NCBI RefSeq assembly: GCF_009914725.1 | Contig: NZ_JAAAWJ010000007.1 | Coordinates: 1 to 51,210, forward strand | Direction of reading: 5' to 3' | Length of the DNA: 51,210 nt | From: Methanogenium sp. MK-MG | Lineage (GTDB): Archaea > Halobacteriota > Methanomicrobia > Methanomicrobiales > Methanomicrobiaceae | Shown: one piece after another, positions 1 through 51,210 of the stretch | How the letters are laid out: each line of letters opens with the position of its first letter | Numbering within the stretch: the first letter of the stretch is position 1 | Made by a program: the position numbers and the translations under genes | Notes under the pieces: model-generated | The model's database searches: none | Told to the model about the DNA's origin: nothing | What the model saw: only the letters and a program-made list of their open reading frames with translations

Positions 1-54
1 TGCATATAGATCTTTGGGTGCTATAGCTTTCATATTGGCAATGTAGCTAAATTC

Positions 55-1038
55 TTAGAGAATTGGAATGTGAGCCCTAATTTTCAACCGGAGTTTGGGA
101 TCAATCATTGTTTTTAAGATCATAAATTCCGTGTTGGGTAAATTATCTTTATACAATGATTGATCCGACAAATTTTGAATATAGATGTTGATTATATTTT
201 TCGTTCCTTCAGAGAAGTATTGTGAATTTCTTTTCGTTAATTCAACTTCTTCTTGTAAGGCATCTTCAGGCCGGTCATAGGCTCCGTTTTCAATAGATTC
301 TATAGCTTCCAAAAGTTCATCAACGGATTGATATCTCTTCGTTCGATCCGGATCACAGGATTTTTTAACAATGTGACGATATTTCTCAGGGATCTCGGAT
401 GGTTCGACAGTACCAAAAGGAGAGCCGGTCAAAATATTTGATAATATCACCCCTAATGAATAAATATCAGTCCGCAAATCGACATCTTTTGCATTTTTCA
501 ATTGTTCAGGAGAACAATACTGATAGGTGCCCATACCATGGGTTGCCGTAAGAGTTGTGGTATCTCTTTCGCTTAAAACCCCTAATCCAAAATCAGTTAT
601 TGCTACGTGCAATTTTTCACCATCTTTTGCAAATAAAAGTATATTATTGGGGTTTAGATCTCGATGAATAGTTCCTCCGTCATGGGCTGCCTTAACCCCT
701 TCCAGTATTTCTTTAAATATCCATAATTCTGACTCACCGGATGTTTCATTGAGATATTTTTTTAAATTTCCATCCCCCAGCGGCATGATATATGAATACA
801 TCTCGCTGCTTGTATCAAAGGACAAAATGGGCACGATATTTTTATGACTTATATTTAAGACCAGCCGGATTTCTCTTTCAAATCTTTTTTTAGCTGATTC
901 ATCAGTAGAATTCAATATTTTTTGTGCATATTTCGTTCCCTGACTATCTTCGACTTCGTAGACAACTGCCTGTCCCCCCCTACCAATTTCCCGGACAATT
1001 GTATAATCCTCCATGAGTGAGTATGGTTTATTATTCAA
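55..1038 (-). CDS. Soluble Hanks-type Ser/Thr protein kinase
   Basis: Predicted cytoplasmic protein kinase of 327 residues. The glycine loop is at about residues 19-26 (GRGGQAVV), the ATP-binding lysine is K40, the HRDLNPNN catalytic loop is at 125-132, DFG is at 149-151, an SPE motif stands in the APE position near 176-178, and DIYSLG follows at 191-196. All catalytic residues are present, so an active enzyme is likely. About 70 residues follow the kinase fold and match nothing I recognise. No membrane segment is visible. It is the last gene of the run that carries the tubulin-like protein and lies 54 bases downstream of the PEGA gene, so co-transcription is plausible. Its DNA is clearly more AT-rich than the rest of the operon, which suggests later acquisition. 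Substrates are unknown; the operon partners are the obvious candidates. Confidence 0.9.
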   Translation of the reverse strand: MNNKPYSLMEDYTIVREIGRGGQAVVYEVEDSQGTKYAQKILNSTDESAKKRFEREIRLVLNISHKNIVPILSFDTSSEMYSYIMPLGDGNLKKYLNETSGESELWIFKEILEGVKAAHDGGTIHRDLNPNNILLFAKDGEKLHVAITDFGLGVLSERDTTTLTATHGMGTYQYCSPEQLKNAKDVDLRTDIYSLGVILSNILTGSPFGTVEPSEIPEKYRHIVKKSCDPDRTKRYQSVDELLEAIESIENGAYDRPEDALQEEVELTKRNSQYFSEGTKNIINIYIQNLSDQSLYKDNLPNTEFMILKTMIDPKLRLKIRAHIPIL

Positions 1039-1092
1039 TAATAATCTATTAGAACCGATTTCTGAAAATAAGATGATGATTTATCCACTGAC

Positions 1093-2814
1093 TTAATCTT
1101 CAGAATCATCGTCCCTACTGGCAGCATCAGCTCCCTTCCCCTCATACAACGTATCAAGTCCTGAGCGGTCGTCTTCCGTAACAACAGTCCCCTCGCCATC
1201 GTCTTTTTGATCCGGAACATGATGCACCTGCTCCACCGGTTCAACGATGAAGGTCTTCTCCACCTTCTTCCCGGCTCTGCCGTATCGCTCCTTGGCAACC
1301 TGAAGGTCCACCATAAAACGGTGAACACCCCGGCTTCTTCCAGAGAGTGGCACATCATATCTTCCGGGGTCGGTGAAGTGGTCGACCGAAACGCCGTCAA
1401 TGTAGACGGTGCAGACAAAACCCCGGTAGGGCCCCCCGGTGACATCGGCGGTAACCTCAGCCCGTGCAAGCGTATCGTTTTCCCGCAGGGTCACCGGGAT
1501 GTGCACAACGATCTCGGGTTTTACCCTGTGCCCTGCAAAGTCCTTTACAAAAAATACCAGGACGAGAAGCACAAGAATAAACGGAGATACGTATATGACG
1601 GCATTGTGAAGATTCGGACTGATGTCACGCGGATTTAAAACCCCGTCCCCGTCGACGTCAACGGCGGCAGCAATGGCAGACTCCGCGTAGTCTATCGCAC
1701 CCGGTGCATCGCCTGCCGCATACCTTTTCTTTGCATCATCTAAGAGTGCCCGGGCCTTTTTCGGGCTGTAGGCAAGGTTTTCAGAGACCACCCGTTCCGC
1801 CTCTGCGATGGCCTCCGGCGCCATTGAAACAAGATTAAATGAAACAGAGGCACCTGCCGCACCGACATCCACCTCTTCTTCAGCACTCCCGTAGCCAAAC
1901 TTCTCTATAAAGACCGTGTGTAACCCCTGTCCGACCGGGATTTCGATAGGGGTGCTGCCTGAAAGAACGCCGTCGACGGAAACGCGGGCACCTTCGGGTG
2001 CGGTGTGAACAGACAGTATGACCTTTGCAGGCGAAAGCTCAGCCTTCACCTCCGATATCCTTCCCGCCGCAACATCAACCCTGCCGGTCCAGTCATCATA
2101 TCCAATTTTTTTGATGACAACATCATAGGTTCCCGGCAGAACATCTTCAAGCGTCTTTCTGGTGTTGCCTTCAAACGTTCCGTTCAGATAAATTTCAGCG
2201 TTCGACGGGACAGACTCAAACGTAATCCTTCCCAGCGTGGATACGGGCTCAAACGTATGCACCAGCGACTGCGACATGCCTTCGTTTATTGTTACCGTTG
2301 CTGCATAGTCGGAGTAATTGTCAAGCTGCAGGAGCACGCGGTGCTGGCCTGCGGGAAGCTCGTAGAGGATGGTATTCGATATGCCGTAGAATGCCCCGTC
2401 GATAAATATCCGTGCACCCTCGGGTGTTGTTGATACCGAGAACGCATCGCCCACCACCGGCTCCATATTATGGCTGATGTAGGCAGTCTGCCCCTCCTTT
2501 ACCTCAAATATCGTCTCCCATGTCCGGTAACCCGGCAGCTCAAGCCGGATATAATGAATGCCCGGAAAGACATCCTTAATCACCGTATTCGTCTGAAGGC
2601 CGAGGAACTCGTCATTCAGATAGATATCCGCCCCCTGTGGATTTGATGTAACAGATATCGTGCCTTTCTGTATATCCGCACTGGCAGGTGAGACTGCCGC
2701 CTGTATGAGCAGAAGAAAAATGATACAGGAGATGATTCTCATTGCCGAAATATTTCTCATGAACGATGCCCGTCTGTGCCATCCGGTTGCAGAGATCAGC
2801 CCTTTATCATTCAT
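1093..2814 (-). CDS. Four-PEGA-domain membrane protein
   Basis: Single-pass envelope protein of 573 residues. A hydrophobic signal segment (about residues 25-47) is followed by four PEGA modules, each with the TxPxGAxIxxDG-type strand and a G-Y/H repeat, to about residue 330. A short helical stretch and a calcium-loop-like DVDGDGVLNPRD (about 390-401) come next. Then there is a second membrane segment (about 412-433) and a roughly 140-residue domain with an acidic tail, presumably cytoplasmic. The start overlaps the upstream stop as TAATG, which supports translational coupling. A second ATG 18 codons on, just before the signal segment, is an alternative start. PEGA modules are found in surface proteins and are thought to bind partners or cell-wall material. 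Here it may be the ligand-facing or scaffold member of the tubulin/GTPase operon. The function is inferred from context only. Confidence 0.85.
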   Translation of the reverse strand: MNDKGLISATGWHRRASFMRNISAMRIISCIIFLLLIQAAVSPASADIQKGTISVTSNPQGADIYLNDEFLGLQTNTVIKDVFPGIHYIRLELPGYRTWETIFEVKEGQTAYISHNMEPVVGDAFSVSTTPEGARIFIDGAFYGISNTILYELPAGQHRVLLQLDNYSDYAATVTINEGMSQSLVHTFEPVSTLGRITFESVPSNAEIYLNGTFEGNTRKTLEDVLPGTYDVVIKKIGYDDWTGRVDVAAGRISEVKAELSPAKVILSVHTAPEGARVSVDGVLSGSTPIEIPVGQGLHTVFIEKFGYGSAEEEVDVGAAGASVSFNLVSMAPEAIAEAERVVSENLAYSPKKARALLDDAKKRYAAGDAPGAIDYAESAIAAAVDVDGDGVLNPRDISPNLHNAVIYVSPFILVLLVLVFFVKDFAGHRVKPEIVVHIPVTLRENDTLARAEVTADVTGGPYRGFVCTVYIDGVSVDHFTDPGRYDVPLSGRSRGVHRFMVDLQVAKERYGRAGKKVEKTFIVEPVEQVHHVPDQKDDGEGTVVTEDDRSGLDTLYEGKGADAASRDDDSED

Positions 2815-4241
2815 TAAATACTGTCTTCCCTATCAGTGAAGAGGCGGTATATTCCCGAATCCGGTATGAAGAACGTTGCCGAGTCTCCGGATATCAGAAG
2901 CGTGGTGTTCACCAGAGCCCATGCATATACCGACTGGTTGTATCTCATCAGGTAATACGACCGTTCCGGTTGGTAATCCGCGTTCACGGCTATGGTCACG
3001 TCCTGAGGAGTTAAGACCATGATATCGTATGCACTTCCGAATCCCGACAGATTGGCGGGGATATTGCCCGGCGTTGTGTTCAGCCGCGTTATAATAAGGG
3101 ACATATCAGGAGCAATCGTTGCCGAAGGCGTGATATGCGGGATTCCGGTTGTATTATGACCGGGAGTTATAAATCCCGGAGGGATGACAAAGAAAAACAC
3201 TACGGCTGCAAGAAGAATGGCACAGACTCCCACAACGGCCAGCAGGCGAACTTTGGCCTTTTTTTCCTCCTCCATATGCTTCTCATACTCGCGTTCAAGA
3301 CCCTCCCGGTCATAATCGTTAATTTTCCATTTGCCGTAGTCCGACTCTTTCGGGTGTTCCGGTAGCTTTTTTTCCTGTGGTTCATATGCAGGGGATGAAA
3401 GATCCCGGAACGATCGGTCAACGATGCCAATCTTCTCCCGGGTCAGAAATTCCCCGAAACGGCCTTCCATGCCGGGCGACATTTTTTTGTTTCTTTTGTA
3501 CTCGGAAACCAGCCGCTCCGTAATAGTTCTTCGTGACGTCTCCCCTGAAAGTCTCTGCCTGATGGCAGGGTTTTGTGCGAAGATACCCATGTTTCGGTAG
3601 ATATCCTCCCACTCCGGATCATTTATCCGTTCAGTGTTCAGGTCGATATGAACCGTTCCGGATGACTTCTCTGTCACCAGCAGGTCTGCGTCCCGGAAGG
3701 TTCTCTTTGCAACAACGATGGTAAACCCCGAGGACAGAAAGGAATGAAGCTTCTCTGTAACAGCAACAGCAAAATCGAGAGACTTCGAGCGGTCACCTGA
3801 AACGCAGACCACCTCCTTTCCAAGAAGCAGCCTGCCGACAGAGTAGTCCGCGGCATTTGAATTCAGAAGGCCGGTTATTGCCTGTTTGTGGCGTTCATCA
3901 AAGAAATCACCGTATGATGCGGGATCACGCACCTCATACTCTATTTCTGAGAGCCTTCTCATGACCCGGCCGTAAAACGCATGGATAAAGGGGAGATCAA
4001 TTCGCGGCGGCAGTCCCCCGCTCCACCCGGTTCTCTCAAGATATATGAACGTGTCAGGCCTTCTCCCCTTCTTCTGCACGTTTACCGCAGTCCCGAGCAG
4101 AACGATGCCGTTTTTTGTGCTGATATACAACGATGCCGTGCTCTCGTCAAGTCTCTCTGCAAGATCTGTTACATACTCGTCATGCAGACCGCCTGCGACA
4201 GTCTCGCCGTCTGTTGTGAATATACCGTATGAATCATCCAT
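2814..4241 (-). CDS. Single-pass membrane protein of unknown family
   Basis: A 475-residue protein with no domain I recognise with confidence. Residues 1-330 look globular and cytoplasmic, with alternating strands and helices. A charged coiled stretch (about 310-335, rich in E, K and R) leads to one clear membrane helix at about 337-360. The roughly 115-residue C-terminal part is rich in T, N and P with N-glycosylation-like NxT/S sites, as expected outside the cell. There is no signal peptide, so the N-terminus should be inside. It sits between the membrane GTPase (35 bases upstream) and the PEGA protein (TAATG overlap). The N-terminal region could be a GTPase-associated domain acting on the neighbouring GTPase, but I see no diagnostic motif. 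Confidence 0.8.
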   Translation of the reverse strand: MDDSYGIFTTDGETVAGGLHDEYVTDLAERLDESTASLYISTKNGIVLLGTAVNVQKKGRRPDTFIYLERTGWSGGLPPRIDLPFIHAFYGRVMRRLSEIEYEVRDPASYGDFFDERHKQAITGLLNSNAADYSVGRLLLGKEVVCVSGDRSKSLDFAVAVTEKLHSFLSSGFTIVVAKRTFRDADLLVTEKSSGTVHIDLNTERINDPEWEDIYRNMGIFAQNPAIRQRLSGETSRRTITERLVSEYKRNKKMSPGMEGRFGEFLTREKIGIVDRSFRDLSSPAYEPQEKKLPEHPKESDYGKWKINDYDREGLEREYEKHMEEEKKAKVRLLAVVGVCAILLAAVVFFFVIPPGFITPGHNTTGIPHITPSATIAPDMSLIITRLNTTPGNIPANLSGFGSAYDIMVLTPQDVTIAVNADYQPERSYYLMRYNQSVYAWALVNTTLLISGDSATFFIPDSGIYRLFTDREDSI

Positions 4242-4276
4242 TGTTTTCGATTAACCCCCCTGAAGAATTACTGACC

Positions 4277-5842
4277 TTACAGGCCGAATTTGAATATCTC
4301 CGAAAACCTCCACGGTGCAAGACCTGTCGGGGAAATTTCCTCTTCAAATCCTTCCTCTGTCGGGAAGGGTTCTGCCGATGCATCAACAGAGACAGCAACA
4401 AAATACATTGATATGTCGTTCATCATGTTTACCAGATTTTTAAAGACCTTGTTTGAACTGAGGATATCAAAGAGACTGTTCTCGATATCCAGTGCCTCTC
4501 TGGACTTTTCAGGAATGTCGGATAATTTACCGGCATTCATTGAGTGAAGCAGGTTTCGTATCTCCTTGTTCTTCCAGAAGACCAGATCCGTTTTGGTAAC
4601 AACGAGGGCGTATTTTTTGTTCGACCCGAAAAACCCGAAGTAATTCTTCCCTTCAAGGTCAATAAGGGTCTTCATATACCCGCCAAACTCCCGTGCAAGC
4701 TGTGCATGACCTTTTCTGCTGTCGGTGATCTTTTCGCCGTCAATCAAAAAGATGACCTTGCCTGCCCTCAGGAAGTTGCCGTACATCGTCGATATGATGA
4801 CGCTTTTGGTAAACTCCGGGTCAATAAGTTGTTCAGAGTGGTGCAGTTTGATGTACCTGACAAAATCAATCGTCCCCGCACTCTTTCTGACCTCACCCAA
4901 AGGCATACCGAGTTGTTCGCTTAACAGGGAGACGGCCTTTTTGAAGTTGATCTCGTTTAACTCATCGTAATATTCGCCTGCATAGTCCACAACCGTCCAT
5001 TTGACAGGAATTAACCCGTACTTCTTCCCGGTAAGCTGGTACATCACCATCTGGTAGCGGTATGTCCGTGAGAGTATCTTCCCGTCGAGGATGTTTGCAT
5101 ACAGATTTGATATGCGCAGTGCGTCGCCTTCGTCATTCGGATCACCCGTTAAGACAACGCCCTCATTTGAATGCCCCTTGTCGAAATGCTCCGATATGTA
5201 GCTCCAGAGGCCGAGAACAAAATATGTCTTCCCGGATGATCGCGGGCCGAATATAAATATCTCAGACGCCCTCACCCCGACGGTGATCTTTATTGCAAGC
5301 CAGTAGAGGATCAAAGAAAGGACAATACCCGTACCGAAGAAGAAGATGCTCTGTGTCGCATATGCCTCACTGACTGCTGTATCCGGTGCGAGGGCCGTTA
5401 TATACAGTTCATAGGCAAGAAAACCGACAATGATTGCAAAGAACAGGGTAAAGAGCACCTTGGCGGATGTTGCAAGATTGTCGTAACGGTTTGTGAGAAC
5501 CGCCTGTGCGACAAAGACCGCACCGCAGAGGATGCCTAATGAGAAGATGAGGAGTAAGAGACTGACATCCGCCCATGGCGAAGAATAGACATAAAAGACC
5601 GGTAATAAAGCAAATATGCCCGCGTATATGACACCGTTTATCCGGGAATCCTCATTGAAGAGCATGCCCACCGCGATGATGAAGAAAAGACCGCATAAAA
5701 ATTCAACCAAAACCGTCAACCCAAATCCTGGAGGGTGGAGCTTAAAGACCGGGGCCACGGTTGTGAATATCCAGGCGACAATGATGCTTAGAGGGAGACC
5801 TAAAAGAAGATACAATTGTCTTCTTTTATTGTTGATGATCAT
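4277..5842 (-). CDS. Polytopic membrane P-loop GTPase
   Basis: A 521-residue protein with about six or seven hydrophobic helices in residues 10-190, followed by a cytoplasmic GTPase domain. GTPase motifs: G1 GPRSSGKT at 199-206, G3 DYAG at 286-289 (DxxG), and G4 TKTD at 416-419. The spacing and the aromatic-rich G3 region recall the TRAFAC-class GTPases found in prokaryotic multi-gene systems ('double-GTPase' groups) rather than translation or Era-type enzymes. Its first codons overlap the end of the tubulin-like gene by four bases (ATGA), so the two are almost certainly made together. I infer a membrane-anchored switch that recruits or regulates the polymer-forming neighbour. An ATPase is possible but less likely given the TKTD motif. 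Confidence 0.85.
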   Translation of the reverse strand: MIINNKRRQLYLLLGLPLSIIVAWIFTTVAPVFKLHPPGFGLTVLVEFLCGLFFIIAVGMLFNEDSRINGVIYAGIFALLPVFYVYSSPWADVSLLLLIFSLGILCGAVFVAQAVLTNRYDNLATSAKVLFTLFFAIIVGFLAYELYITALAPDTAVSEAYATQSIFFFGTGIVLSLILYWLAIKITVGVRASEIFIFGPRSSGKTYFVLGLWSYISEHFDKGHSNEGVVLTGDPNDEGDALRISNLYANILDGKILSRTYRYQMVMYQLTGKKYGLIPVKWTVVDYAGEYYDELNEINFKKAVSLLSEQLGMPLGEVRKSAGTIDFVRYIKLHHSEQLIDPEFTKSVIISTMYGNFLRAGKVIFLIDGEKITDSRKGHAQLAREFGGYMKTLIDLEGKNYFGFFGSNKKYALVVTKTDLVFWKNKEIRNLLHSMNAGKLSDIPEKSREALDIENSLFDILSSNKVFKNLVNMMNDISMYFVAVSVDASAEPFPTEEGFEEEISPTGLAPWRFSEIFKFGL

Positions 5843-8800
5843 TCCCTGACTGCCTCTTTGATATCCTTTACCGTGTATAAGTCCAGAACCCTCTTCTTTG
5901 CCTCTTCAATCTGTGCTTTGTCACCGGATTCAAGGTCTGCGATCTCTGCTGCTTCGGTTAACAGCAGGGTCTTATCACGGACAACGTACTTCCCCTCGTG
6001 CAGGTACAGGGCATGGTGGAGGATATTGTTCCTCGCCTTCTCGTACTTCTCCCAGTATCCTCCGCCTGTTGTCAGGGGAGATATGTTGTCGAGGAAACTT
6101 GCCGCTGCAAAGAACGTGAGCGATATCTCCCAGGGCTTGGTGTAGTTGTGCGAGTTGACCTTGGCGCTGTCGACACCTTTTAAGTCCAGGGACTTTACCA
6201 GATTGCGCCTGAAGTCACTGCCTTTGTTGTCTATCAGCTGTGAGAGCCAGTGGGACGGTGACGATGCGACAAGGGCGGCCTTGTCAAAGCTCCATCTCTC
6301 GGTACCGGCACTCCCGTATCCGATGGATATGTTGTTGATACCAAGTTTGTGTGCATCGACAAGCTCCTTGTACTTCCACTGCACAATGTTGTAGAGCTTC
6401 TCAATCTCGAGTTTTCCCTCTTCGTCATAGTCAAGAACAGAGAGATCTGAGTCATCGTTTAGCAGTGAGAGAATGTTGGGGTTAATCTCACCGAACCACG
6501 TCCGGTACATCCCCTCGATGGTTACGTTTCCGCTCTTTCTCTTCTCGTCAATGCTCCTCAGGCCGGATTCATACGCATTCACTTCTGCATTGAATTTCTT
6601 TCTTGAGTCAAAGGTGGCGCTCACCAGATTGTCAGTCTTCTCCAAAAATTCGATCTGCTGCTGCATCTGCTTCTGCGACTGGATCAGAGAGTCAATATCG
6701 GTGTTGATGTTCCCAGTCTTTGAGGTGTAGCCTTCGCGGCTGTTTACGATCTCTGTCAGTGTCTCCCTGATGCTCGTGAGAACCGATGCGGTGTCCCTTC
6801 CGGAAAAGGACCGGATCAGCTCTGCCTTCTCTTCCGATTCAAGGTTGAACTGCGAGAGAAGAGGTGCAATTGTCCCCTCCCTCAAAGAGCCAAGCCGGGT
6901 GTCGAACTCACGGGTAAGGAATTTGTCCTGTATGAAGACCTCAAAGGGGTCGCGTATGGATATCTTTCCGGGATGCATCTGGGATATCTTGCGTATCCTC
7001 TCCTCCTTTGTCGCCTTCTCGCTTCTGAACATCTCGGAGTTGAGTTTCTTTCCCAAAAGACTGTCAGTAAATCCCTGTTTCCTGGCTACCCTGAGCATGT
7101 AGTCGTTGTAGAAGTAGAGGGATACCGACTCTGCCAGATCCTTTAGGTAGGAGAAGTCTGACGACGTCGCCTGCTCGATCTGTTCGATATCCCCCTGAAG
7201 GTCTCCGAGCGAAAGTGATGAGAGCCATGCCGCACGTTTAATGGGCTTTGCCTTCTTCTTCTCCGACTGGTTAAGCTTCTCCTGCAGGACAATGAGCAGG
7301 GTGGAAAACTTCTCCAGAAATGCCCGTTCGAGAACTTCTATGGAGTCCTGACCGGCGGCAGCGGCTGTGCCGTGGCCGAGTGCAACATAATCATCGACAG
7401 GTCTTGCCAGTGCGTTGACTTCAGACCTGATGAGGTCAAGCATCCTGTTCTGCTCTTTTGTAATATCAACCAGTTCTGAGCGCTTGTTTTTGACCCTGAC
7501 ATCGGCCTCGCTTATTTCGCCTTTCAGTGCCGACTGGCGGGATGAGAGCATGCCTGATACCTTGCCGAAGTTCTCCTCGCCACGTATGATATTTACAAGT
7601 GCAGTTCTTGCGGATTTTCCGTTTACCGAGAGCGTCTTCTTCTGGAGTTCGGACATCTCCTCCAGGAGCTGGAGGTTCTTTTTGATGACTTCGTATAACT
7701 CCTGATCCTTTGCATTCTCGTGCGGTTTGCTCTCGTTTTCAAGGGATCTCCTGAGCCGTGTGACATACTCCGAGAGTTTATCAAAATCCTTAACAGAGGA
7801 GATGTCCTTCAGCTCCTCGGGCATGTTGTTGGTGATCGCCGATTCGATAATGGACTGCGTCTTGAAGTTTAAGAGATCGGTGATCTCGTTCTCCCAGACC
7901 TTCTTTACCTTCTCGATCTCCTTTCGGTAGAGGTTTACGTCATCGTGGGTGATCTCGGTATCAGTCTTTGAAAACTCCTCAGGGCAGAGGGTTTCACTGG
8001 TTGCGATAAAGTCAGTGACCTCTTTCAGGATCTTCTCCCTGTTCTGTGAAATTCCCGATAGGCTTTCGATCACGTCCTCAAAGCCTTTCTTCAGGGATCG
8101 CAGGTTTTCAACAGGGTACTCTATCACATGGGAATCCGCAAAGATAAAACCGGAATAGTCCTTTTTGGCGTCCACGATGGCGGATATGTCGGCCGTCGGG
8201 AGGTAGAAGGAGTTGATGAACATGTAGGGGAAGGAGGAGTCAAACTCGACGACCTCCTGCTTCCGGTCCCCCCCGTCCACGTAGCCGGTGGGGCTCAGGG
8301 ATGAGACGATGATGTAGTTGAAGAGCTTGTCGTCCTTCATGTTGAGATATTCAATCTCCGAGAGTGCGATAGCAGCGTTTAGCTGCTCCTTTTCACCCTC
8401 GCTTGCCGCCGGAAGCACCACAAAGAGCCAGATTTTTGACTCCTGGCCGCGTTTTTCCTTGATGTAGCGGGCAAGATCGATAAACATCCCTGAGCCGGTA
8501 CCGCCTCCGAGACCGACAACGATGGCAACAGGACCGTGGCCCTGAAACGACGGGAACTGCTCTCCGCCCTGGGTGATTGCCTTGTAGAACACCGCCTTTG
8601 ATATGGCACGCCTGCGGTGTACTCCCCCGCCGAAGTCGTCTACGATGTTTTTGTCGATCTGCTTGAGCATCTGGTAGTCGAATCCGTATTCGGGATCATT
8701 CATCCACCATACGTCAACAAGAGGGCGTTCACGCCTGTTTTTGATCTGCTCGGCAATCCCCTTTGATGTCAGGGACGACACACGCTCGACATTGGCAAGG

Positions 8801-9099
8801 TCAGGGAGGTGGTAATGATAGCTCTTTACGCTCCCTCCCATCTGGTTGTTTGTCTTCTGAATCCCGCCGACCTTCGCCCTGACCTCTTCTGATCGTGCTA
8901 TGTCGTCCTTTCTCTGGTTTGAGTCGGTGTCTATCGTGTAGAGGGTGAGACGTTTTCCGTCTGAAAGATAGTGCTTTAAGAACCATTCGTGGTCATACAG
9001 GTTTGATATGAGTTTTTTTCCGCACCCCCCTATGGCAACGACGGTCAGTTCATCAGGCATCTGGAAGGCTTTTCCCTCGATTATATCATCATGAGCCAT
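5839..9099 (-). CDS. Large tubulin/FtsZ-superfamily protein with long helical tail
   Basis: A 1086-residue protein. The N-terminal third shows the tubulin-superfamily GTP-binding pattern: a glycine-rich strand-loop at 21-28 (VAIGGCGK), an acidic TIDTDSNQ stretch at 55-62, and the signature loop GGGTGSG at 198-204, followed by the expected LFVVLPAASEGE strand-turn. The remaining 700 or so residues are strongly charged and helical with several coiled-coil stretches, then a mixed C-terminal region. It is far longer than FtsZ (about 350-400) or CetZ and is not a cell-division FtsZ. It best fits the Tubulin_2-like group of divergent tubulins. Two GTPases, one membrane-bound, are thus co-translated, suggesting a GTP-driven polymer or motor at the membrane. 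Polymerisation is inferred and cannot be shown from sequence. Confidence 0.85.
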   Translation of the reverse strand: MAHDDIIEGKAFQMPDELTVVAIGGCGKKLISNLYDHEWFLKHYLSDGKRLTLYTIDTDSNQRKDDIARSEEVRAKVGGIQKTNNQMGGSVKSYHYHLPDLANVERVSSLTSKGIAEQIKNRRERPLVDVWWMNDPEYGFDYQMLKQIDKNIVDDFGGGVHRRRAISKAVFYKAITQGGEQFPSFQGHGPVAIVVGLGGGTGSGMFIDLARYIKEKRGQESKIWLFVVLPAASEGEKEQLNAAIALSEIEYLNMKDDKLFNYIIVSSLSPTGYVDGGDRKQEVVEFDSSFPYMFINSFYLPTADISAIVDAKKDYSGFIFADSHVIEYPVENLRSLKKGFEDVIESLSGISQNREKILKEVTDFIATSETLCPEEFSKTDTEITHDDVNLYRKEIEKVKKVWENEITDLLNFKTQSIIESAITNNMPEELKDISSVKDFDKLSEYVTRLRRSLENESKPHENAKDQELYEVIKKNLQLLEEMSELQKKTLSVNGKSARTALVNIIRGEENFGKVSGMLSSRQSALKGEISEADVRVKNKRSELVDITKEQNRMLDLIRSEVNALARPVDDYVALGHGTAAAAGQDSIEVLERAFLEKFSTLLIVLQEKLNQSEKKKAKPIKRAAWLSSLSLGDLQGDIEQIEQATSSDFSYLKDLAESVSLYFYNDYMLRVARKQGFTDSLLGKKLNSEMFRSEKATKEERIRKISQMHPGKISIRDPFEVFIQDKFLTREFDTRLGSLREGTIAPLLSQFNLESEEKAELIRSFSGRDTASVLTSIRETLTEIVNSREGYTSKTGNINTDIDSLIQSQKQMQQQIEFLEKTDNLVSATFDSRKKFNAEVNAYESGLRSIDEKRKSGNVTIEGMYRTWFGEINPNILSLLNDDSDLSVLDYDEEGKLEIEKLYNIVQWKYKELVDAHKLGINNISIGYGSAGTERWSFDKAALVASSPSHWLSQLIDNKGSDFRRNLVKSLDLKGVDSAKVNSHNYTKPWEISLTFFAAASFLDNISPLTTGGGYWEKYEKARNNILHHALYLHEGKYVVRDKTLLLTEAAEIADLESGDKAQIEEAKKRVLDLYTVKDIKEAVRE

Positions 9100-9104
9100 T
9101 GTTT

Positions 9105-9890
9105 TTAGTCCCCCTTGTATTCATTATGAAAATCCTGCATGTTCTTGGCCCTTATCCGGCCGAATACCATTCCGGTTGTAAATCCTGCGACAAGAAGCAC
9201 AACTGCAATCAGAATCGCTGTTGTAACCGGAATGCTTGCATCTTCTGGCGATTCTGCGAATTGTAAGAGGTCTTCTGCCTCATCCCTGAGCCCTCTGGAG
9301 TAGAGGTCATCGATAAGCGCTCTCATATCAGGGTCTGTGACTGCGTTCAGCCGTGACATGAACTCTTCGTCATCAGGGATTGTAACCGAAAATGTATCTG
9401 TTGTGCCTGTTCCGAGAATATCACGGTTTTCATCAAGCGCCTCGATGTGGTAGTAGACATACCCTGTTGTCTGGGTGATTCTTTTTGTTACCACAACGCC
9501 GTCAACAATTTCAACCGATGTCAGCACCGGCACCCTGCCATATACGCTTACGGTAATTTTGTCCGGGAATTCTCCGACCTCGGTAAGCTCAATTTTATGG
9601 TCGTTTAATGCCTCGTCCCCTCCAGATACATTAAAACCACTCCCTTCTGTCTGCCAGAGATTCGTGTCCGGTACAGGCATGAGATCAGTATTTATCTCTA
9701 TAATCCGTGCCTGCTTGGGGATGCTACTCACTTCAATCGTATATTGTATTAATTCCCCCTCATTCAGGGATTCAGAAAGCGTTCCATTCGTTAATTCCGC
9801 AACAATGGCAGCGGAAGGCACACATATCAGCAGAAATGAAAATATCAGTGCCAGTGATATACATATGGATGCCCGATTCCTTATTCGCAT
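9105..9890 (-). CDS. Type I membrane protein, first gene of tubulin operon
   Basis: A 261-residue protein with a signal peptide (charged RIRNR start, hydrophobic 10-28, ending near AA-I). It has a beta-rich extracellular domain of about 180 residues, resembling Ig-like or CARDB-like folds but without a diagnostic motif. One membrane helix lies at about 222-243 (IPVTTAILIAVVLLVAGF), followed by a short basic cytoplasmic tail. It is first in the operon, and its stop lies only five bases from the tubulin-like start. A surface domain with a short inner tail fits a sensor or anchor for the cytoplasmic machine. The family is not recognised. Confidence 0.8.
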   Translation of the reverse strand: MRIRNRASICISLALIFSFLLICVPSAAIVAELTNGTLSESLNEGELIQYTIEVSSIPKQARIIEINTDLMPVPDTNLWQTEGSGFNVSGGDEALNDHKIELTEVGEFPDKITVSVYGRVPVLTSVEIVDGVVVTKRITQTTGYVYYHIEALDENRDILGTGTTDTFSVTIPDDEEFMSRLNAVTDPDMRALIDDLYSRGLRDEAEDLLQFAESPEDASIPVTTAILIAVVLLVAGFTTGMVFGRIRAKNMQDFHNEYKGD

Positions 9891-10221
9891 ACTGAGATGA
9901 TTTCTTTTAAAACAGTTAAATATTTCTCAAACGAAAATGGGGTGTTGGAGGAGCTGGCAGAGGCACTATTTTCTTGTCTTGCAGGGTGACGGCGAAGACG
10001 CAATCTTCTCACTTGTTTTATCAGGGGAACACTATTTTTTCCACTGACTATTCTGACTATTGTAGCGGCTCTCTGTTTTACCGGACTGTATGGACCGGGG
10101 GACATTCATATTCCGGATCGTGTGCCGGGTGGCCGATTGTGATTTAAATGCAGATGGCATCCATGCAGAGCCAACAGATCAATCGGAGTTTTTGTTAACA
10201 GTGATCCGCAGATTATATTCC
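9891..10221. other. Non-coding gap between operon promoter and HTH gene
   Basis: About 330 bases with no convincing gene. A minus-strand reading frame of 74 codons covers its left part, but it lacks a hydrophobic or globular pattern, contains the promoter of the operon and has no ribosome-binding site, so I discount it. The only element I can support is the TATA-like run near the left end. Confidence 0.5.
9924..9938 (-). promoter_or_regulatory. Candidate TATA box of the tubulin-like operon
   Basis: On the minus strand a GAAATATTTAACTG stretch lies about 35-45 bases upstream of the first gene's ATG. This is the right composition and distance for an archaeal TATA element with a short leader. 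No other TATA-like run lies closer. Assigned by eye only. Confidence 0.4.
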
Positions 10222-10557
10222 TCATATGACTTGGACGATCTTTTTGGATGAGAGCATACTTTCCATTAAACATTCAATAAATATTTCTCCGGCGTCCGTT
10301 GGCGTGTAGAATGATTTTCTTTTGTCAGCCATTTTTTCGAGCGTGTTTGCCTTTTTGATGATCAAACCGGCTTTTGCGAGATCCTTTAGGATATTTGAGA
10401 GTGTCTGCTGATGTTCATCGAATTCAGTCTTAATTTCACTGAATGTCATCATCTCATTTTTCAAAACGGCGATGTACAAAGCCCAGTGTTTCTCATCGGA
10501 AAGGCCGCACACCATCTCCCTTAGCTCATCAGGCACCATTTCAAGATATTTTTTCAT
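10222..10557 (-). CDS. Winged-helix transcriptional regulator (MarR/ArsR-like)
   Basis: Small cytoplasmic DNA-binding protein of 111 residues. The middle has a helix-turn-helix pattern (MMTFSEIKTEF then HQQTLSNILKDLAKAGLI), followed by a basic wing (about 75-90: KKANTLEKMADKRKSFY) and a short C-terminal dimerisation-like helix. I choose the internal ATG because a perfect GGAGG lies eight bases before it; a start five codons upstream would bury that site in the gene. No adjacent target operon is obvious. It may act on itself or on the divergent tubulin operon region. The ligand is unknown. Confidence 0.75.
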   Translation of the reverse strand: MKKYLEMVPDELREMVCGLSDEKHWALYIAVLKNEMMTFSEIKTEFDEHQQTLSNILKDLAKAGLIIKKANTLEKMADKRKSFYTPTDAGEIFIECLMESMLSSKKIVQVI

Positions 10558-10565
10558 CACCACTT

Positions 10566-10570
10566 CCTCC
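10566..10570 (-). promoter_or_regulatory. Shine-Dalgarno site deciding the HTH start
   Basis: GGAGG on the minus strand, eight bases ahead of the ATG at 10557. It overlaps the longer alternative reading, which argues for the shorter protein. Confidence 0.7.
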
Positions 10571-10737
10571 ATAATGCATCTGCCTCCACTAATCCAGTCA
10601 GTTTTTATTGACCTGTTTGTAAATATCGGTTACCCACAAGGTCATTAAATTTTGACTAAATCCCAAGTCTGCCACTTCACTCATATTCCGGTGCATATTT
10701 TCAGAAAAGAAATACAAACTCATCTCTCGAAAGGGTA

Positions 10738-10777
10738 AGTCGAATAGGGAGAGGGTGTTACCACCTCTTATTCGACT
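10738..10777. other. Long perfect-arm hairpin
   Basis: A 9-base inverted repeat (AGTCGAATA / TATTCGACT) encloses a second imperfect complement (GAGGGTG / CCACCTC) with a tiny TTA loop, so the 40 bases can fold into one nearly continuous stem. Seven A residues follow on the plus strand, which is the wrong polarity for a U-run terminator read from the left. On the minus strand it lies downstream of the broken toxin gene and upstream of the HTH gene. It could be an operator, an RNA processing signal or a remnant end of a small element. Confidence 0.6.
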
Positions 10778-10807
10778 AAAAAAATATGTGGCATGTTTCG
10801 ATTTTAT

Positions 10808-11075
10808 TCATCCGGTAATAATCCGGACAAGCATATCTTCGACTTCTTTCATCTTTTCCGGTTTCACCCTTCCTGTCCGGTATAATATCAGTGACGTGTC
10901 GGCGGTAAAAATCATGTTGGGACGAATATAGCTGTCCACCTGTAATCCACCGCATATAAAACCCCCGTCAGTAAGTTCGATTGAATATCGATCATACCGG
11001 TCTTTTCTTTGAATCGGAGAGATCAGAAAAGGGAAACGGGACAATCAGAAGATCGCCCTTTACAAATTCTTCCAT
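10808..11075 (-). pseudogene. Broken PemK/MazF-type toxin
   Basis: The intact family member is a roughly 110-residue ribosome-independent mRNA endonuclease. Here an ATG overlapping the antitoxin end opens a frame reading MEEFVKGDLLIVPFPFSDLS and continuing to KKRPV, the classic PemK/MazF N-terminus, then a TGA at 10992-10994. One base over, the frame continues with YSIELTDGGF, DSYIRP and SLILYRTGRV, which is the family's C-terminal half ending at a normal stop. About 27 plus 62 residues remain, so roughly 20-25 codons between RPV and YSIEL (family pattern ...VISN...AITS...) are missing and the frame is shifted. The gene is therefore inactivated by an internal deletion. Confident from the motifs; the deletion size is an estimate. 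Confidence 0.8.
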
Positions 11076-11227
11076 GCCTCATCTTCTTCTTTTGAGTGCC
11101 AGTCTTTTTTAAGAGTCTTTTCAGAGGCATATGCACATGAAAGTGCCTCTTCCACCGTTTCAAGAGGTCTGAGCTCAATTCTGTCTTCCAATGGCATCGG
11201 CTGGATTGTAGTTGACTTATGATGCAT
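11060..11227 (-). CDS. Antitoxin remnant or short antitoxin partner
   Basis: About 55 residues from the ATG of MHHKSTT. The C-terminal half (ASEKTLKKDW then SKEEDEAWKNL) is the hallmark tail of small antitoxins that precede PemK/MazF toxins, where it wraps the toxin. The stop overlaps the toxin start in the usual arrangement. The N-terminal DNA-binding half of such antitoxins is absent or unrecognisable here. Upstream in-frame codons run into the divergent tyrS leader. The antitoxin may be truncated, in line with the dead toxin beside it. Confidence 0.55.
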   Translation of the reverse strand: MHHKSTTIQPMPLEDRIELRPLETVEEALSCAYASEKTLKKDWHSKEEDEAWKNL

Positions 11228-11338
11228 AAGGTAATCGTTCGCTTTTAAACGAAGAGACCGTAAGAATTGCAGAGATCCGGTCACCTCAACCCCCGCCCCG
11301 AAGCAACCATTAATGCGCTGCACACCACAGTACTGACA

Positions 11339-12286
11339 ATGGACTCATACGCGCTTGCAACGCGAAATACTGTTGAAGTCGTCACTGATGAAGAACTCCG
11401 CTCTGTCCTTGCACAGGACAGGAAGCGGGTATACGCCGGATACGAACCATCCGGTGAGATTCATCTCGGCCACCTCGTCACCATCAATAAACTCATCGAC
11501 CTGCAGAACGCAGGGTTCGAGGTCGTCGTCCTCCTGGCAGACCTCCATGCCTACCTGAACCGCAAGGGCACCATGGACGAAGTCAGGGAACTGGCAGACT
11601 ACAACCGCCGCTGTTTTGAGGCGGTCGGCCTGAAAGACGCAGAATTTGTAATGGGCAGTGACTTCCAGCTCTCCCCTGAGTATCAGCTCGATGTGCTGAT
11701 GCTATCACAGCGTATCACCATCAACCGGGCCACCCGGTCCATGAACGAGGTCGGACGCCAGATGGAGAACCCGACCGTCTCCCAGATGGTCTATCCCATC
11801 ATGCAGATGGTCGACATCGCCCGCCTCAATGTGGACGTGGCCCTTGGCGGCATCGACCAGCGCAAGATTCACATGCTTGCCCGCGAACACCTCCCGTCCA
11901 TCGGGGCAAAGGCGCCGCTCTGCATCCACACGCCGATCATAAACGGCCTTGACGGAAAGAAGATGGCCTCCTCTTCCGGGAACTACATATCGGTTGCAGA
12001 CTCAGAGGAGACCATCGCAAAGAAGATGAAGAAGGCCTTCTGCCCGCCGGAGACAGAGGAGAACCCTGTGCTCCAGATCCTGAAGTACCACGTCTTCCCC
12101 CGCCTCGGGACCGTCAGCATACACCGCCCGGATAAGTTCGGCGGTGATGTCACCTTCACCTCCTATGATGAGATGGAGGCGGCATACGCAGCAGGAAACA
12201 TCCACCCGGCAGACCTGAAGGCCGCTGTTTCCAATGGACTCATCGAGGCACTGGCAGATGCCCGTGCATTTATGAACGGTGAGTAA
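11339..12286 (+). CDS. tyrS: Tyrosyl-tRNA synthetase (archaeal type)
   Basis: Charges tRNA-Tyr with tyrosine in the cytoplasm. The 315-residue length fits archaeal TyrRS (about 306-330), which lacks the bacterial S4 tail. The class I signatures are visible: HLGH at 42-45 (HIGH motif) and KKMASS at 207-212 (KMSKS motif). The ATG at MDSYALATRN is preferred over an upstream in-frame ATG because the extra 24 residues would be Pro/His-rich, unlike the family, and would overlap the divergent antitoxin leader. It is followed after 38 bases by rio1 on the same strand, a plausible housekeeping pair. Confidence 0.95.
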   Translation: MDSYALATRNTVEVVTDEELRSVLAQDRKRVYAGYEPSGEIHLGHLVTINKLIDLQNAGFEVVVLLADLHAYLNRKGTMDEVRELADYNRRCFEAVGLKDAEFVMGSDFQLSPEYQLDVLMLSQRITINRATRSMNEVGRQMENPTVSQMVYPIMQMVDIARLNVDVALGGIDQRKIHMLAREHLPSIGAKAPLCIHTPIINGLDGKKMASSSGNYISVADSEETIAKKMKKAFCPPETEENPVLQILKYHVFPRLGTVSIHRPDKFGGDVTFTSYDEMEAAYAAGNIHPADLKAAVSNGLIEALADARAFMNGE

Positions 12287-12324
12287 GCGAATTCATACAA
12301 CAAATACAGGAGAATGCATACACC

Positions 12325-13107
12325 ATGGGAAAGAGAGACGCACTCATTGAACGCTTTGACCGCGAAACCGAGCGGATGGGAGTCCGGATACGGGATGCCG
12401 ACCAGATGAAGGTCTCCGAGAACGTCTTTGATGACATCACCCTCCTATCCCTCTACCGCCTGGTGCACAAGAAGAAGATTAAGGAGATAGGTGGCCCCAT
12501 CTCCACCGGAAAAGAGGCAAACGTCTTCTACGGCGAAGGTGAGGAGATGCCTATTGCCATCAAGATCTACCGTATCCAGTCGGCCAATTTCCGGTCGATG
12601 AGCGAGTATATTATCGGCGACCCCCGCTTCTCCTCGGTGAAAAAGTCCAAAAAGGATCTAATCTTTGCCTGGACCAAGAAGGAGTACTCCAACCTGGCCC
12701 GTGCCCGTGATGCAGGCCTCCGGGTGCCCCTCCCGATTCACTTTGACCGCAACATCCTCCTCATGGAGTTCATGGGCAAAGACGAGGTGGCCTATCCCCA
12801 GCTGCGTCTCGCCCGGCCGGATGACTATCAGGCTGTCTATGACGAGATCACAGCCGCGATGAAGACCCTCTTTAATGAGGCGGAACTCGTCCACGCCGAC
12901 CTTTCCGAGTTCAATATCCTCTGGGACGGAGAGCACCCGATCATTATCGACATCGGACAGGCAGTGACCCCCAACCACCCGAAGGCCATTGCATTCCTTG
13001 TCCGGGACATCAAGAACATCAACCGCTACTTTGCCAAACGGTGCACAATCAGAGAAGAGGAAGAACTCTTCCGTGATATCGTCGGCGAGCACCGGATGCA
13101 GATCTGA
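12325..13107 (+). CDS. rio1: RIO1-type serine kinase/ATPase
   Basis: Atypical kinase acting in late maturation of the small ribosomal subunit. Motifs: the flexible P-loop STGKEANV at 60-67, the lysine in AIKIYR (K80), the catalytic loop HADLSEFN at 190-197 and the metal-binding IIIDIGQAV (D209). Length 260 fits archaeal Rio1. In many euryarchaea rio1 lies directly beside the Dim2-type KH gene. Here the betaine-transport cassette on the other strand separates them by about 5 kb, which suggests an insertion into an older ribosome-biogenesis pair. Confidence 0.95.
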   Translation: MGKRDALIERFDRETERMGVRIRDADQMKVSENVFDDITLLSLYRLVHKKKIKEIGGPISTGKEANVFYGEGEEMPIAIKIYRIQSANFRSMSEYIIGDPRFSSVKKSKKDLIFAWTKKEYSNLARARDAGLRVPLPIHFDRNILLMEFMGKDEVAYPQLRLARPDDYQAVYDEITAAMKTLFNEAELVHADLSEFNILWDGEHPIIIDIGQAVTPNHPKAIAFLVRDIKNINRYFAKRCTIREEEELFRDIVGEHRMQI

Positions 13108-13310
13108 TCCTCCGGTTCTTCAACCATCCTGTTTTTTCCGGAAATGTATGCACCCCCATCTGAAACAATAGTTGACACGCTAACCAAATACCAACCGGAA
13201 GAACGTCTGTCCATCAGGATAACCTGTGATATGCCATCATCTACGGATTTGGTGATGAATCCTTTCCACCGGCCATCCTGGTATTATTGTCGGTGCCTGC
13301 GATTTACATT

Positions 13311-13653
13311 ATTTTGGGCAATACCTCGGAATCGTCAGTCAAATAGTGTTTAAATTGCACATTCTGCAGATCCTTGCCCCGGAAAAACGCATCCACACAG
13401 CAGCCCGGAGCGGGCAGATCTCCATCGAGACAACCGATACATCCTCCCAAAATATCCATCAACAGCAACCCCTTATTAGTCCGCAATAAATCGTATTTTT
13501 AGCAAATAACGGGCATTACAGCCATATTTTTCCGGCAGAAAATACTGAGCAAAAATACGCCCATTCTATCCTCCAATTCCCGAACGCAGGGAATCAAAAA
13601 GGGTGGGCAGAGGGTAAAAACAGAGAATGACAAAAAACAGGGAGGGAAGGCAG
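13311..13653 (-). repeat. Dispersed ~340-nt element, copy A
   Basis: Read on the minus strand, this stretch matches 38044-38371 on the plus strand along its whole length, with long identical blocks (for example CTGTTTTTTGTCA, CACCCTTTTTGA, CCCGCTCCGGGC, TTTTTCCGGGGCAA, TTGCCCAAAAT). A GCCCG-CTC-CGGGC hairpin is kept in both copies. One 60-codon frame (TTG start, ending LPKIM) is open here, but the other copy has a stop in it and differences fall about evenly over codon positions. I therefore favour a structured non-coding or decayed mobile element over a gene. It fills most of the gap between rio1 and the betaine-binding gene. Confidence 0.75.
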
Positions 13654-13673
13654 CAGCTCCCGTGTCAAATATT

Positions 13674-13684
13674 ACAAAAAAAGA
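13674..13684 (-). terminator. T-run after betaine-binding gene
   Basis: Seven T residues on the minus strand (A run 13676-13682 on plus), about 20 bases past the stop of the last gene in the betaine operon. This fits a T-rich archaeal terminator. There is no stem. Confidence 0.4.
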
Positions 13685-13700
13685 GGAAAAGTGGGAGAAA

Positions 13701-14579
13701 TTATCCGTTGATCCAGTAGATAACGGTGTCCTGATTTGCATCCACCCATGCCTTTGCGGCAACTTCAGGGGTTTCGCCGCCCTCGACAGCGAGCATGACA
13801 GATTCCATGTCAGCGGGCGTCCAGGAGAAGCGTTCAAGGATAGCGTATGCATCGGGATTGTCTTCCTTAAAGCCCATGCGTGCAAGACTTGCAATATACT
13901 CTTCCCCGCCGTACACACCCTGGGGGTCGTCGAGATACTTCAGGTCAAAGCGGACGAACTTCCAGTGGGGTGTCCAGCCGGTGACAACGATCCAGTCACC
14001 ATCTGCGTATGCATCAGTGAGCTGGGCAGCCATGCCGGCACTCGATGACGCCACCAACGTGTAGTCAAGACTGTAGTTTTCGATGACGGTTTCGGTCATC
14101 GCCATGATGCCTGCACCCGGCTCAATACCGGTGATTTTGCCGTCGAACTTGTCTGCAACATCGTTCATCTCATCGATTGAGTCGATGGTCACATACTGGG
14201 GAACTACGAGACCTACCTTTGCTCCCTGAAGGTTTTCGCCAACCATCACGATGTCGTCACCATAGGTGTCCCAGTAGGCGGCGTGGGTGGCGGGCATCCA
14301 TGACGAGATGCTCATGTCAACCTGCCCATCAGAAAGGCCCTGATAAAGAGGACCGACGTCAACGGCCATGAGCTCCACATCGTAGCCTGCCTGTTCATAT
14401 ACGGTCTTTAATACATTGGTACTTGCAATCTCTGAATCCCAGAGCACATAGCCGATGGAGACCTCTTTTGTGGGTTCGGTTGTTTGAGAACCGACTTCAT
14501 CCGTGCAGCCGGCAACAAAGATTACACTGAATAACACTAACAAAACAAGAAAAATACCTTTGGATTTTAAATTTAGCAC
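13701..14579 (-). CDS. opuAC: Glycine betaine/proline-betaine binding lipoprotein, copy 2
   Basis: Extracytoplasmic substrate-binding subunit for compatible-solute uptake, 292 residues. A signal segment ends in a lipobox-like VAGC (C25), so it is probably lipid-anchored outside the membrane. The body matches the OpuAC/ProX type (IGYVLWDSEIAST near the start; the repeated GIEPGAGIM and GDWIVVTGWTPHW stretches contain the aromatic residues used to cage quaternary amines). It is a tandem paralogue of the next upstream gene, most alike in the signal region where the DNA is almost identical. It has its own promoter-like leader, so it may be expressed separately. Two copies may differ in substrate or simply raise dose. 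Confidence 0.9.
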   Translation of the reverse strand: MLNLKSKGIFLVLLVLFSVIFVAGCTDEVGSQTTEPTKEVSIGYVLWDSEIASTNVLKTVYEQAGYDVELMAVDVGPLYQGLSDGQVDMSISSWMPATHAAYWDTYGDDIVMVGENLQGAKVGLVVPQYVTIDSIDEMNDVADKFDGKITGIEPGAGIMAMTETVIENYSLDYTLVASSSAGMAAQLTDAYADGDWIVVTGWTPHWKFVRFDLKYLDDPQGVYGGEEYIASLARMGFKEDNPDAYAILERFSWTPADMESVMLAVEGGETPEVAAKAWVDANQDTVIYWING

Positions 14580-14594
14580 ATAAACACATCCATT

Positions 14595-14645
14595 AAGTCA
14601 AAAAACCGTCGAATAACGATTCGGGACTGACTTATAAAAAATATG
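14595..14645 (-). promoter_or_regulatory. Promoter with inverted repeat before binding-protein copy 2
   Basis: AAGTCA (14595-14600) and TGACTT (14628-14633) form an inverted repeat directly beside a TATA-like ATAAAAAATATG (plus-strand reading) upstream of the minus-strand gene. A related GTCAG/CTGAC arrangement precedes copy 1 at about 15844-15883, so the element was duplicated with the gene. It may be an operator for osmotic control. Confidence 0.45.
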
Positions 14646-14682
14646 ATGAAAGGTTATATATGTATATTTATATCAATCTCTC

Positions 14683-14835
14683 CTGACCAGAGTGGATCAT
14701 ATGCTCTGTGACATGACCGGAGATGATAGCAATGAGGCCAAGGCACGCCCTCAAACCCACGACCCAGATCATTGCCGCGATGGCGGTCATCAGGAGAGCG
14801 GACGTGATGCACCGGACGAAGAGGTGAACCCCGGA
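14683..14835 (-). pseudogene. Decayed fragment of betaine permease 3' end
   Basis: The DNA resembles the last part of the intact permease gene: CTGACC...TGTGNCATGA, GATNATCGCAATGA, CGCCCTCAAACCCA, then GATCATTGCCGCGATGGCGGTCATC and GTGATGCACCGG. The block between CAAACCCA and GATCAT is shortened by tens of bases relative to the intact copy, and the reading frame is destroyed. It sits exactly where a permease end should lie if a permease-end plus binding-protein unit had been tandemly duplicated. Confidence 0.7.
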
Positions 14836-14947
14836 GATGTTCAGGTGATCCGGTTTTACAACACATCACAGGCACAATACTCCATGCTTACAGATACGGC
14901 TTTCACACATACCCGGTGGGTGGCGTCTAAAAAAGATATCGGGGTAA

Positions 14948-15826
14948 TTACCCGTTGATCCAGTAGTTAACAGTGTCTTGGTTTGCATCCATCCATGCCT
15001 TTGCGGCAACTTCAGGGGTTTCGCCGCCCTCAATTGCAAGCATCACGGATTCCATGTCCCTGGATTCCCAGTGGAAGCGCTCAAGAATGGCGTATGCCTC
15101 AGGATTCTCTTCCTTAAAGCCTGTGCGGGCAAGGCTTCCGAGATACTCCTCGCCGCCATACACACCCTCAGGGTCATCGAGATACTTCAGGTCGAAGCGG
15201 ACAAACATCCAGTGTGGAGTCCAGCCGGTGACAACGATCCAGTCACCATCCCCATATGCATCGGTGAGCTGTGCGGCCATGCCGGCACTCGACGACGGTA
15301 CAAGCATGTAGTCAAGACTGTAGTTCTCGATGACGACCTCAGTATTGATCATGATACCTGCCCCCGGTTCAATGCCCATAATCTTGCCATTGAACTTGTC
15401 TGCGACATCGTTCATCTCGGTTATGGAGTCAATGGTCACATACGAAGGGACCACAAGACCGATCTTTGCTCCCTCGAGGTTCTTGCCAACCAGCACGATG
15501 TCGTCGCCGTAGGTCTCCCAGTAGTTTGCCTGCGTAGTGGGCAGCCATGCGGAGACACTCATATCAACCTTACCATCGGCCAGTGCCTGGTAGAGAGGAC
15601 CTGCATCAACGGCCTTGAGCTCTACATCGTAGCCTGCCTGTTCATACACTTTCTTTACCACATTGGTACTGGCAATCTCTGAATCCCAGAGCACATAGCC
15701 GATGGAGACCTCTTTTGTGGGTTCGGTTGTTTGAGAACCGGCTTCATCCGTGCAGCCGGCAACAAAGATTACACTGAATAACACTAACAAAATAAGTAAA
15801 AGTCCTTTCATTTTCGAATTAACCAA
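14948..15826 (-). CDS. opuAC: Glycine betaine/proline-betaine binding lipoprotein, copy 1
   Basis: Same family and length (292) as its downstream neighbour: signal segment with VAGC lipobox, then an OpuAC/ProX-type body with GIEPGAGIM and GDWIVVTGWTPHWMF stretches. This copy directly follows the permease gene (97 bases) and so is the likely original partner of the transporter. Differences from copy 2 are spread through the mature protein (for example LPTTQANYWE against MPATHAAYWD), while the signal region is nearly identical at DNA level. That pattern is expected from a fairly recent duplication or gene conversion. Confidence 0.92.
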   Translation of the reverse strand: MVNSKMKGLLLILLVLFSVIFVAGCTDEAGSQTTEPTKEVSIGYVLWDSEIASTNVVKKVYEQAGYDVELKAVDAGPLYQALADGKVDMSVSAWLPTTQANYWETYGDDIVLVGKNLEGAKIGLVVPSYVTIDSITEMNDVADKFNGKIMGIEPGAGIMINTEVVIENYSLDYMLVPSSSAGMAAQLTDAYGDGDWIVVTGWTPHWMFVRFDLKYLDDPEGVYGGEEYLGSLARTGFKEENPEAYAILERFHWESRDMESVMLAIEGGETPEVAAKAWMDANQDTVNYWING

Positions 15827-15923
15827 ATAAACACATCCATTACGTCAGAAAAAAACCGCTGGGGCCGATTAAGAACTGACTTAGAGTAAAATATGTTTTG
15901 AGTTAATATAAAGATGATTATAA

Positions 15924-16763
15924 TTATTTGGTCTGACCTGTGCTGATCACATTCTGCGTGATCCTGTCGAGGATTATCGCAATGATGACGATGCACAGCC
16001 CCGCCTCAAACCCACCACCGATATCAACCCGCTGGATACCCATCAGGACATTGAGCCCGAGACCCGCGGCCCCGATCATCGCCGCGATGACGGTCATCGA
16101 GAGGGCGAGCATGATGCACTGGTTGACACCTGCCATAATCGTAGGCAATGCAACCGGCAGCTGCACCTTCACGAGCTTCTGCCACCCGGTCGCCCCGAAG
16201 GCCTCGCTCACCTCTATGAGTTCTGTCGGGACCTGCCGGATACCGAGGTTGGTCAGGCGGATGGCAGGCGGCATTGCAAAGATGATGGTTGCAATCATCC
16301 CCGGCACATTCCCAAGGCCGAAGAAGATGACCGCAGGAATCAGGTAGACAAACGAAGGCATCGTCTGCATCAGGTCGAGTACGGGCCGAAGCACCATATT
16401 GACCGATGCGTAGCGTGAGGCGAGAATACCCAGGGGAATCGCGATTGCAAGTGTCACAAAGGTGGAGGTGAGGACAAGGGCAAGAGTCAGTATGGCCTCG
16501 GGCCAGAGGTCCAGGAGATAGATGAAGAGCAGCCCAAAGAGAGTTAAAAGCGCGATTTTAACGTTCTTTCTGGTAAGCACCCATGCAATAACAGCAAATA
16601 TGGCGATGAGAAGCAGGGGAGGGACGGCTGCCATCCCATCCTGGAAGCCGCTGACCAGCGTATCCATGGCCATAGTGATCCAGTCGAGCAGCCACCCGAA
16701 GGTCTCATTGATCCATTCGACGACCGCTTCAGCCGCCTCACCGACCGGGAGTATATCAGACAT
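15924..16763 (-). CDS. opuAB: Glycine betaine ABC transporter permease
   Basis: Integral membrane subunit of the betaine importer, 279 residues. It has a hydrophilic N-terminal stretch of about 45 residues, then about six or seven membrane helices. The ProW/OpuAB coupling-loop pattern is visible in GIRQVPTELIEVSEAFGATGWQKLVKVQLP, of which EAFGATGWQ-x6-QLP is the EAA-type loop that contacts the ATPase. Its ATG overlaps the ATPase stop by one base (TAATG), showing translational coupling. A broken second copy of its 3' end lies between the two binding-protein genes. Confidence 0.93.
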   Translation of the reverse strand: MSDILPVGEAAEAVVEWINETFGWLLDWITMAMDTLVSGFQDGMAAVPPLLLIAIFAVIAWVLTRKNVKIALLTLFGLLFIYLLDLWPEAILTLALVLTSTFVTLAIAIPLGILASRYASVNMVLRPVLDLMQTMPSFVYLIPAVIFFGLGNVPGMIATIIFAMPPAIRLTNLGIRQVPTELIEVSEAFGATGWQKLVKVQLPVALPTIMAGVNQCIMLALSMTVIAAMIGAAGLGLNVLMGIQRVDIGGGFEAGLCIVIIAIILDRITQNVISTGQTK

Positions 16764-17983
16764 TATACCTCAACCTCCAGCCGGGCAAGGCCTGCAAGCA
16801 GCGATCCCCGCACAATAAGCCCCTTTATTCTTCCTTCAGTGTCAAGAACCGCCACCGGATAGGCAGTCTCCGCCATAATCGGCATCAGTTCCTGTGCCGG
16901 GGTGTCCAGCTCGACCGTGGGACTGTCAGTCACCATCACATCCCGGAGGGGTATTTCACGTTTCTTGGCTTCAACGGCACCGTCTACGGTCACAAGGCCA
17001 CGGAACACACGGTCCTTTCCCGCAACGAATATGCTGGAGATACCATACTCCTCCATCAGGCGAAGCGCATTTCTTGGCCCGGAATCCGGGAGTAACAGTG
17101 GTTCGGGACGTTTCATCACGTCCTTTGATACAAGCACACGGGAGAGGTTGACATCTTCAACAAACCGTTCCACATAATCACAGCTGGGGTTCTGCAGGAG
17201 ATCCTCTGCGGTCCCGATCTGGGCGATGACCCCGTCCTTCATGAGCGCAATCCGGTCCCCGAGCTTGAGGGCCTCATCCAGATCATGACTGACGAAGATG
17301 ATCGTCTTGTTCAGCCGTGCCTGAAGTTCAATGAGTTCATCCTGCATATCACGGCGGATCATGGGGTCAAGTGCGCTGAACGCCTCATCCATCAGAAGGA
17401 TATCTGCATCGCTCGCAAGGGCCCGGGCCAGACCTACCCGCTGCTGCATACCACCGGAGAGCCCGGATGGATAACTCTCCTCATACCCGGAGAGCCCGAC
17501 AAGGTCTATTGCCTCCCTCGCCTTCTGTTCACGCTCTTCGAGCGGGATACCCTGTATTTCAAGGCCGAAGGCCACGTTTTCCAGTATCGTCCGGTGGGGC
17601 AGGAGGGCAAAGCCCTGGAAGATCATGCCAATCTTCGTGCGCCGCACCTGCCTGAGTTCGTCCGCGTTCATCGCGACGATATTCACACCGTCTATCTCAA
17701 CAGCCCCGCTGGTCGGTTCGATAAGCCGGTTGATGCACCGCAGAAGGGTTGACTTTCCGCAGCCGGAAAGACCCATGAGAACGAACAGTTCGCCCTCGTA
17801 GACATCAAAAGAGAGGGACCGGAGCGCAACATTCTGCTGCGTCTCCTCAAAAATCTCCTGCTTTTTCTTCCCCTGGTCAACAAGGCGAAGGGCATCCTCA
17901 GGACGTTTACCGAAAATTTTCGTAAGGTTTCTGACACTGACTTTGATATTTTTATGTATGTCTTCTTCCTGGGTTTCTTCCAT
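16763..17983 (-). CDS. opuAA: Glycine betaine ABC transporter ATPase with CBS pair
   Basis: Energising subunit of the osmoprotectant importer, about 406 residues from the chosen ATG (MEETQEEDI). Walker A is GLSGCGKST, the signature is LSGGMQQR, Walker B is LLMDEAFSALDP, and the switch His lies in VSHDLDEA. The C-terminal 130 residues form two CBS motifs (DVMKRPEPLLLP and DVMVTDSPTVEL). In OpuA-type transporters these sense ionic strength or cyclic dinucleotides. I prefer this start because GGAG lies about ten bases ahead and the N-terminus then fits ProV/OpuAA; twelve extra codons are possible upstream. It is first in the operon and preceded by a large inverted repeat. Confidence 0.93.
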   Translation of the reverse strand: MEETQEEDIHKNIKVSVRNLTKIFGKRPEDALRLVDQGKKKQEIFEETQQNVALRSLSFDVYEGELFVLMGLSGCGKSTLLRCINRLIEPTSGAVEIDGVNIVAMNADELRQVRRTKIGMIFQGFALLPHRTILENVAFGLEIQGIPLEEREQKAREAIDLVGLSGYEESYPSGLSGGMQQRVGLARALASDADILLMDEAFSALDPMIRRDMQDELIELQARLNKTIIFVSHDLDEALKLGDRIALMKDGVIAQIGTAEDLLQNPSCDYVERFVEDVNLSRVLVSKDVMKRPEPLLLPDSGPRNALRLMEEYGISSIFVAGKDRVFRGLVTVDGAVEAKKREIPLRDVMVTDSPTVELDTPAQELMPIMAETAYPVAVLDTEGRIKGLIVRGSLLAGLARLEVEV

Positions 17984-18001
17984 GAAATGGCAACTCCGAA
18001 A

Positions 18002-18033
18002 AATTCGGGCAATTGCCAAGGCAATCCCGAATT
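18002..18033 (-). promoter_or_regulatory. Large inverted repeat at the betaine-operon promoter
   Basis: AATTCGGG-CA-ATTGCC, two A residues, then GGCAAT-CCCGAATT: 14-base arms that match completely apart from a two-base insertion. On the minus strand it lies 19-50 bases before the ATPase ATG and just downstream of a TATA-like TTTATGTAA (about 18034-18042). It would thus cover the transcription start or leader. An operator for an osmo-regulator, or a leader hairpin, is likely. Confidence 0.65.
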
Positions 18034-18248
18034 ACATAAACCTTTTTGTAATACAGTCACTTGAATGGTTGGGTCGCCACAAAGTGGGTGCCTAATGTCC
18101 CAGAACAATATATGCATTTCGGCCCACCAACGATATGGTGCAGGAACAATTCCCCTCACCTCCCGTCAGGCGCGCAGATTACCCAGCCGCCAACCATTAT
18201 CCCCTTCCCCATCCCACCATACAGTATAACACGGGAGAAATACCCTTC

Positions 18249-18791
18249 ATGACCACCACTGAGATTAAAATCACCACCAACCGCATCCCGGTCCTCATCG
18301 GGAAAGGCGGAAAAACCAAACGCGATATTGAAAAAAAGACCGGCACCAAACTTACCATCGATTCTGATGATGGTCTTGTCGGAATCGAAGGGGAGGATGC
18401 CATCGCGGTCCTGCGGACAACAGAGATGGTGCGTGCCATCAACCGGGGATTCTCACCCGAACGGGCCGCCACCATCTTCGAGGATGAGGATATGATGCTT
18501 GACATCCTGGACCTCTCCAGCGTCTGCACCACGCCAAAGCAGATGGAGCGTCTCCGGGGCAGGATCATCGGCAAGGAAGGACGGGCACGTGAACAGATCG
18601 AGGATATGAGCGGTGCCATCCTCTCAGTCCAGGGCAAGACCGTCGCCATCATCGGCATGATCGACCAGGTGAAGAATGCCCGGACCGCAGTTGAGATGCT
18701 GGTGGAAGGTCTCCCGCATGCGACCGTCTTCTCTTTTCTGGACCGCAAGAAGAAAGAGGCCAAGTTCGACATGCTCGACTATTATTACTGA
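18249..18791 (+). CDS. Double KH-domain RNA-binding protein (Dim2/Pno1-like)
   Basis: A 180-residue RNA-binding protein of the archaeal Dim2/Pno1/Krr1-like type that assists 16S rRNA maturation with Rio1. Two KH modules are seen, with GxxG loops IGKGGKTK (about residue 17) and IIGKEGRAR (about 104). The start is the ATG of MTTTEIKITT, with GGGAGA about 12 bases ahead; 38 upstream in-frame codons are Pro-rich and overlap the divergent promoter region. Its usual partner rio1 is about 5 kb to the left, beyond the inserted transporter genes. Confidence 0.9.
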   Translation: MTTTEIKITTNRIPVLIGKGGKTKRDIEKKTGTKLTIDSDDGLVGIEGEDAIAVLRTTEMVRAINRGFSPERAATIFEDEDMMLDILDLSSVCTTPKQMERLRGRIIGKEGRAREQIEDMSGAILSVQGKTVAIIGMIDQVKNARTAVEMLVEGLPHATVFSFLDRKKKEAKFDMLDYYY

Positions 18792-18877
18792 CCAAACCCC
18801 CGTCACATATATTTTGAGAACGGCATATCCCGTAAAGAACACATGAATCCCTGAAAGCTACAGGATTAAATGGATGA

Positions 18878-18890
18878 TTTCCACTGGAAC
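18878..18890 (-). promoter_or_regulatory. ORB-core-like sequence upstream of hel308
   Basis: TTTCCACTGGAAC, identical over 13 bases to the core of the origin-recognition-box site at 50785-50797. No G-run accompanies it. It lies about 70-85 bases before the hel308 start. It may bind Orc1/Cdc6, or be chance. Confidence 0.4.
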
Positions 18891-18961
18891 ATATATGCCC
18901 GTTTTCTGCCCGTTTAAGGTGAATAAAGAAATAAGATCTGTTTTACACAGGAAAAGAAGGG

Positions 18962-21238
18962 GTGACCGTGCACTTTTCTGAATTACCACTGCCTGAAAAG
19001 TTTATTCAGCATTATAAAGAGAGAGGTATCGAATCTCTCTACCCGCCCCAGGATGAGTGCATTGCAGCAGGCCTTCTGGACGGAGCGGATCTGCTGATCG
19101 CCATCCCCACCGCATCCGGCAAAACACTGATTGCCGAGATGGCGATGCAGGCCACCATCGCACGGGGCGGCATGTGCCTCTACATCGTACCTCTGAAGGC
19201 GCTTGCGACCGAGAAGGCCCGTGAATTTGCAGGCAAGGGCGCTGCAATCGGTGTCGCCACCGGGGACTACGACCAGAAGGAGAAACGCCTTGGTGCAAAC
19301 GACATCGTCATCGCCACATCAGAGAAGGTGGACTCACTCCTTAGAAACGGTGCTCCATGGCTCTCTCAGGTCACCTGCCTCGTGGTCGATGAGGTGCACC
19401 TTATCGATGACGAATCCCGCGGGCCCACCCTTGAGATGGTGATCACCAAACTGCGGCATGCCTCCCCCGACATGCAGGTGATCGGCCTCTCTGCCACCAT
19501 CGGCAACCCGAAGAAACTCGCCGGGTGGCTGGGTGCTGACCTCATCACCTCAGACTGGCGTCCGGTAGATCTCAGGGAAGGCATCTGCTACCACAATACC
19601 ATCTACTTTGCCGATGAGGAGAAGAAAATCCCCGCTCCTGCGAAGACTGAGGATATCAATCTGCTCCTTGACTGTGTGGCAGACGGGGGCCAGTGCCTTG
19701 TCTTTGTCTCATCCCGGCGCAATGCTGAGGGTTATGCGAAACGGGCGGCTTCAGCCCTCAAATGTGAAGATGCGGCACTGGACAGTATTGCAGAGAAACT
19801 GGAGGCGGCTGCGGAGACCGATATGGGCCGGGTGCTTGCCGCCTGTGTCAAAAACGGTGCGGCATTCCACCATGCCGGTATGAACCGGATACAGCGGACG
19901 CTGGTCGAGGAGGGCTTCAGGAACGGGTTTATTAAATCCATCTCCTCAACTCCCACACTCGCAGCAGGCCTGAACCTCCCGGCCCGCCGGGTGATCATCC
20001 GTGACTACCTCCGCTACTCAGGGGGAGAGGGGATGCAGCCGATACCGGTGCGGGAATACCGGCAGATGGCAGGGAGAGCCGGACGACCGCATCTGGACCC
20101 CTACGGCGAGGCCATTCTCATTGCAAAGGCCGAATACGCGGTGAACAATCTGCACGAGGAGTATGTGGAGGCACCTGACGAGGATGTCAGGTCACGCTGC
20201 GGGGAACCGGGTGTCCTCACCGCACACATACTCTCACTCGTCGCAACCGGGTATGCCCGGTCCCGCGATGACCTGATGGCATTTCTGGAGAAGACTCTCT
20301 ACGCATACCAGCACACCGGCAAACGGGCACTCAACCGCACACTGGACGATGCCCTCGCATTTCTCACCGATGCAGAGATGCTGACCAACCTCTCCGGCAT
20401 GCTGCATGCAACCGAATACGGTGACCTGACAAGCAGACTCTATATTGACCCGCATTCAGCCGAAATAATCACAACAGCCCTCCGGGAAGAAGGGGAACTC
20501 ACCGACCTCGCCCTCCTCCAGCTGCTCTGCATGACACCCGACATGTTTACGCTCTATGTCAAAAATAACGACGTCGGCATGCTCGAGAAGTTCTTCTATG
20601 AGCATGAGGAGGAGTTCAGGACCGAGTTCACCTATGACGACATGGAGGATTTCTTCCGCAGCCTCAAGACCGCGATGCTCCTCTCTGACTGGACGGACGA
20701 ACTGGGTGACGATACCATATGCACCCGCTACGGTGTCGGGCCGGGCGACATCTACAATGCAGTACAGGGAATCGGCTGGCTGCTGCACGCCTCCGGAAGG
20801 CTGGCTCGCCTCGTGGCCCCCGAACAGCGTGACATGGTGGAGGAGACCACACTCCGGGTCCGCCACGGTATCCGGCATGAACTGATCCCCCTGGTGCGGG
20901 TCAAAGGCATCGGCCGCGTACGGGCACGACGGCTCTTTAACAATGGCATCACCGGCCCGGAAGCACTTGCCGCAGCAGACCCCGCCGTTGTCGGCCGGAT
21001 CGTGGGCGGCAAGACCGCAGAAAGCATCATCCGGGCAGCCAAAGCTGCGAGACGGGGAAGCAGCCGCAGGGATATCATATCCGAACGAACGGCCGCACGG
21101 GACAGCGTCAGCCCTTCAGAAGACCGGCACGACAACACACCAGCAGGAAAAATGAAAGAAGAGAACGATACAGGAAATAATGGAGATTCCGGGGCACAAC
21201 GCACCCTCTTCTCATTCGGGGGGAAGACCGGTGAATGA
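18962..21238 (+). CDS. hel308: Hel308-type superfamily 2 DNA helicase
   Basis: A 3'-to-5' DNA helicase acting at stalled forks and in recombination, 758 residues. Motif I is PTASGKT at 49-55, motif II DEVH at 143-146, motif III GLSATIGN near 175-182 and motif VI QMAGRAGRP. The winged-helix and ratchet domains follow, then a helix-hairpin-helix (VKGIGRVRARRLFNNGI). The last 70 residues are polar and disordered and end in a PCNA-binding-like Q-RTL-FSF (Q746-F752). The start is a GTG; a second GTG two codons later is equally possible. The cgi121 gene follows without a gap. Confidence 0.95.
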   Translation: MTVHFSELPLPEKFIQHYKERGIESLYPPQDECIAAGLLDGADLLIAIPTASGKTLIAEMAMQATIARGGMCLYIVPLKALATEKAREFAGKGAAIGVATGDYDQKEKRLGANDIVIATSEKVDSLLRNGAPWLSQVTCLVVDEVHLIDDESRGPTLEMVITKLRHASPDMQVIGLSATIGNPKKLAGWLGADLITSDWRPVDLREGICYHNTIYFADEEKKIPAPAKTEDINLLLDCVADGGQCLVFVSSRRNAEGYAKRAASALKCEDAALDSIAEKLEAAAETDMGRVLAACVKNGAAFHHAGMNRIQRTLVEEGFRNGFIKSISSTPTLAAGLNLPARRVIIRDYLRYSGGEGMQPIPVREYRQMAGRAGRPHLDPYGEAILIAKAEYAVNNLHEEYVEAPDEDVRSRCGEPGVLTAHILSLVATGYARSRDDLMAFLEKTLYAYQHTGKRALNRTLDDALAFLTDAEMLTNLSGMLHATEYGDLTSRLYIDPHSAEIITTALREEGELTDLALLQLLCMTPDMFTLYVKNNDVGMLEKFFYEHEEEFRTEFTYDDMEDFFRSLKTAMLLSDWTDELGDDTICTRYGVGPGDIYNAVQGIGWLLHASGRLARLVAPEQRDMVEETTLRVRHGIRHELIPLVRVKGIGRVRARRLFNNGITGPEALAAADPAVVGRIVGGKTAESIIRAAKAARRGSSRRDIISERTAARDSVSPSEDRHDNTPAGKMKEENDTGNNGDSGAQRTLFSFGGKTGE

Positions 21239-21254
21239 CACAGCCGGCCCCATC

Positions 21255-21788
21255 ATGCCCCCATACCACCTCACCTACGCCGATGCAGAGATCACCGACA
21301 TCCCCGCCTTTCTTGCGGCCGTGCATACCACAGCCGGAAATCTCGGTGCACACACCCGCATCATCTGTATCAATGCAGACAGGGTCGCCGGCCGCCTGCA
21401 CATAACGACCGCCCTGGCCCATGCCTGCCGGACCTGGTTTACAGATAAGAACCCCATCGCCCGGTCCTTTGAGATGGAGGTCCTCCTCTGGGTGGCGGCA
21501 GGCCGACAGACAAGTGTTGCCGCCCGGTTCGGAGCACAGAAAGGGACGATGCCCCTCTGGGTTGTGGTGGTGGCAGCAGAGGAGAGTCCAACAGCAGAGA
21601 TCGCCCGTCTGCCCGGGCTTACCCTGTATCCCGCCCCCCCTGCGACAGCAGAGGAGATGGGTGCAGAGAAGCAGGCACGCCTGATGCAGGACTTCTCCAT
21701 CAGTGAGGCAGAACTTTCGACCGTCGGCCTGAAACGACTCCCTGAACTTGTCGCAGAACGGGTCGCCCTCTCTGCCGTGTACCGTTAG
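21255..21788 (+). CDS. cgi121: KEOPS complex subunit Cgi121
   Basis: Small subunit of the KEOPS complex, which makes the N6-threonylcarbamoyl-adenosine at position 37 of tRNAs. Cgi121 binds the tRNA 3' CCA end and stimulates the Bud32 kinase. About 177 residues from the ATG of MPPYHLTYAD. The family stretch RSFEMEVLLWVAAGRQTS is clear, as is the C-terminal acidic helix pattern. An alternative GTG at 21231 overlaps the hel308 stop and has a G-rich run eight bases ahead, so coupling to hel308 is possible. The pairing with a repair helicase rather than other KEOPS genes is notable. Confidence 0.85.
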   Translation: MPPYHLTYADAEITDIPAFLAAVHTTAGNLGAHTRIICINADRVAGRLHITTALAHACRTWFTDKNPIARSFEMEVLLWVAAGRQTSVAARFGAQKGTMPLWVVVVAAEESPTAEIARLPGLTLYPAPPATAEEMGAEKQARLMQDFSISEAELSTVGLKRLPELVAERVALSAVYR

Positions 21789-21838
21789 GTGCACGAACGG
21801 AATTATTTTTTACCCGGCACTCCATATCACCACTATTC

Positions 21839-22243
21839 ATGGATCTCTCCCGTCTCTGCTCAGTGGCCGTGCGGGCCGTCTCCATCAAAAGCATATCTCC
21901 TGCATCCATCGGAGGAACCGTAACGGTCGCCGTCACCTCCCGTGCACCAGCCCGGCTGACCCTTTCAGAGGTCAGGTTTGACGTACTCCCCGCTGACGCA
22001 ACGCCTGAACGGCCCATCATCCACGGCTGGGCCGAGAACGTCAGTCTGGGTGCCTATTCCACCACCGAGGTGTCGGTGCCGGTTACCATCACCTCAGCAG
22101 AGGCCGTCCGCTTCCTCACCCATGCCCTGACCCGTGACATGGACGCCCGTGTCCGGGGTACAGCGAAGATAGATGCCTATCTCTCCGAGATCATTATTCC
22201 GTTTGACGAAGTGGTCACTGTACCGTCCCTCCTGATGAGGTGA
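21839..22243 (+). CDS. LEA14/WHy-domain-like small protein
   Basis: A 134-residue protein predicted to be one beta-sandwich. The pattern of alternating strands (VRAVSIKSIS, GTVTVAVTS, LTLSEVRFDV), the mid-protein SVPVTITSAEAVRFL and the closing GTAKIDAYLSEIIIPFDE match the LEA type-2 (water-stress, WHy) domain found in archaea. No signal or membrane segment is visible, so it is probably cytoplasmic. Such domains are linked to desiccation and osmotic stress, which would fit the osmoprotectant transporter in this region, but no operon link is visible. Confidence 0.65.
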   Translation: MDLSRLCSVAVRAVSIKSISPASIGGTVTVAVTSRAPARLTLSEVRFDVLPADATPERPIIHGWAENVSLGAYSTTEVSVPVTITSAEAVRFLTHALTRDMDARVRGTAKIDAYLSEIIIPFDEVVTVPSLLMR

Positions 22244-22416
22244 CCGGTGAATTCCTGCCATACATAATTTTTTGCCTCATGAAAATATGACCCCGCGCTC
22301 TTCTCTTCGCCATTCTCTCAGTGGCTGCAGGTGCAGGCATCCACCTCACCTGACACCCGTCACATGAAACAACACGTGCCATTATTACAGACAAATGAGA
22401 ATATCTCCCGGATATT

Positions 22417-22707
22417 ATGGCAGGAACACGAGGACACTTTGAGAAAGGCGTATGGGTGGAAGAACCGATACCGGGCGAAGAAGAAAAGACAGCACCTGAG
22501 GTCAATGTCCAGGAGACACTGAATGCAGCCCGTAAATCTGTCTCCCGGGCAGTGAGCGATGTAAAGATCCTCGGAAAGACCCTCTTCGGTACCAAAAACG
22601 GACGGGACCACCTGGAAAAGGAAGCGGCAAAGGCCGGAGAGAAGATGGAGAAGGCAATCAACGAGGCCGTTGAAGACGCACGGAAGAGACTGAAAAAGAC
22701 GGAATGA
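22417..22707 (+). CDS. Small charged helical protein, unknown
   Basis: A 96-residue protein, very rich in K and E. The first 30 residues are acidic and probably disordered; residues 30-96 form one or two long amphipathic helices (NAARKSVSRAVSDV, then KEAAKAGEKMEKAINEAVEDARKRL). No Cys, membrane segment or known motif is visible. The heptad-like Ala spacing recalls phasin- or apolipoprotein-like surface helices, but this is only a resemblance. It stands alone between the LEA14-like and PGF-CTERM genes, with a T-rich run after the stop. Confidence 0.6.
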   Translation: MAGTRGHFEKGVWVEEPIPGEEEKTAPEVNVQETLNAARKSVSRAVSDVKILGKTLFGTKNGRDHLEKEAAKAGEKMEKAINEAVEDARKRLKKTE

Positions 22708-22991
22708 TTCACATCTTTTTTGCCTGTTCTGCTCATCCGTGGTTCACAGAAACAGGATGCGACCGGGAGTTTCCCGGATAATAATCCCTGACCGGAGATA
22801 CAGACACCATACCTGTGCATTCCCGGATGTCTGTTATCCTTCAGCAGGTCTATACAGAAACGGCCGTATCGACCGAACCGCGGAGAGCGTCGCAATATTT
22901 CCATCCCGGCCAAAACCAGCACCCAAGGTTATTATAGAGAGGGGTAGTATTGGAAGAACACCACAGGACCGGAGGCAACGTACTGCCCCGT

Positions 22992-22998
22992 GGAGGTG
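22992..22998 (+). promoter_or_regulatory. Shine-Dalgarno site supporting a TTG start
   Basis: GGAGGTG, seven bases before the TTG at 23006. It is a near-perfect complement to the 16S 3' end and settles the start of the PGF-CTERM protein. Confidence 0.75.
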
Positions 22999-23005
22999 TG
23001 TTATA

Positions 23006-23890
23006 TTGACAAAACGATATATAATGACAGTCCTGATCATCTGTCTCATTGCAATGTGTATGGTGATGCCCGCAGTGGCAGTTGAACTGGAAGAGACGTA
23101 TCTGGGAGAAGTAACGAAGGCGGATAAGGCGACAGGCGCACTTGATGTGAAGGTCTCCGCAAAGTGGGACGGAAAGCAGTTTGCACCGGTCGACCCGGTG
23201 ACCATCTCCGGTACCTCAACATTTGATCTGCTCTTTGACAACATCAAACAGAGTGATGAGGTGGTCGGCACCCTGATGGGCAGCGAACAATGGATCGCAG
23301 TCGGCCTTGTCGGGTCAAAACAGTCCACCCAGAAACAGTTGCTCTGGATGGCCGGCGACCCGAACGCCATGATCTCACCGTTCGTCGGCAGCTACAGGGT
23401 ATCGTATAACGCAACGCCGAATTGTGACTCATGCATCGGGTCAGTCTGCTATGCCCGGTCGGTGGACGTGACGGTTACAACCGTCGGGTATGACGCAAAC
23501 GGCAAGGAGTACACAGTAGCAGATGTCGGAACACATACCCTGCTGCCAGCGGATACATGGAATACAGAAAAGAAAGAAAACCAGCAATATCTGGAGATCC
23601 TCTTCATGAAAGGTGAGGCCCCTGCATCGGCCTGCCCGGAGAGCGGGATGATTGTAGGCCCGCAGGCAGTCTCTGAGTTCTTCATCAGGTCGGTGAATGT
23701 CGCGTCTGCTGTGCCCACCACAACCCCAACGGTCGTGGAAGAGACGACTGCCGTGCCGGCAACACTGCCTGAAACAGCAGCCACACCCCCCTCAACCACA
23801 GCCGCACCAGCCCCCACACCGGTTCCCGGCTTCGGGATGATGGCAGCGATTCTCGGCTCTGCCGCAGCACTGGTGGTTATCCGCCGGTAA
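23006..23890 (+). CDS. Exported PGF-CTERM surface protein
   Basis: About 294 residues from a TTG codon. A signal peptide (KRYIMTVLIICLIAMCMVMPAVA) is followed by a 200-residue beta-rich domain with paired cysteines (CDSCIGSVC). A Thr/Pro-rich linker and the C-terminal tripartite signal come last: PGFG, hydrophobic helix, RR. That tail is the archaeosortase A (PGF-CTERM) recognition signal, so the protein should be cleaved and lipid-linked at the cell surface. A longer frame extends 89 codons upstream, but its residues are Arg/Pro-rich and it would swallow the strong ribosome-binding site. The domain has a surface-layer-associated look common in methanogens; its function is unknown. Confidence 0.85.
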   Translation: MTKRYIMTVLIICLIAMCMVMPAVAVELEETYLGEVTKADKATGALDVKVSAKWDGKQFAPVDPVTISGTSTFDLLFDNIKQSDEVVGTLMGSEQWIAVGLVGSKQSTQKQLLWMAGDPNAMISPFVGSYRVSYNATPNCDSCIGSVCYARSVDVTVTTVGYDANGKEYTVADVGTHTLLPADTWNTEKKENQQYLEILFMKGEAPASACPESGMIVGPQAVSEFFIRSVNVASAVPTTTPTVVEETTAVPATLPETAATPPSTTAAPAPTPVPGFGMMAAILGSAAALVVIRR

Positions 23891-23894
23891 CTTC

Positions 23895-23901
23895 TTTTTT
23901 T
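23895..23901 (+). terminator. T-run terminator
   Basis: Seven T residues right after the stop of the PGF-CTERM gene, as in T-rich archaeal terminators. Confidence 0.4.
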
Positions 23902-23959
23902 CTGCGCCCGCCGCTTTCCGTAAAGAGTATTTTGTCCGGTTATCCAATATACAGGACAT

Positions 23960-24877
23960 ATGAGTATCATGGTGATAGCAGAGAGCATCATCATCCTCTT
24001 TCTGCTGATGGGTGTCGGCTTTCTCTGCAGGCGCAGCGGTGTCATCGGACCTGACGGGGCCCGCGGACTCTCCTCGTTTGTCGTGAACGTGAGTCTGCCG
24101 GCCCTGATTGTGATGGCAATGCAGGTGCCCCTCACCCCGGAACTGGTGACCAATGCAGGCGGCATACTGCTCGGACTGGTCGTATTTTATGGTGTCTCCT
24201 TTGCGCTCGCCTTCACTGTGCCCCGGTTCGTCGCAGACTCTGATCTGGAGCAGGGCGTGATGCGGTTTATGCTTGTCTTCTCAAACCTCGGGTTCATGGG
24301 TATCCCGGTAGCAGGAGCGGTATTCGGGCCTGAGTCCATCTTCTATGTCTCCATATTCAACCTCACGTTCAGCATCCTGCTCTTCTCGGTGGGGGTTTTG
24401 ATGCTCAGGCCAGACATGGGCAGGTACCTTGACCCGAAACTCTTCTTAAACACAGGCATCATCGCATCGGTGGCAGGACTCATTCTCTTCGTCCTGCAGG
24501 TCCATATCCCGTCACCGTTTGCTGATGTCTTCACCCTGCTTGGCAGCACCACCACCCCGCTTGCGATGGTTGTTGTGGGAGCACTCCTTGCCACCCTGCC
24601 CGTAGAGGGGCTCTTTACGGACAAAAAGATCTGGGTCATCACCATACTGCGCCTCTGTGTCATTCCCCTTGCAGTCTTCTTCATACTCCGGCCCTTTGTG
24701 GAAGGACCCTTCCTTTTGGGTGTGCCGGTGCTTCTTGCAGCAATGCCGGTTGCAGCCAATGCAGTGATGCTTGCAGAAGAGTACCATGTGGACTCCACCC
24801 TCGCATCGAAAGGGGTCTTTCTCACAACCATACTCTCGCTTGTAACACTCCCGCTCATCACTCTCCTGATCACCTGA
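23960..24877 (+). CDS. Auxin-efflux-carrier (AEC) family transporter
   Basis: A 305-residue integral membrane protein with about ten hydrophobic helices in two inverted halves, as in the AEC/BASS fold. Features typical of the family are the N-terminal [16 protein letters not shown], the first-half NVSLPALIV cross-over and the second-half [16 protein letters not shown] cross-over, the latter rich in Pro, Ala and Asn. Such carriers export or exchange organic anions (malate-like); the substrate cannot be told. It ends about 120 bases before the phosphoglycerate mutase start on the same strand, so they may share a transcript. Confidence 0.9.
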
Positions 24878-24998
24878 GGCCGGGGAAAGGGTGCACCAAT
24901 CCCGCCGCCTGACCGGAACGTGGGGACCACAGGGAACGGGCAGGATGGCAAGCTATTTTTTTTGTCCCGCCGAGAGGTATGCAGGAGACTTCCGATAC

Positions 24999-25748
24999 AT
25001 GTACAGACTGGTATTACTACGCCACGGGGAGAGTGAATGGAACCGGGAGAACCGGTTTACCGGGTGGACCGATGTTGACCTCTCTGAGAAGGGGCTGACA
25101 GAGGCCCATGCGGCAGGGGCACTGCTTCGCCGCGAGGGGTTCACCTTCGATGTCGCCTACACCTCGGTGCTGAAACGGGCCATCCGGACCCTCTGGATCA
25201 CGCTCGATGAACTGGACCGGATGTGGATTCCCGTGCACCGCTCCTGGCGCCTAAACGAACGCCACTACGGTGCCCTGCAGGGCTTAAACAAGGCGGAGAC
25301 CGCGGCTGTTTACGGCGACGAACAGGTATTCATCTGGCGGAGGAGCTACACCATTCCGCCCGAACCCCTTGCAGCGGATGACGAGCGTTCACCCGTAAAC
25401 GACCCGCGGTATGCTGCTCTTTCGCCTGATGAACTCCCCCTCACCGAGTGCCTGAAGGATACGGTCGCCCGCTTCCTTCCCATCTGGAACGGGGAGATTG
25501 CACCGGCCATTAAATCAGGAAAGAATGTCCTCATCGCCGCCCACGGCAACAGCCTGCGGGCGCTCATAAAAAATCTTGAAGGCATATCAGACGAGGATAT
25601 ATCACAGCTCAATATACCGACCGGCATGCCGCTCGTCTATGAACTTGATGAAGACCTGAAGCCCATCCGGTCATACTACCTCGGTGACGAAGAGGCGGTC
25701 AGTGCGGCGATGCAGGCCGTTGCAAACCAGGGAAAAGCACAGAAATAA
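24999..25748 (+). CDS. gpmA: 2,3-bisphosphoglycerate-dependent phosphoglycerate mutase
   Basis: Interconverts 3- and 2-phosphoglycerate in glycolysis/gluconeogenesis. It has 249 residues, the standard length for the cofactor-dependent enzyme. The phospho-accepting His lies in [10 protein letters not shown] (H9). The further signatures are [28 protein letters not shown] and [10 protein letters not shown] with the second His. I choose the ATG at [10 protein letters not shown] because a GGAG lies about 11 bases before it and the longer frame adds 36 residues unlike the family. Most archaea use the cofactor-independent enzyme (ApgM), so this bacterial-type gene probably arrived by transfer. Confidence 0.95.
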
Positions 25749-25752
25749 TTCA

Positions 25753-25760
25753 TTTTTTTT
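25753..25760 (+). terminator. T-run terminator
   Basis: Eight T residues five bases after the gpmA stop. A simple archaeal-type terminator is likely. Confidence 0.45.
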
Positions 25761-25918
25761 GGCAGACACGCTGGACACCCTGTGCTGCACGGCGTTTTCA
25801 AAGAGATTAACAGAGCACCGGACACATATGCTCAGACCGGTTCAGGCTGATAAACAGTTGGGTATTGATCCCTGCACAGAATGTGCGCACAGTAACGATG
25901 CGAAAAAAAGGGATATAC

Positions 25919-28057
25919 TCAGGTCTGGCTGTCTTTCACCGCAATGATGAGGAAATCAGGTTCATCGTGGATGCCCAGAAACCCGAAGATAATGCTGATA
26001 TACTCATTATAGAGACCGGCCATCTTCCGGTATTCCCCGCCGATAAACCCGACCTCCTTGGCAGGCGCCGGAGTGGCCGTGGGAACAGCGGTCTGTACCG
26101 CTGTCGCGGTCGCCTGCGGACTGACGGTGATTCTCGCCGTGTATTCATCCGTCTTGCTGCCGTCTCTCACCTCAAGGGAGGCCGTGTAGGTTCCGGGGGA
26201 CGAGTATACAACATTCGACGGGGATTTTCCGGTATAGGTCTGGCCGTTGCCAAAGTCCCAGTACCAGGAGTCTATGTCAGCGCCGGTGGATGCGTCAACA
26301 AACCGCACAGCAAGCGGTGCGGTGCCACTTGAAGGGTAGGCATTAAACCTGGCATTGAGCCTGACCGTGCCGACGGTGACCGTTTTTAAAATGTGATCTT
26401 TGCCGCCGCCGCTGTTCCAGACCGTGAGCGTCACATCGTAACTGTCTGCATTCTCGTAGGTATGCTTTGGGTTTTCAAGAGTGCTCAACCGGTTTCCGGA
26501 GAAGTCCATCCTGTCATCAAAGTGCCACTTCCACCGATCGATGTCATCACCCGTCGAGATGTCAGAGAAGGAGATTACCTGTCCCACTACCGGGCTTGTC
26601 GGTGACCAGGTGAAGTCAGCGACGGGGTTATCCCCGGTGAAGGTGGTGGTGCCTTCCCCGACGGTGATCTCTTTGATGACCGAGACAGAGGGCAATCCAT
26701 CCTTTTTGATGGTGAGTTTCACGTCATACTCATCATCTTTGGTGAAGGAGTGGTCGGGGGGATTCTTACCCACATATCCGGTATTGTCACCAAAATCCCA
26801 TATCCATTCATCGGGATATCCATCAGACTGGTCGGTGAAGGTGACCTTTTCATCCGCGTCAGGATTTGTCGGGTTCCACGTGAATTTTGCCTCCAGGGGA
26901 TTTTCAGCCGTTATTATCTCAGTAGTGGATGAAGACAGCCCGGCATCATCCGTAACGGTCAGGCGTACGGTATAGCTTTTAACAGACGTGAAAGTATGTT
27001 CGGGATTTTGTTCAGTTATAATGCCACTTCCATCATCAAAATCCCATTTCCTAGTAGCGATACTTGCACCGTTAAATGCCTGTGAGGTGTCAGTGAATTT
27101 CACAGTCAGGGGCGCATCGCCGGTCTTCAGATCGGTGTTAAACGAAGCGACCGGCACATTCGAAGCCGCCGTAACCGTAACCGACCTGGTATATGGAGTA
27201 GATGTACCGGCAGCATTCGTAACGGTCAGGCTTACTGTATAGGTATTGGCAGACGTGTAGGCATGGGACGGGTTCTGCAACGTGCTGGACTGTCCGTCAC
27301 CAAAATTCCAGTTCCATGAAGTGATACCCCCCCCCGTTGATGCGTCAGTGAAGGAGACTGCCTGCCCTACGGCAGGACTGGCAGGGGAGAAACTGAAGGA
27401 GGCCACCGGGGGATTTTCCGCCGTAACCGTAACTGACCGGGTATAGGGGGAAGACGTACCGGCAGCATTCGTAACGGTCAGGCTGACGGTATACGTGCCT
27501 GCAGACGCATAGGCATGGGACGGATTCTGCAACGTGTTGCCCTGCCCGTCACCGAAATCCCAGCTCCACGAAGTGATACCATCACCCGTTGATGCATCGG
27601 TAAAGGAGACTGCCTGACCAACGACAGGGCTGGCAGGGGAGAATGTGAAGGAGGCTACCGGGGGGTTTGCCGCAGCGTTAACCGTAACTGACTGGGGGCT
27701 TGAAGTAGCTGTTCCGGCAGCATTCGACGCCGTGAGGTACACGCTGTAGGTCCCTGCGGCATCGTAGGTGTGCGTCGGGTTCTGACTGGCTGAGGAGCCG
27801 CCATCACCAAAATTCCATGCCCAGTTGGTGATGTTGGACCAGGTGGATGTACCGGAGAAGGAGACTGACTCACCCACATCCGGACTGGCAGGGGAGAAAC
27901 TGAAGGATACCGTCAGGGGAGTATCCGCACTAACCGCCGGGACAGCACAGGCAAAGATGACAAGCACCGCCACAAGCGTAATCAGAAGGCCGGATGGTAT
28001 GCCCTCCGGAAGATTCAGTATCCTTTGTAGAAAGGGAAGAGTTGATTTTTTCATCAC
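25919..28057 (-). CDS. Secreted seven-PKD-repeat protein
   Basis: Surface protein of 712 residues. A signal peptide (about residues 20-45) is followed by seven PKD modules of about 85-90 residues, each with the WxWDFGDG-type turn and a closing YTVSLTVTN-type strand. Modules 2 and 3 are almost identical, also at DNA level with a period near 250 bases, so they arose by recent duplication. A Thr/Ala/Pro linker leads to a short C-terminal stretch with a weakly hydrophobic segment (YNEYISIIFGFLGI). The GTG/ATG start overlaps the stop of the zinc-ribbon/Yip1 gene (GTGA) behind a GGAGG, showing coupled translation. PKD modules usually mediate adhesion or make the stalk of S-layer proteins. Confidence 0.92.
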   Translation of the reverse strand: MMKKSTLPFLQRILNLPEGIPSGLLITLVAVLVIFACAVPAVSADTPLTVSFSFSPASPDVGESVSFSGTSTWSNITNWAWNFGDGGSSASQNPTHTYDAAGTYSVYLTASNAAGTATSSPQSVTVNAAANPPVASFTFSPASPVVGQAVSFTDASTGDGITSWSWDFGDGQGNTLQNPSHAYASAGTYTVSLTVTNAAGTSSPYTRSVTVTAENPPVASFSFSPASPAVGQAVSFTDASTGGGITSWNWNFGDGQSSTLQNPSHAYTSANTYTVSLTVTNAAGTSTPYTRSVTVTAASNVPVASFNTDLKTGDAPLTVKFTDTSQAFNGASIATRKWDFDDGSGIITEQNPEHTFTSVKSYTVRLTVTDDAGLSSSTTEIITAENPLEAKFTWNPTNPDADEKVTFTDQSDGYPDEWIWDFGDNTGYVGKNPPDHSFTKDDEYDVKLTIKKDGLPSVSVIKEITVGEGTTTFTGDNPVADFTWSPTSPVVGQVISFSDISTGDDIDRWKWHFDDRMDFSGNRLSTLENPKHTYENADSYDVTLTVWNSGGGKDHILKTVTVGTVRLNARFNAYPSSGTAPLAVRFVDASTGADIDSWYWDFGNGQTYTGKSPSNVVYSSPGTYTASLEVRDGSKTDEYTARITVSPQATATAVQTAVPTATPAPAKEVGFIGGEYRKMAGLYNEYISIIFGFLGIHDEPDFLIIAVKDSQT

Positions 28058-29829
28058 TGAGAACCTCCTGCTGAGAGGAAGATTAAGAAGATAGCGCCAA
28101 AGAGAATGACCGGCACTGCGACCGCCAGTGCTGCAAACCTGCTCTCCACGCCATCTGCGCCGACAAGCCCTTTATACTGCAGGAAGAGCATCCAGAGTGC
28201 TGCGAGAGGTGCACCAAAGAATGGGATAAGCCCCACGGTGCCAAAGGGCGTTGCCGCATACGCACAGGTCTGGAAGGTCTCTGTCACGTCATCGCTCTGG
28301 CCGACAAGGCGCAGCAAGATGTGCATGACAACGGACCAGAGGAGGATTGCCACGATACCGAGAATGACAATTTTGGGGATGAGAAGGATGGTGTCCACCA
28401 GATCTGCGCCCAAAGCCGCCATCCGGGGATACTCCGCTGCATCAAGAGAGCCTGCAAAGAGGTGCAGCACAATGGATGTGACCGCCGCAAAGATGGCGAG
28501 GACTGACGCAAGATAGATTATCGCCTGCCCGAAAGTGTCGTTCTTTGTATACCGGAAGGCGTCATCCGGTGCAGCGAGAAAGCCGATATACTTCTCAACG
28601 AACGGGACTTCAGAGAGCCCAAGTTCCTGGCTGCGGAACCGGAAGGAGGCTTTTCGCCGCGCCCCGGGCTGCCGCTGGCGCTTTTCCGGCTTTTCCCGTT
28701 TTTGCCGGGTCCTGCGTTTTGTTACCGTGCGTTCATCTGCTGCGGTATCAAAGGGCAGGTCCCGGATACCGCCGGCGGTCTCCATTGTTGAGGGACCACC
28801 GGTGATCGCCATCCCGCAGTTCGGGCAGAACCGGGGGCTGCCTGTGAGCGAGGCACCACAACCGGTGCAGAACTTTGCCCCGCCGGATACCTGCGTGGCG
28901 GCAGGTGCTCTGACCGGAGCAGGAGATATGCGGGCCCCGGTTTGTACAGGCGCAGACGGTCGTGACGCCACCGTCGCACGGGTGGTATCCGTGAGCGCTG
29001 CCGCCCACTCATCGCGTTCCTCTGCTCTGCCGCCGGAGTACCACTCCGAGAAGACCAGCACCATGGTCCGCTCGTTGCCGCCTGCGGACCGCACACGGAG
29101 ATGCAGGGAGGGATCACCCCCCGCTGATTCCTTCGGGACGATGCCGGTAATGTCTGCCAGCCGCACGGTAAGCGGCACTGCCTCCGGGTTCTCATTGTGG
29201 ACGAGGGATAATAACTCCGGTGTCAGGGAGGCAGTGAACTCATGGCCTTTCACAATGATATGATCCGCTTTCAGCCCGGAGACCGGTGGAGACAGCTTCT
29301 GCGGGGCCGCCGATGGTGCAGACGGTGCAGATTCTGTGGTCTCTGCCGGGCCGGAAGGGGAGGGGACACTTGTATCCGCCACATCCGCTGCGGGAGGGGC
29401 CGGCGGGGCAGGGACTGATGGCGCCGGTGCAGATACCAGAATATCCGTGGAGCCGGCAGAGGGTAGGGCACCTGCATCTGCCACGTCTGGTGCGGGCGGT
29501 GCAGGGGCAGCAGGCGGCGGTGCCGCCACTTCCTCCAGCATGCCGGCCACCAGTTCTGCCACCCGATCGCGTTCATCAGCCGCCTTAAACCCACCGCCAC
29601 CGTCAAACGCAAGGACCATCATCCGCTCATTCCCCCCGGATGTGACGGTAAGGAAGAGAGACGGGTCACCCTCCGCTGTCTCACCGCGCGAGAACTCCAG
29701 CACATTGGTGAACAGAATATCCACCGGATGCGCATCCGGATAATCGGGCTGTGTGAGAATGAGACGCTTTTGCGTGAGGAAGAGATCAAAAGAATGGGAT
29801 TTGACCCTGACAGCAGGTGAGGTCGTCAC
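28054..29829 (-). CDS. PH-like / zinc-ribbon / Yip1-type membrane protein
   Basis: A 591-residue protein with an unusual layout. Two related PH/GRAM-like domains (about 5-95 and 180-275, each with LTxxxLxL, then GDPSLxLxVxSxGGNERxMVL) are separated by an Ala/Pro-rich linker. A double zinc knuckle follows (CTGCG and CPNCG, about 320-345), then a basic linker, and finally a Yip1-type membrane domain with five helices (about 415-590). The N-terminal domains should be cytoplasmic and may bind lipid. It is co-translated with the PKD protein, so I infer a role in membrane insertion or surface display of that partner. Confidence 0.8.
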   Translation of the reverse strand: MTTSPAVRVKSHSFDLFLTQKRLILTQPDYPDAHPVDILFTNVLEFSRGETAEGDPSLFLTVTSGGNERMMVLAFDGGGGFKAADERDRVAELVAGMLEEVAAPPPAAPAPPAPDVADAGALPSAGSTDILVSAPAPSVPAPPAPPAADVADTSVPSPSGPAETTESAPSAPSAAPQKLSPPVSGLKADHIIVKGHEFTASLTPELLSLVHNENPEAVPLTVRLADITGIVPKESAGGDPSLHLRVRSAGGNERTMVLVFSEWYSGGRAEERDEWAAALTDTTRATVASRPSAPVQTGARISPAPVRAPAATQVSGGAKFCTGCGASLTGSPRFCPNCGMAITGGPSTMETAGGIRDLPFDTAADERTVTKRRTRQKREKPEKRQRQPGARRKASFRFRSQELGLSEVPFVEKYIGFLAAPDDAFRYTKNDTFGQAIIYLASVLAIFAAVTSIVLHLFAGSLDAAEYPRMAALGADLVDTILLIPKIVILGIVAILLWSVVMHILLRLVGQSDDVTETFQTCAYAATPFGTVGLIPFFGAPLAALWMLFLQYKGLVGADGVESRFAALAVAVPVILFGAIFLIFLSAGGSQ

Positions 29830-29893
29830 CAGTTTTTCGTCATCGCCGAGGTCAGGATATATCGTATAATCACCTGAAGAATGTTTTTCCTGA

Positions 29894-29910
29894 GATTAAA
29901 ATATAGTATC
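29894..29910 (-). promoter_or_regulatory. Candidate TATA box of the Yip1-PKD operon
   Basis: On the minus strand GATACTATATTTTAATC lies about 65-80 bases ahead of the first ATG, within the divergent gap shared with the PEGA gene. Composition fits an archaeal TATA element. Confidence 0.35.
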
Positions 29911-29996
29911 GCCTTCATACATGCCAAATATCGCACGTCCCGACACCTCCATTCCCTACCAGTCAGCTATATCACGGCACCCACTGAATATCACGT

Positions 29997-31316
29997 ATGA
30001 CAGGTCGTGCACACCGGCGTCTCTGTGCCGGCATCCTGATCCTCATTGTAGGTGCCCTCCTCCTATGCCCCGCAGCAGCAGGAATGGCACACTACCGCAT
30101 CCACTCCAATGTTGACTACGCACAGGTCTATTTTGACAGCGTCTATAAGGGCCAGATATCCGGGGGAGTGCTGACCGTCAGTGTCTCCACCACCGGCACC
30201 CGCTACAGCACAGCAGAAGTCCGGAAGGCCGGATATTACACCACCTCACAGAGCCTGCCATATATAACGGACGGCTCGTCCACTGACCTCTACTTCACCC
30301 TGAACGAGGACAGCAGCGTAACCACCGCTACGCTTGCGGTGCAGACCACACCCTCAGGCGCCTCGGTGTATATCAACGGCATCTATCAGGGAACTTCCCC
30401 CGTGACCGTCAACGGCATCCGCTCGGGCACGTACACCGTAATTGCAGAGATGCCGGGTTCTGAGAGTGCAACCGAGGTTGTCACCGTAACAGGTGGTGAA
30501 TACCGGACCGTCACCCTCAACCTGGGCGGCAACGGCGCAATCACGTTCACCTCTGACCCCTCTGGCGCATTTATTGAACTCGACGGCACCATCATTGGCA
30601 CAACACCCCACACGGCAACCGATGTAACACCCCGGGAACACCAGATTGTCATCATAAAAAACGGTTATTATAACTGGCGTGAGACGATTGACATGACCGG
30701 TGGCGGCACCCGCTCCATATACGCCACCCTTAGATCTGCTACACCAAAGAATGCCATACGCATCAGTTCAGTCCCGGCCGGCGCTGCAATATACCTCAAC
30801 GGCATCTACCAGGGGGAGACGATGGAGAGCGGATATTTTCCCATCACCGACCTCAGGACAGGACAACATACCATCCTCCTCAGACTCAGAGGATACGACG
30901 ATTACCAGGAGAGAGTCTCCCTCTCAGAAGGGCAGACCGTGACGGTCTATGCCAACCTGGAAGGAGGATCGGGCAGCGCCACTACCACACCGTCTGCGGG
31001 GACAGGGAAACTCGCCCTGAGCACCAGCCCGCCGGGTGCGGAGATCCGTATTGACGGAAGTATATCTGATCGTATGACACCGGCGACCATCACAGGCATT
31101 CCCGCAGGCACCCACACTATCCGCCTGCAGCTTGCCGGATATGCACCTGCTGAGGCGACGGTGACTGTCACCGCCGGCCAGACAGCCTCACTCTCCCTGC
31201 CGCTCGCACCGGGCGAAGCGACACCACCCGTGCCCACCAAAAGCCCGGCACCTCTCTTCTTCCCGGCAGCAGGGCTTTTGGCTCTGCTCTTCGCCCGGTG
31301 GCGAGACATCCGGTGA
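29997..31316 (+). CDS. Surface PEGA-repeat protein
   Basis: A 439-residue exported protein. A signal peptide (RAHRRLCAGILILIVGALLLC...AAAG) is followed by a degenerate PEGA-like module and four clear ones (LAVQTTPSGASVYING, ITFTSDPSGAFIELDG, IRISSVPAGAAIYLNG and LALSTSPPGAEIRIDG). A Thr/Pro linker and a C-terminal hydrophobic helix with RWRDIR come last, so it is anchored with its bulk outside. The tail lacks the PGF motif, so archaeosortase A processing is unlikely. It is divergent from the Yip1-PKD operon and together they form an envelope cluster. PEGA modules also occur in the tubulin operon at the left of the window. Confidence 0.9.
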   Translation: MTGRAHRRLCAGILILIVGALLLCPAAAGMAHYRIHSNVDYAQVYFDSVYKGQISGGVLTVSVSTTGTRYSTAEVRKAGYYTTSQSLPYITDGSSTDLYFTLNEDSSVTTATLAVQTTPSGASVYINGIYQGTSPVTVNGIRSGTYTVIAEMPGSESATEVVTVTGGEYRTVTLNLGGNGAITFTSDPSGAFIELDGTIIGTTPHTATDVTPREHQIVIIKNGYYNWRETIDMTGGGTRSIYATLRSATPKNAIRISSVPAGAAIYLNGIYQGETMESGYFPITDLRTGQHTILLRLRGYDDYQERVSLSEGQTVTVYANLEGGSGSATTTPSAGTGKLALSTSPPGAEIRIDGSISDRMTPATITGIPAGTHTIRLQLAGYAPAEATVTVTAGQTASLSLPLAPGEATPPVPTKSPAPLFFPAAGLLALLFARWRDIR

Positions 31317-31935
31317 TCCGGCCGGATCAGGGAACAGATACAAAAACACTCTATTTTCCAGATAATCCGAATAAACCCAATAATCAGAACGAACCGGCTG
31401 ATAGTGTCATACCGACCCGGCGGTTTATTCAGTTAACTCTGTGAGCAGAGGGGAACAAATATCTTAAAAATCGGGAGGAGAGGGAAAACGTATTCAGATT
31501 CCGGACGGACAGAAAGGAGGTTAACCGGAACTGCCCGCGGAACTGTTATCGGATATACCCGGACCGGCAGGAACACATGTCATGGATAGTAAAGAGAGAC
31601 AGCAGTGCTGTCTGTGCCACTGACAACAGGCACCACCACAGGTCCGCCTTACGGCGTTATTTACCAGGAGAATGTGCATGCAATTCTGCATGCAGATACG
31701 CATGGCAAATGATCACACCACGATTAGACAAAAATCAGATAAAAATGCCAGCATATTGCATTAATAACCCTATTTTGTGATATTTCATCAGACAATAACC
31801 TGCCAGACAACTCTTCCCGATATAAAACAAGTACTTTACGCGCAAACTATATGCTATTTGTTAATAATTCATCAGGGACAAGATTTATAATGTGTCATCA
31901 CTGACAACGGCCAGAACGGGATATTATGGTACACT
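31317..31935. other. Long gene-free gap
   Basis: About 620 bases between convergent genes with no convincing gene. It contains an isolated AGGAGGTTAA-like ribosome-site sequence near 31515 with no start codon at a suitable distance, a 15-base palindrome GACAGCAGTGCTGTC (31598-31612) and a TGCATGCA duplication near 31676. A 67-codon frame covering these has no protein-like pattern. The right third is AT-rich. Confidence 0.5.
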
Positions 31936-32382
31936 TTAAAGGAAGAATCCGAGATGCACAAGAATTCTTTGAACAGCCCCCATACCACCGTCAAGGTAGG
32001 CAGCTCCGCAGACCGCTTCCATGCACTCCGCAAGCACCCGGCCCGACCGCCAGATCTCCTGACTACGCTCCCCCTTTCCCCACGTCACATACCGGTGCAG
32101 ACCGAAGGACTCGGCCAGGCGGCGGAGGACCGTCATATTAACCATATTCATCTTGGTTAAAGAGAGCTCCCCCTTGCTTTCCATCCCGCCCGCTATAAGA
32201 TGCTCCAGCACCACCACATCGATGGCCGCATCCCCGAGTGTAGCAAGGCCGTCCATCGCACTGCCATCACCCCGGCCATCCTCTTTTGCAGCCGCAAGCC
32301 GGGTCAGGGCACGGGCTAAAAGAGCACGGTCACAAAACCGGTAGCCAAGTGCCGTCTCCAGTTCATTGTACAGCGGATTCAT
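31936..32382 (-). CDS. RNase III-like protein without dsRNA-binding domain
   Basis: A 148-residue protein matching only the RNase III catalytic domain: LATLGDAAIDVVVLEHLI, KGELSLTKMNMVN, FGLHRYVTWGKGE and LAECMEAVCGAAYLDGG. The usual C-terminal double-stranded-RNA-binding domain is absent. Against the E. coli metal-binding set, the D of LGD, the E of GEL and the last E (MEA) are kept. The first motif ERLEF is DGLAT and the LAD aspartate is a glutamate. Activity may therefore be altered or lost. RNase III is rare in archaea, so transfer from bacteria is plausible. It sits alone. Confidence 0.75.
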   Translation of the reverse strand: MNPLYNELETALGYRFCDRALLARALTRLAAAKEDGRGDGSAMDGLATLGDAAIDVVVLEHLIAGGMESKGELSLTKMNMVNMTVLRRLAESFGLHRYVTWGKGERSQEIWRSGRVLAECMEAVCGAAYLDGGMGAVQRILVHLGFFL

Positions 32383-32654
32383 GAGTGTGTGTTAGTATAT
32401 CCGGAGTGATCAGATAATAACATCTTTTTTTATCCCACATAGTCTCTTTTTGCCACATATAAGCAAAAACAGTATGAATAACACCTGGAAAAAAAGACGC
32501 TCACGGGAAGGGAATGTGGCCTCATGGTATCAATGATCGTGTTATTTATTGCAGCGTCCGCCGGTGTCTTCCTCTTTTGGGCCTGACCACACCCGGAAGA
32601 AAAGGTTATACCCCGGCCTGCCTCTTGCTCTCGCGGGCAGAAGACGAAACGGAC

Positions 32655-32662
32655 AAAAAAAT
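32655..32662 (-). terminator. T-run after cyclophilin gene
   Basis: Seven T residues on the minus strand within ten bases after the cyclophilin stop. A T-rich archaeal terminator is likely. Confidence 0.4.
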
Positions 32663-32669
32663 AAATATT

Positions 32670-33149
32670 TCAGAGAACAGTTGCCTTTGTGATGACAATT
32701 TTCTCTACCGGGCGGTCGTTCTTGTCGATGCGGGAGAACGCAATGGCATCAACGATGTCCATACCTTCGACCACTTCACCAAAGACCGGGTGGCTGGATG
32801 GTGTCTCATGATTATCGAAATCCAGGAACTTGTTGTTTACCAGGTTGATGAAGAACTGTGAACCGCCGCTGTTCGGCTGGCCGGTGTTGGCCATCGAGAT
32901 GGTGCCGCGGGCGTTTGAGTGGCCCTTGACAAACTCGTCTTTGATGGTATAGCCGGGTCCGCCTGTGCCAGTGCCCTTCGGACATCCGCCCTGGATCATG
33001 AAATTGCGGATCACCCGGTGGAAAACGATTCCGTCATAGAATTTGTCCTCGACAAGTTTTTTGAAGTTTCCTGCAGTGATTGGCATGTCATCGTAGAGTT
33101 CGATGGTAATGTCGCCCTTGGTGGTTTCTAATTTAACTTTGGTTGGCAT
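32670..33149 (-). CDS. Cyclophilin-type peptidyl-prolyl isomerase
   Basis: Cytoplasmic protein-folding catalyst of 159 residues that isomerises Xaa-Pro bonds. The cyclophilin core is complete: FHRVIRNFMIQGG with the catalytic Arg, GTISMANTGQPNSGGSQFF and VFGEVVEGMDIVD. I choose the ATG of MPTKVKLETT, which has GGAG nine bases ahead; the longer frame adds 41 residues with no family match. No signal peptide is visible. Stand-alone gene with its own T-rich terminator. Confidence 0.95.
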   Translation of the reverse strand: MPTKVKLETTKGDITIELYDDMPITAGNFKKLVEDKFYDGIVFHRVIRNFMIQGGCPKGTGTGGPGYTIKDEFVKGHSNARGTISMANTGQPNSGGSQFFINLVNNKFLDFDNHETPSSHPVFGEVVEGMDIVDAIAFSRIDKNDRPVEKIVITKATVL

Positions 33150-33294
33150 CGGGGGTTGCTCCTTTTCAATATGCAGGCACAATTTCGCACCTGTATTCCC
33201 AGTCTTTTTCACCCCCGCAGATAAATAATCATGGGTTATGCGGGCCTGTCCTGCCACAACAGGCATAACCATCCAACCCCCAGTCTACCGCAGG

Positions 33295-33702
33295 ATGAAG
33301 TGGTACATTCCCCTTATCATTGCCGGCAGCTGTCTGCTTCTGTTTGCCGTATTCGGCGAACCCGGCGCCCCGGCCCTCACCTATGGGACAGAGACCGCAC
33401 TTGCAGAGACTGACCCTGCGAATCTCACAGTCACCTACACCATCACCCTGACCGTGACAAACACCGGAACAGCCACAGCAGATAATACGGTAGTCTCCGT
33501 CTACCTGACGACACCCCCAAGTGCCCCCGACTGGCAGCAGACAGACCTCATCTTCCCGGTCGGGCGTATTGCCGCAGGAGAAACAATAACACGCACAGAT
33601 ACCGCCGACCTCCGGGTGGGAAAAGAGACCTATGCCATGCTTGTGAACGAAACAACCCCGGCAACGACCGTCGTCGGCACCTATTCTGATGCTTTCTTCT
33701 GA
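33295..33702 (+). CDS. Small anchored CARDB-like protein
   Basis: A 135-residue protein. An N-terminal hydrophobic segment (WYIPLIIAGSCLLLFAVFG) serves as signal or anchor. One beta-sandwich-like domain follows, with the pattern VTYTITLTVTNTGTATADNTVVSVYL and AGETITRTDTADL, typical of CARDB/DUF11-like adhesion modules. The ATG of MKWYIPL is chosen because it puts the positively charged residue right before the hydrophobic segment. It probably faces outward; its function is unknown. Confidence 0.65.
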   Translation: MKWYIPLIIAGSCLLLFAVFGEPGAPALTYGTETALAETDPANLTVTYTITLTVTNTGTATADNTVVSVYLTTPPSAPDWQQTDLIFPVGRIAAGETITRTDTADLRVGKETYAMLVNETTPATTVVGTYSDAFF

Positions 33703-33978
33703 AAAGAGAGTGTCTCTTCATTACTATCCGTCATTCCCGGCCGATGCCTCCTGCTGACCTGCAGGAGAAGACGGACAAAGACGCATGGACCATACCAACA
33801 TGTCAGGACAGGTCACCTGGCTCTTCCGGGTCCCGGTCATGGTGTCTGCGCAGGAATTCACGAACCTTTTCTGACTCCGGCCATCCCTGGTCCGGCCGCC
33901 GGACCGGTACCACCCTGATCTATTCGGAACATGCACAGTTTTTTGCCTACCGGGCACCCTTTTTTTATCAGAATCTCT

Positions 33979-34656
33979 ATGGACATTCTGCTTGCAATCG
34001 ATATCATGGGAGGTGCTGTCGTCCAGGGGCAGTCCGGCAACCGGGCGAGCTACCGGCCTCTCGACTGGGGACTGGTCCCGGATGCCGCACCTGCCGCATA
34101 CACAGCGGCGATGAAACCTGTCTATGGCTATGTGGCCGACCTGGACGGTATTGAACAGACCGGCCGGGACAATGAAGAGGGCGTCCGGGCCTGCTGCCGC
34201 ATCCTGAAAAAAAGCTATGTCAACCGCGGCCGCCGGGCGTATACCGTGAGTGAGAAAGACCGCCGGGCAGGTGTCTTTCCCGTCATCTCCACCGAGACCG
34301 GCGGACAGGACCTTGCAGCATATCACGGCGGCGCCCTCACCGTTGACCTGAAGGCGGACCGCATCTACCCGACCGGCGAAGCGCCTGCGGCGTTCCTGAG
34401 AACCGCCAATGCCTGGGACTATGATGTCTGCATTGTGATCAATCTCGGCTCGGTGGGGACCGAACGGGGACTGCCGGCCTATCTCGCTGATATGCGCTCC
34501 GCCTATGAAGGCACCCTCTTCTACGGCGGAGGGCTTGCATCCGGGGCCGATTGTGCACTGGTATCTAAAGAAGGTTATGACGGGGCACTGGTCGCAACCG
34601 CAGTTCACCACGGAGCCATCCCGCTGGATATCCTACAGCAGGGTACTTACCCGTAA
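33979..34656 (+). CDS. HisA-related TIM-barrel protein
   Basis: A 225-residue protein resembling phosphoribosylformimino-AICAR-ribotide isomerase (HisA) but divergent, as in the archaeal group of HisA-like proteins of unknown function. The start LLAIDIMGGAVVQGQSG aligns with HisA's IPAIDLKDGKVV, and the barrel strands VYGYVADLDGIE, DVCIVINLGSVGTERG and TLFYGGGL carry the phosphate-binding-type glycines. The ATG of MDILLAIDIM is chosen to match the family N-terminus. It is outside any histidine operon, so a role in another cofactor or sugar-phosphate pathway is more likely than histidine synthesis. Confidence 0.8.
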   Translation: MDILLAIDIMGGAVVQGQSGNRASYRPLDWGLVPDAAPAAYTAAMKPVYGYVADLDGIEQTGRDNEEGVRACCRILKKSYVNRGRRAYTVSEKDRRAGVFPVISTETGGQDLAAYHGGALTVDLKADRIYPTGEAPAAFLRTANAWDYDVCIVINLGSVGTERGLPAYLADMRSAYEGTLFYGGGLASGADCALVSKEGYDGALVATAVHHGAIPLDILQQGTYP

Positions 34657-34780
34657 ACACCACTATTTTCAGGAGAAATGGATATACAAATATTTATAGA
34701 ATAATCTGACAGACTCAATTCAGCAGATTAATGTTTTGATACGAAGATAAAGACATTAATAGTACATACCAGGAGTATGA

Positions 34781-36709
34781 ATGAACAAAAGCCCAGCAAG
34801 AAACTACCTGAACCTCTCCATCGGGACAAAAATTCTGCTGGTCTTTTTCTTCATCTTCACCCTTCTTGTCTGCACCTGTTCATACCATGGGTTTGTCACA
34901 GAAACAGATCGGATCATCACGTCATATTCCGAAAATATCGAACAGAGCGAGACAGCGATCACAACGGCTGTCACTCTGGTCGCCCGCGGAACGATGACCC
35001 TCAGTTCCATCTATGACCCGCCGATGAGCAATGCACTGAACCGGATGGAGAAAGATTACACGGCAGCGGGAGGCGATCCGGCAAACATGGACCTGCCACT
35101 TCTCCAGGCCACCATTCAGGAGGATTTCACCTGTGATGTGCAGCTCTATATCATTGATGAACATAACGTGATCATCGACACGACCGATATGGTCCACCTA
35201 GGCGGAGACTTCTCGGCGTATCCTGCCATATCAGAACGTCTTACTGCTATCCGGGAAGGAACCACCTACGTGGGAGACCCATGGGAGCAGAGTGTGCTTG
35301 ACCCTGGTCTGGTCCGAAAGTATGCCTACCTCCCGACACCGGATCACCGGTATATTCTGGAGATCGGCCTCTTTAATAAACACTTAGCTGATCCGGGTAG
35401 CCTCTACTTCTCGTTTGGTGACGTCACAGACGATCTTAAAGCAGTTGACAATGCAATCGAATCTGTCCTCCTGGTTGACACAAACGGAGTTGTTGTGGAG
35501 AAAAGCCAGGAAGACCTTGATAGCTGGTATACCAGCCACCCCTACCTTTCTGCAGACGATATCACCAAGATGGCAGCACAGGTGCTTAGAACCGGGGTCA
35601 GCATCGAGAAGGCCTTTCCGGATCAAAAACGGCTGGTTCATATCTTCCTCATCGATCCGGGCAACGAAACAATCGTGCCGTCAGACATCGTCTATGCAGC
35701 AGTGATGGTCTACTCCACAGAAGTTCTCGATGCTTCGCTTGCAGACACCCTCTCGCGGTATATGCTTATCCTTGTCTGCGGGCTGATCTTTGCTGCAGGG
35801 GTGGCATACATCGTCGCCTATACGCTGGGCCGCCCGGTGAGAATGATTGCAGAGGATGTCGACGAGATCGCCCTAGGCAATCTTACACATGAAATCCGCC
35901 GCACGCATGGCTATGAACTCAGGCGCCTGGAAGATTCTATACGTATTCTCGTCCAGCGGCTGGGGGAAGATATTGCTGAGATAGAGGCACAGAGCAAAGC
36001 CCTTGACACAGAACTGAAGGAGAAGGCAGAGGTGGAAAAACACCTCCGGGATGCAAACCGGAAACTCTCCCTCCTGTCCACCATCACACGCCATGACATC
36101 CTCAACCAGCTTGCGGCCCTCGGGATGTACTGCGATCTCCTGGAGGAGCTCACCGACCGCTGCCCTGAACTCTCGGACTATATTGTGAAGATGGAGCAGA
36201 CCCTGAAAAAGATTGAGCATCAGCTCACCTTTGCCCGTGATTATGAGTCAATGGGTCTCGAAGAGCCGCGGTTCCAGTCCCTCACCGATGTGGTGAAGAA
36301 TGCCATTACCGCCATCCATGCCCCGTATCTGCGGTTTACCATGGAGACAGGCGGGGCAGAGATCCATGCCGACCCGATGCTTGAGAAGGTCTTCTACAAT
36401 CTCTTTGAAAATGCGATCCGGCATGGAGGTGAGCATCTCTCAGAGATTGGAATCTCTTTTACCGGCACACCGGGGGAGACGGGGCGGATTACGGTCACCG
36501 ATAACGGGGACGGGGTTGCCACAGCAAAGAAGGAGAAGATATTCCACCGGGGATATGGATCAAATACCGGATACGGACTCTTTCTGGTGGCAGAGATCCT
36601 CGCCATCACCGGCATCACCATCCGTGAATGCGGAACGGAAGGGGAGGGGGCCTGCTTTGAGATGGATGTGCCGTCTGCTTCCTGGCGCCTCTGCCGGGAG
36701 GAGGACTGA
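34781..36709 (+). CDS. Membrane sensor histidine kinase with Cache-like and HAMP domains
   Basis: A 642-residue kinase. The first membrane helix (about 20-40) is followed by an extracellular sensor of about 280 residues in Cache style, containing VDTNGVVVEKS. A second helix (about 325-348) leads into a HAMP linker and coiled coil, then a kinase core. The phospho-acceptor lies in TRHDILNQL (H438), followed by the ATPase with NAIRHGG (N box), VTDNGDGV and GYGLFLV (G boxes). The start has GGAG seven bases ahead. No receiver domain is attached and no response regulator is adjacent; the nearest is at about 38.6 kb. Confidence 0.92.
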   Translation: MNKSPARNYLNLSIGTKILLVFFFIFTLLVCTCSYHGFVTETDRIITSYSENIEQSETAITTAVTLVARGTMTLSSIYDPPMSNALNRMEKDYTAAGGDPANMDLPLLQATIQEDFTCDVQLYIIDEHNVIIDTTDMVHLGGDFSAYPAISERLTAIREGTTYVGDPWEQSVLDPGLVRKYAYLPTPDHRYILEIGLFNKHLADPGSLYFSFGDVTDDLKAVDNAIESVLLVDTNGVVVEKSQEDLDSWYTSHPYLSADDITKMAAQVLRTGVSIEKAFPDQKRLVHIFLIDPGNETIVPSDIVYAAVMVYSTEVLDASLADTLSRYMLILVCGLIFAAGVAYIVAYTLGRPVRMIAEDVDEIALGNLTHEIRRTHGYELRRLEDSIRILVQRLGEDIAEIEAQSKALDTELKEKAEVEKHLRDANRKLSLLSTITRHDILNQLAALGMYCDLLEELTDRCPELSDYIVKMEQTLKKIEHQLTFARDYESMGLEEPRFQSLTDVVKNAITAIHAPYLRFTMETGGAEIHADPMLEKVFYNLFENAIRHGGEHLSEIGISFTGTPGETGRITVTDNGDGVATAKKEKIFHRGYGSNTGYGLFLVAEILAITGITIRECGTEGEGACFEMDVPSASWRLCREED

Positions 36710-36867
36710 GTCGCAGATCCGGTGTATGCAAATATCGCCTCATATGTCTACTCGGATTTCCGGAGTACTGGCATGACAAAACCCTGCATCTCTGTCATCG
36801 AAATCCCGCCGCTGATCGCTCCGTTACACCGGTATTTTTCGTGCAACAGACGCAACGATTCATCACA

Positions 36868-37953
36868 ATGAAGGTGAGTGAGGGCACCCGCGGTGTGCTG
36901 TATATTCTTGCAGCAGCATTCTTCTTCGGATCAGCTGCACCCCTCACCAAACTGCTCCTCACCAGTGTCGCACCGGTCACCCTTGCCTCATTGCTCTATA
37001 TGGGAAGCGGCCTTTTCTTTGCCGGATTCTGGCTTGTGCGGCGCACATTTTTTACCGCAAACCATGCCCGCGAGGCCCCGGTTGAACGGCGTGACCTGCC
37101 GTGGATGGCGGGATCTGCCCTCTTTGGTTCCGTCCTTGCCACCATTGTCCTGATGGTCTCTCTGCAGTATACCCCCGCTGCAACTGCTGCAGTCCTCCTG
37201 GGATTTGAGGCCGTCGCAACGACACTCGTTGCCACCCTCATCTTTCATGAACAGGTGGGCCGCCGGATATGGCTGGCCCTCGCCTGTATCACCGTCTCCT
37301 GTGCGGTGCTCACCTGGGACCCGGCAAGCCCGTTCGGGTTTTCCCTTGGTGCACTTGGTATCATCCTCACCTGCTTTCTCTGGGGCGCTGACACTAATAT
37401 ATCCCGCCACGTCTCGGGCAAAGACCCGATACAGCTGGTCTCTGTCAAGGGCCTCTCAGGAGGCATCACCCTCACGGCTATTGCACTCATCCTCGGGCAG
37501 CCCTACCCGGACCTGCCCCTCATTCTCGCCGGAATGGCCGTGGGCATCATCGGTTTCGGCGGGGTTATGACAATCTGTTTCCTCAGGTCTCTCCGGGTTT
37601 TGGGTGCAGCCCGGGCTGGCGCACTCTTCTCCACCAACCCGGTATTCGGGGTCATTGTCTCCCTGCTGATATTCCGTGAACTCCCGGAGGCAGGGTTTAT
37701 CATCGCATTCTTTTTTATGGGTGCAGGCACCTGGCTCCTGGTTTCAGAGAAGCACTCGCACCGCCATACCCATGACGCACTGCGCCATTCCCACCGCCAC
37801 TCGCATGACGACCTGCACCATGATGACCACATCCACGGCCCGGAGGCACCGCCGGTGGACAAAGACGGATTTCATTCCCACCCGCACTGGCACAAACCGC
37901 GGGAACACGAGCATCCCCACCGGCCCGATCTGCACCATCGGCATAAGCACTGA
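36868..37953 (+). CDS. EamA/DMT-family transporter with His-rich tail
   Basis: An approximately 361-residue membrane protein with ten helices in two EamA repeats (GSAAPLTKLLL in the first, FLWGADTNISRHV in the second), as in drug/metabolite exporters. The last 70 residues form a cytoplasmic tail packed with histidines (HSHRHTHD, HSHRHSHDD, HHDDHIHG, then HSHPHWHKP and HHRHKH), about 27 in all. Such tails bind Ni, Co or Zn. The substrate may thus be a metal or metal complex, or transport may be metal-gated. ATG at MKVSEGT is chosen; a GTG nine codons earlier is possible. Confidence 0.9.
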   Translation: MKVSEGTRGVLYILAAAFFFGSAAPLTKLLLTSVAPVTLASLLYMGSGLFFAGFWLVRRTFFTANHAREAPVERRDLPWMAGSALFGSVLATIVLMVSLQYTPAATAAVLLGFEAVATTLVATLIFHEQVGRRIWLALACITVSCAVLTWDPASPFGFSLGALGIILTCFLWGADTNISRHVSGKDPIQLVSVKGLSGGITLTAIALILGQPYPDLPLILAGMAVGIIGFGGVMTICFLRSLRVLGAARAGALFSTNPVFGVIVSLLIFRELPEAGFIIAFFFMGAGTWLLVSEKHSHRHTHDALRHSHRHSHDDLHHDDHIHGPEAPPVDKDGFHSHPHWHKPREHEHPHRPDLHHRHKH

Positions 37954-38043
37954 ATAGAAAAAATAAAAGATTTTTTCGGCCCTGTTAAAGAAAACGTGTG
38001 TAAGTGTGAAGACCCGGCCGGATGAATATCGGAAACGGAAGTA

Positions 38044-38371
38044 CTGCCTAACCCCTGTTTTTTGTCACCCTGTGTCCACCCTTTTTGACCCCCTGTGCTG
38101 GGGAATCGGTGGGCAGAACGGACGTATTTTCTGCTCTTTTTTACTGCCGGAAAATGACCGCTGTAATGCCTTTTATTTGCTAAAGATACGGATTATTGCG
38201 AACTACTGAGGGGTCGCTATTGACAAGTATTTTGAGAGGACGTATCGGTTGTCTCAACTGAGAACAGCCCGCTCCGGGCTTCTGTGTGGATATATTTTTC
38301 CGGGGCAAAGATCCGCAGGATGTGTTATTTAAGCACAATTTAGCACCCGATGCCGAGATTTTGCCCAAAAT
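38044..38371 (+). repeat. Dispersed ~330-nt element, copy B
   Basis: Plus-strand copy of the element also present, inverted, at 13311-13653. The same order of conserved blocks is seen: CCCTGTTTTTTGTCA, CACCCTTTTTGA, TGCCGGAAAA, GCTGTAATGCC, ATTTGCTAAA, GTATCGGTTGTCTC, CCCGCTCCGGGC, TTTTTCCGGGGCAAAGATC and TTGCCCAAAAT. The AGCCCG-CTC-CGGGCT hairpin is kept. The frame open in copy A has an in-frame TGA here. It occupies the gap between the EamA gene and the response regulator, so both copies lie in intergenic space. Confidence 0.75.
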
Positions 38372-38563
38372 GACGAGGATCGTATACCACGGCTGCAGGA
38401 GTGAGCAAACAGCATGTCCGGTGCCCATCACCCGGAAGAATAACATGAATTCCGTGGTTGAGAAACGGAAGATGAGTATAATCAATAAGGCAGCAAAGAA
38501 TGAGCGGAATCACTATTCTGCCGGTGTCTCCGGCAACCGATTCAAAAAAAATCGCCAGTGAAC

Positions 38564-38947
38564 CTACCCGGTGCGGATCTTCTCTTCTGCCGCTTCCAGT
38601 GTATTTTTCAGTTCCACCTCACGAAGCGGTTTCACGATGTAGCCCAGCGGGTCCATATCCAGTGCCCGGGACCGCATCTTCATATCCGAGTAGGCGGTGA
38701 TGAATATAACCGGCACCGCAAGTGTGTCCCTGAGCATCCGGGCCGCCTCAATACCGTCCACCTCTCCCCTCAGACGGATGTCCATGAGTGCGATGTCAGG
38801 ACTTGTAGCGGAGGCGATATCCAATGCCTCTGCTGCGGTATCTGCAACACCGCATACCTCATACCCGAGCTTCTTTACCCGGTGCTCAATATCCATGCCG
38901 ATGATCGCATCGTCTTCAACAACCAGTATCCGCAGGTGTTTCCCCAT
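38564..38947 (-). CDS. Stand-alone response regulator receiver
   Basis: A 127-residue single receiver domain with no output domain. The acidic pocket EDD lies at 11-13, the phospho-acceptor is D56 in ALMDIRL, Thr is seen in FITAYSD, and Lys in YIVKPL. The C-terminal helix stops right after the fold. It starts one base after the stop of the upstream histidine kinase, so the two form an operon and probably a phospho-relay. With no DNA-binding part, output must come by protein contact or by phosphate buffering. This is notable because the kinase itself carries a helix-turn-helix. Confidence 0.93.
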   Translation of the reverse strand: MGKHLRILVVEDDAIIGMDIEHRVKKLGYEVCGVADTAAEALDIASATSPDIALMDIRLRGEVDGIEAARMLRDTLAVPVIFITAYSDMKMRSRALDMDPLGYIVKPLREVELKNTLEAAEEKIRTG

Positions 38948-38948
38948 A

Positions 38949-40178
38949 TCAGTACTCCTTCGTCAATGAACCCGGTTTCTCATTTTGTTCAATAAACTGA
39001 ATCATATAACCGGTGCCGTTCGTGTTTGAGATCTCCATCGTCCCGTTCAGCTGCCGGTCAACCAGTGTGGAGACCAGCATCAGGCCAATGGACTGCTCAT
39101 CACCCAAGCGATGTTTGTCATGGATGCCTACACCATTATCCTTTACCGAGACAACAACACGGTTTCCGTCATCCTTTACAATGGTGAGTGCAATATAGCC
39201 CTCACGCCCGTCCGGAAAGGCATGTTTTATCGCATTGGTAACCAGTTCGGAGATGATAAGACCGAATGAGACTGCAGTATCGAGGCCTATAAGGACACCA
39301 GGGGCATTGACAGAGTAGCGAATCTGCTCCTTCGGCACCCGATAGGTGACAAAGAGCGACTCCACCAGTTCGTTCACATACTCCTCCACCGCGATATGCA
39401 TGTGGTCAGGAGAGTTATGGAGGTTGTCGTGAACCAGGGCAAGGGCCTCAATTCTGCTCTGCGTCTGCTGTACAATCCGCTGTGCGTCCGGGTCTTTCAC
39501 CTCTGATGTCTGGAGGTTGATGAGGCTTGAGATCACCTGCAGGTTATTTCTGATGCGCTGGTGAATCTCGGTTAAGAGCTGATCTTTCTCTGCAAGTGCG
39601 TGTTTCAGCTCCTGTTCTGTATGTTTCAGATCCGTAATATTTTCGAGTATCACCGTGGCACCCGGCTGACCGTCGTCAAAGACCGTGGGGATCATCTTGA
39701 TTAAAAACGAAAAGTCCTCTCCGTCTGCTTCCCACCAGAGTTCACGGGAGAGATCCTGGCCGCGAAGCACTTCTTCGAATACATGCGGGTCAATCGCATC
39801 GGTCAGCACCGGGAGTTCCCGGTCCATAATTGAGGTGCCGATAAGCTCCTCACGCGGACAGCCGGAGAAATCGACATAATTGTCATTGAGCTGCACAATC
39901 TTCAGATCTGCGTCCAGGACAATGATACAGTCAGAAGAGAAGTCCAGCATGGCAGAGATTGGCACCCGCTGGGAGAGGAAATAGACCTTTGCGACCCCCA
40001 CAGACCGCATATCAACATGCCCGGAGACAAGAAGCATATTCAGATATTTTGATACCGAATTCCGGTTCATATTCAATATTCGCGAAATATCTGTGATGGA
40101 AAGCCCCCGCGGTTCATTCTTCAGAAGCTCTTTTACCCTTGAAAGTTCCTGCTTACTCTCGTCAATTTCCAGTGCCAA
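38949..40178 (-). CDS. Soluble histidine kinase with N-terminal HTH and PAS
   Basis: A 409-residue cytoplasmic kinase. Residues 10-70 form a winged helix-turn-helix (LSITDISRILNMNRNSVSKYL, then VSGHVDMRSVG), 75-185 a PAS domain, and 195-250 a HisKA_2 dimerisation domain with H206 (EIHQRIRNNLQVI). An HATPase domain follows with NAIKHAF and VSVKDNGVGIHD. Kinase and probable DNA-binding module are thus on one chain. It is co-transcribed with the receiver protein and divergent from another HisKA_2 kinase, with an inverted repeat in the gap. Confidence 0.92.
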   Translation of the reverse strand: MALEIDESKQELSRVKELLKNEPRGLSITDISRILNMNRNSVSKYLNMLLVSGHVDMRSVGVAKVYFLSQRVPISAMLDFSSDCIIVLDADLKIVQLNDNYVDFSGCPREELIGTSIMDRELPVLTDAIDPHVFEEVLRGQDLSRELWWEADGEDFSFLIKMIPTVFDDGQPGATVILENITDLKHTEQELKHALAEKDQLLTEIHQRIRNNLQVISSLINLQTSEVKDPDAQRIVQQTQSRIEALALVHDNLHNSPDHMHIAVEEYVNELVESLFVTYRVPKEQIRYSVNAPGVLIGLDTAVSFGLIISELVTNAIKHAFPDGREGYIALTIVKDDGNRVVVSVKDNGVGIHDKHRLGDEQSIGLMLVSTLVDRQLNGTMEISNTNGTGYMIQFIEQNEKPGSLTKEY

Positions 40179-40240
40179 ACCTATCGCTCCCTACGCGTTA
40201 GTATTTTTTTTCCTGCTATATAATCCTGTTCTCTTTTGAT

Positions 40241-40265
40241 ATGCAATACAGAATATATATTGCAT
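40241..40265. promoter_or_regulatory. Inverted repeat in divergent kinase promoter
   Basis: ATGCAAT (40241-40247) and ATTGCAT (40259-40265) with an 11-base AT-rich spacer, midway between two divergent kinase genes. A TATA-like CTATATAAT lies at 40216-40224. Size and place fit a dimeric operator, perhaps for the HTH-bearing kinase. Confidence 0.5.
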
Positions 40266-40374
40266 CTGTTACCGGATACAGAGAACAATGCCAAATATTT
40301 TCTTTATACTGTTGCTGTTCCCGGCCATCTGAAAGTATCGCGTGCATTTAATGTGAGAAAACCAATGGATATAT

Positions 40375-42504
40375 ATGGAGGGTACAGGAAGAACCGGAGG
40401 GTATACCCCGGCCGATGACGTATGGCACCTGAATTTCTGGGTTGCAGTCATCATCACATTCAGTATCATCTCAGTTGTCATCATTCTATATGGCATATCC
40501 ATCGGGGTCACGAACCTGACGCCATATCTCTTTATCATCCCCATCATCTTTGTCGCCTACCGCTTTCCTGAACGGGGCATCTCATTCTCACTCATTGTCG
40601 GGATTCTCAATATGCTCCTTCACTACCCGTTCTTTGATGTCCTTGCAGAACCCTATCTCATCTTTGTCAATTCCATTGTGCTCGTAGGGGCGGGCGTTGC
40701 AATATCTCTACTCTCTGGAGAGGTGAGCAAAGAGAAAACACGGTACGAGGCGATATTTTCCACCTCACAGGCAGGTATTCTCCTCATCGAACGCCCGAAC
40801 CTCATCATCAGTGAAGTAAATGGCCGCCTTGAACGGATGCTTGCCTGCCGCCAGGGTGAATTGCAGGGAGCACATCTCAGCCGTATCTGGAAGGACACAA
40901 ATGAGATGGAAGCATTCTTCTCTGCCATCGCAGATGTCCGGTCAGCTTCAGACGTGGAGACGCGGTTTCTCCGCAAAAACGGAGATGAAATCGTGGTGCT
41001 GCTCTCTGTCGGCAGCGGTTACGGCAAATCCGTGGTGCTCACTGTGATCGATATCACCGCCCGCAAAATTGCCGAGAAGGAACGCGAACAGGAACGTCTG
41101 CGTTCCCAGACCTATCTCAACACCGCAGGGGTGATGCTCTTTGTGATAAAGGCAAACCACAGCATCGCACTTGCAAACCGGCGGGCAGCCGAGGTCCTCG
41201 GGCAAAACGAATCGATGATCATCGGCCGTAACTGGTTCTCCACCTTCCTGTCAGAAGGGATTCGTGACGATGAACGCCGCCGGTTCAACCAGATACTCGC
41301 CGGAAAACCAGTCTCTGATGACTCCTTTGAATACCCCGTCCTGACCCCGAGGGGAGAACGGCTTATTGCCGGTCATTTTACCGTCCTCCGGGATGAAAAC
41401 GCACTTATCAACTCAGTGCTCTACTCAGCAGAGGACGTCACCGAGTCACGGAGAATGCAGGAGGAGATTCGCCTCTCTGAGGCCAACTACCGGACCCTCT
41501 TTGAGGTGGGCGGTGCGGCAACCGCAATTCTGACCCGGGAGGGGACACTGACCCTCATCAATACCCGGTTTGAACGCCTCAGTGGCTATAACAGGTCAGA
41601 GGTGGAAGACCGGATGAACTGGCAGGATTTTATTCCCACAAGGACCGGAGGGCCGGGAAATGAGGGAGAAACTGAGTCCTCTGTCATACAGTGGCCGCCG
41701 GAGATCGACATGGGCCGGATGCTCGGAATGCAGCTGTGGGAATCTGAACTACAGTTTCTGATCCGTGACGGGACATACCGGGACGTGATCTGCTGGACGT
41801 CACGGATTCCAGGGACTGAACGGTATGTCGCCTCCATCCTGGATATCACCTCACGCAAGAGAGCAGAGGATGAACTGCGGCGGTCCCTGCAGGAGAAAGA
41901 GGTGCTCTTAAAGGAGGTGCACCACCGCGTCAAGAACAATATGCAGGTCATCTCATCCCTCCTCTCTCTGCAGTCAGACTCGATTACTGACCCGGAGAGC
42001 CTGGAACGCCTTCGTGAAAGCCAGAACCGGATCAAGTCAATGGCACTGGTGCATGAATCCCTCTATCAGTCTGAAAACCTTGCATCCATCGACCCGGCAG
42101 GATATCTCAGAAACCTGGCATCCGAGGTGATATCCTCATACTCCCTAGAGACCGTCATCACGGTGGAGTTCAGCATCACCGTCCACACTATGGACATCGA
42201 CACCGCCCTCCCCTGCGGGCTCATTGTAAATGAACTCGTATCAAACTCCCTGAAACACGGATTCAAAGACGGAAAAGAGGGAAAAATCACGATCGGGCTG
42301 GATGAGACGGATGACGAATATATCCTCTCGTCCAGCGATGACGGCTGTGGTCTGCCTGCTGACTTTGATATCACCAGCCTCGACTCCCTGGGCATCAAAC
42401 TCATCAATGTCCTCACCCGCCAGATGCGGGGTACAATAGAGATAGAGACCGGGGGGCCGGGGGTTGCGTTTACCTTCCATATCCCCCGGCAGGATCACGT
42501 GTAA
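40375..42504 (+). CDS. Membrane histidine kinase with multiple PAS and HisKA_2
   Basis: A 709-residue kinase. Three or four membrane helices (about 20-110) form an integral sensor. Three PAS domains (about 120-230, 240-350, 360-490) come next, with the HisKA_2 domain (H516/H517 in KEVHHRVKNNMQVI) and HATPase (NELVSNSLKHGF, SSDDGCGLP) at the end. The ATG lies in a TATATGGAGG context with little leader. It is divergent from the HTH kinase and receiver pair, whose receiver may serve both kinases. The ligand is unknown; multi-PAS kinases of methanogens often sense redox or small ligands. Confidence 0.92.
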   Translation: MEGTGRTGGYTPADDVWHLNFWVAVIITFSIISVVIILYGISIGVTNLTPYLFIIPIIFVAYRFPERGISFSLIVGILNMLLHYPFFDVLAEPYLIFVNSIVLVGAGVAISLLSGEVSKEKTRYEAIFSTSQAGILLIERPNLIISEVNGRLERMLACRQGELQGAHLSRIWKDTNEMEAFFSAIADVRSASDVETRFLRKNGDEIVVLLSVGSGYGKSVVLTVIDITARKIAEKEREQERLRSQTYLNTAGVMLFVIKANHSIALANRRAAEVLGQNESMIIGRNWFSTFLSEGIRDDERRRFNQILAGKPVSDDSFEYPVLTPRGERLIAGHFTVLRDENALINSVLYSAEDVTESRRMQEEIRLSEANYRTLFEVGGAATAILTREGTLTLINTRFERLSGYNRSEVEDRMNWQDFIPTRTGGPGNEGETESSVIQWPPEIDMGRMLGMQLWESELQFLIRDGTYRDVICWTSRIPGTERYVASILDITSRKRAEDELRRSLQEKEVLLKEVHHRVKNNMQVISSLLSLQSDSITDPESLERLRESQNRIKSMALVHESLYQSENLASIDPAGYLRNLASEVISSYSLETVITVEFSITVHTMDIDTALPCGLIVNELVSNSLKHGFKDGKEGKITIGLDETDDEYILSSSDDGCGLPADFDITSLDSLGIKLINVLTRQMRGTIEIETGGPGVAFTFHIPRQDHV

Positions 42505-42562
42505 CAGCTGCCCCACAGATTGTGTATGCGCAAAAAAAGGATCAGATGCCCTGTGAATCTGC

Positions 42563-43159
42563 CTATAGTGCAGGTGTGTATGCACCGAGGCGTTCCAGAA
42601 AGAGCAGGTGGAGACGGAGGTCTCCACCCAGTTCAGGGTGAAAGGAGAGTACCATATGTGGGCCCTGGACAGCACCCACCACGCTGTGATCAGCGTAACA
42701 GAGCGGCATCGCATCCGGCCCGACCGAGAGGATGACGGGTGCCCGGATGAAGTAGCCGCGGAAGGGCCGGTTGTCACCTGTTATGGTGACTGCCCTCTCG
42801 CAGGAGTCACGCTGGCGGCCGAACGCATTTCTCCCGACTGCAATGTCCATGATGCCGAGCGGTTCGACCCGCGGATCATCGACCTCCCGGCCGATGAGCA
42901 CCAGGCCGGCACAGGTCGCAAAGATGCCCCCTCTGAATGCACGGAGCGGGTCATACATATCGTTTTTTCGGAGCAGACGGGAGATGGTGGTAGACTCCCC
43001 GCCCGGCAGCACAATCGCATCGCAGCGGGATATATCCACTGCCCGGCGGAAGGAGAAGACCTCTCCTTCCTGCCCGGATGCAGAGAGTGCAGCCTTAAAT
43101 GCCGCGACATGCTCGGAAACATCGCCCTGCAGGGCGCAGACACCGATATTAATTCCCAC
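42563..43159 (-). CDS. pdxT: Pyridoxal 5'-phosphate synthase glutaminase subunit
   Basis: Supplies ammonia from glutamine to PdxS in the deoxyxylulose-independent vitamin B6 pathway. It has 198 residues from a GTG ([13 protein letters not shown]). The glutaminase triad is present: Cys83 in [12 protein letters not shown], and His and Glu in SFHPEL near the end. The family GGESTTI loop is also there. The GTG overlaps the end of pdxS by 11 bases, so the two are co-translated. A longer in-frame upstream extension lies wholly inside pdxS and is not used. Confidence 0.95.
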
Positions 43160-44045
43160 GGAACCGGAGCACCTCGTTTTCCGGCAGTGTGTGGATATCA
43201 AGGCCCGGCATCGCGTCACCAAGGCCGCGGGAGACCTCTGCGATGACGGATGCATCGTCATAGTGATTTACCGCCTCAACGATGGCCCGTGCCATCTCTG
43301 CGGGTGTCTCTGACTTGAAGATACCGGAGCCCACAAAGACACCGTCACAGCCGAGCTGCATCATCATCGCCGCATCACAGGGTGTCGCGATGCCGCCTGC
43401 GGAGAAGTTCACGACCGGCAGACGGCCACGGACAGCGCAATCCTTCATTATTTCATACGGTGCCTCGATAACACGTGCCCGGGCGGCGATCTCAATATCG
43501 TCCATGCCCTGCAGTTCGTGGATCCCGGATGTGATCGCACGCATGTGCCGGACTGCCTCCACCACATTGCCGGTGCCGGCCTCGCCTTTGGTCCGGATCA
43601 TGGCAGCACCCTCGTTGATACGGCGGCATGCCTCGCCAAGATTGCGTGCACCGCAGACGAAGGGTACCGTGAATGCGGTCTTCACGATGTGATAGTCCTC
43701 ATCTGCCGGTGTCAGCACTTCAGACTCATCGATCATGTCAACGCCCAGTGCCTCAAGCACCTGCGCCTCGACAAAGTGGCCGATACGTGTCTTCCCCATC
43801 ACCGGGATGGAGACTGAATCAATTATCTCTATGACCTTTGCCGGATCTGCCATACGGGCAACGCCGCCGGCCTTGCGGATATCAGACGGAACACGCTCAA
43901 GTGACATCACTGCAACAGCGCCCGCCTCTTCTGCGATCATTGCCTGTTCTGCATTCACAACATCCATGATGACGCCGCCTTTCTGCATCGCTGCAAAGCC
44001 GCGCTTCACGAGTTCAGTCCCGAACCTGAGCTCTTCAAGTTTCAT
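43149..44045 (-). CDS. pdxS: Pyridoxal 5'-phosphate synthase lyase subunit
   Basis: Builds PLP from ribose 5-phosphate, glyceraldehyde 3-phosphate and ammonia, as a dodecamer with PdxT. 298 residues, the standard length. Key stretches: [42 protein letters not shown] (with the Schiff-base lysine), TKGEAGTGN (second lysine) and the phosphate-binding [10 protein letters not shown]. First of a two-gene operon with pdxT. Confidence 0.97.
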
Positions 44046-44122
44046 TGTCTGTACGTCTTGTCGTGAAACCGCAATAAATACATGGTCAGATACATCCCTG
44101 TCTCCCTGTGACAGGCCCTCCT

Positions 44123-45043
44123 TCAGGGAAAAATGAGGGGAAAGAGAGCACCGGCCGCAAGGAGCACCGCGGTGCAGATGAAAGCACTGATGATTGTCGC
44201 CCCGCGAACCGCAGAGACAATGGCCTGACCGCCCTCCCGGAGGCTCTGTTCGCCGTCGCCGATGGTATAGACTCCCGGTTTCACAAAGGCAGTCCCTGTT
44301 CCGCCTGCAACGAGCGCCATCGTGATGCCGCCGTTATACCCCGGCCGCAGGTGTGCATCGCGGCGCATACAGCGCCAGGCGTCACCGGCACGCCCAGAGG
44401 GAATAAACCAGAGAAGTAGGCAGAGACCGGCGAACCGTGCGGGCAGGTAACAGAGCACGTCGTCCAGACGGGCCGGAAACCAGCCGATATACCGGCGGTG
44501 ATCGCAGTAGCCGAGCATCGCGTCCATCGTGTTTGCGGCCCGGAAGGCAGCGGCCCCCGGAAGGCCGCACAGAGTAAACCAGAAGAGAGGACCGATTATT
44601 GCATCCGTAAGATTCTCTGCCATCGATTCATAGGCAGCAGAGAGGACCTCTTCGTCGCTCAGGGTGCCTGTGTTGCGGGAGACAAGCATCTGCACCTCGT
44701 CCCGGCCGCCACCGTGGGAAAGCCCGTGTTCCACTGCTGCGACATGCTCCTCAAGGGACCGCCACCCCACGGTCAGGGAGAGCAGGACGGCACCCGCCAC
44801 GATATAGAAGAGCGGTGGAAAAAAACGCGATACCAGATAGAACGGCATTGCGAAGATAAAAACCGTACACAGACAACAGACGGCACCATACAGACGCTCT
44901 GCTGCCGGGGAAAAACGGCCGGGCATGCCCCACCACCCGATGAACCTCCCCAGCCAGGCAGTCGGGTGCCACCGGTTGGGCGGGTCACCTGCGGCACGAT
45001 CAGCCGCGAGGGCCGCCCAGATGATCACCGGTTCGAGAACCAT
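44123..45043 (-). CDS. cbiB: Cobalamin biosynthesis protein CbiB
   Basis: Adenosylcobinamide-phosphate synthase, a 306-residue membrane enzyme that attaches aminopropanol (phosphate) to adenosylcobyric acid. Family motifs are [16 protein letters not shown] near the N-terminus, [25 protein letters not shown], and [14 protein letters not shown]. Five or so membrane helices are visible. Methanogens need corrinoids for methyl transfer, so the gene is expected. Its start overlaps the end of the upstream small membrane protein, forming a run with trm112-like and purA genes. Confidence 0.95.
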
Positions 45044-45567
45044 GCAGCGAGGACACCAAGGAAGAGGAGCGTATAGGCGATGTAGTTATAGATAATATTC
45101 CCCTCCATCAGCCAGAGACTGTAGAGGAGCAGGGAGAGCCCAATCGTAACGGCCACCGGGAGGATGCCGCCCGGTGAGAAGTGGCCCGCACCGCGCCTGT
45201 CATCGTCCGGTTCGGGGAGGTCCGGACTATCGGTGAACGTCTCCTCGACGTCCGGGCGCAGGACCTCTATTACCGTCTCCTCACTCCTTGTCCCGTAGCC
45301 GACGATCACCTGCAGGGAAAATTCGCCGGAGTGTGCATACTCCCGGATGGGGATGTAAAACTCCTCGGTATCCGGGACATAGATATTTGCGTGAAAAAAA
45401 TCTGTGAACGGGGATGCATTGATGGCCTTCAGCGTCAGGTGAATCGATGAGCCGTGGTTGACAAACCGGACGACGAGGTCAGTCCCGGGCTCAACTATTG
45501 TCTTTTGCGGTGCGTCGACCGCATTTATCTGCCGCCTGTTCAGATGTATTTCACAGATACCTGTCAT
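45025..45567 (-). CDS. Two-helix membrane protein with N-terminal beta domain
   Basis: A 180-residue protein. About 110 residues of beta-sandwich-like sequence (VVRFVNHGSSIHLTLKA, FYIPIREYAHSGEFSLQV) are followed by an acidic linker and two C-terminal hydrophobic helices (ILPVAVTIGLSLLLYSLWL and [20 protein letters not shown]). No signal peptide, so the beta domain may be cytoplasmic. I choose the ATG of MTGICEIHL; the longer frame begins with Arg-rich residues and overlaps the upstream gene. It overlaps cbiB by 19 bases. The family is not recognised, but the position among housekeeping genes suggests a conserved methanogen protein. Confidence 0.7.
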   Translation of the reverse strand: MTGICEIHLNRRQINAVDAPQKTIVEPGTDLVVRFVNHGSSIHLTLKAINASPFTDFFHANIYVPDTEEFYIPIREYAHSGEFSLQVIVGYGTRSEETVIEVLRPDVEETFTDSPDLPEPDDDRRGAGHFSPGGILPVAVTIGLSLLLYSLWLMEGNIIYNYIAYTLLFLGVLAAWFSNR

Positions 45568-45595
45568 ACAGTGCCATTCTCCCCTATGATGGATA

Positions 45596-45799
45596 TTATT
45601 GGTCCGGTTTATTCTCCGGCGGGAGGAGATTCGGGATCCCATCCGCTATCGGATAATCAATGCCGCATGCGCCGCACCGCAGGATACCCACCACGACATC
45701 GGTGGCTCCGCTCTCTGTTTCCACAGTCTCGGTTGCAGTCAGCTCAAGATCCCCCCTGCAGACCGGGCAGCAGAGGATCTCAATTGTTTCAGTCTTCAT
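45596..45799 (-). CDS. Trm112-like zinc-ribbon protein
   Basis: A 67-residue protein with CCPVC and CGACG knuckles and the ending IDYPIADGIPNLLP, the pattern of the Trm112/YcaR family. Archaeal Trm112 activates several methyltransferases acting on tRNA, rRNA and release factor. It starts five bases after the purA stop on the same strand, so it is likely co-transcribed. A free-standing zinc-ribbon of the bacterial YcaR type is the alternative reading. Confidence 0.85.
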   Translation of the reverse strand: MKTETIEILCCPVCRGDLELTATETVETESGATDVVVGILRCGACGIDYPIADGIPNLLPPENKPDQ

Positions 45800-45803
45800 G
45801 CTC

Positions 45804-46805
45804 TCACCGGATATCGATGATCTGAGTTATCTCGGGCCCTGTTGATATGAGCTTGATAGGGACACCGATATCCTCTTCTGCCTGACGGATAAAGGCCAGT
45901 GCCTTCTCGGTCAGCTGGCTGTACTCGGTTGCCCCGAAACATGCCTCGTCAACATTGTCGATGCCGGTGATGGCACCGATGGTGCAGCCATTGATCATGG
46001 CAGAGTAACGGGCCATCTTCCCGTCCCAGCAGCCGATACGGCGTTCGCGGTGGGTGACGGTGCCAAACTCTTCGATACCAAGGGCATGTGACTCCTCTTT
46101 TGTCATCTCGGTCCCGAAGGGCCCTTCGCCGACCCGTGTCGGATAGGCCTTGAATACGACGATCACATCATCGATACGGGTCGGGCCGACACCATTGTCG
46201 GCTGCAATCTGCGACGCCGATGTATCCTTGGAGGTGACGAATGGGTAGGTCCCGTAATAAAGAGAGATACCGAACCCTTGTGTCCCTTCCAGAATAACAG
46301 TCTCGTTGCGGTCCAGGGCATCATTGAGTTCCTGGGCGACATCGATGATGAACGGTGCGAGTTCGGGCACATCTTTTGCCTGCGTTGCAACCCGCTGCAC
46401 CCGGTCGACATTCGCAGGTCCGCACCCGGTTCCGGTGGAACCTATGGTCTTGGAGAGGTGTTCATCGCCACGGTCCCGCTCGATATGCTTCTCCTCAATA
46501 ATGGAGCAGCGCCCGTCGATAAATACCCGCCCGTCAACCTCGACTGACTCTATTTCATGTTTCAGTACTCTTGGGTCGACCAGCACGCCTGTGCCGATAA
46601 AGAGGCGTGCATCCGGAAAGACAAACCCGGACGGAATCATCCGTACGCCGTACTCCTTTTCCCCGACTTTTACTGTATGGCCGGCATTCGGACCGACTCC
46701 TCCCCGGGAGATGATGGACGGTTTGTCCTTATGGGCGACATGGGCAACTATTTTGCCCTTCCCCTCATCTCCAAAAAACCCACCGACGATGATTGTGCAG
46801 CTCAT
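45804..46805 (-). CDS. purA: Adenylosuccinate synthetase (short archaeal form)
   Basis: Joins IMP and aspartate with GTP to make adenylosuccinate, the first committed step to AMP. It has 333 residues, about 90 fewer than bacterial PurA and typical of archaeal forms. Motifs: [10 protein letters not shown] (phosphate loop) near the start, [10 protein letters not shown] with the catalytic His, [10 protein letters not shown], and [20 protein letters not shown]. It heads a minus-strand run with the trm112-like, membrane-protein and cbiB genes. Its upstream gap carries two origin-box-like sites. Confidence 0.96.
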
Positions 46806-46893
46806 TATTCGATCAGATAATCATTGGAACACCGAGCACATAAACCTTACAATCGAATCTGAAAATCAGCCGGTTGCGCTGATGCACTACAGG

Positions 46894-46917
46894 TCTCCAG
46901 TGGAAACAGGGGGGTTG
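46894..46917 (+). other. Origin recognition box (ORB-like), left pair, site 1
   Basis: CTCCAGTGGAAACAGGGGGGTTG: the archaeal ORB core TCCAGTGGAAAC followed by a run of six G. It closely fits the euryarchaeal mini-ORB pattern bound by Orc1/Cdc6. G-run on the right, toward cdc6. Confidence 0.7.
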
Positions 46918-47085
46918 AAACGGATCGGAATGCTTTATCTGCCGCACCCGGATACGTAGCGTCACCAGACCTGCCGCCCCCACCGGGCCACCAGGCCGGC
47001 AACCCGGACAATGCCTGGGTCGCATAGACTGAAAAGACGATCCAGGTCTGAATACCTGTCCTGCACTATTGGACAGACCACTCCG

Positions 47086-47108
47086 GCTCCAGTGGAAAAA
47101 GGGGGGTA
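47086..47108 (+). other. Origin recognition box (ORB-like), left pair, site 2
   Basis: GCTCCAGTGGAAAAAGGGGGGTA, same orientation and almost the same sequence as the site at 46894, with a run of six G. It lies about 190 bases further right, in the purA/aminotransferase gap. Confidence 0.7.
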
Positions 47109-47195
47109 TATTGTATCTGGCCTCTATGATTCCTCTCCTCACACGGCGATGATTTCCCATGGAAAAAAAGAGACTGTGCAGGGGGAAATGCCCCG

Positions 47196-48353
47196 TCACA
47201 ATGACGTGATAAATGCCTCAATCCGCCGAACTGCCTCACGCAGGTCCTCGCGGGAGACCGCATAGGCACAGCGCAGGTGCCCTTCTCCGGACTGGCCGAA
47301 GACACTGCCGGGTACCACTGCCACATGCTGCTCTTTTAAGAGGCGTTCTGAGAATTCAACGTCAGAGAGGCCGAAATCCTTAATGGACGGAAAGGCGTAG
47401 AACGCCCCGCGGGGCAGATGGCAGGTGAGACCGATGCGGTTTAAGCCCCGGACAAAGAGGTTGCGCCGCATCTGATACTCGGTCACCATCTCCTCGCGGT
47501 CGAGGTCAGCGTTCTTCAGGGCACCGACTGCCGCGTACTGGCTCATGGTCGGCGCCGAGAGCATCACATACTGATGGATTTTGAGTACTGCGTCACAGAG
47601 TTCTTTCGGGGCACAGAGATAAGCGACCCGCCAGCCGGTCATCGCATACGACTTCGAGAACCCGTTGATGAGAATCGTGCGTTCCTGGAGGCCCTCCGCC
47701 TGGACAGCGCTCGTCATCTCGCCGTCGTAGGTCATCTCGGTATAAATTTCGTCTGATATTAAGAGCAGGTCATGATCACAGATGACATCCGCGATACCAC
47801 GGTAGTCCTCCCGTGACATCACCCCCCCGGTCGGATTGTTCGGGAAGTTGCAGATGACAGCCTTTGACTTCGGGGTGATCTTCTCCATCAGGGCGTCCGG
47901 GGTCAGCCGGAATTCATCCTCCATCCGGCAGGGCACCGGCACCGGCACGCCATCGGAGAGCATGACGCCGGGAGAGTATGAGACATAGGACGGGTCTGCG
48001 ATGAGAATCTCATCGCCCCGGTTAGTGACTGCCCGGATGGCGATGTCGAGCGCTTCGGATGCGCCGGTTGTGATGAGCATCTCGTCTTCCGGGTGGTACT
48101 GGATCCCGAAGCGCTTTGCAAGGTATCGTGATGTCTCGGTGCGCAGTTCGGGCAGGCCACGGTTTGAGGTGTACGACGTCTGGCCCTGCTCAACGGAGGC
48201 GATGCCTGCCTCGCAGGCAACCCATGGTGTTGCATAATCAGGTTCGCCGACCCCGAGGGAGATGACATCGTCCATCTCCTGTACGATATCAAAGAACCTG
48301 CGAATACCCGACGGTGGAATCCTGTGGGTTCGTGCTGAAATAAAATCTCTCAT
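47196..48353 (-). CDS. Class I/II PLP-dependent aminotransferase
   Basis: A 385-residue fold-type I aminotransferase of the archaeal aspartate/aromatic group. Visible are ISLGVGEPDYATP near the N-terminus, NFPNNPTGGVMS, the YTEMTYDG region after LLISDEIY (PLP-pyridine Asp), the Schiff-base lysine in NGFSKSYAMTGWR, and the C-terminal substrate Arg in HLRCAYAVS. It is likely to use aspartate or aromatic amino acids; the exact substrate cannot be read. It starts 12 bases after the Lrp-type regulator ends, so the regulator may control it. Confidence 0.92.
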   Translation of the reverse strand: MRDFISARTHRIPPSGIRRFFDIVQEMDDVISLGVGEPDYATPWVACEAGIASVEQGQTSYTSNRGLPELRTETSRYLAKRFGIQYHPEDEMLITTGASEALDIAIRAVTNRGDEILIADPSYVSYSPGVMLSDGVPVPVPCRMEDEFRLTPDALMEKITPKSKAVICNFPNNPTGGVMSREDYRGIADVICDHDLLLISDEIYTEMTYDGEMTSAVQAEGLQERTILINGFSKSYAMTGWRVAYLCAPKELCDAVLKIHQYVMLSAPTMSQYAAVGALKNADLDREEMVTEYQMRRNLFVRGLNRIGLTCHLPRGAFYAFPSIKDFGLSDVEFSERLLKEQHVAVVPGSVFGQSGEGHLRCAYAVSREDLREAVRRIEAFITSL

Positions 48354-48364
48354 AATATTTCACC

Positions 48365-48868
48365 CTAAAATGAAAATGGAAGGCGTTCTCCCTCTTTCCT
48401 GTCGTAGAGTATTCTCCCGTTCTCCTTGTAGGTCTTCATCACAATGATCGTGGCAGTCTCACGAATCTGCTCCATCGGCGCGATCTGTTCTGAGACAAAA
48501 CGGGTGATATCCTGGATATTCCTCCCGGTAACACGGAGTTCAAAATCGTATTCTCCGCTGATGAGGCGCAGGGAACAGACCTGTGGGAACCGGGCGATGC
48601 GCTCGGCGATACGGTCGTAGCCGACGTCACGTTCAGGAGTTATTTTAAGATTCACGGTCGCCGCTGCCACTCCTTCGCCTGCCTTCTCCCAGTCTACACT
48701 CGCGCAGTAGCCTCGGATGATCCTGTCATTTTCCATGACACAGACACGGTCTTTAACCTCAGCCTCACTCAGGTCTGTGAGGTCAGCCACCACACTCGTC
48801 TCCTGTGTGCTGTCTTCTTCGAGAATGCGAAGGAGCAGCCAGTCTTTGGCGTCCATGATTTTATTCAC
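48365..48868 (-). CDS. Lrp/AsnC-family transcriptional regulator
   Basis: A 167-residue regulator: an N-terminal winged HTH (about 5-55; SEAEVKDRVCVMENDRII) joined to a RAM ligand-binding domain (about 70-145; AATVNLKIT, RFPQVCSLRLISGEYDFELRV) that usually binds amino acids. A GTG start overlaps the cdc6 stop by four bases (GTGA); an ATG four codons on is possible. It is sandwiched between cdc6 and the aminotransferase in one minus-strand run, and so would be co-expressed with the replication initiator. Confidence 0.9.
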   Translation of the reverse strand: MNKIMDAKDWLLLRILEEDSTQETSVVADLTDLSEAEVKDRVCVMENDRIIRGYCASVDWEKAGEGVAAATVNLKITPERDVGYDRIAERIARFPQVCSLRLISGEYDFELRVTGRNIQDITRFVSEQIAPMEQIRETATIIVMKTYKENGRILYDRKEGERLPFSF

Positions 48869-50211
48869 CGGAATAATGTTTTATATCGAGATATATCAAT
48901 CTGATTCAGCCGCTCGTCTGAAAACCGGCCTTCCTGCTGAAGGGTCTCGAGGATCTTCTTTGTTCCGGCACCAAACCACATCTCTTTTGTCCGTCCATAG
49001 CGCCCGCGCGAAACGAGGCGTGCCTTGATGACACCGAGCATGTCGAGTTCTGATATGAGGTCAGTGATACGCCGGTGGGTGAGAACATCAAGGTCAAGCG
49101 CCAGGGCGACGTCGCGGTAGACCTGAACCACTTCTCCGGAAGTGAAGACCTGTTTGTTCATTTCTGGAAAGAGCAGCATTGCATAGAGGACAGCCTTTGA
49201 CTGAGATGGCAGTGTCTTGACGCATTCAATGAGGCTGTCGGCTTCAATCTTATTGCGGGCCTCACGTACATGTTTTTCAGTGACCATCTCAGCATTCTTG
49301 CGTTCTGTGAGTTCACCGGAGACCCGCAGGAGATCCAGTGCCCGGCGGGCATCGCCATGTTCCTGGGCGGCGAGGGCCGCACAGAGCGGGATCACGCCCT
49401 CATCAAGAACACCTTCATTGAACGCATAATCAGCACGCTGCTGAAGAATATCCACAAGCTGCGGCGCATTATATGGTGGGAAGACAATCTCCTCTTCTGA
49501 AAGGGACGAGAGTACCCGGTGATCCAGATAACTGGTAAAGAGCAGATCGTTGGAGATGCCCACGATGCAGACCTTCGCATTTTTCAGTTCAGAATTGATG
49601 CGCGAGAGGTTGTAGAGAGTTTCGTCACCTGATTTTTTGACCAGTTTGTCGATCTCGTCAAGTACGACGATATGGACTCCACCGATTGCCTCGATGAGGT
49701 TTTTGAGTTCCGTATATACCTGGTCAGTCGGCCACCCGGTCATCGGGATGATGGAACGCGGGCGATCAGACGAGCGCCCTTCATCGTCTTCGAGAAGCGT
49801 TGCTATCTGTGCAAAGACCCGGTACTGGGTATCGATGATCTCACAGTTGAGATGCACGACATTGCACTCCACCCCCACCGAGCCACAGGCCTTCTCCAGT
49901 TCTGCACCAACATAACGGACAGAGGCCGTCTTTCCGGTTCCGGTCTTCCCGTAAATCAGGATATTTGAGGGTGTCTCATTCCGGATGGACGGTGCGAGGA
50001 TGGATGCTATCGTATCCATCTGCTCTTTCCGGTGCGGCAGTATCTGTGGACGGTACGAGTGCCTGAGCACCTCCCTGTTTTTGAAGATCGATCGGTCTTT
50101 AAGATATTTCTGAAAAAGCCCTATTGAAGAATTCTGTTCCTCTTCAGATGGGTCCCCTTCCTCTGGACGGTCTTCATATATATGATTGGGTGTGTCACCT
50201 TCATCCCCCAT
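48865..50211 (-). CDS. cdc6: Orc1/Cdc6 replication initiator
   Basis: Archaeal origin-binding AAA+ ATPase of 448 residues that loads MCM. Walker A GKTGTGKT is at 88-95, Walker B LDEID at 184-188, sensor-1 ISN in CIVGISND, and an arginine-rich sensor-2 DARRALDLLR. A winged-helix domain follows (about 350-448; VYRDVALALDLDVLTHRRITDLI) that binds ORB sites. The first 45 residues are acidic and disordered. A perfect GGAGGTGA lies nine bases before the ATG. The gene borders the AT-rich region with ORB-like sites, as in other archaeal origins. Confidence 0.97.
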   Translation of the reverse strand: MGDEGDTPNHIYEDRPEEGDPSEEEQNSSIGLFQKYLKDRSIFKNREVLRHSYRPQILPHRKEQMDTIASILAPSIRNETPSNILIYGKTGTGKTASVRYVGAELEKACGSVGVECNVVHLNCEIIDTQYRVFAQIATLLEDDEGRSSDRPRSIIPMTGWPTDQVYTELKNLIEAIGGVHIVVLDEIDKLVKKSGDETLYNLSRINSELKNAKVCIVGISNDLLFTSYLDHRVLSSLSEEEIVFPPYNAPQLVDILQQRADYAFNEGVLDEGVIPLCAALAAQEHGDARRALDLLRVSGELTERKNAEMVTEKHVREARNKIEADSLIECVKTLPSQSKAVLYAMLLFPEMNKQVFTSGEVVQVYRDVALALDLDVLTHRRITDLISELDMLGVIKARLVSRGRYGRTKEMWFGAGTKKILETLQQEGRFSDERLNQIDISRYKTLFR

Positions 50212-50220
50212 TTGAATCCG

Positions 50221-50228
50221 TCACCTCC
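50221..50228 (-). promoter_or_regulatory. Perfect Shine-Dalgarno site of cdc6
   Basis: GGAGGTGA on the minus strand, nine bases before the cdc6 ATG, fully complementary to the usual archaeal 16S 3' end. It supports this start. Confidence 0.8.
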
Positions 50229-50237
50229 ATATGCGGT

Positions 50238-50250
50238 ATTTCCATTGGAT
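50238..50250 (-). promoter_or_regulatory. Weak ORB core in the cdc6 leader
   Basis: ATCCAATGGAAAT on the minus strand resembles the ORB core (TCCANTGGAAA) without a G-run. It lies between a TATA-like TTTAGTATAG (about 50268-50277) and the ribosome-binding site, where bound Cdc6 could limit its own synthesis. Confidence 0.35.
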
Positions 50251-50524
50251 GTATGTATGTGGATGGGAGCTATACTAAAGGTATCTAAACTGGTCTGTCT
50301 TCGCGAGGTCAGAAGATAGACAGAAGCAACCGGGAAAGAGCAGTGGGATCCATATCAGGGATAAAAATGGATTTAATATTGTCCGGATTGTTTGAAAATC
50401 AGGGTATTTTACGTGCAGATCATCGGATGAAAAGCATTGGAAACATTAAATGAGATTAGGCAGGGAAGGGAAAAAAATGGAATGAACAAATGGTAAAGGG
50501 GATGTGGAAAAATCGTATGTGAAG

Positions 50525-50562
50525 TCAATTCCTCCCCGGCCTAAAGACCGGGGGCTCCTTGT
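50525..50562. mobile_element. IS200/IS605-like end hairpin, solitary
   Basis: TCAATTCCTCCCCGGCCTAA, then AGACCGGGGGCTCCTTG. The CCCCGGCC-TAAA-GACCGGGG stem, with its AATTCCT and CTCCTTG flanks, resembles the right-end structure of IS200/IS605 (TnpB) elements in archaea. One C-A mismatch interrupts the stem. No tnpA or tnpB is present, so this would be a remnant. A plain terminator hairpin is the alternative. Confidence 0.45.
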
Positions 50563-50775
50563 GGTGAATGTTGAAAAAAATTGAAGGGTTTTTTTGACCT
50601 GCCGCACTATGCAAATAAAATTTTTTCAGTATTTTTCAATATTTTTCAGTTAAGTATCAAACATTATTCAATAAATTGAAAAAATAGCAAATTAATGGTT
50701 CTTTTTCAATAATAACTCAGGATCAACTTTTAAATATAATATTGTTTGATTTTTACAACTTAAAATATCATCAAT

Positions 50776-50797
50776 ACCCCTTTGTTTCCACTGGAAC
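50776..50797 (-). other. Origin recognition box (ORB-like), right pair, site 1
   Basis: On the minus strand GTTCCAGTGGAAAC followed by AAAGGGG. Core and G-run both match the euryarchaeal ORB pattern. Orientation is opposite to the pair at 46.9-47.1 kb. Confidence 0.7.
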
Positions 50798-50905
50798 CTG
50801 ATATTCATCTCCACTTCTCAAAAAATCATATAATTTTGGTTTAATTGCTAAAATATTGAAAGAGTTTAATTTTTTTGAGATTATGAGAATTTTATGAGAA
50901 TGGTT

Positions 50906-50936
50906 TACCCCCCCACCCCTTTATTTCCATTGGAAC
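50906..50936 (-). other. Origin recognition box (ORB-like), right pair, site 2
   Basis: On the minus strand GTTCCAATGGAAATAAAGGG followed by further G residues (GTGGGGGGG). Same orientation as the site at 50776, one base changed in the core, with an extra-long G-run. Confidence 0.65.
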
Positions 50937-51096
50937 AACAAAATTCATGGTTGGGTAAAATTTTGTGGAGAGAAAAAATAAGTATTTTTTTAAGAGTGTA
51001 ATAAAAAAAGCCATTGAGCATTTTATTTTTAATGATATATAAAGTACTTTAATAATGTACCAAAAAACCGTAGATTGGCAGTTAAACAATAAATCA

Positions 51097-51210
51097 GATC
51101 CAAAATGGATCAGGAATTGTAAATCCGATCATAATTAGGATCGTAACTGTCAGGGCATAACTCGATCAGGAATTGTAAATCCGATCATAATTAGGATCGT
51201 AACTGTCAGG
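51097..51210. repeat. 56-nt-period direct repeat at window edge
   Basis: A 47-base unit (starting GATCAGGAATTG, ending AACTGTCAGG) occurs identically at 51108-51154 and 51164-51210, separated by nine bases (GCATAACTC). Each unit holds an inverted repeat CGATC/GATCG around an 8-base AT loop. A GATCCA-AAA-TGGATC palindrome (51097-51111) abuts the first copy. The second copy ends exactly at the window end, so more copies may follow. Iteron-like origin repeats are a possibility. Confidence 0.75.

Follow-up and report, generated by a model that had tools for sequence, protein, structure and literature searches.

Whether the tubulin-like gene that lies among membrane-protein genes on a Methanogenium chromosome belongs to one conserved machine, and what such a machine might do, is the question raised by this locus. 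The first-pass annotation had read it as a six-gene operon for a candidate undescribed membrane machine. Herein, we analysed a stretch of 51,210 nucleotides, referred to as the window. The genes in question, in the 5' to 3' direction of the transcript, are as follows.

9105..9890, minus strand: P6, with a signal peptide, an extracellular beta-rich domain, a C-terminal TM helix and a short cytosolic tail
5839..9099, minus strand: tubulin-like protein (Tubulin_2/FtsZl1) of 1086 aa, from Pfam, AlphaFold and Foldseek
4277..5842, minus strand: membrane GTPase with a probable DO-GTPase type G domain, from motifs, hydropathy and profile comparisons
2814..4241, minus strand: P3, a single-pass protein, from AlphaFold, Foldseek and gene order
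1093..2814, minus strand: four-PEGA protein, from Pfam PEGA
55..1038, minus strand: cytosolic Ser/Thr protein kinase, from a Pkinase match

Reading of the ORFs and motifs confirmed all six minus-strand genes with the coordinates and motifs first given for them. Their successive junctions are 5 nt, a 4-nt overlap, 35 nt, a 1-nt overlap and 54 nt. The window also carries genes for tyrosyl-tRNA synthetase, a Rio kinase, purA, pdxS/pdxT and Orc1/Cdc6.

A survey of the neighbourhood of the six genes revealed that P6, the tubulin-like protein, the membrane GTPase, P3 and the four-PEGA protein (9890-1093) form a conserved unit, from which the kinase is excluded, and that the first four of them are the minimal set. 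The five-gene order, with 4-base or short junctions, was kept among the Methanomicrobiaceae carriers, and the order P6-tubulin-GTPase-P3 extended to the Methanosarcinales. Across the Methanomicrobia loci, a P6 homologue immediately preceded the tubulin gene in 60 of 63 copies and the GTPase gene was near it in 58 of 63. The PEGA gene adjoined P3 in 30 of the 63, only in Methanomicrobiales, where it is the last gene of the unit; at the locus end in other lineages, surface-repeat or beta-propeller proteins were found. In a Bacteroidota record with the operon (L086), the genes are spaced as in a Methanoculleus contig (L087), and we took this record to be a binning error.

The kinase gene (Pkinase match, 1.7e-36; no TM by hydropathy; start at TTG, or at ATG 1014) had a GC content of 36.7%, against 46-53% in the five core genes. 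It is an AT-rich newcomer, and since the window genome and one relative, Methanogenium sp. CSMAG_280, are the only ones where it adjoins the operon, it was ruled out as a core component. A six-gene operon is therefore unsupported, and so is the view that phosphorylation control belongs to the core of the system. PADLOC matches of the kinase to the defence kinases PD-T4-6 and mad6 were not counted, being attributed to the similarity shared by Ser/Thr kinases in general.

The first-pass annotation had named two outcomes that would count against its reading, a tubulin-like gene that mostly lacks its partners and a protein without the tubulin fold, and neither was found. Among 232 genomes of the order, 33 had the window-type tubulin gene, and the GTPase was present in 32 and P6 in all 33 of these (P ~1e-34 and ~3e-39, respectively, values in which kinship of the genomes is uncorrected). 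The dN/dS values of the tubulin-like and GTPase genes were 0.05-0.09, indicating strong purifying selection. The divergence of the four core proteins was correlated (Mantel r 0.93-0.97, p=0.001), and both this correlation and the co-occurrence are partly due to shared ancestry. Gene order and junctions are repeated in other genera, and this, with the co-occurrence and the purifying selection, puts the association of these genes beyond chance. Presence of the operon is patchy within the family, several of whose genera lack it.

Membership of the tubulin superfamily was borne out by profile and fold. The 1086-residue protein matched Tubulin_2 (PF13809) at 49.3 bits, against a curated cut-off of 27 (E=5.5e-13), and also Pfam Tubulin (E=3.5e-9), and its GGGTGSG motif occupies residues 198-204. 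The AlphaFold model (pLDDT 87) showed a predicted tubulin-type fold, for which the top Foldseek match was CetZ2 (4b45, E=6.1e-6), followed by FtsZ and tubulins. A GTP-binding domain (~15-330) precedes a helical coiled-coil region (~330-856) and a C-terminal alpha/beta domain, and no TM was predicted by hydropathy. This is the architecture of FtsZl1, with an N-terminal tubulin domain, a coiled coil and a helical C-terminal domain in 1000-1100 aa. In 42 family sequences, the T1, T4 and T5 motifs were conserved, and two candidate T7 aspartates lay past the GTP site, after the helix following S6 (D304 in 37/42 and D310 in 39/42); they were assigned by motif and secondary structure, the alignment to FtsZ being unreliable past the T6 region. 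The T6-H7 elements of FtsZl1 had been doubted by Makarova and Koonin (PMC2875224). In the model, strand 318-327 has no free partner strand before residue 713, and the structure suggests that the activation domain may be split by the coiled coil. The same genome also encodes two FtsZ-type proteins, one CetZ-type protein and a fourth tubulin relative. A literature search found no experiments on FtsZl1.

The membrane GTPase carries the motifs GPRSSGKT, DYAGE and TKTD. Hydropathy predicted 6-7 TM helices, about six of them N-terminal, with the P-loop GTPase domain at the C-terminus. The Walker B glutamate of DYAGE was present in the window and Methanomicrobiaceae homologues; Methanofollis has K, S or R instead. 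When used alone, the window GTPase reached only E=0.083 against DO-GTPase (PF19993/PF19975), under the Pfam cut-off, whereas the DO-GTPase2 profile matched 19 of 19 homologues (best E=1.2e-4) and hhalign of the family against firmicute DO-GTPases gave P=3e-4 across 181 columns. A match to the SR beta profile was weak (E=0.021) and not significant by itself. The profiles indicate that the GTPase likely belongs, as a distant member, to the DO-GTPase family described by Kaur et al. (2020), a new point that would tie the family of PMC2875224 to the systems of PMC7159879.

Wherever P3 occurs, its gene lies directly 3' of the GTPase gene. P3 consists of a cytosolic longin-like domain (1-115), an alpha/beta part (129-270), a TM helix (335-353) and an extracellular beta domain (380-470). 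In its AlphaFold model (pLDDT 75.6), the N-terminus follows a strand-strand-helix-three strands-helix-helix order. The Foldseek matches were all weak, none below 1e-3, and included TagF (9t0n, E=1.3e-3) and Roadblock (7f8m, 0.09). On this model, the cytosolic domain looks like a longin/roadblock domain, a GTPase-regulator fold. The GTPase-P3 pair was also found without tubulin in three genomes of one family (f6), once beside a kinase and once beside a PP2C gene, two vWA genes and a PEGA gene. The two proteins are thus a pair separable from the tubulin, which is a new observation. Homology of P3 to GAP1 (PF20013) was rejected, with no Pfam match and hhalign P values of 0.29 and 0.042; the comparison set was the GAP1-N2 proteins of 22 loci from firmicutes, for three of which the 20-kb operon was read. 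No GAP1 was found in the genomes with bacterial and archaeal tubulin loci.

Searches of Pfam, NCBIfam, PADLOC and PDB sequences returned no convincing match for P3 or for P6, in which hydropathy predicted a signal and one TM near the C-terminus. The PEGA protein has four PEGA stretches (Pfam, 1.5e-58), and its predicted topology is a signal peptide, four extracellular PEGA domains, a TM at ~405-423 and a cytosolic tail.

The idea of a membrane-tethered, GTP-driven machine, put forward earlier, remains the most economical reading, as a proposal. We suggest with moderate confidence, as a candidate function, that the GTPase and P3 act as a switch anchored in the membrane, that this switch controls a scaffold of the tubulin-like protein beneath the envelope, and that ectodomains face outwards. 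Within the switch, the longin/roadblock-like domain of P3 may bind and regulate the G domain of the polytopic GTPase, as their pairing, gene order and the predicted fold suggest. The switch would recruit or gate the tubulin-like protein, which, when GTP-bound, may assemble through its tubulin domain into a filament or patch on the cytosolic side of the membrane, and the coiled coil may serve as a spacer or cross-linker. P6, the P3 ectodomain and the PEGA protein, which by hydropathy reach the outside, could sense or hold the S-layer or envelope, and the outside state would be coupled to the scaffold inside. Where present, the kinase may be an optional later input. In this way, the membrane and envelope would be shaped, reinforced or repaired locally. 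A role other than cell division is proposed because the genome has the two FtsZ-type proteins and the further tubulin relatives described above.

Three other readings were weighed. It is unlikely that the locus is a conflict or immunity system, in which the GTPase pair would detect invaders at the membrane and make the tubulin-like protein polymerise in response. Kaur et al. propose a conflict role for the DO-GTPase family and note archaeal cases in multicellular Methanosarcina (PMC7159879); PEGA, kinase, PP2C and vWA genes recur near the GTPase-P3 pair, and the operon is unevenly present among genera of the same family. However, there is no variable effector, the five strongly conserved genes are constant across the family's genera, none of the five core genes had a convincing PADLOC match, and the window has the appearance of housekeeping chromosome with no defence island. 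A signalling complex for envelope or osmotic/mechanical stress, with the tubulin-like protein as a non-polymerising GTP-dependent platform and the GTPase and kinase carrying the signal, is given a similarly low probability. The ectodomains of P6, P3 and the PEGA proteins would suit it, as would the surface proteins at the locus end elsewhere and Jekely's suggestion, in the review published with PMC2875224, of transport or signalling. But the kinase is unconserved, and the intact T1/T4/T5 motifs and T7-like aspartate are as expected of an assembling tubulin. Least probable is a machine that makes vesicles or internal membranes, the strict sense of the proposal of Makarova and Koonin 2010 (PMC2875224), which the combination of GTPase, tubulin-like protein and membrane partners would fit, since no dynamin or ESCRT part was found in the locus by Pfam and a vWA part is lacking.

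Few branches of the tubulin superfamily have diverged as far as FtsZl1, and the survey shows which parts of its operon always travel together. It also joins the literatures on membrane remodelling and on conflict systems, where overlapping machinery goes by different names. The four-gene core is present in Methanosarcina, a genetically tractable genus; therefore, the filament question is directly testable. We also consider, as a speculative and rather improbable extension, that a single ancient machine underlies both the FtsZl1 operons of archaea and the DO-GTPase/GAP1 systems of bacteria. It would comprise a membrane-anchored GTPase and a longin-fold P3, a diverged GAP1-N2 equivalent, controlling a tubulin with an activation domain that a coiled coil of 500 residues interrupts, and in archaea an outside sensor would directly drive scaffold assembly.

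Compared with known systems, the locus is best explained as the FtsZl1 (Tubulin_2) membrane system in its methanogen version. The link that was suggested at first, to the work of Makarova and Koonin (2010), holds, as the same family was defined there, and for this reason the locus is not undescribed: their set includes Methanospirillum and Methanosarcina, they noted kinases and membrane-bound archaeal GTPases, and they proposed membrane remodelling (PMC2875224). Shared features are the tubulin-type N-terminal GTP domain, coiled coil and mostly helical C-terminal region in ~1050 aa, the divergent GTPase, membrane-bound in archaea, and the further membrane proteins. Unlike those operons, the methanogen loci have no vWA or OmpA gene, the PEGA protein is restricted to Methanomicrobiales and the kinase to the two Methanogenium genomes. 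The absence of a visible vWA, recognised from the beginning, was upheld: Pfam found none in the six proteins, and a MIDAS-like scan of the Methanomicrobia loci gave one stray match. vWA occurs in most, not all, FtsZl1 operons and is not obligatory (PMC2875224).

GTPase systems akin to this one, whose components include tubulin, GTPases with TM helices and PEGA, have also been reported; they are mainly bacterial and proposed as conflict systems (PMC7159879). These DO-GTPase/GAP1-N2 systems resemble the locus in the G domain type, in having some members with several N-terminal TM helices, in a TM-bearing partner gene directly 3' of the GTPase, in a tubulin with a coiled coil and in the associated PEGA, kinase, PP2C and vWA parts. 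The parallel bacterial loci have two tubulins, a vWA-TM protein and a DO-GTPase followed by GAP1, whereas P3 has no detectable GAP1 homology and the window operon no recognised zinc ribbon, FNIII, HSP70 or vWA.

CetZ, FtsZ and bona fide tubulins share the predicted fold and the GTP-binding loops with the window protein, which differs in its very long coiled-coil region, its unrelated-looking C-terminal domain and its operon with a membrane GTPase. In SR beta/SR alpha SRX and MglA/MglB, a small regulator fold is combined with a Ras-like GTPase, membrane-anchored in the SR case, and these serve as an analogy only for the GTPase-P3 pair.

The six minus-strand ORFs proposed in the first-pass annotation were all present, and were separated in transcription order (P6 to kinase) by 5, −4, 35, −1, and 54 bases.

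Genes of the operon, with Pfam matches and membrane segments (TM) predicted by hydropathy
9105-9890, minus strand: P6, no Pfam family matched; signal and one C-terminal TM
5839-9099, minus strand: tubulin-like protein, Tubulin_2 (5.5e-13) and Tubulin (3.5e-9); no TM
4277-5842, minus strand: GTPase, weak DO-GTPase2 match only; six to seven TM
2814-4241, minus strand: P3, no Pfam family matched; one TM
1093-2814, minus strand: PEGA protein, four PEGA domains; signal and one TM
55-1038, minus strand: kinase, protein kinase; no TM

Comparison with named relatives assigned the window to Methanogenium; the tubulin-like protein was 91% identical to its M. marinum counterpart. Elsewhere in the window, 29997-31316 encodes another surface protein with PEGA-like repeats (judged by eye), on the opposite strand and unlinked to the operon, and 13701-15826 holds a tandem pair of near-alike substrate-binding lipoproteins, a recent duplication, adjoining an ABC transporter that looks to be of the glycine-betaine type.

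The gene unit was compared across 38 regions around Tubulin_2 genes of Methanomicrobiales and 78 loci from named genomes. P6-tubulin-GTPase-P3-PEGA was constant among Methanomicrobiaceae carriers; a few further genomes had it too, including some of Methanoculleus type and of the Methanofollis family. The set lacked PEGA in Methanosarcina, Methanolobus, Methanosalsum, and ANME-2 (P6-tubulin-GTPase-P3), and most Methanofollis genomes showed P6-tubulin-GTPase only. P6 lay upstream of 60 of the 63 tubulin copies and the GTPase downstream of 58, mostly with 4-base overlaps; some loci represent one genome sampled twice, and several exceptions trace to contig ends, to broken ORFs, or to the simple way in which ORFs were picked. 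Among 232 genomes of the order searched in full, P6 occurred in 33/33 and the GTPase in 32/33 of those with a window-type tubulin gene; this hand-made set of 33 excludes the Tubulin_2 proteins of family f6, which are ~700-770 aa long. The raw probabilities of this co-occurrence, which ignore relatedness, were 3e-39 (P6) and 1e-34 (GTPase). Tubulin-less genomes of the window's own family lacked both genes too, except one (G107), in which P6 and P3 fragments sit at contig ends. Divergence of the four core proteins (P6, tubulin-like protein, GTPase, and P3) was correlated (r 0.93-0.97), as vertical inheritance also predicts. Against close relatives, the tubulin-like protein and GTPase had dN/dS values of 0.05-0.09, and the ectodomain-bearing proteins 0.11-0.29.

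The tubulin and P3 genes of Methanogenium cariaci (L045:6300-15100) are each split into several ORFs, through either draft-assembly errors or decay. A contig labelled Bacteroidota (L086) carries an operon of Methanoculleus type whose gene spacings equal those of L087; the contig was probably misbinned in that public genome. At L062:13771-17061, the PEGA gene is followed by a second, diverged FtsZl1 (Tubulin_2) paralogue of 1096 aa with 28% identity, making a two-tubulin operon like those of firmicutes. Where Methanomicrobiales have PEGA, the FtsZl1 loci of Geoglobus and haloarchaea end in other large surface-type proteins (L112:7035-10508, L115:18376-21582, and L116:16671-19814), with carboxypeptidase-regulatory-like and InlB-type repeats and a PQQ beta-propeller.

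The kinase, which had been counted as an operon member, adjoined the operon in no other relative apart from Methanogenium CSMAG_280, and is an optional addition. Its GC content was 36.7%, versus 46-53% for the other five genes. The closest homologue (82% identical) lies at a contig end of CSMAG_280, with the remainder of the PEGA gene after it as in the window; the next nearest (55% and 36%) sit apart from the operon. Because CSMAG_280 shares this arrangement, the kinase probably joined the locus in an ancestor of these two genomes.

An AlphaFold model of the tubulin-like protein built with 42 homologues (pLDDT 87) matched CetZ2 in the PDB by Foldseek (6.1e-6, TM 0.50 on target), followed by FtsZ, Odinarchaeota tubulin, and beta-tubulin. 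T1 (GGCGK), T4 (GGGTGSG), and T5 (P230, E234, N241) were invariant or nearly so across the 42 sequences. Makarova and Koonin were unable to recognise T6-H7 or later elements in FtsZl1 (PMC2875224). In the model, strand 262-267 leads to helix 281-297, the segment TADISAIVDA (D304 kept in 37/42 and D310 in 39/42 sequences), a short helix, and strand 318-327, an arrangement that resembles H7-T7-H8-S7 of FtsZ. Considering that the GTP domain uses all earlier strands and that residues 330-712 are helical, strand 318-327 probably pairs with the C-terminal strands; the coiled coil would thus be inserted in the activation domain.

By sequence comparison, the GTPase is probably a distant DO-GTPase member. 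All 19 homologues matched the DO-GTPase2 profile (best 1.2e-4), and when profiles were compared, DO-GTPases from the GAP1 operons of firmicutes aligned with P=3e-4 over 181 columns. Its DYAGE motif contains the Walker-B glutamate, a DO-GTPase hallmark (PMC7159879), which Methanofollis lacks.

Residues 3-115 of the P3 model (pLDDT 75.6) run strand-strand-helix-three strands-helix-helix, the order of a longin domain. In structural searches P3 came closest to TagF (1.3e-3) and to Roadblock proteins (0.09), with no value under 1e-3. Profile tests found no homology between P3 and GAP1; one alignment, collinear and with P=0.042, is no more than suggestive.

GTPase-P3 pairs of three family f6 genomes (presumably Methanoregulaceae) in which neither tubulin nor P6 was detected
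L219:9692-12776: adjoins a Ser/Thr kinase; DisA-like DAC and AAA ATPase genes nearby
L220:3944-7131: adjoins PP2C, two vWA genes, and one PEGA gene
L221:67-3355: GTPase-P3 pair

These differing neighbours suggest that GTPase and P3 form a switch pair combined with varying partners.

The operon is real; its mechanism is inferred. The first-pass annotation was right to point to Makarova and Koonin (2010), who described FtsZl1 in archaea and bacteria, including Methanospirillum hungatei and Methanosarcina acetivorans, with a GTPase (membrane-associated in archaea), kinases, and membrane proteins (PMC2875224). Tubulin_2 proteins have been placed apart from the FtsZ/tubulin family proper (PMC9871819), and we found no experimental work on FtsZl1/Tubulin_2 in the open-licence papers searched. 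A role in conflict has been proposed for systems that combine DO-GTPases with GAP1, tubulins, PEGA, and kinases (PMC7159879). The machine is thus not new in kind: it is of a described kind rather than undescribed (PMC2875224, PMC7159879). What is new is a methanogen form without vWA, with PEGA in place and a proposed GTPase-P3 switch, whose variation in partners is like that of GTPase and GAP1 in Kaur et al. (PMC7159879).

Follow-up and report, generated by a model that had tools for sequence, protein, structure and literature searches.

An intergenic repeat of Methanogenium sp. MK-MG, present twice in the 51,210-nt stretch analysed here (the window; contig NZ_JAAAWJ010000007.1), is a member of a previously undescribed element with an order-wide distribution in the Methanomicrobiales and almost nothing beyond; our literature searches turned up no description of it. 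Its copies are numerous, have a promoter-like anatomy, encode no protein, contain no covarying base pairs and are under selection where they reside. We consider the chances about even that each copy is an independently promoted, largely unstructured non-coding RNA gene, one of a multicopy set under selection.

The sequence-only reading of the window had described two inverted copies, and both are real: positions 13,311–13,623 aligned with 38,055–38,371 in inverted orientation at 79% identity (E = 8e-73). Copy 1, on the forward strand, spans 13,311–13,653 in the sequence-only reading. Its conserved body (positions 2–238 of profile model R1, see below) lies at 13,378–13,614 (E = 3.1e-60), and its TATA-like box TGTTTAAATT, recognised by sequence and a position rule, occupies 13,347–13,356, 49 nt before the CACAG at 13,396–13,400. 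Copy 2, on the reverse strand, has its body at 38,068–38,304 (the same model positions, E = 1.0e-61), a TATA-like box TGCTTAAATA, found in the same way, at 38,326–38,335, and an upstream block at 38,340–38,450 with 13 matches in the genome, mostly directly 5' of an element body. The upstream block also occurred at C98:6076–6158 and C139:3578–3638 of the host genome (G000), with no element body there among the matches listed.

Convergent genes with unrelated products flank both window copies. Copy 1 lies between genes for a RIO-domain kinase (12,325–13,107, forward; PF01163, E = 1.7e-56) and an OpuAC substrate-binding protein (13,701–14,579, reverse; PF04069, E = 2.9e-72), and copy 2 between genes for an EamA-family transporter (36,841–37,953, forward; PF00892, E = 6e-30) and a response regulator (38,564–38,947, reverse; PF00072, E = 9.6e-22). 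In M. marinum, the site orthologous to copy 1 is occupied by two tandem units and the site orthologous to copy 2 is empty. Both flanking neighbourhoods (L001 and L002) share their relative orientation with that species, which lends no support to the earlier suggestion that the copies could drive inversion of the 25-kb segment between them. The window also includes an Orc1/Cdc6 gene (48,865–50,211, reverse). Since an Orc1/Cdc6 homologue coincides with a sign change of the GC/TA skew in genomes G002 and G003, the window is probably near a replication origin.

The number and spread of the copies were assessed with a DNA query and two profile models. In the host genome (2.19 Mb, 146 contigs), the DNA query gave 43 matches at E < 1e-34, plus four weak ones. 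The same query detected copies in six of 60 genomes, namely the host and five of the six other Methanogenium, and matched none of the 53 genomes outside the genus. Public contigs matching the pattern were likewise all from Methanogenium (M. cariaci, M. marinum and MAG CSMAG_280). The sequence-only model R1, built on an alignment of 58 copies (A2), raised the count to 60 in the host genome and found 60 copies in G001, 66 in G005, 42 in G003, 24 in G002 and 11 in G006, with none in Methanogenium G004, whose assembly is incomplete. The family is larger than the earlier reading suggested.

Model R1 matched 17 of the 28 genomes of the host's family. A second model, R2, built on an alignment spanning genera (A3), matched 50 of 150 genomes of the order (E ≤ 1e-3), with 24 copies each in G008 and G014, 42 in G123 and 22 in G093. 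Across the phylum, 11 of 196 genomes matched, the sole one outside Methanomicrobiales by a partial match (E = 9e-4). Membership is secure in families f1 and f4 and less secure in f3, f5 and f6, where the matches are isolated and either weak or partial. In f5, copy L216 is convincing as a member; weak R2 matches in f5 covering the A/T-rich middle only (e.g., in G041) were probably due to chance and were not counted. The arrangement of copies was locally conspicuous in two genomes. Five copies of the same orientation are spaced 2–4 kb apart at G123:C7:137,762–148,931, as if alternating with a gene cluster, and 19 of the 24 copies on G008:C1 (2.84 Mb) fall within 1.12–2.18 Mb, in the half that lies across from its cdc6 gene (1.4 kb).

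When copies were anchored on the near-invariant CACAG, a common layout appeared: an upstream block, the TATA-like box, a weakly conserved spacer of ~20 nt, and a strongly conserved body of ~235 nt. The sense strand of the body is rich in A and C (59%). It showed no depletion of T-runs, and no terminator was recognised, both of which count against a non-coding RNA gene. Conservation runs ~100 nt further upstream of the box in about ten copies. The box favours positions 48 and 49 nt before CACAG. The usual archaeal distance from TATA box to start site would place transcription initiation about where conservation of the element starts; with the box at this fixed place, conservation thus begins about where transcription should start. 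Some copies form arrays of two to four head-to-tail units, 200–280 nt apart.

We scored the boxes with a matrix of 19 other-genus boxes against a cut-off at the 95th percentile of random M. marinum sites, omitting profile matches that begin after model position 40. The cut-off was exceeded in 39 of 66 single Methanogenium copies, in four of six first array units and in none of 11 inner units. With single copies and first units combined, 43 of 72 scored above it, against 13 of 72 in an opposite-strand control beyond the 3' end. Promoters of tRNA genes were of no use as a yardstick because no shared extended box was seen in the 33 genes compared. Most other-genus copies have a textbook-like box (e.g., AAGTAAAGCTTAAATA) at the same distance from CACAG; five g6 copies in alignment A3 and L132 have none. 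The five g6 copies and the 27 of 66 single copies with poor scores, all without a good TATA box, count against the non-coding RNA gene interpretation.

A small protein gene or its remnant is a very improbable explanation of the element. Short open frames do occur occasionally on either strand, with stop-free runs of at least 60 codons in 16 of 58 sense and 11 of 58 antisense sequences. Against this, the longest stop-free runs of the 58 A2 copies equalled those of shuffled sequences, stop codons recurred at fixed alignment columns, conservation across the 58 copies showed no three-base periodicity, and single-base frameshifting gaps fell in the middle of the element. The window copies share no long open frame, and the earlier judgement that the element does not encode a protein holds. 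A conserved reverse frame, apparent in a few other-genus copies, was rejected, since the invariance of the CACAG block extends to all three codon positions.

The element had also been proposed to be a structured non-coding RNA or a dispersed element with a conserved GCCCG/CGGGC hairpin. This was the right place to look, and the hairpin arms are present in both window copies, within GCCCGGAGCGGGC at 13,403–13,415 (forward) and 38,267–38,279 (reverse); conserved structure is the part that failed. In a pairing-versus-shuffle test, 85.9% of the cells of the two arms paired, compared with 85.0% after shuffling, so this potential hairpin is no better than shuffled sequence, and it has no covariation support. 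Sequence conservation by itself may account for a hairpin shared by two repeat copies. No convincing pair emerged when 58 copies were put through a tree-aware covariation test, and the covariance analysis suggested earlier, rerun with 82 copies and 11.9 changes per column, yielded no pairs at E ≤ 0.5. The control of 22 M. marinum tRNAs, with 4.7 changes per column, returned 13 pairs, of which the ten leading ones pair in all sequences. RNAalifold predicted no pairs on the cross-genus alignment, and no Rfam 15 family matched. What speaks for a classical structured RNA is a weak single-sequence folding signal: for the 25 copies folded out of 58, the sense strand had a mean z of −1.4. Given that covarying pairs are absent, that identity is largely refuted, and we find it scarcely credible. 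By the same token, an RNA made from the element would be recognised by its sequence. Conservation across genera without a covarying pair is unusual for a non-coding RNA and counts against our preferred reading. In a search for base-pairing partners, the first 1.6 Mb of M. marinum, apart from the element itself, contained no exact match to any consensus 15-mer on either strand.

To estimate the persistence of the copies, we compared 55 copy-bearing loci with the main contig of M. marinum, of which 81.6% was covered. Fifteen sites were occupied, eight were empty and 32 had no two-sided match, the species not being close; one copy was entered twice among these loci (L036, L095), and the 'empty' state of L013 rests on a 4.2-kb gap. 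Orientation was kept at 14 of the 15 occupied sites. Constraint was measured by classing columns solely by their conservation in other genera and then scoring them in orthologous Methanogenium pairs. Over eight pairs, differences affected 49 of 407 conserved columns (12.0%) versus 171 of 646 variable columns (26.5%; p = 1e-8): the copies have been under selection at their sites ever since the species diverged. The eight were pooled from 13 examined pairs, the other five each sharing a copy with another pair. Two of those omitted, both involving L050, oppose the trend (0.35 vs. 0.29 and 0.31 vs. 0.24), which indicates that some copies have decayed. Gene conversion among copies could partly mimic the constraint signal. 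Within the genus, copies are not homogenised by genome: similarity inside a genome is no higher than between species, and the copies of G002 and G006 resemble independent descendants of one master sequence.

These patterns bear on whether the element is mobile. A non-autonomous SINE- or MITE-like element would have an internal or carried promoter, its sequence would be held by a mobilising enzyme encoded elsewhere, and the promoter would either make the mobilised RNA or be a by-product. MITEs and non-autonomous insertion sequences are, like our element, dispersed, intergenic, non-coding and variable in number. The swings from 0 to 66 copies per genome favour some form of spreading, and the coexistence of tandem and dispersed copies, the master-derived look of G002 and G006, the lack of closer similarity within genomes and the eight empty sites among 23 comparable ones in M. 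marinum all suit mobility. The signatures of insertion did not appear, however. No inverted repeats of at least 10 bases, terminal or otherwise, surround either window copy, and the compared sites showed neither a clean empty site nor a target-site duplication, with flanks mostly too diverged. At least five empty-site comparisons were aligned and gave ragged junctions; at the cleanest among those listed (L090), the right junction falls at the TATA box, with no duplication. The occupancy of 15 of the 23 comparable sites, long-term orthologous positions and selection on resident copies likewise separate the element from MITEs, and the earlier description of it as MITE-like or decayed is weakened accordingly. 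Searches of phages, plasmids and viral contigs gave no match, and an origin from any of these was dropped. Overall, we regard mobility as unlikely, although well ahead of the protein and structured-RNA explanations.

A further alternative places the function in the DNA itself: arrayed protein-binding sites would keep convergent genes apart or insulated, or would serve to organise or mark the chromosome, with the TATA-like box forming part of a binding site. Conservation of primary sequence without RNA structure fits this proposal, and so does the genomic context. Of 24 element loci in M. marinum, 10 lay in convergent-gene gaps, compared with 52 of 305 other gaps of at least 300 nt (p = 0.006), and one of 24 lay in divergent-gene gaps, compared with 79 of 305. 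This test used gene calls made in this analysis and took 31 of the copies listed for G003, leaving aside the region 1.6–2.0 Mb, a single C1 copy and the matches that were weak or partial. In two genomes taken together, the element was also oriented head-on to replication at 35 of 52 loci (p = 0.018; genes, 698 of 1531), with replication direction taken from a skew-defined origin adjoining cdc6. This excess is modest, and a role as replication-strand marker was dropped on that ground. Bacterial REP/BIME-type repeats similarly occur in many copies between convergent genes. The element differs from them in being longer, in having no conserved palindrome and in carrying a promoter-like box at fixed spacing. 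The promoter-type spacing between box and body, with loss of the box in inner units only, suits transcription better than protein binding, and such variation in copy number within one genus would be odd for a chromosome-wide structural site. We therefore hold a DNA-level function to be improbable, to about the same degree as mobility.

Another repeat of the same archaea invites comparison. Chashchina et al. (2021; PMC8044849) describe repetitive potential G-quadruplex sequences (rPQS) in Methanomicrobiaceae, with many intergenic copies, about half of them between tail-to-tail genes. The two repeats thus share archaeal group, intergenic location, high copy number and the tail-to-tail habit. Their sequences differ, and two of 74 rPQS in two g3 genomes lie within ~150 nt of an element copy. 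The host genome has 60 element copies versus three rPQS (GGGNGGGN3–5GGGAGGG), with no rPQS on the window's contig. Three g3 copies and one f4 copy hinted that the rPQS might be the element's own 3' hairpin, an idea dropped after counting. The 74 rPQS sites of G008 and G014, mostly GGGAGGG-N5-GGGAGGG, constitute a separate repeat in the same genomes. At L053, L048 and L109 of M. cariaci (G001), G/C runs exceed those in the orthologous DNA of other species, even within genes. The long runs look like assembly errors, and these may explain the ~100 GnNiGn repeats reported for that genome in PMC8044849.

Taken together, the fixed promoter spacing, the loss of promoters in inner units only, the non-coding sequence and the selection favour non-coding RNA genes. 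The excess of copies between convergent genes and the A/C-richness of the body also speak for them. Under this interpretation, initiation would occur ~25–30 nt downstream of the TATA promoter, shortly ahead of the invariant CACAG. The transcript would carry the A/C-rich body and would not depend on a conserved fold; a tandem array would draw on a single promoter for as many as four body units. The RNA itself and its 3' end are inferred. It would most probably work in trans, with its conserved sequence blocks binding a protein or RNA partner, and the many gene copies would provide a high dose of it. Multicopy small regulatory RNA genes, including those for protein-sponging RNAs, offer a parallel: several to many genes per RNA, each with its own promoter, sometimes in tandem. 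The element resembles them in its many copies, its putative promoters and its tandem units. It departs from them in its far larger number of copies, in having no conserved fold and no known partner, and in the presumptive nature of its transcription.

With up to 66 copies per 2-Mb genome, the element is among the commonest non-coding features of these methanogens, and it has no Rfam family. More tentatively, and at somewhat less than an even chance, it may represent a new archaeal RNA class, in which dozens of self-promoted genes per cell produce an unstructured, A/C-rich RNA that is conserved order-wide in sequence only and has a common partner in trans. The cultured species M. marinum and M. 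cariaci make the question of transcription directly testable. If transcribed, the element would be an abundant RNA beyond the reach of fold-based discovery methods, which miss it because covariation is absent.
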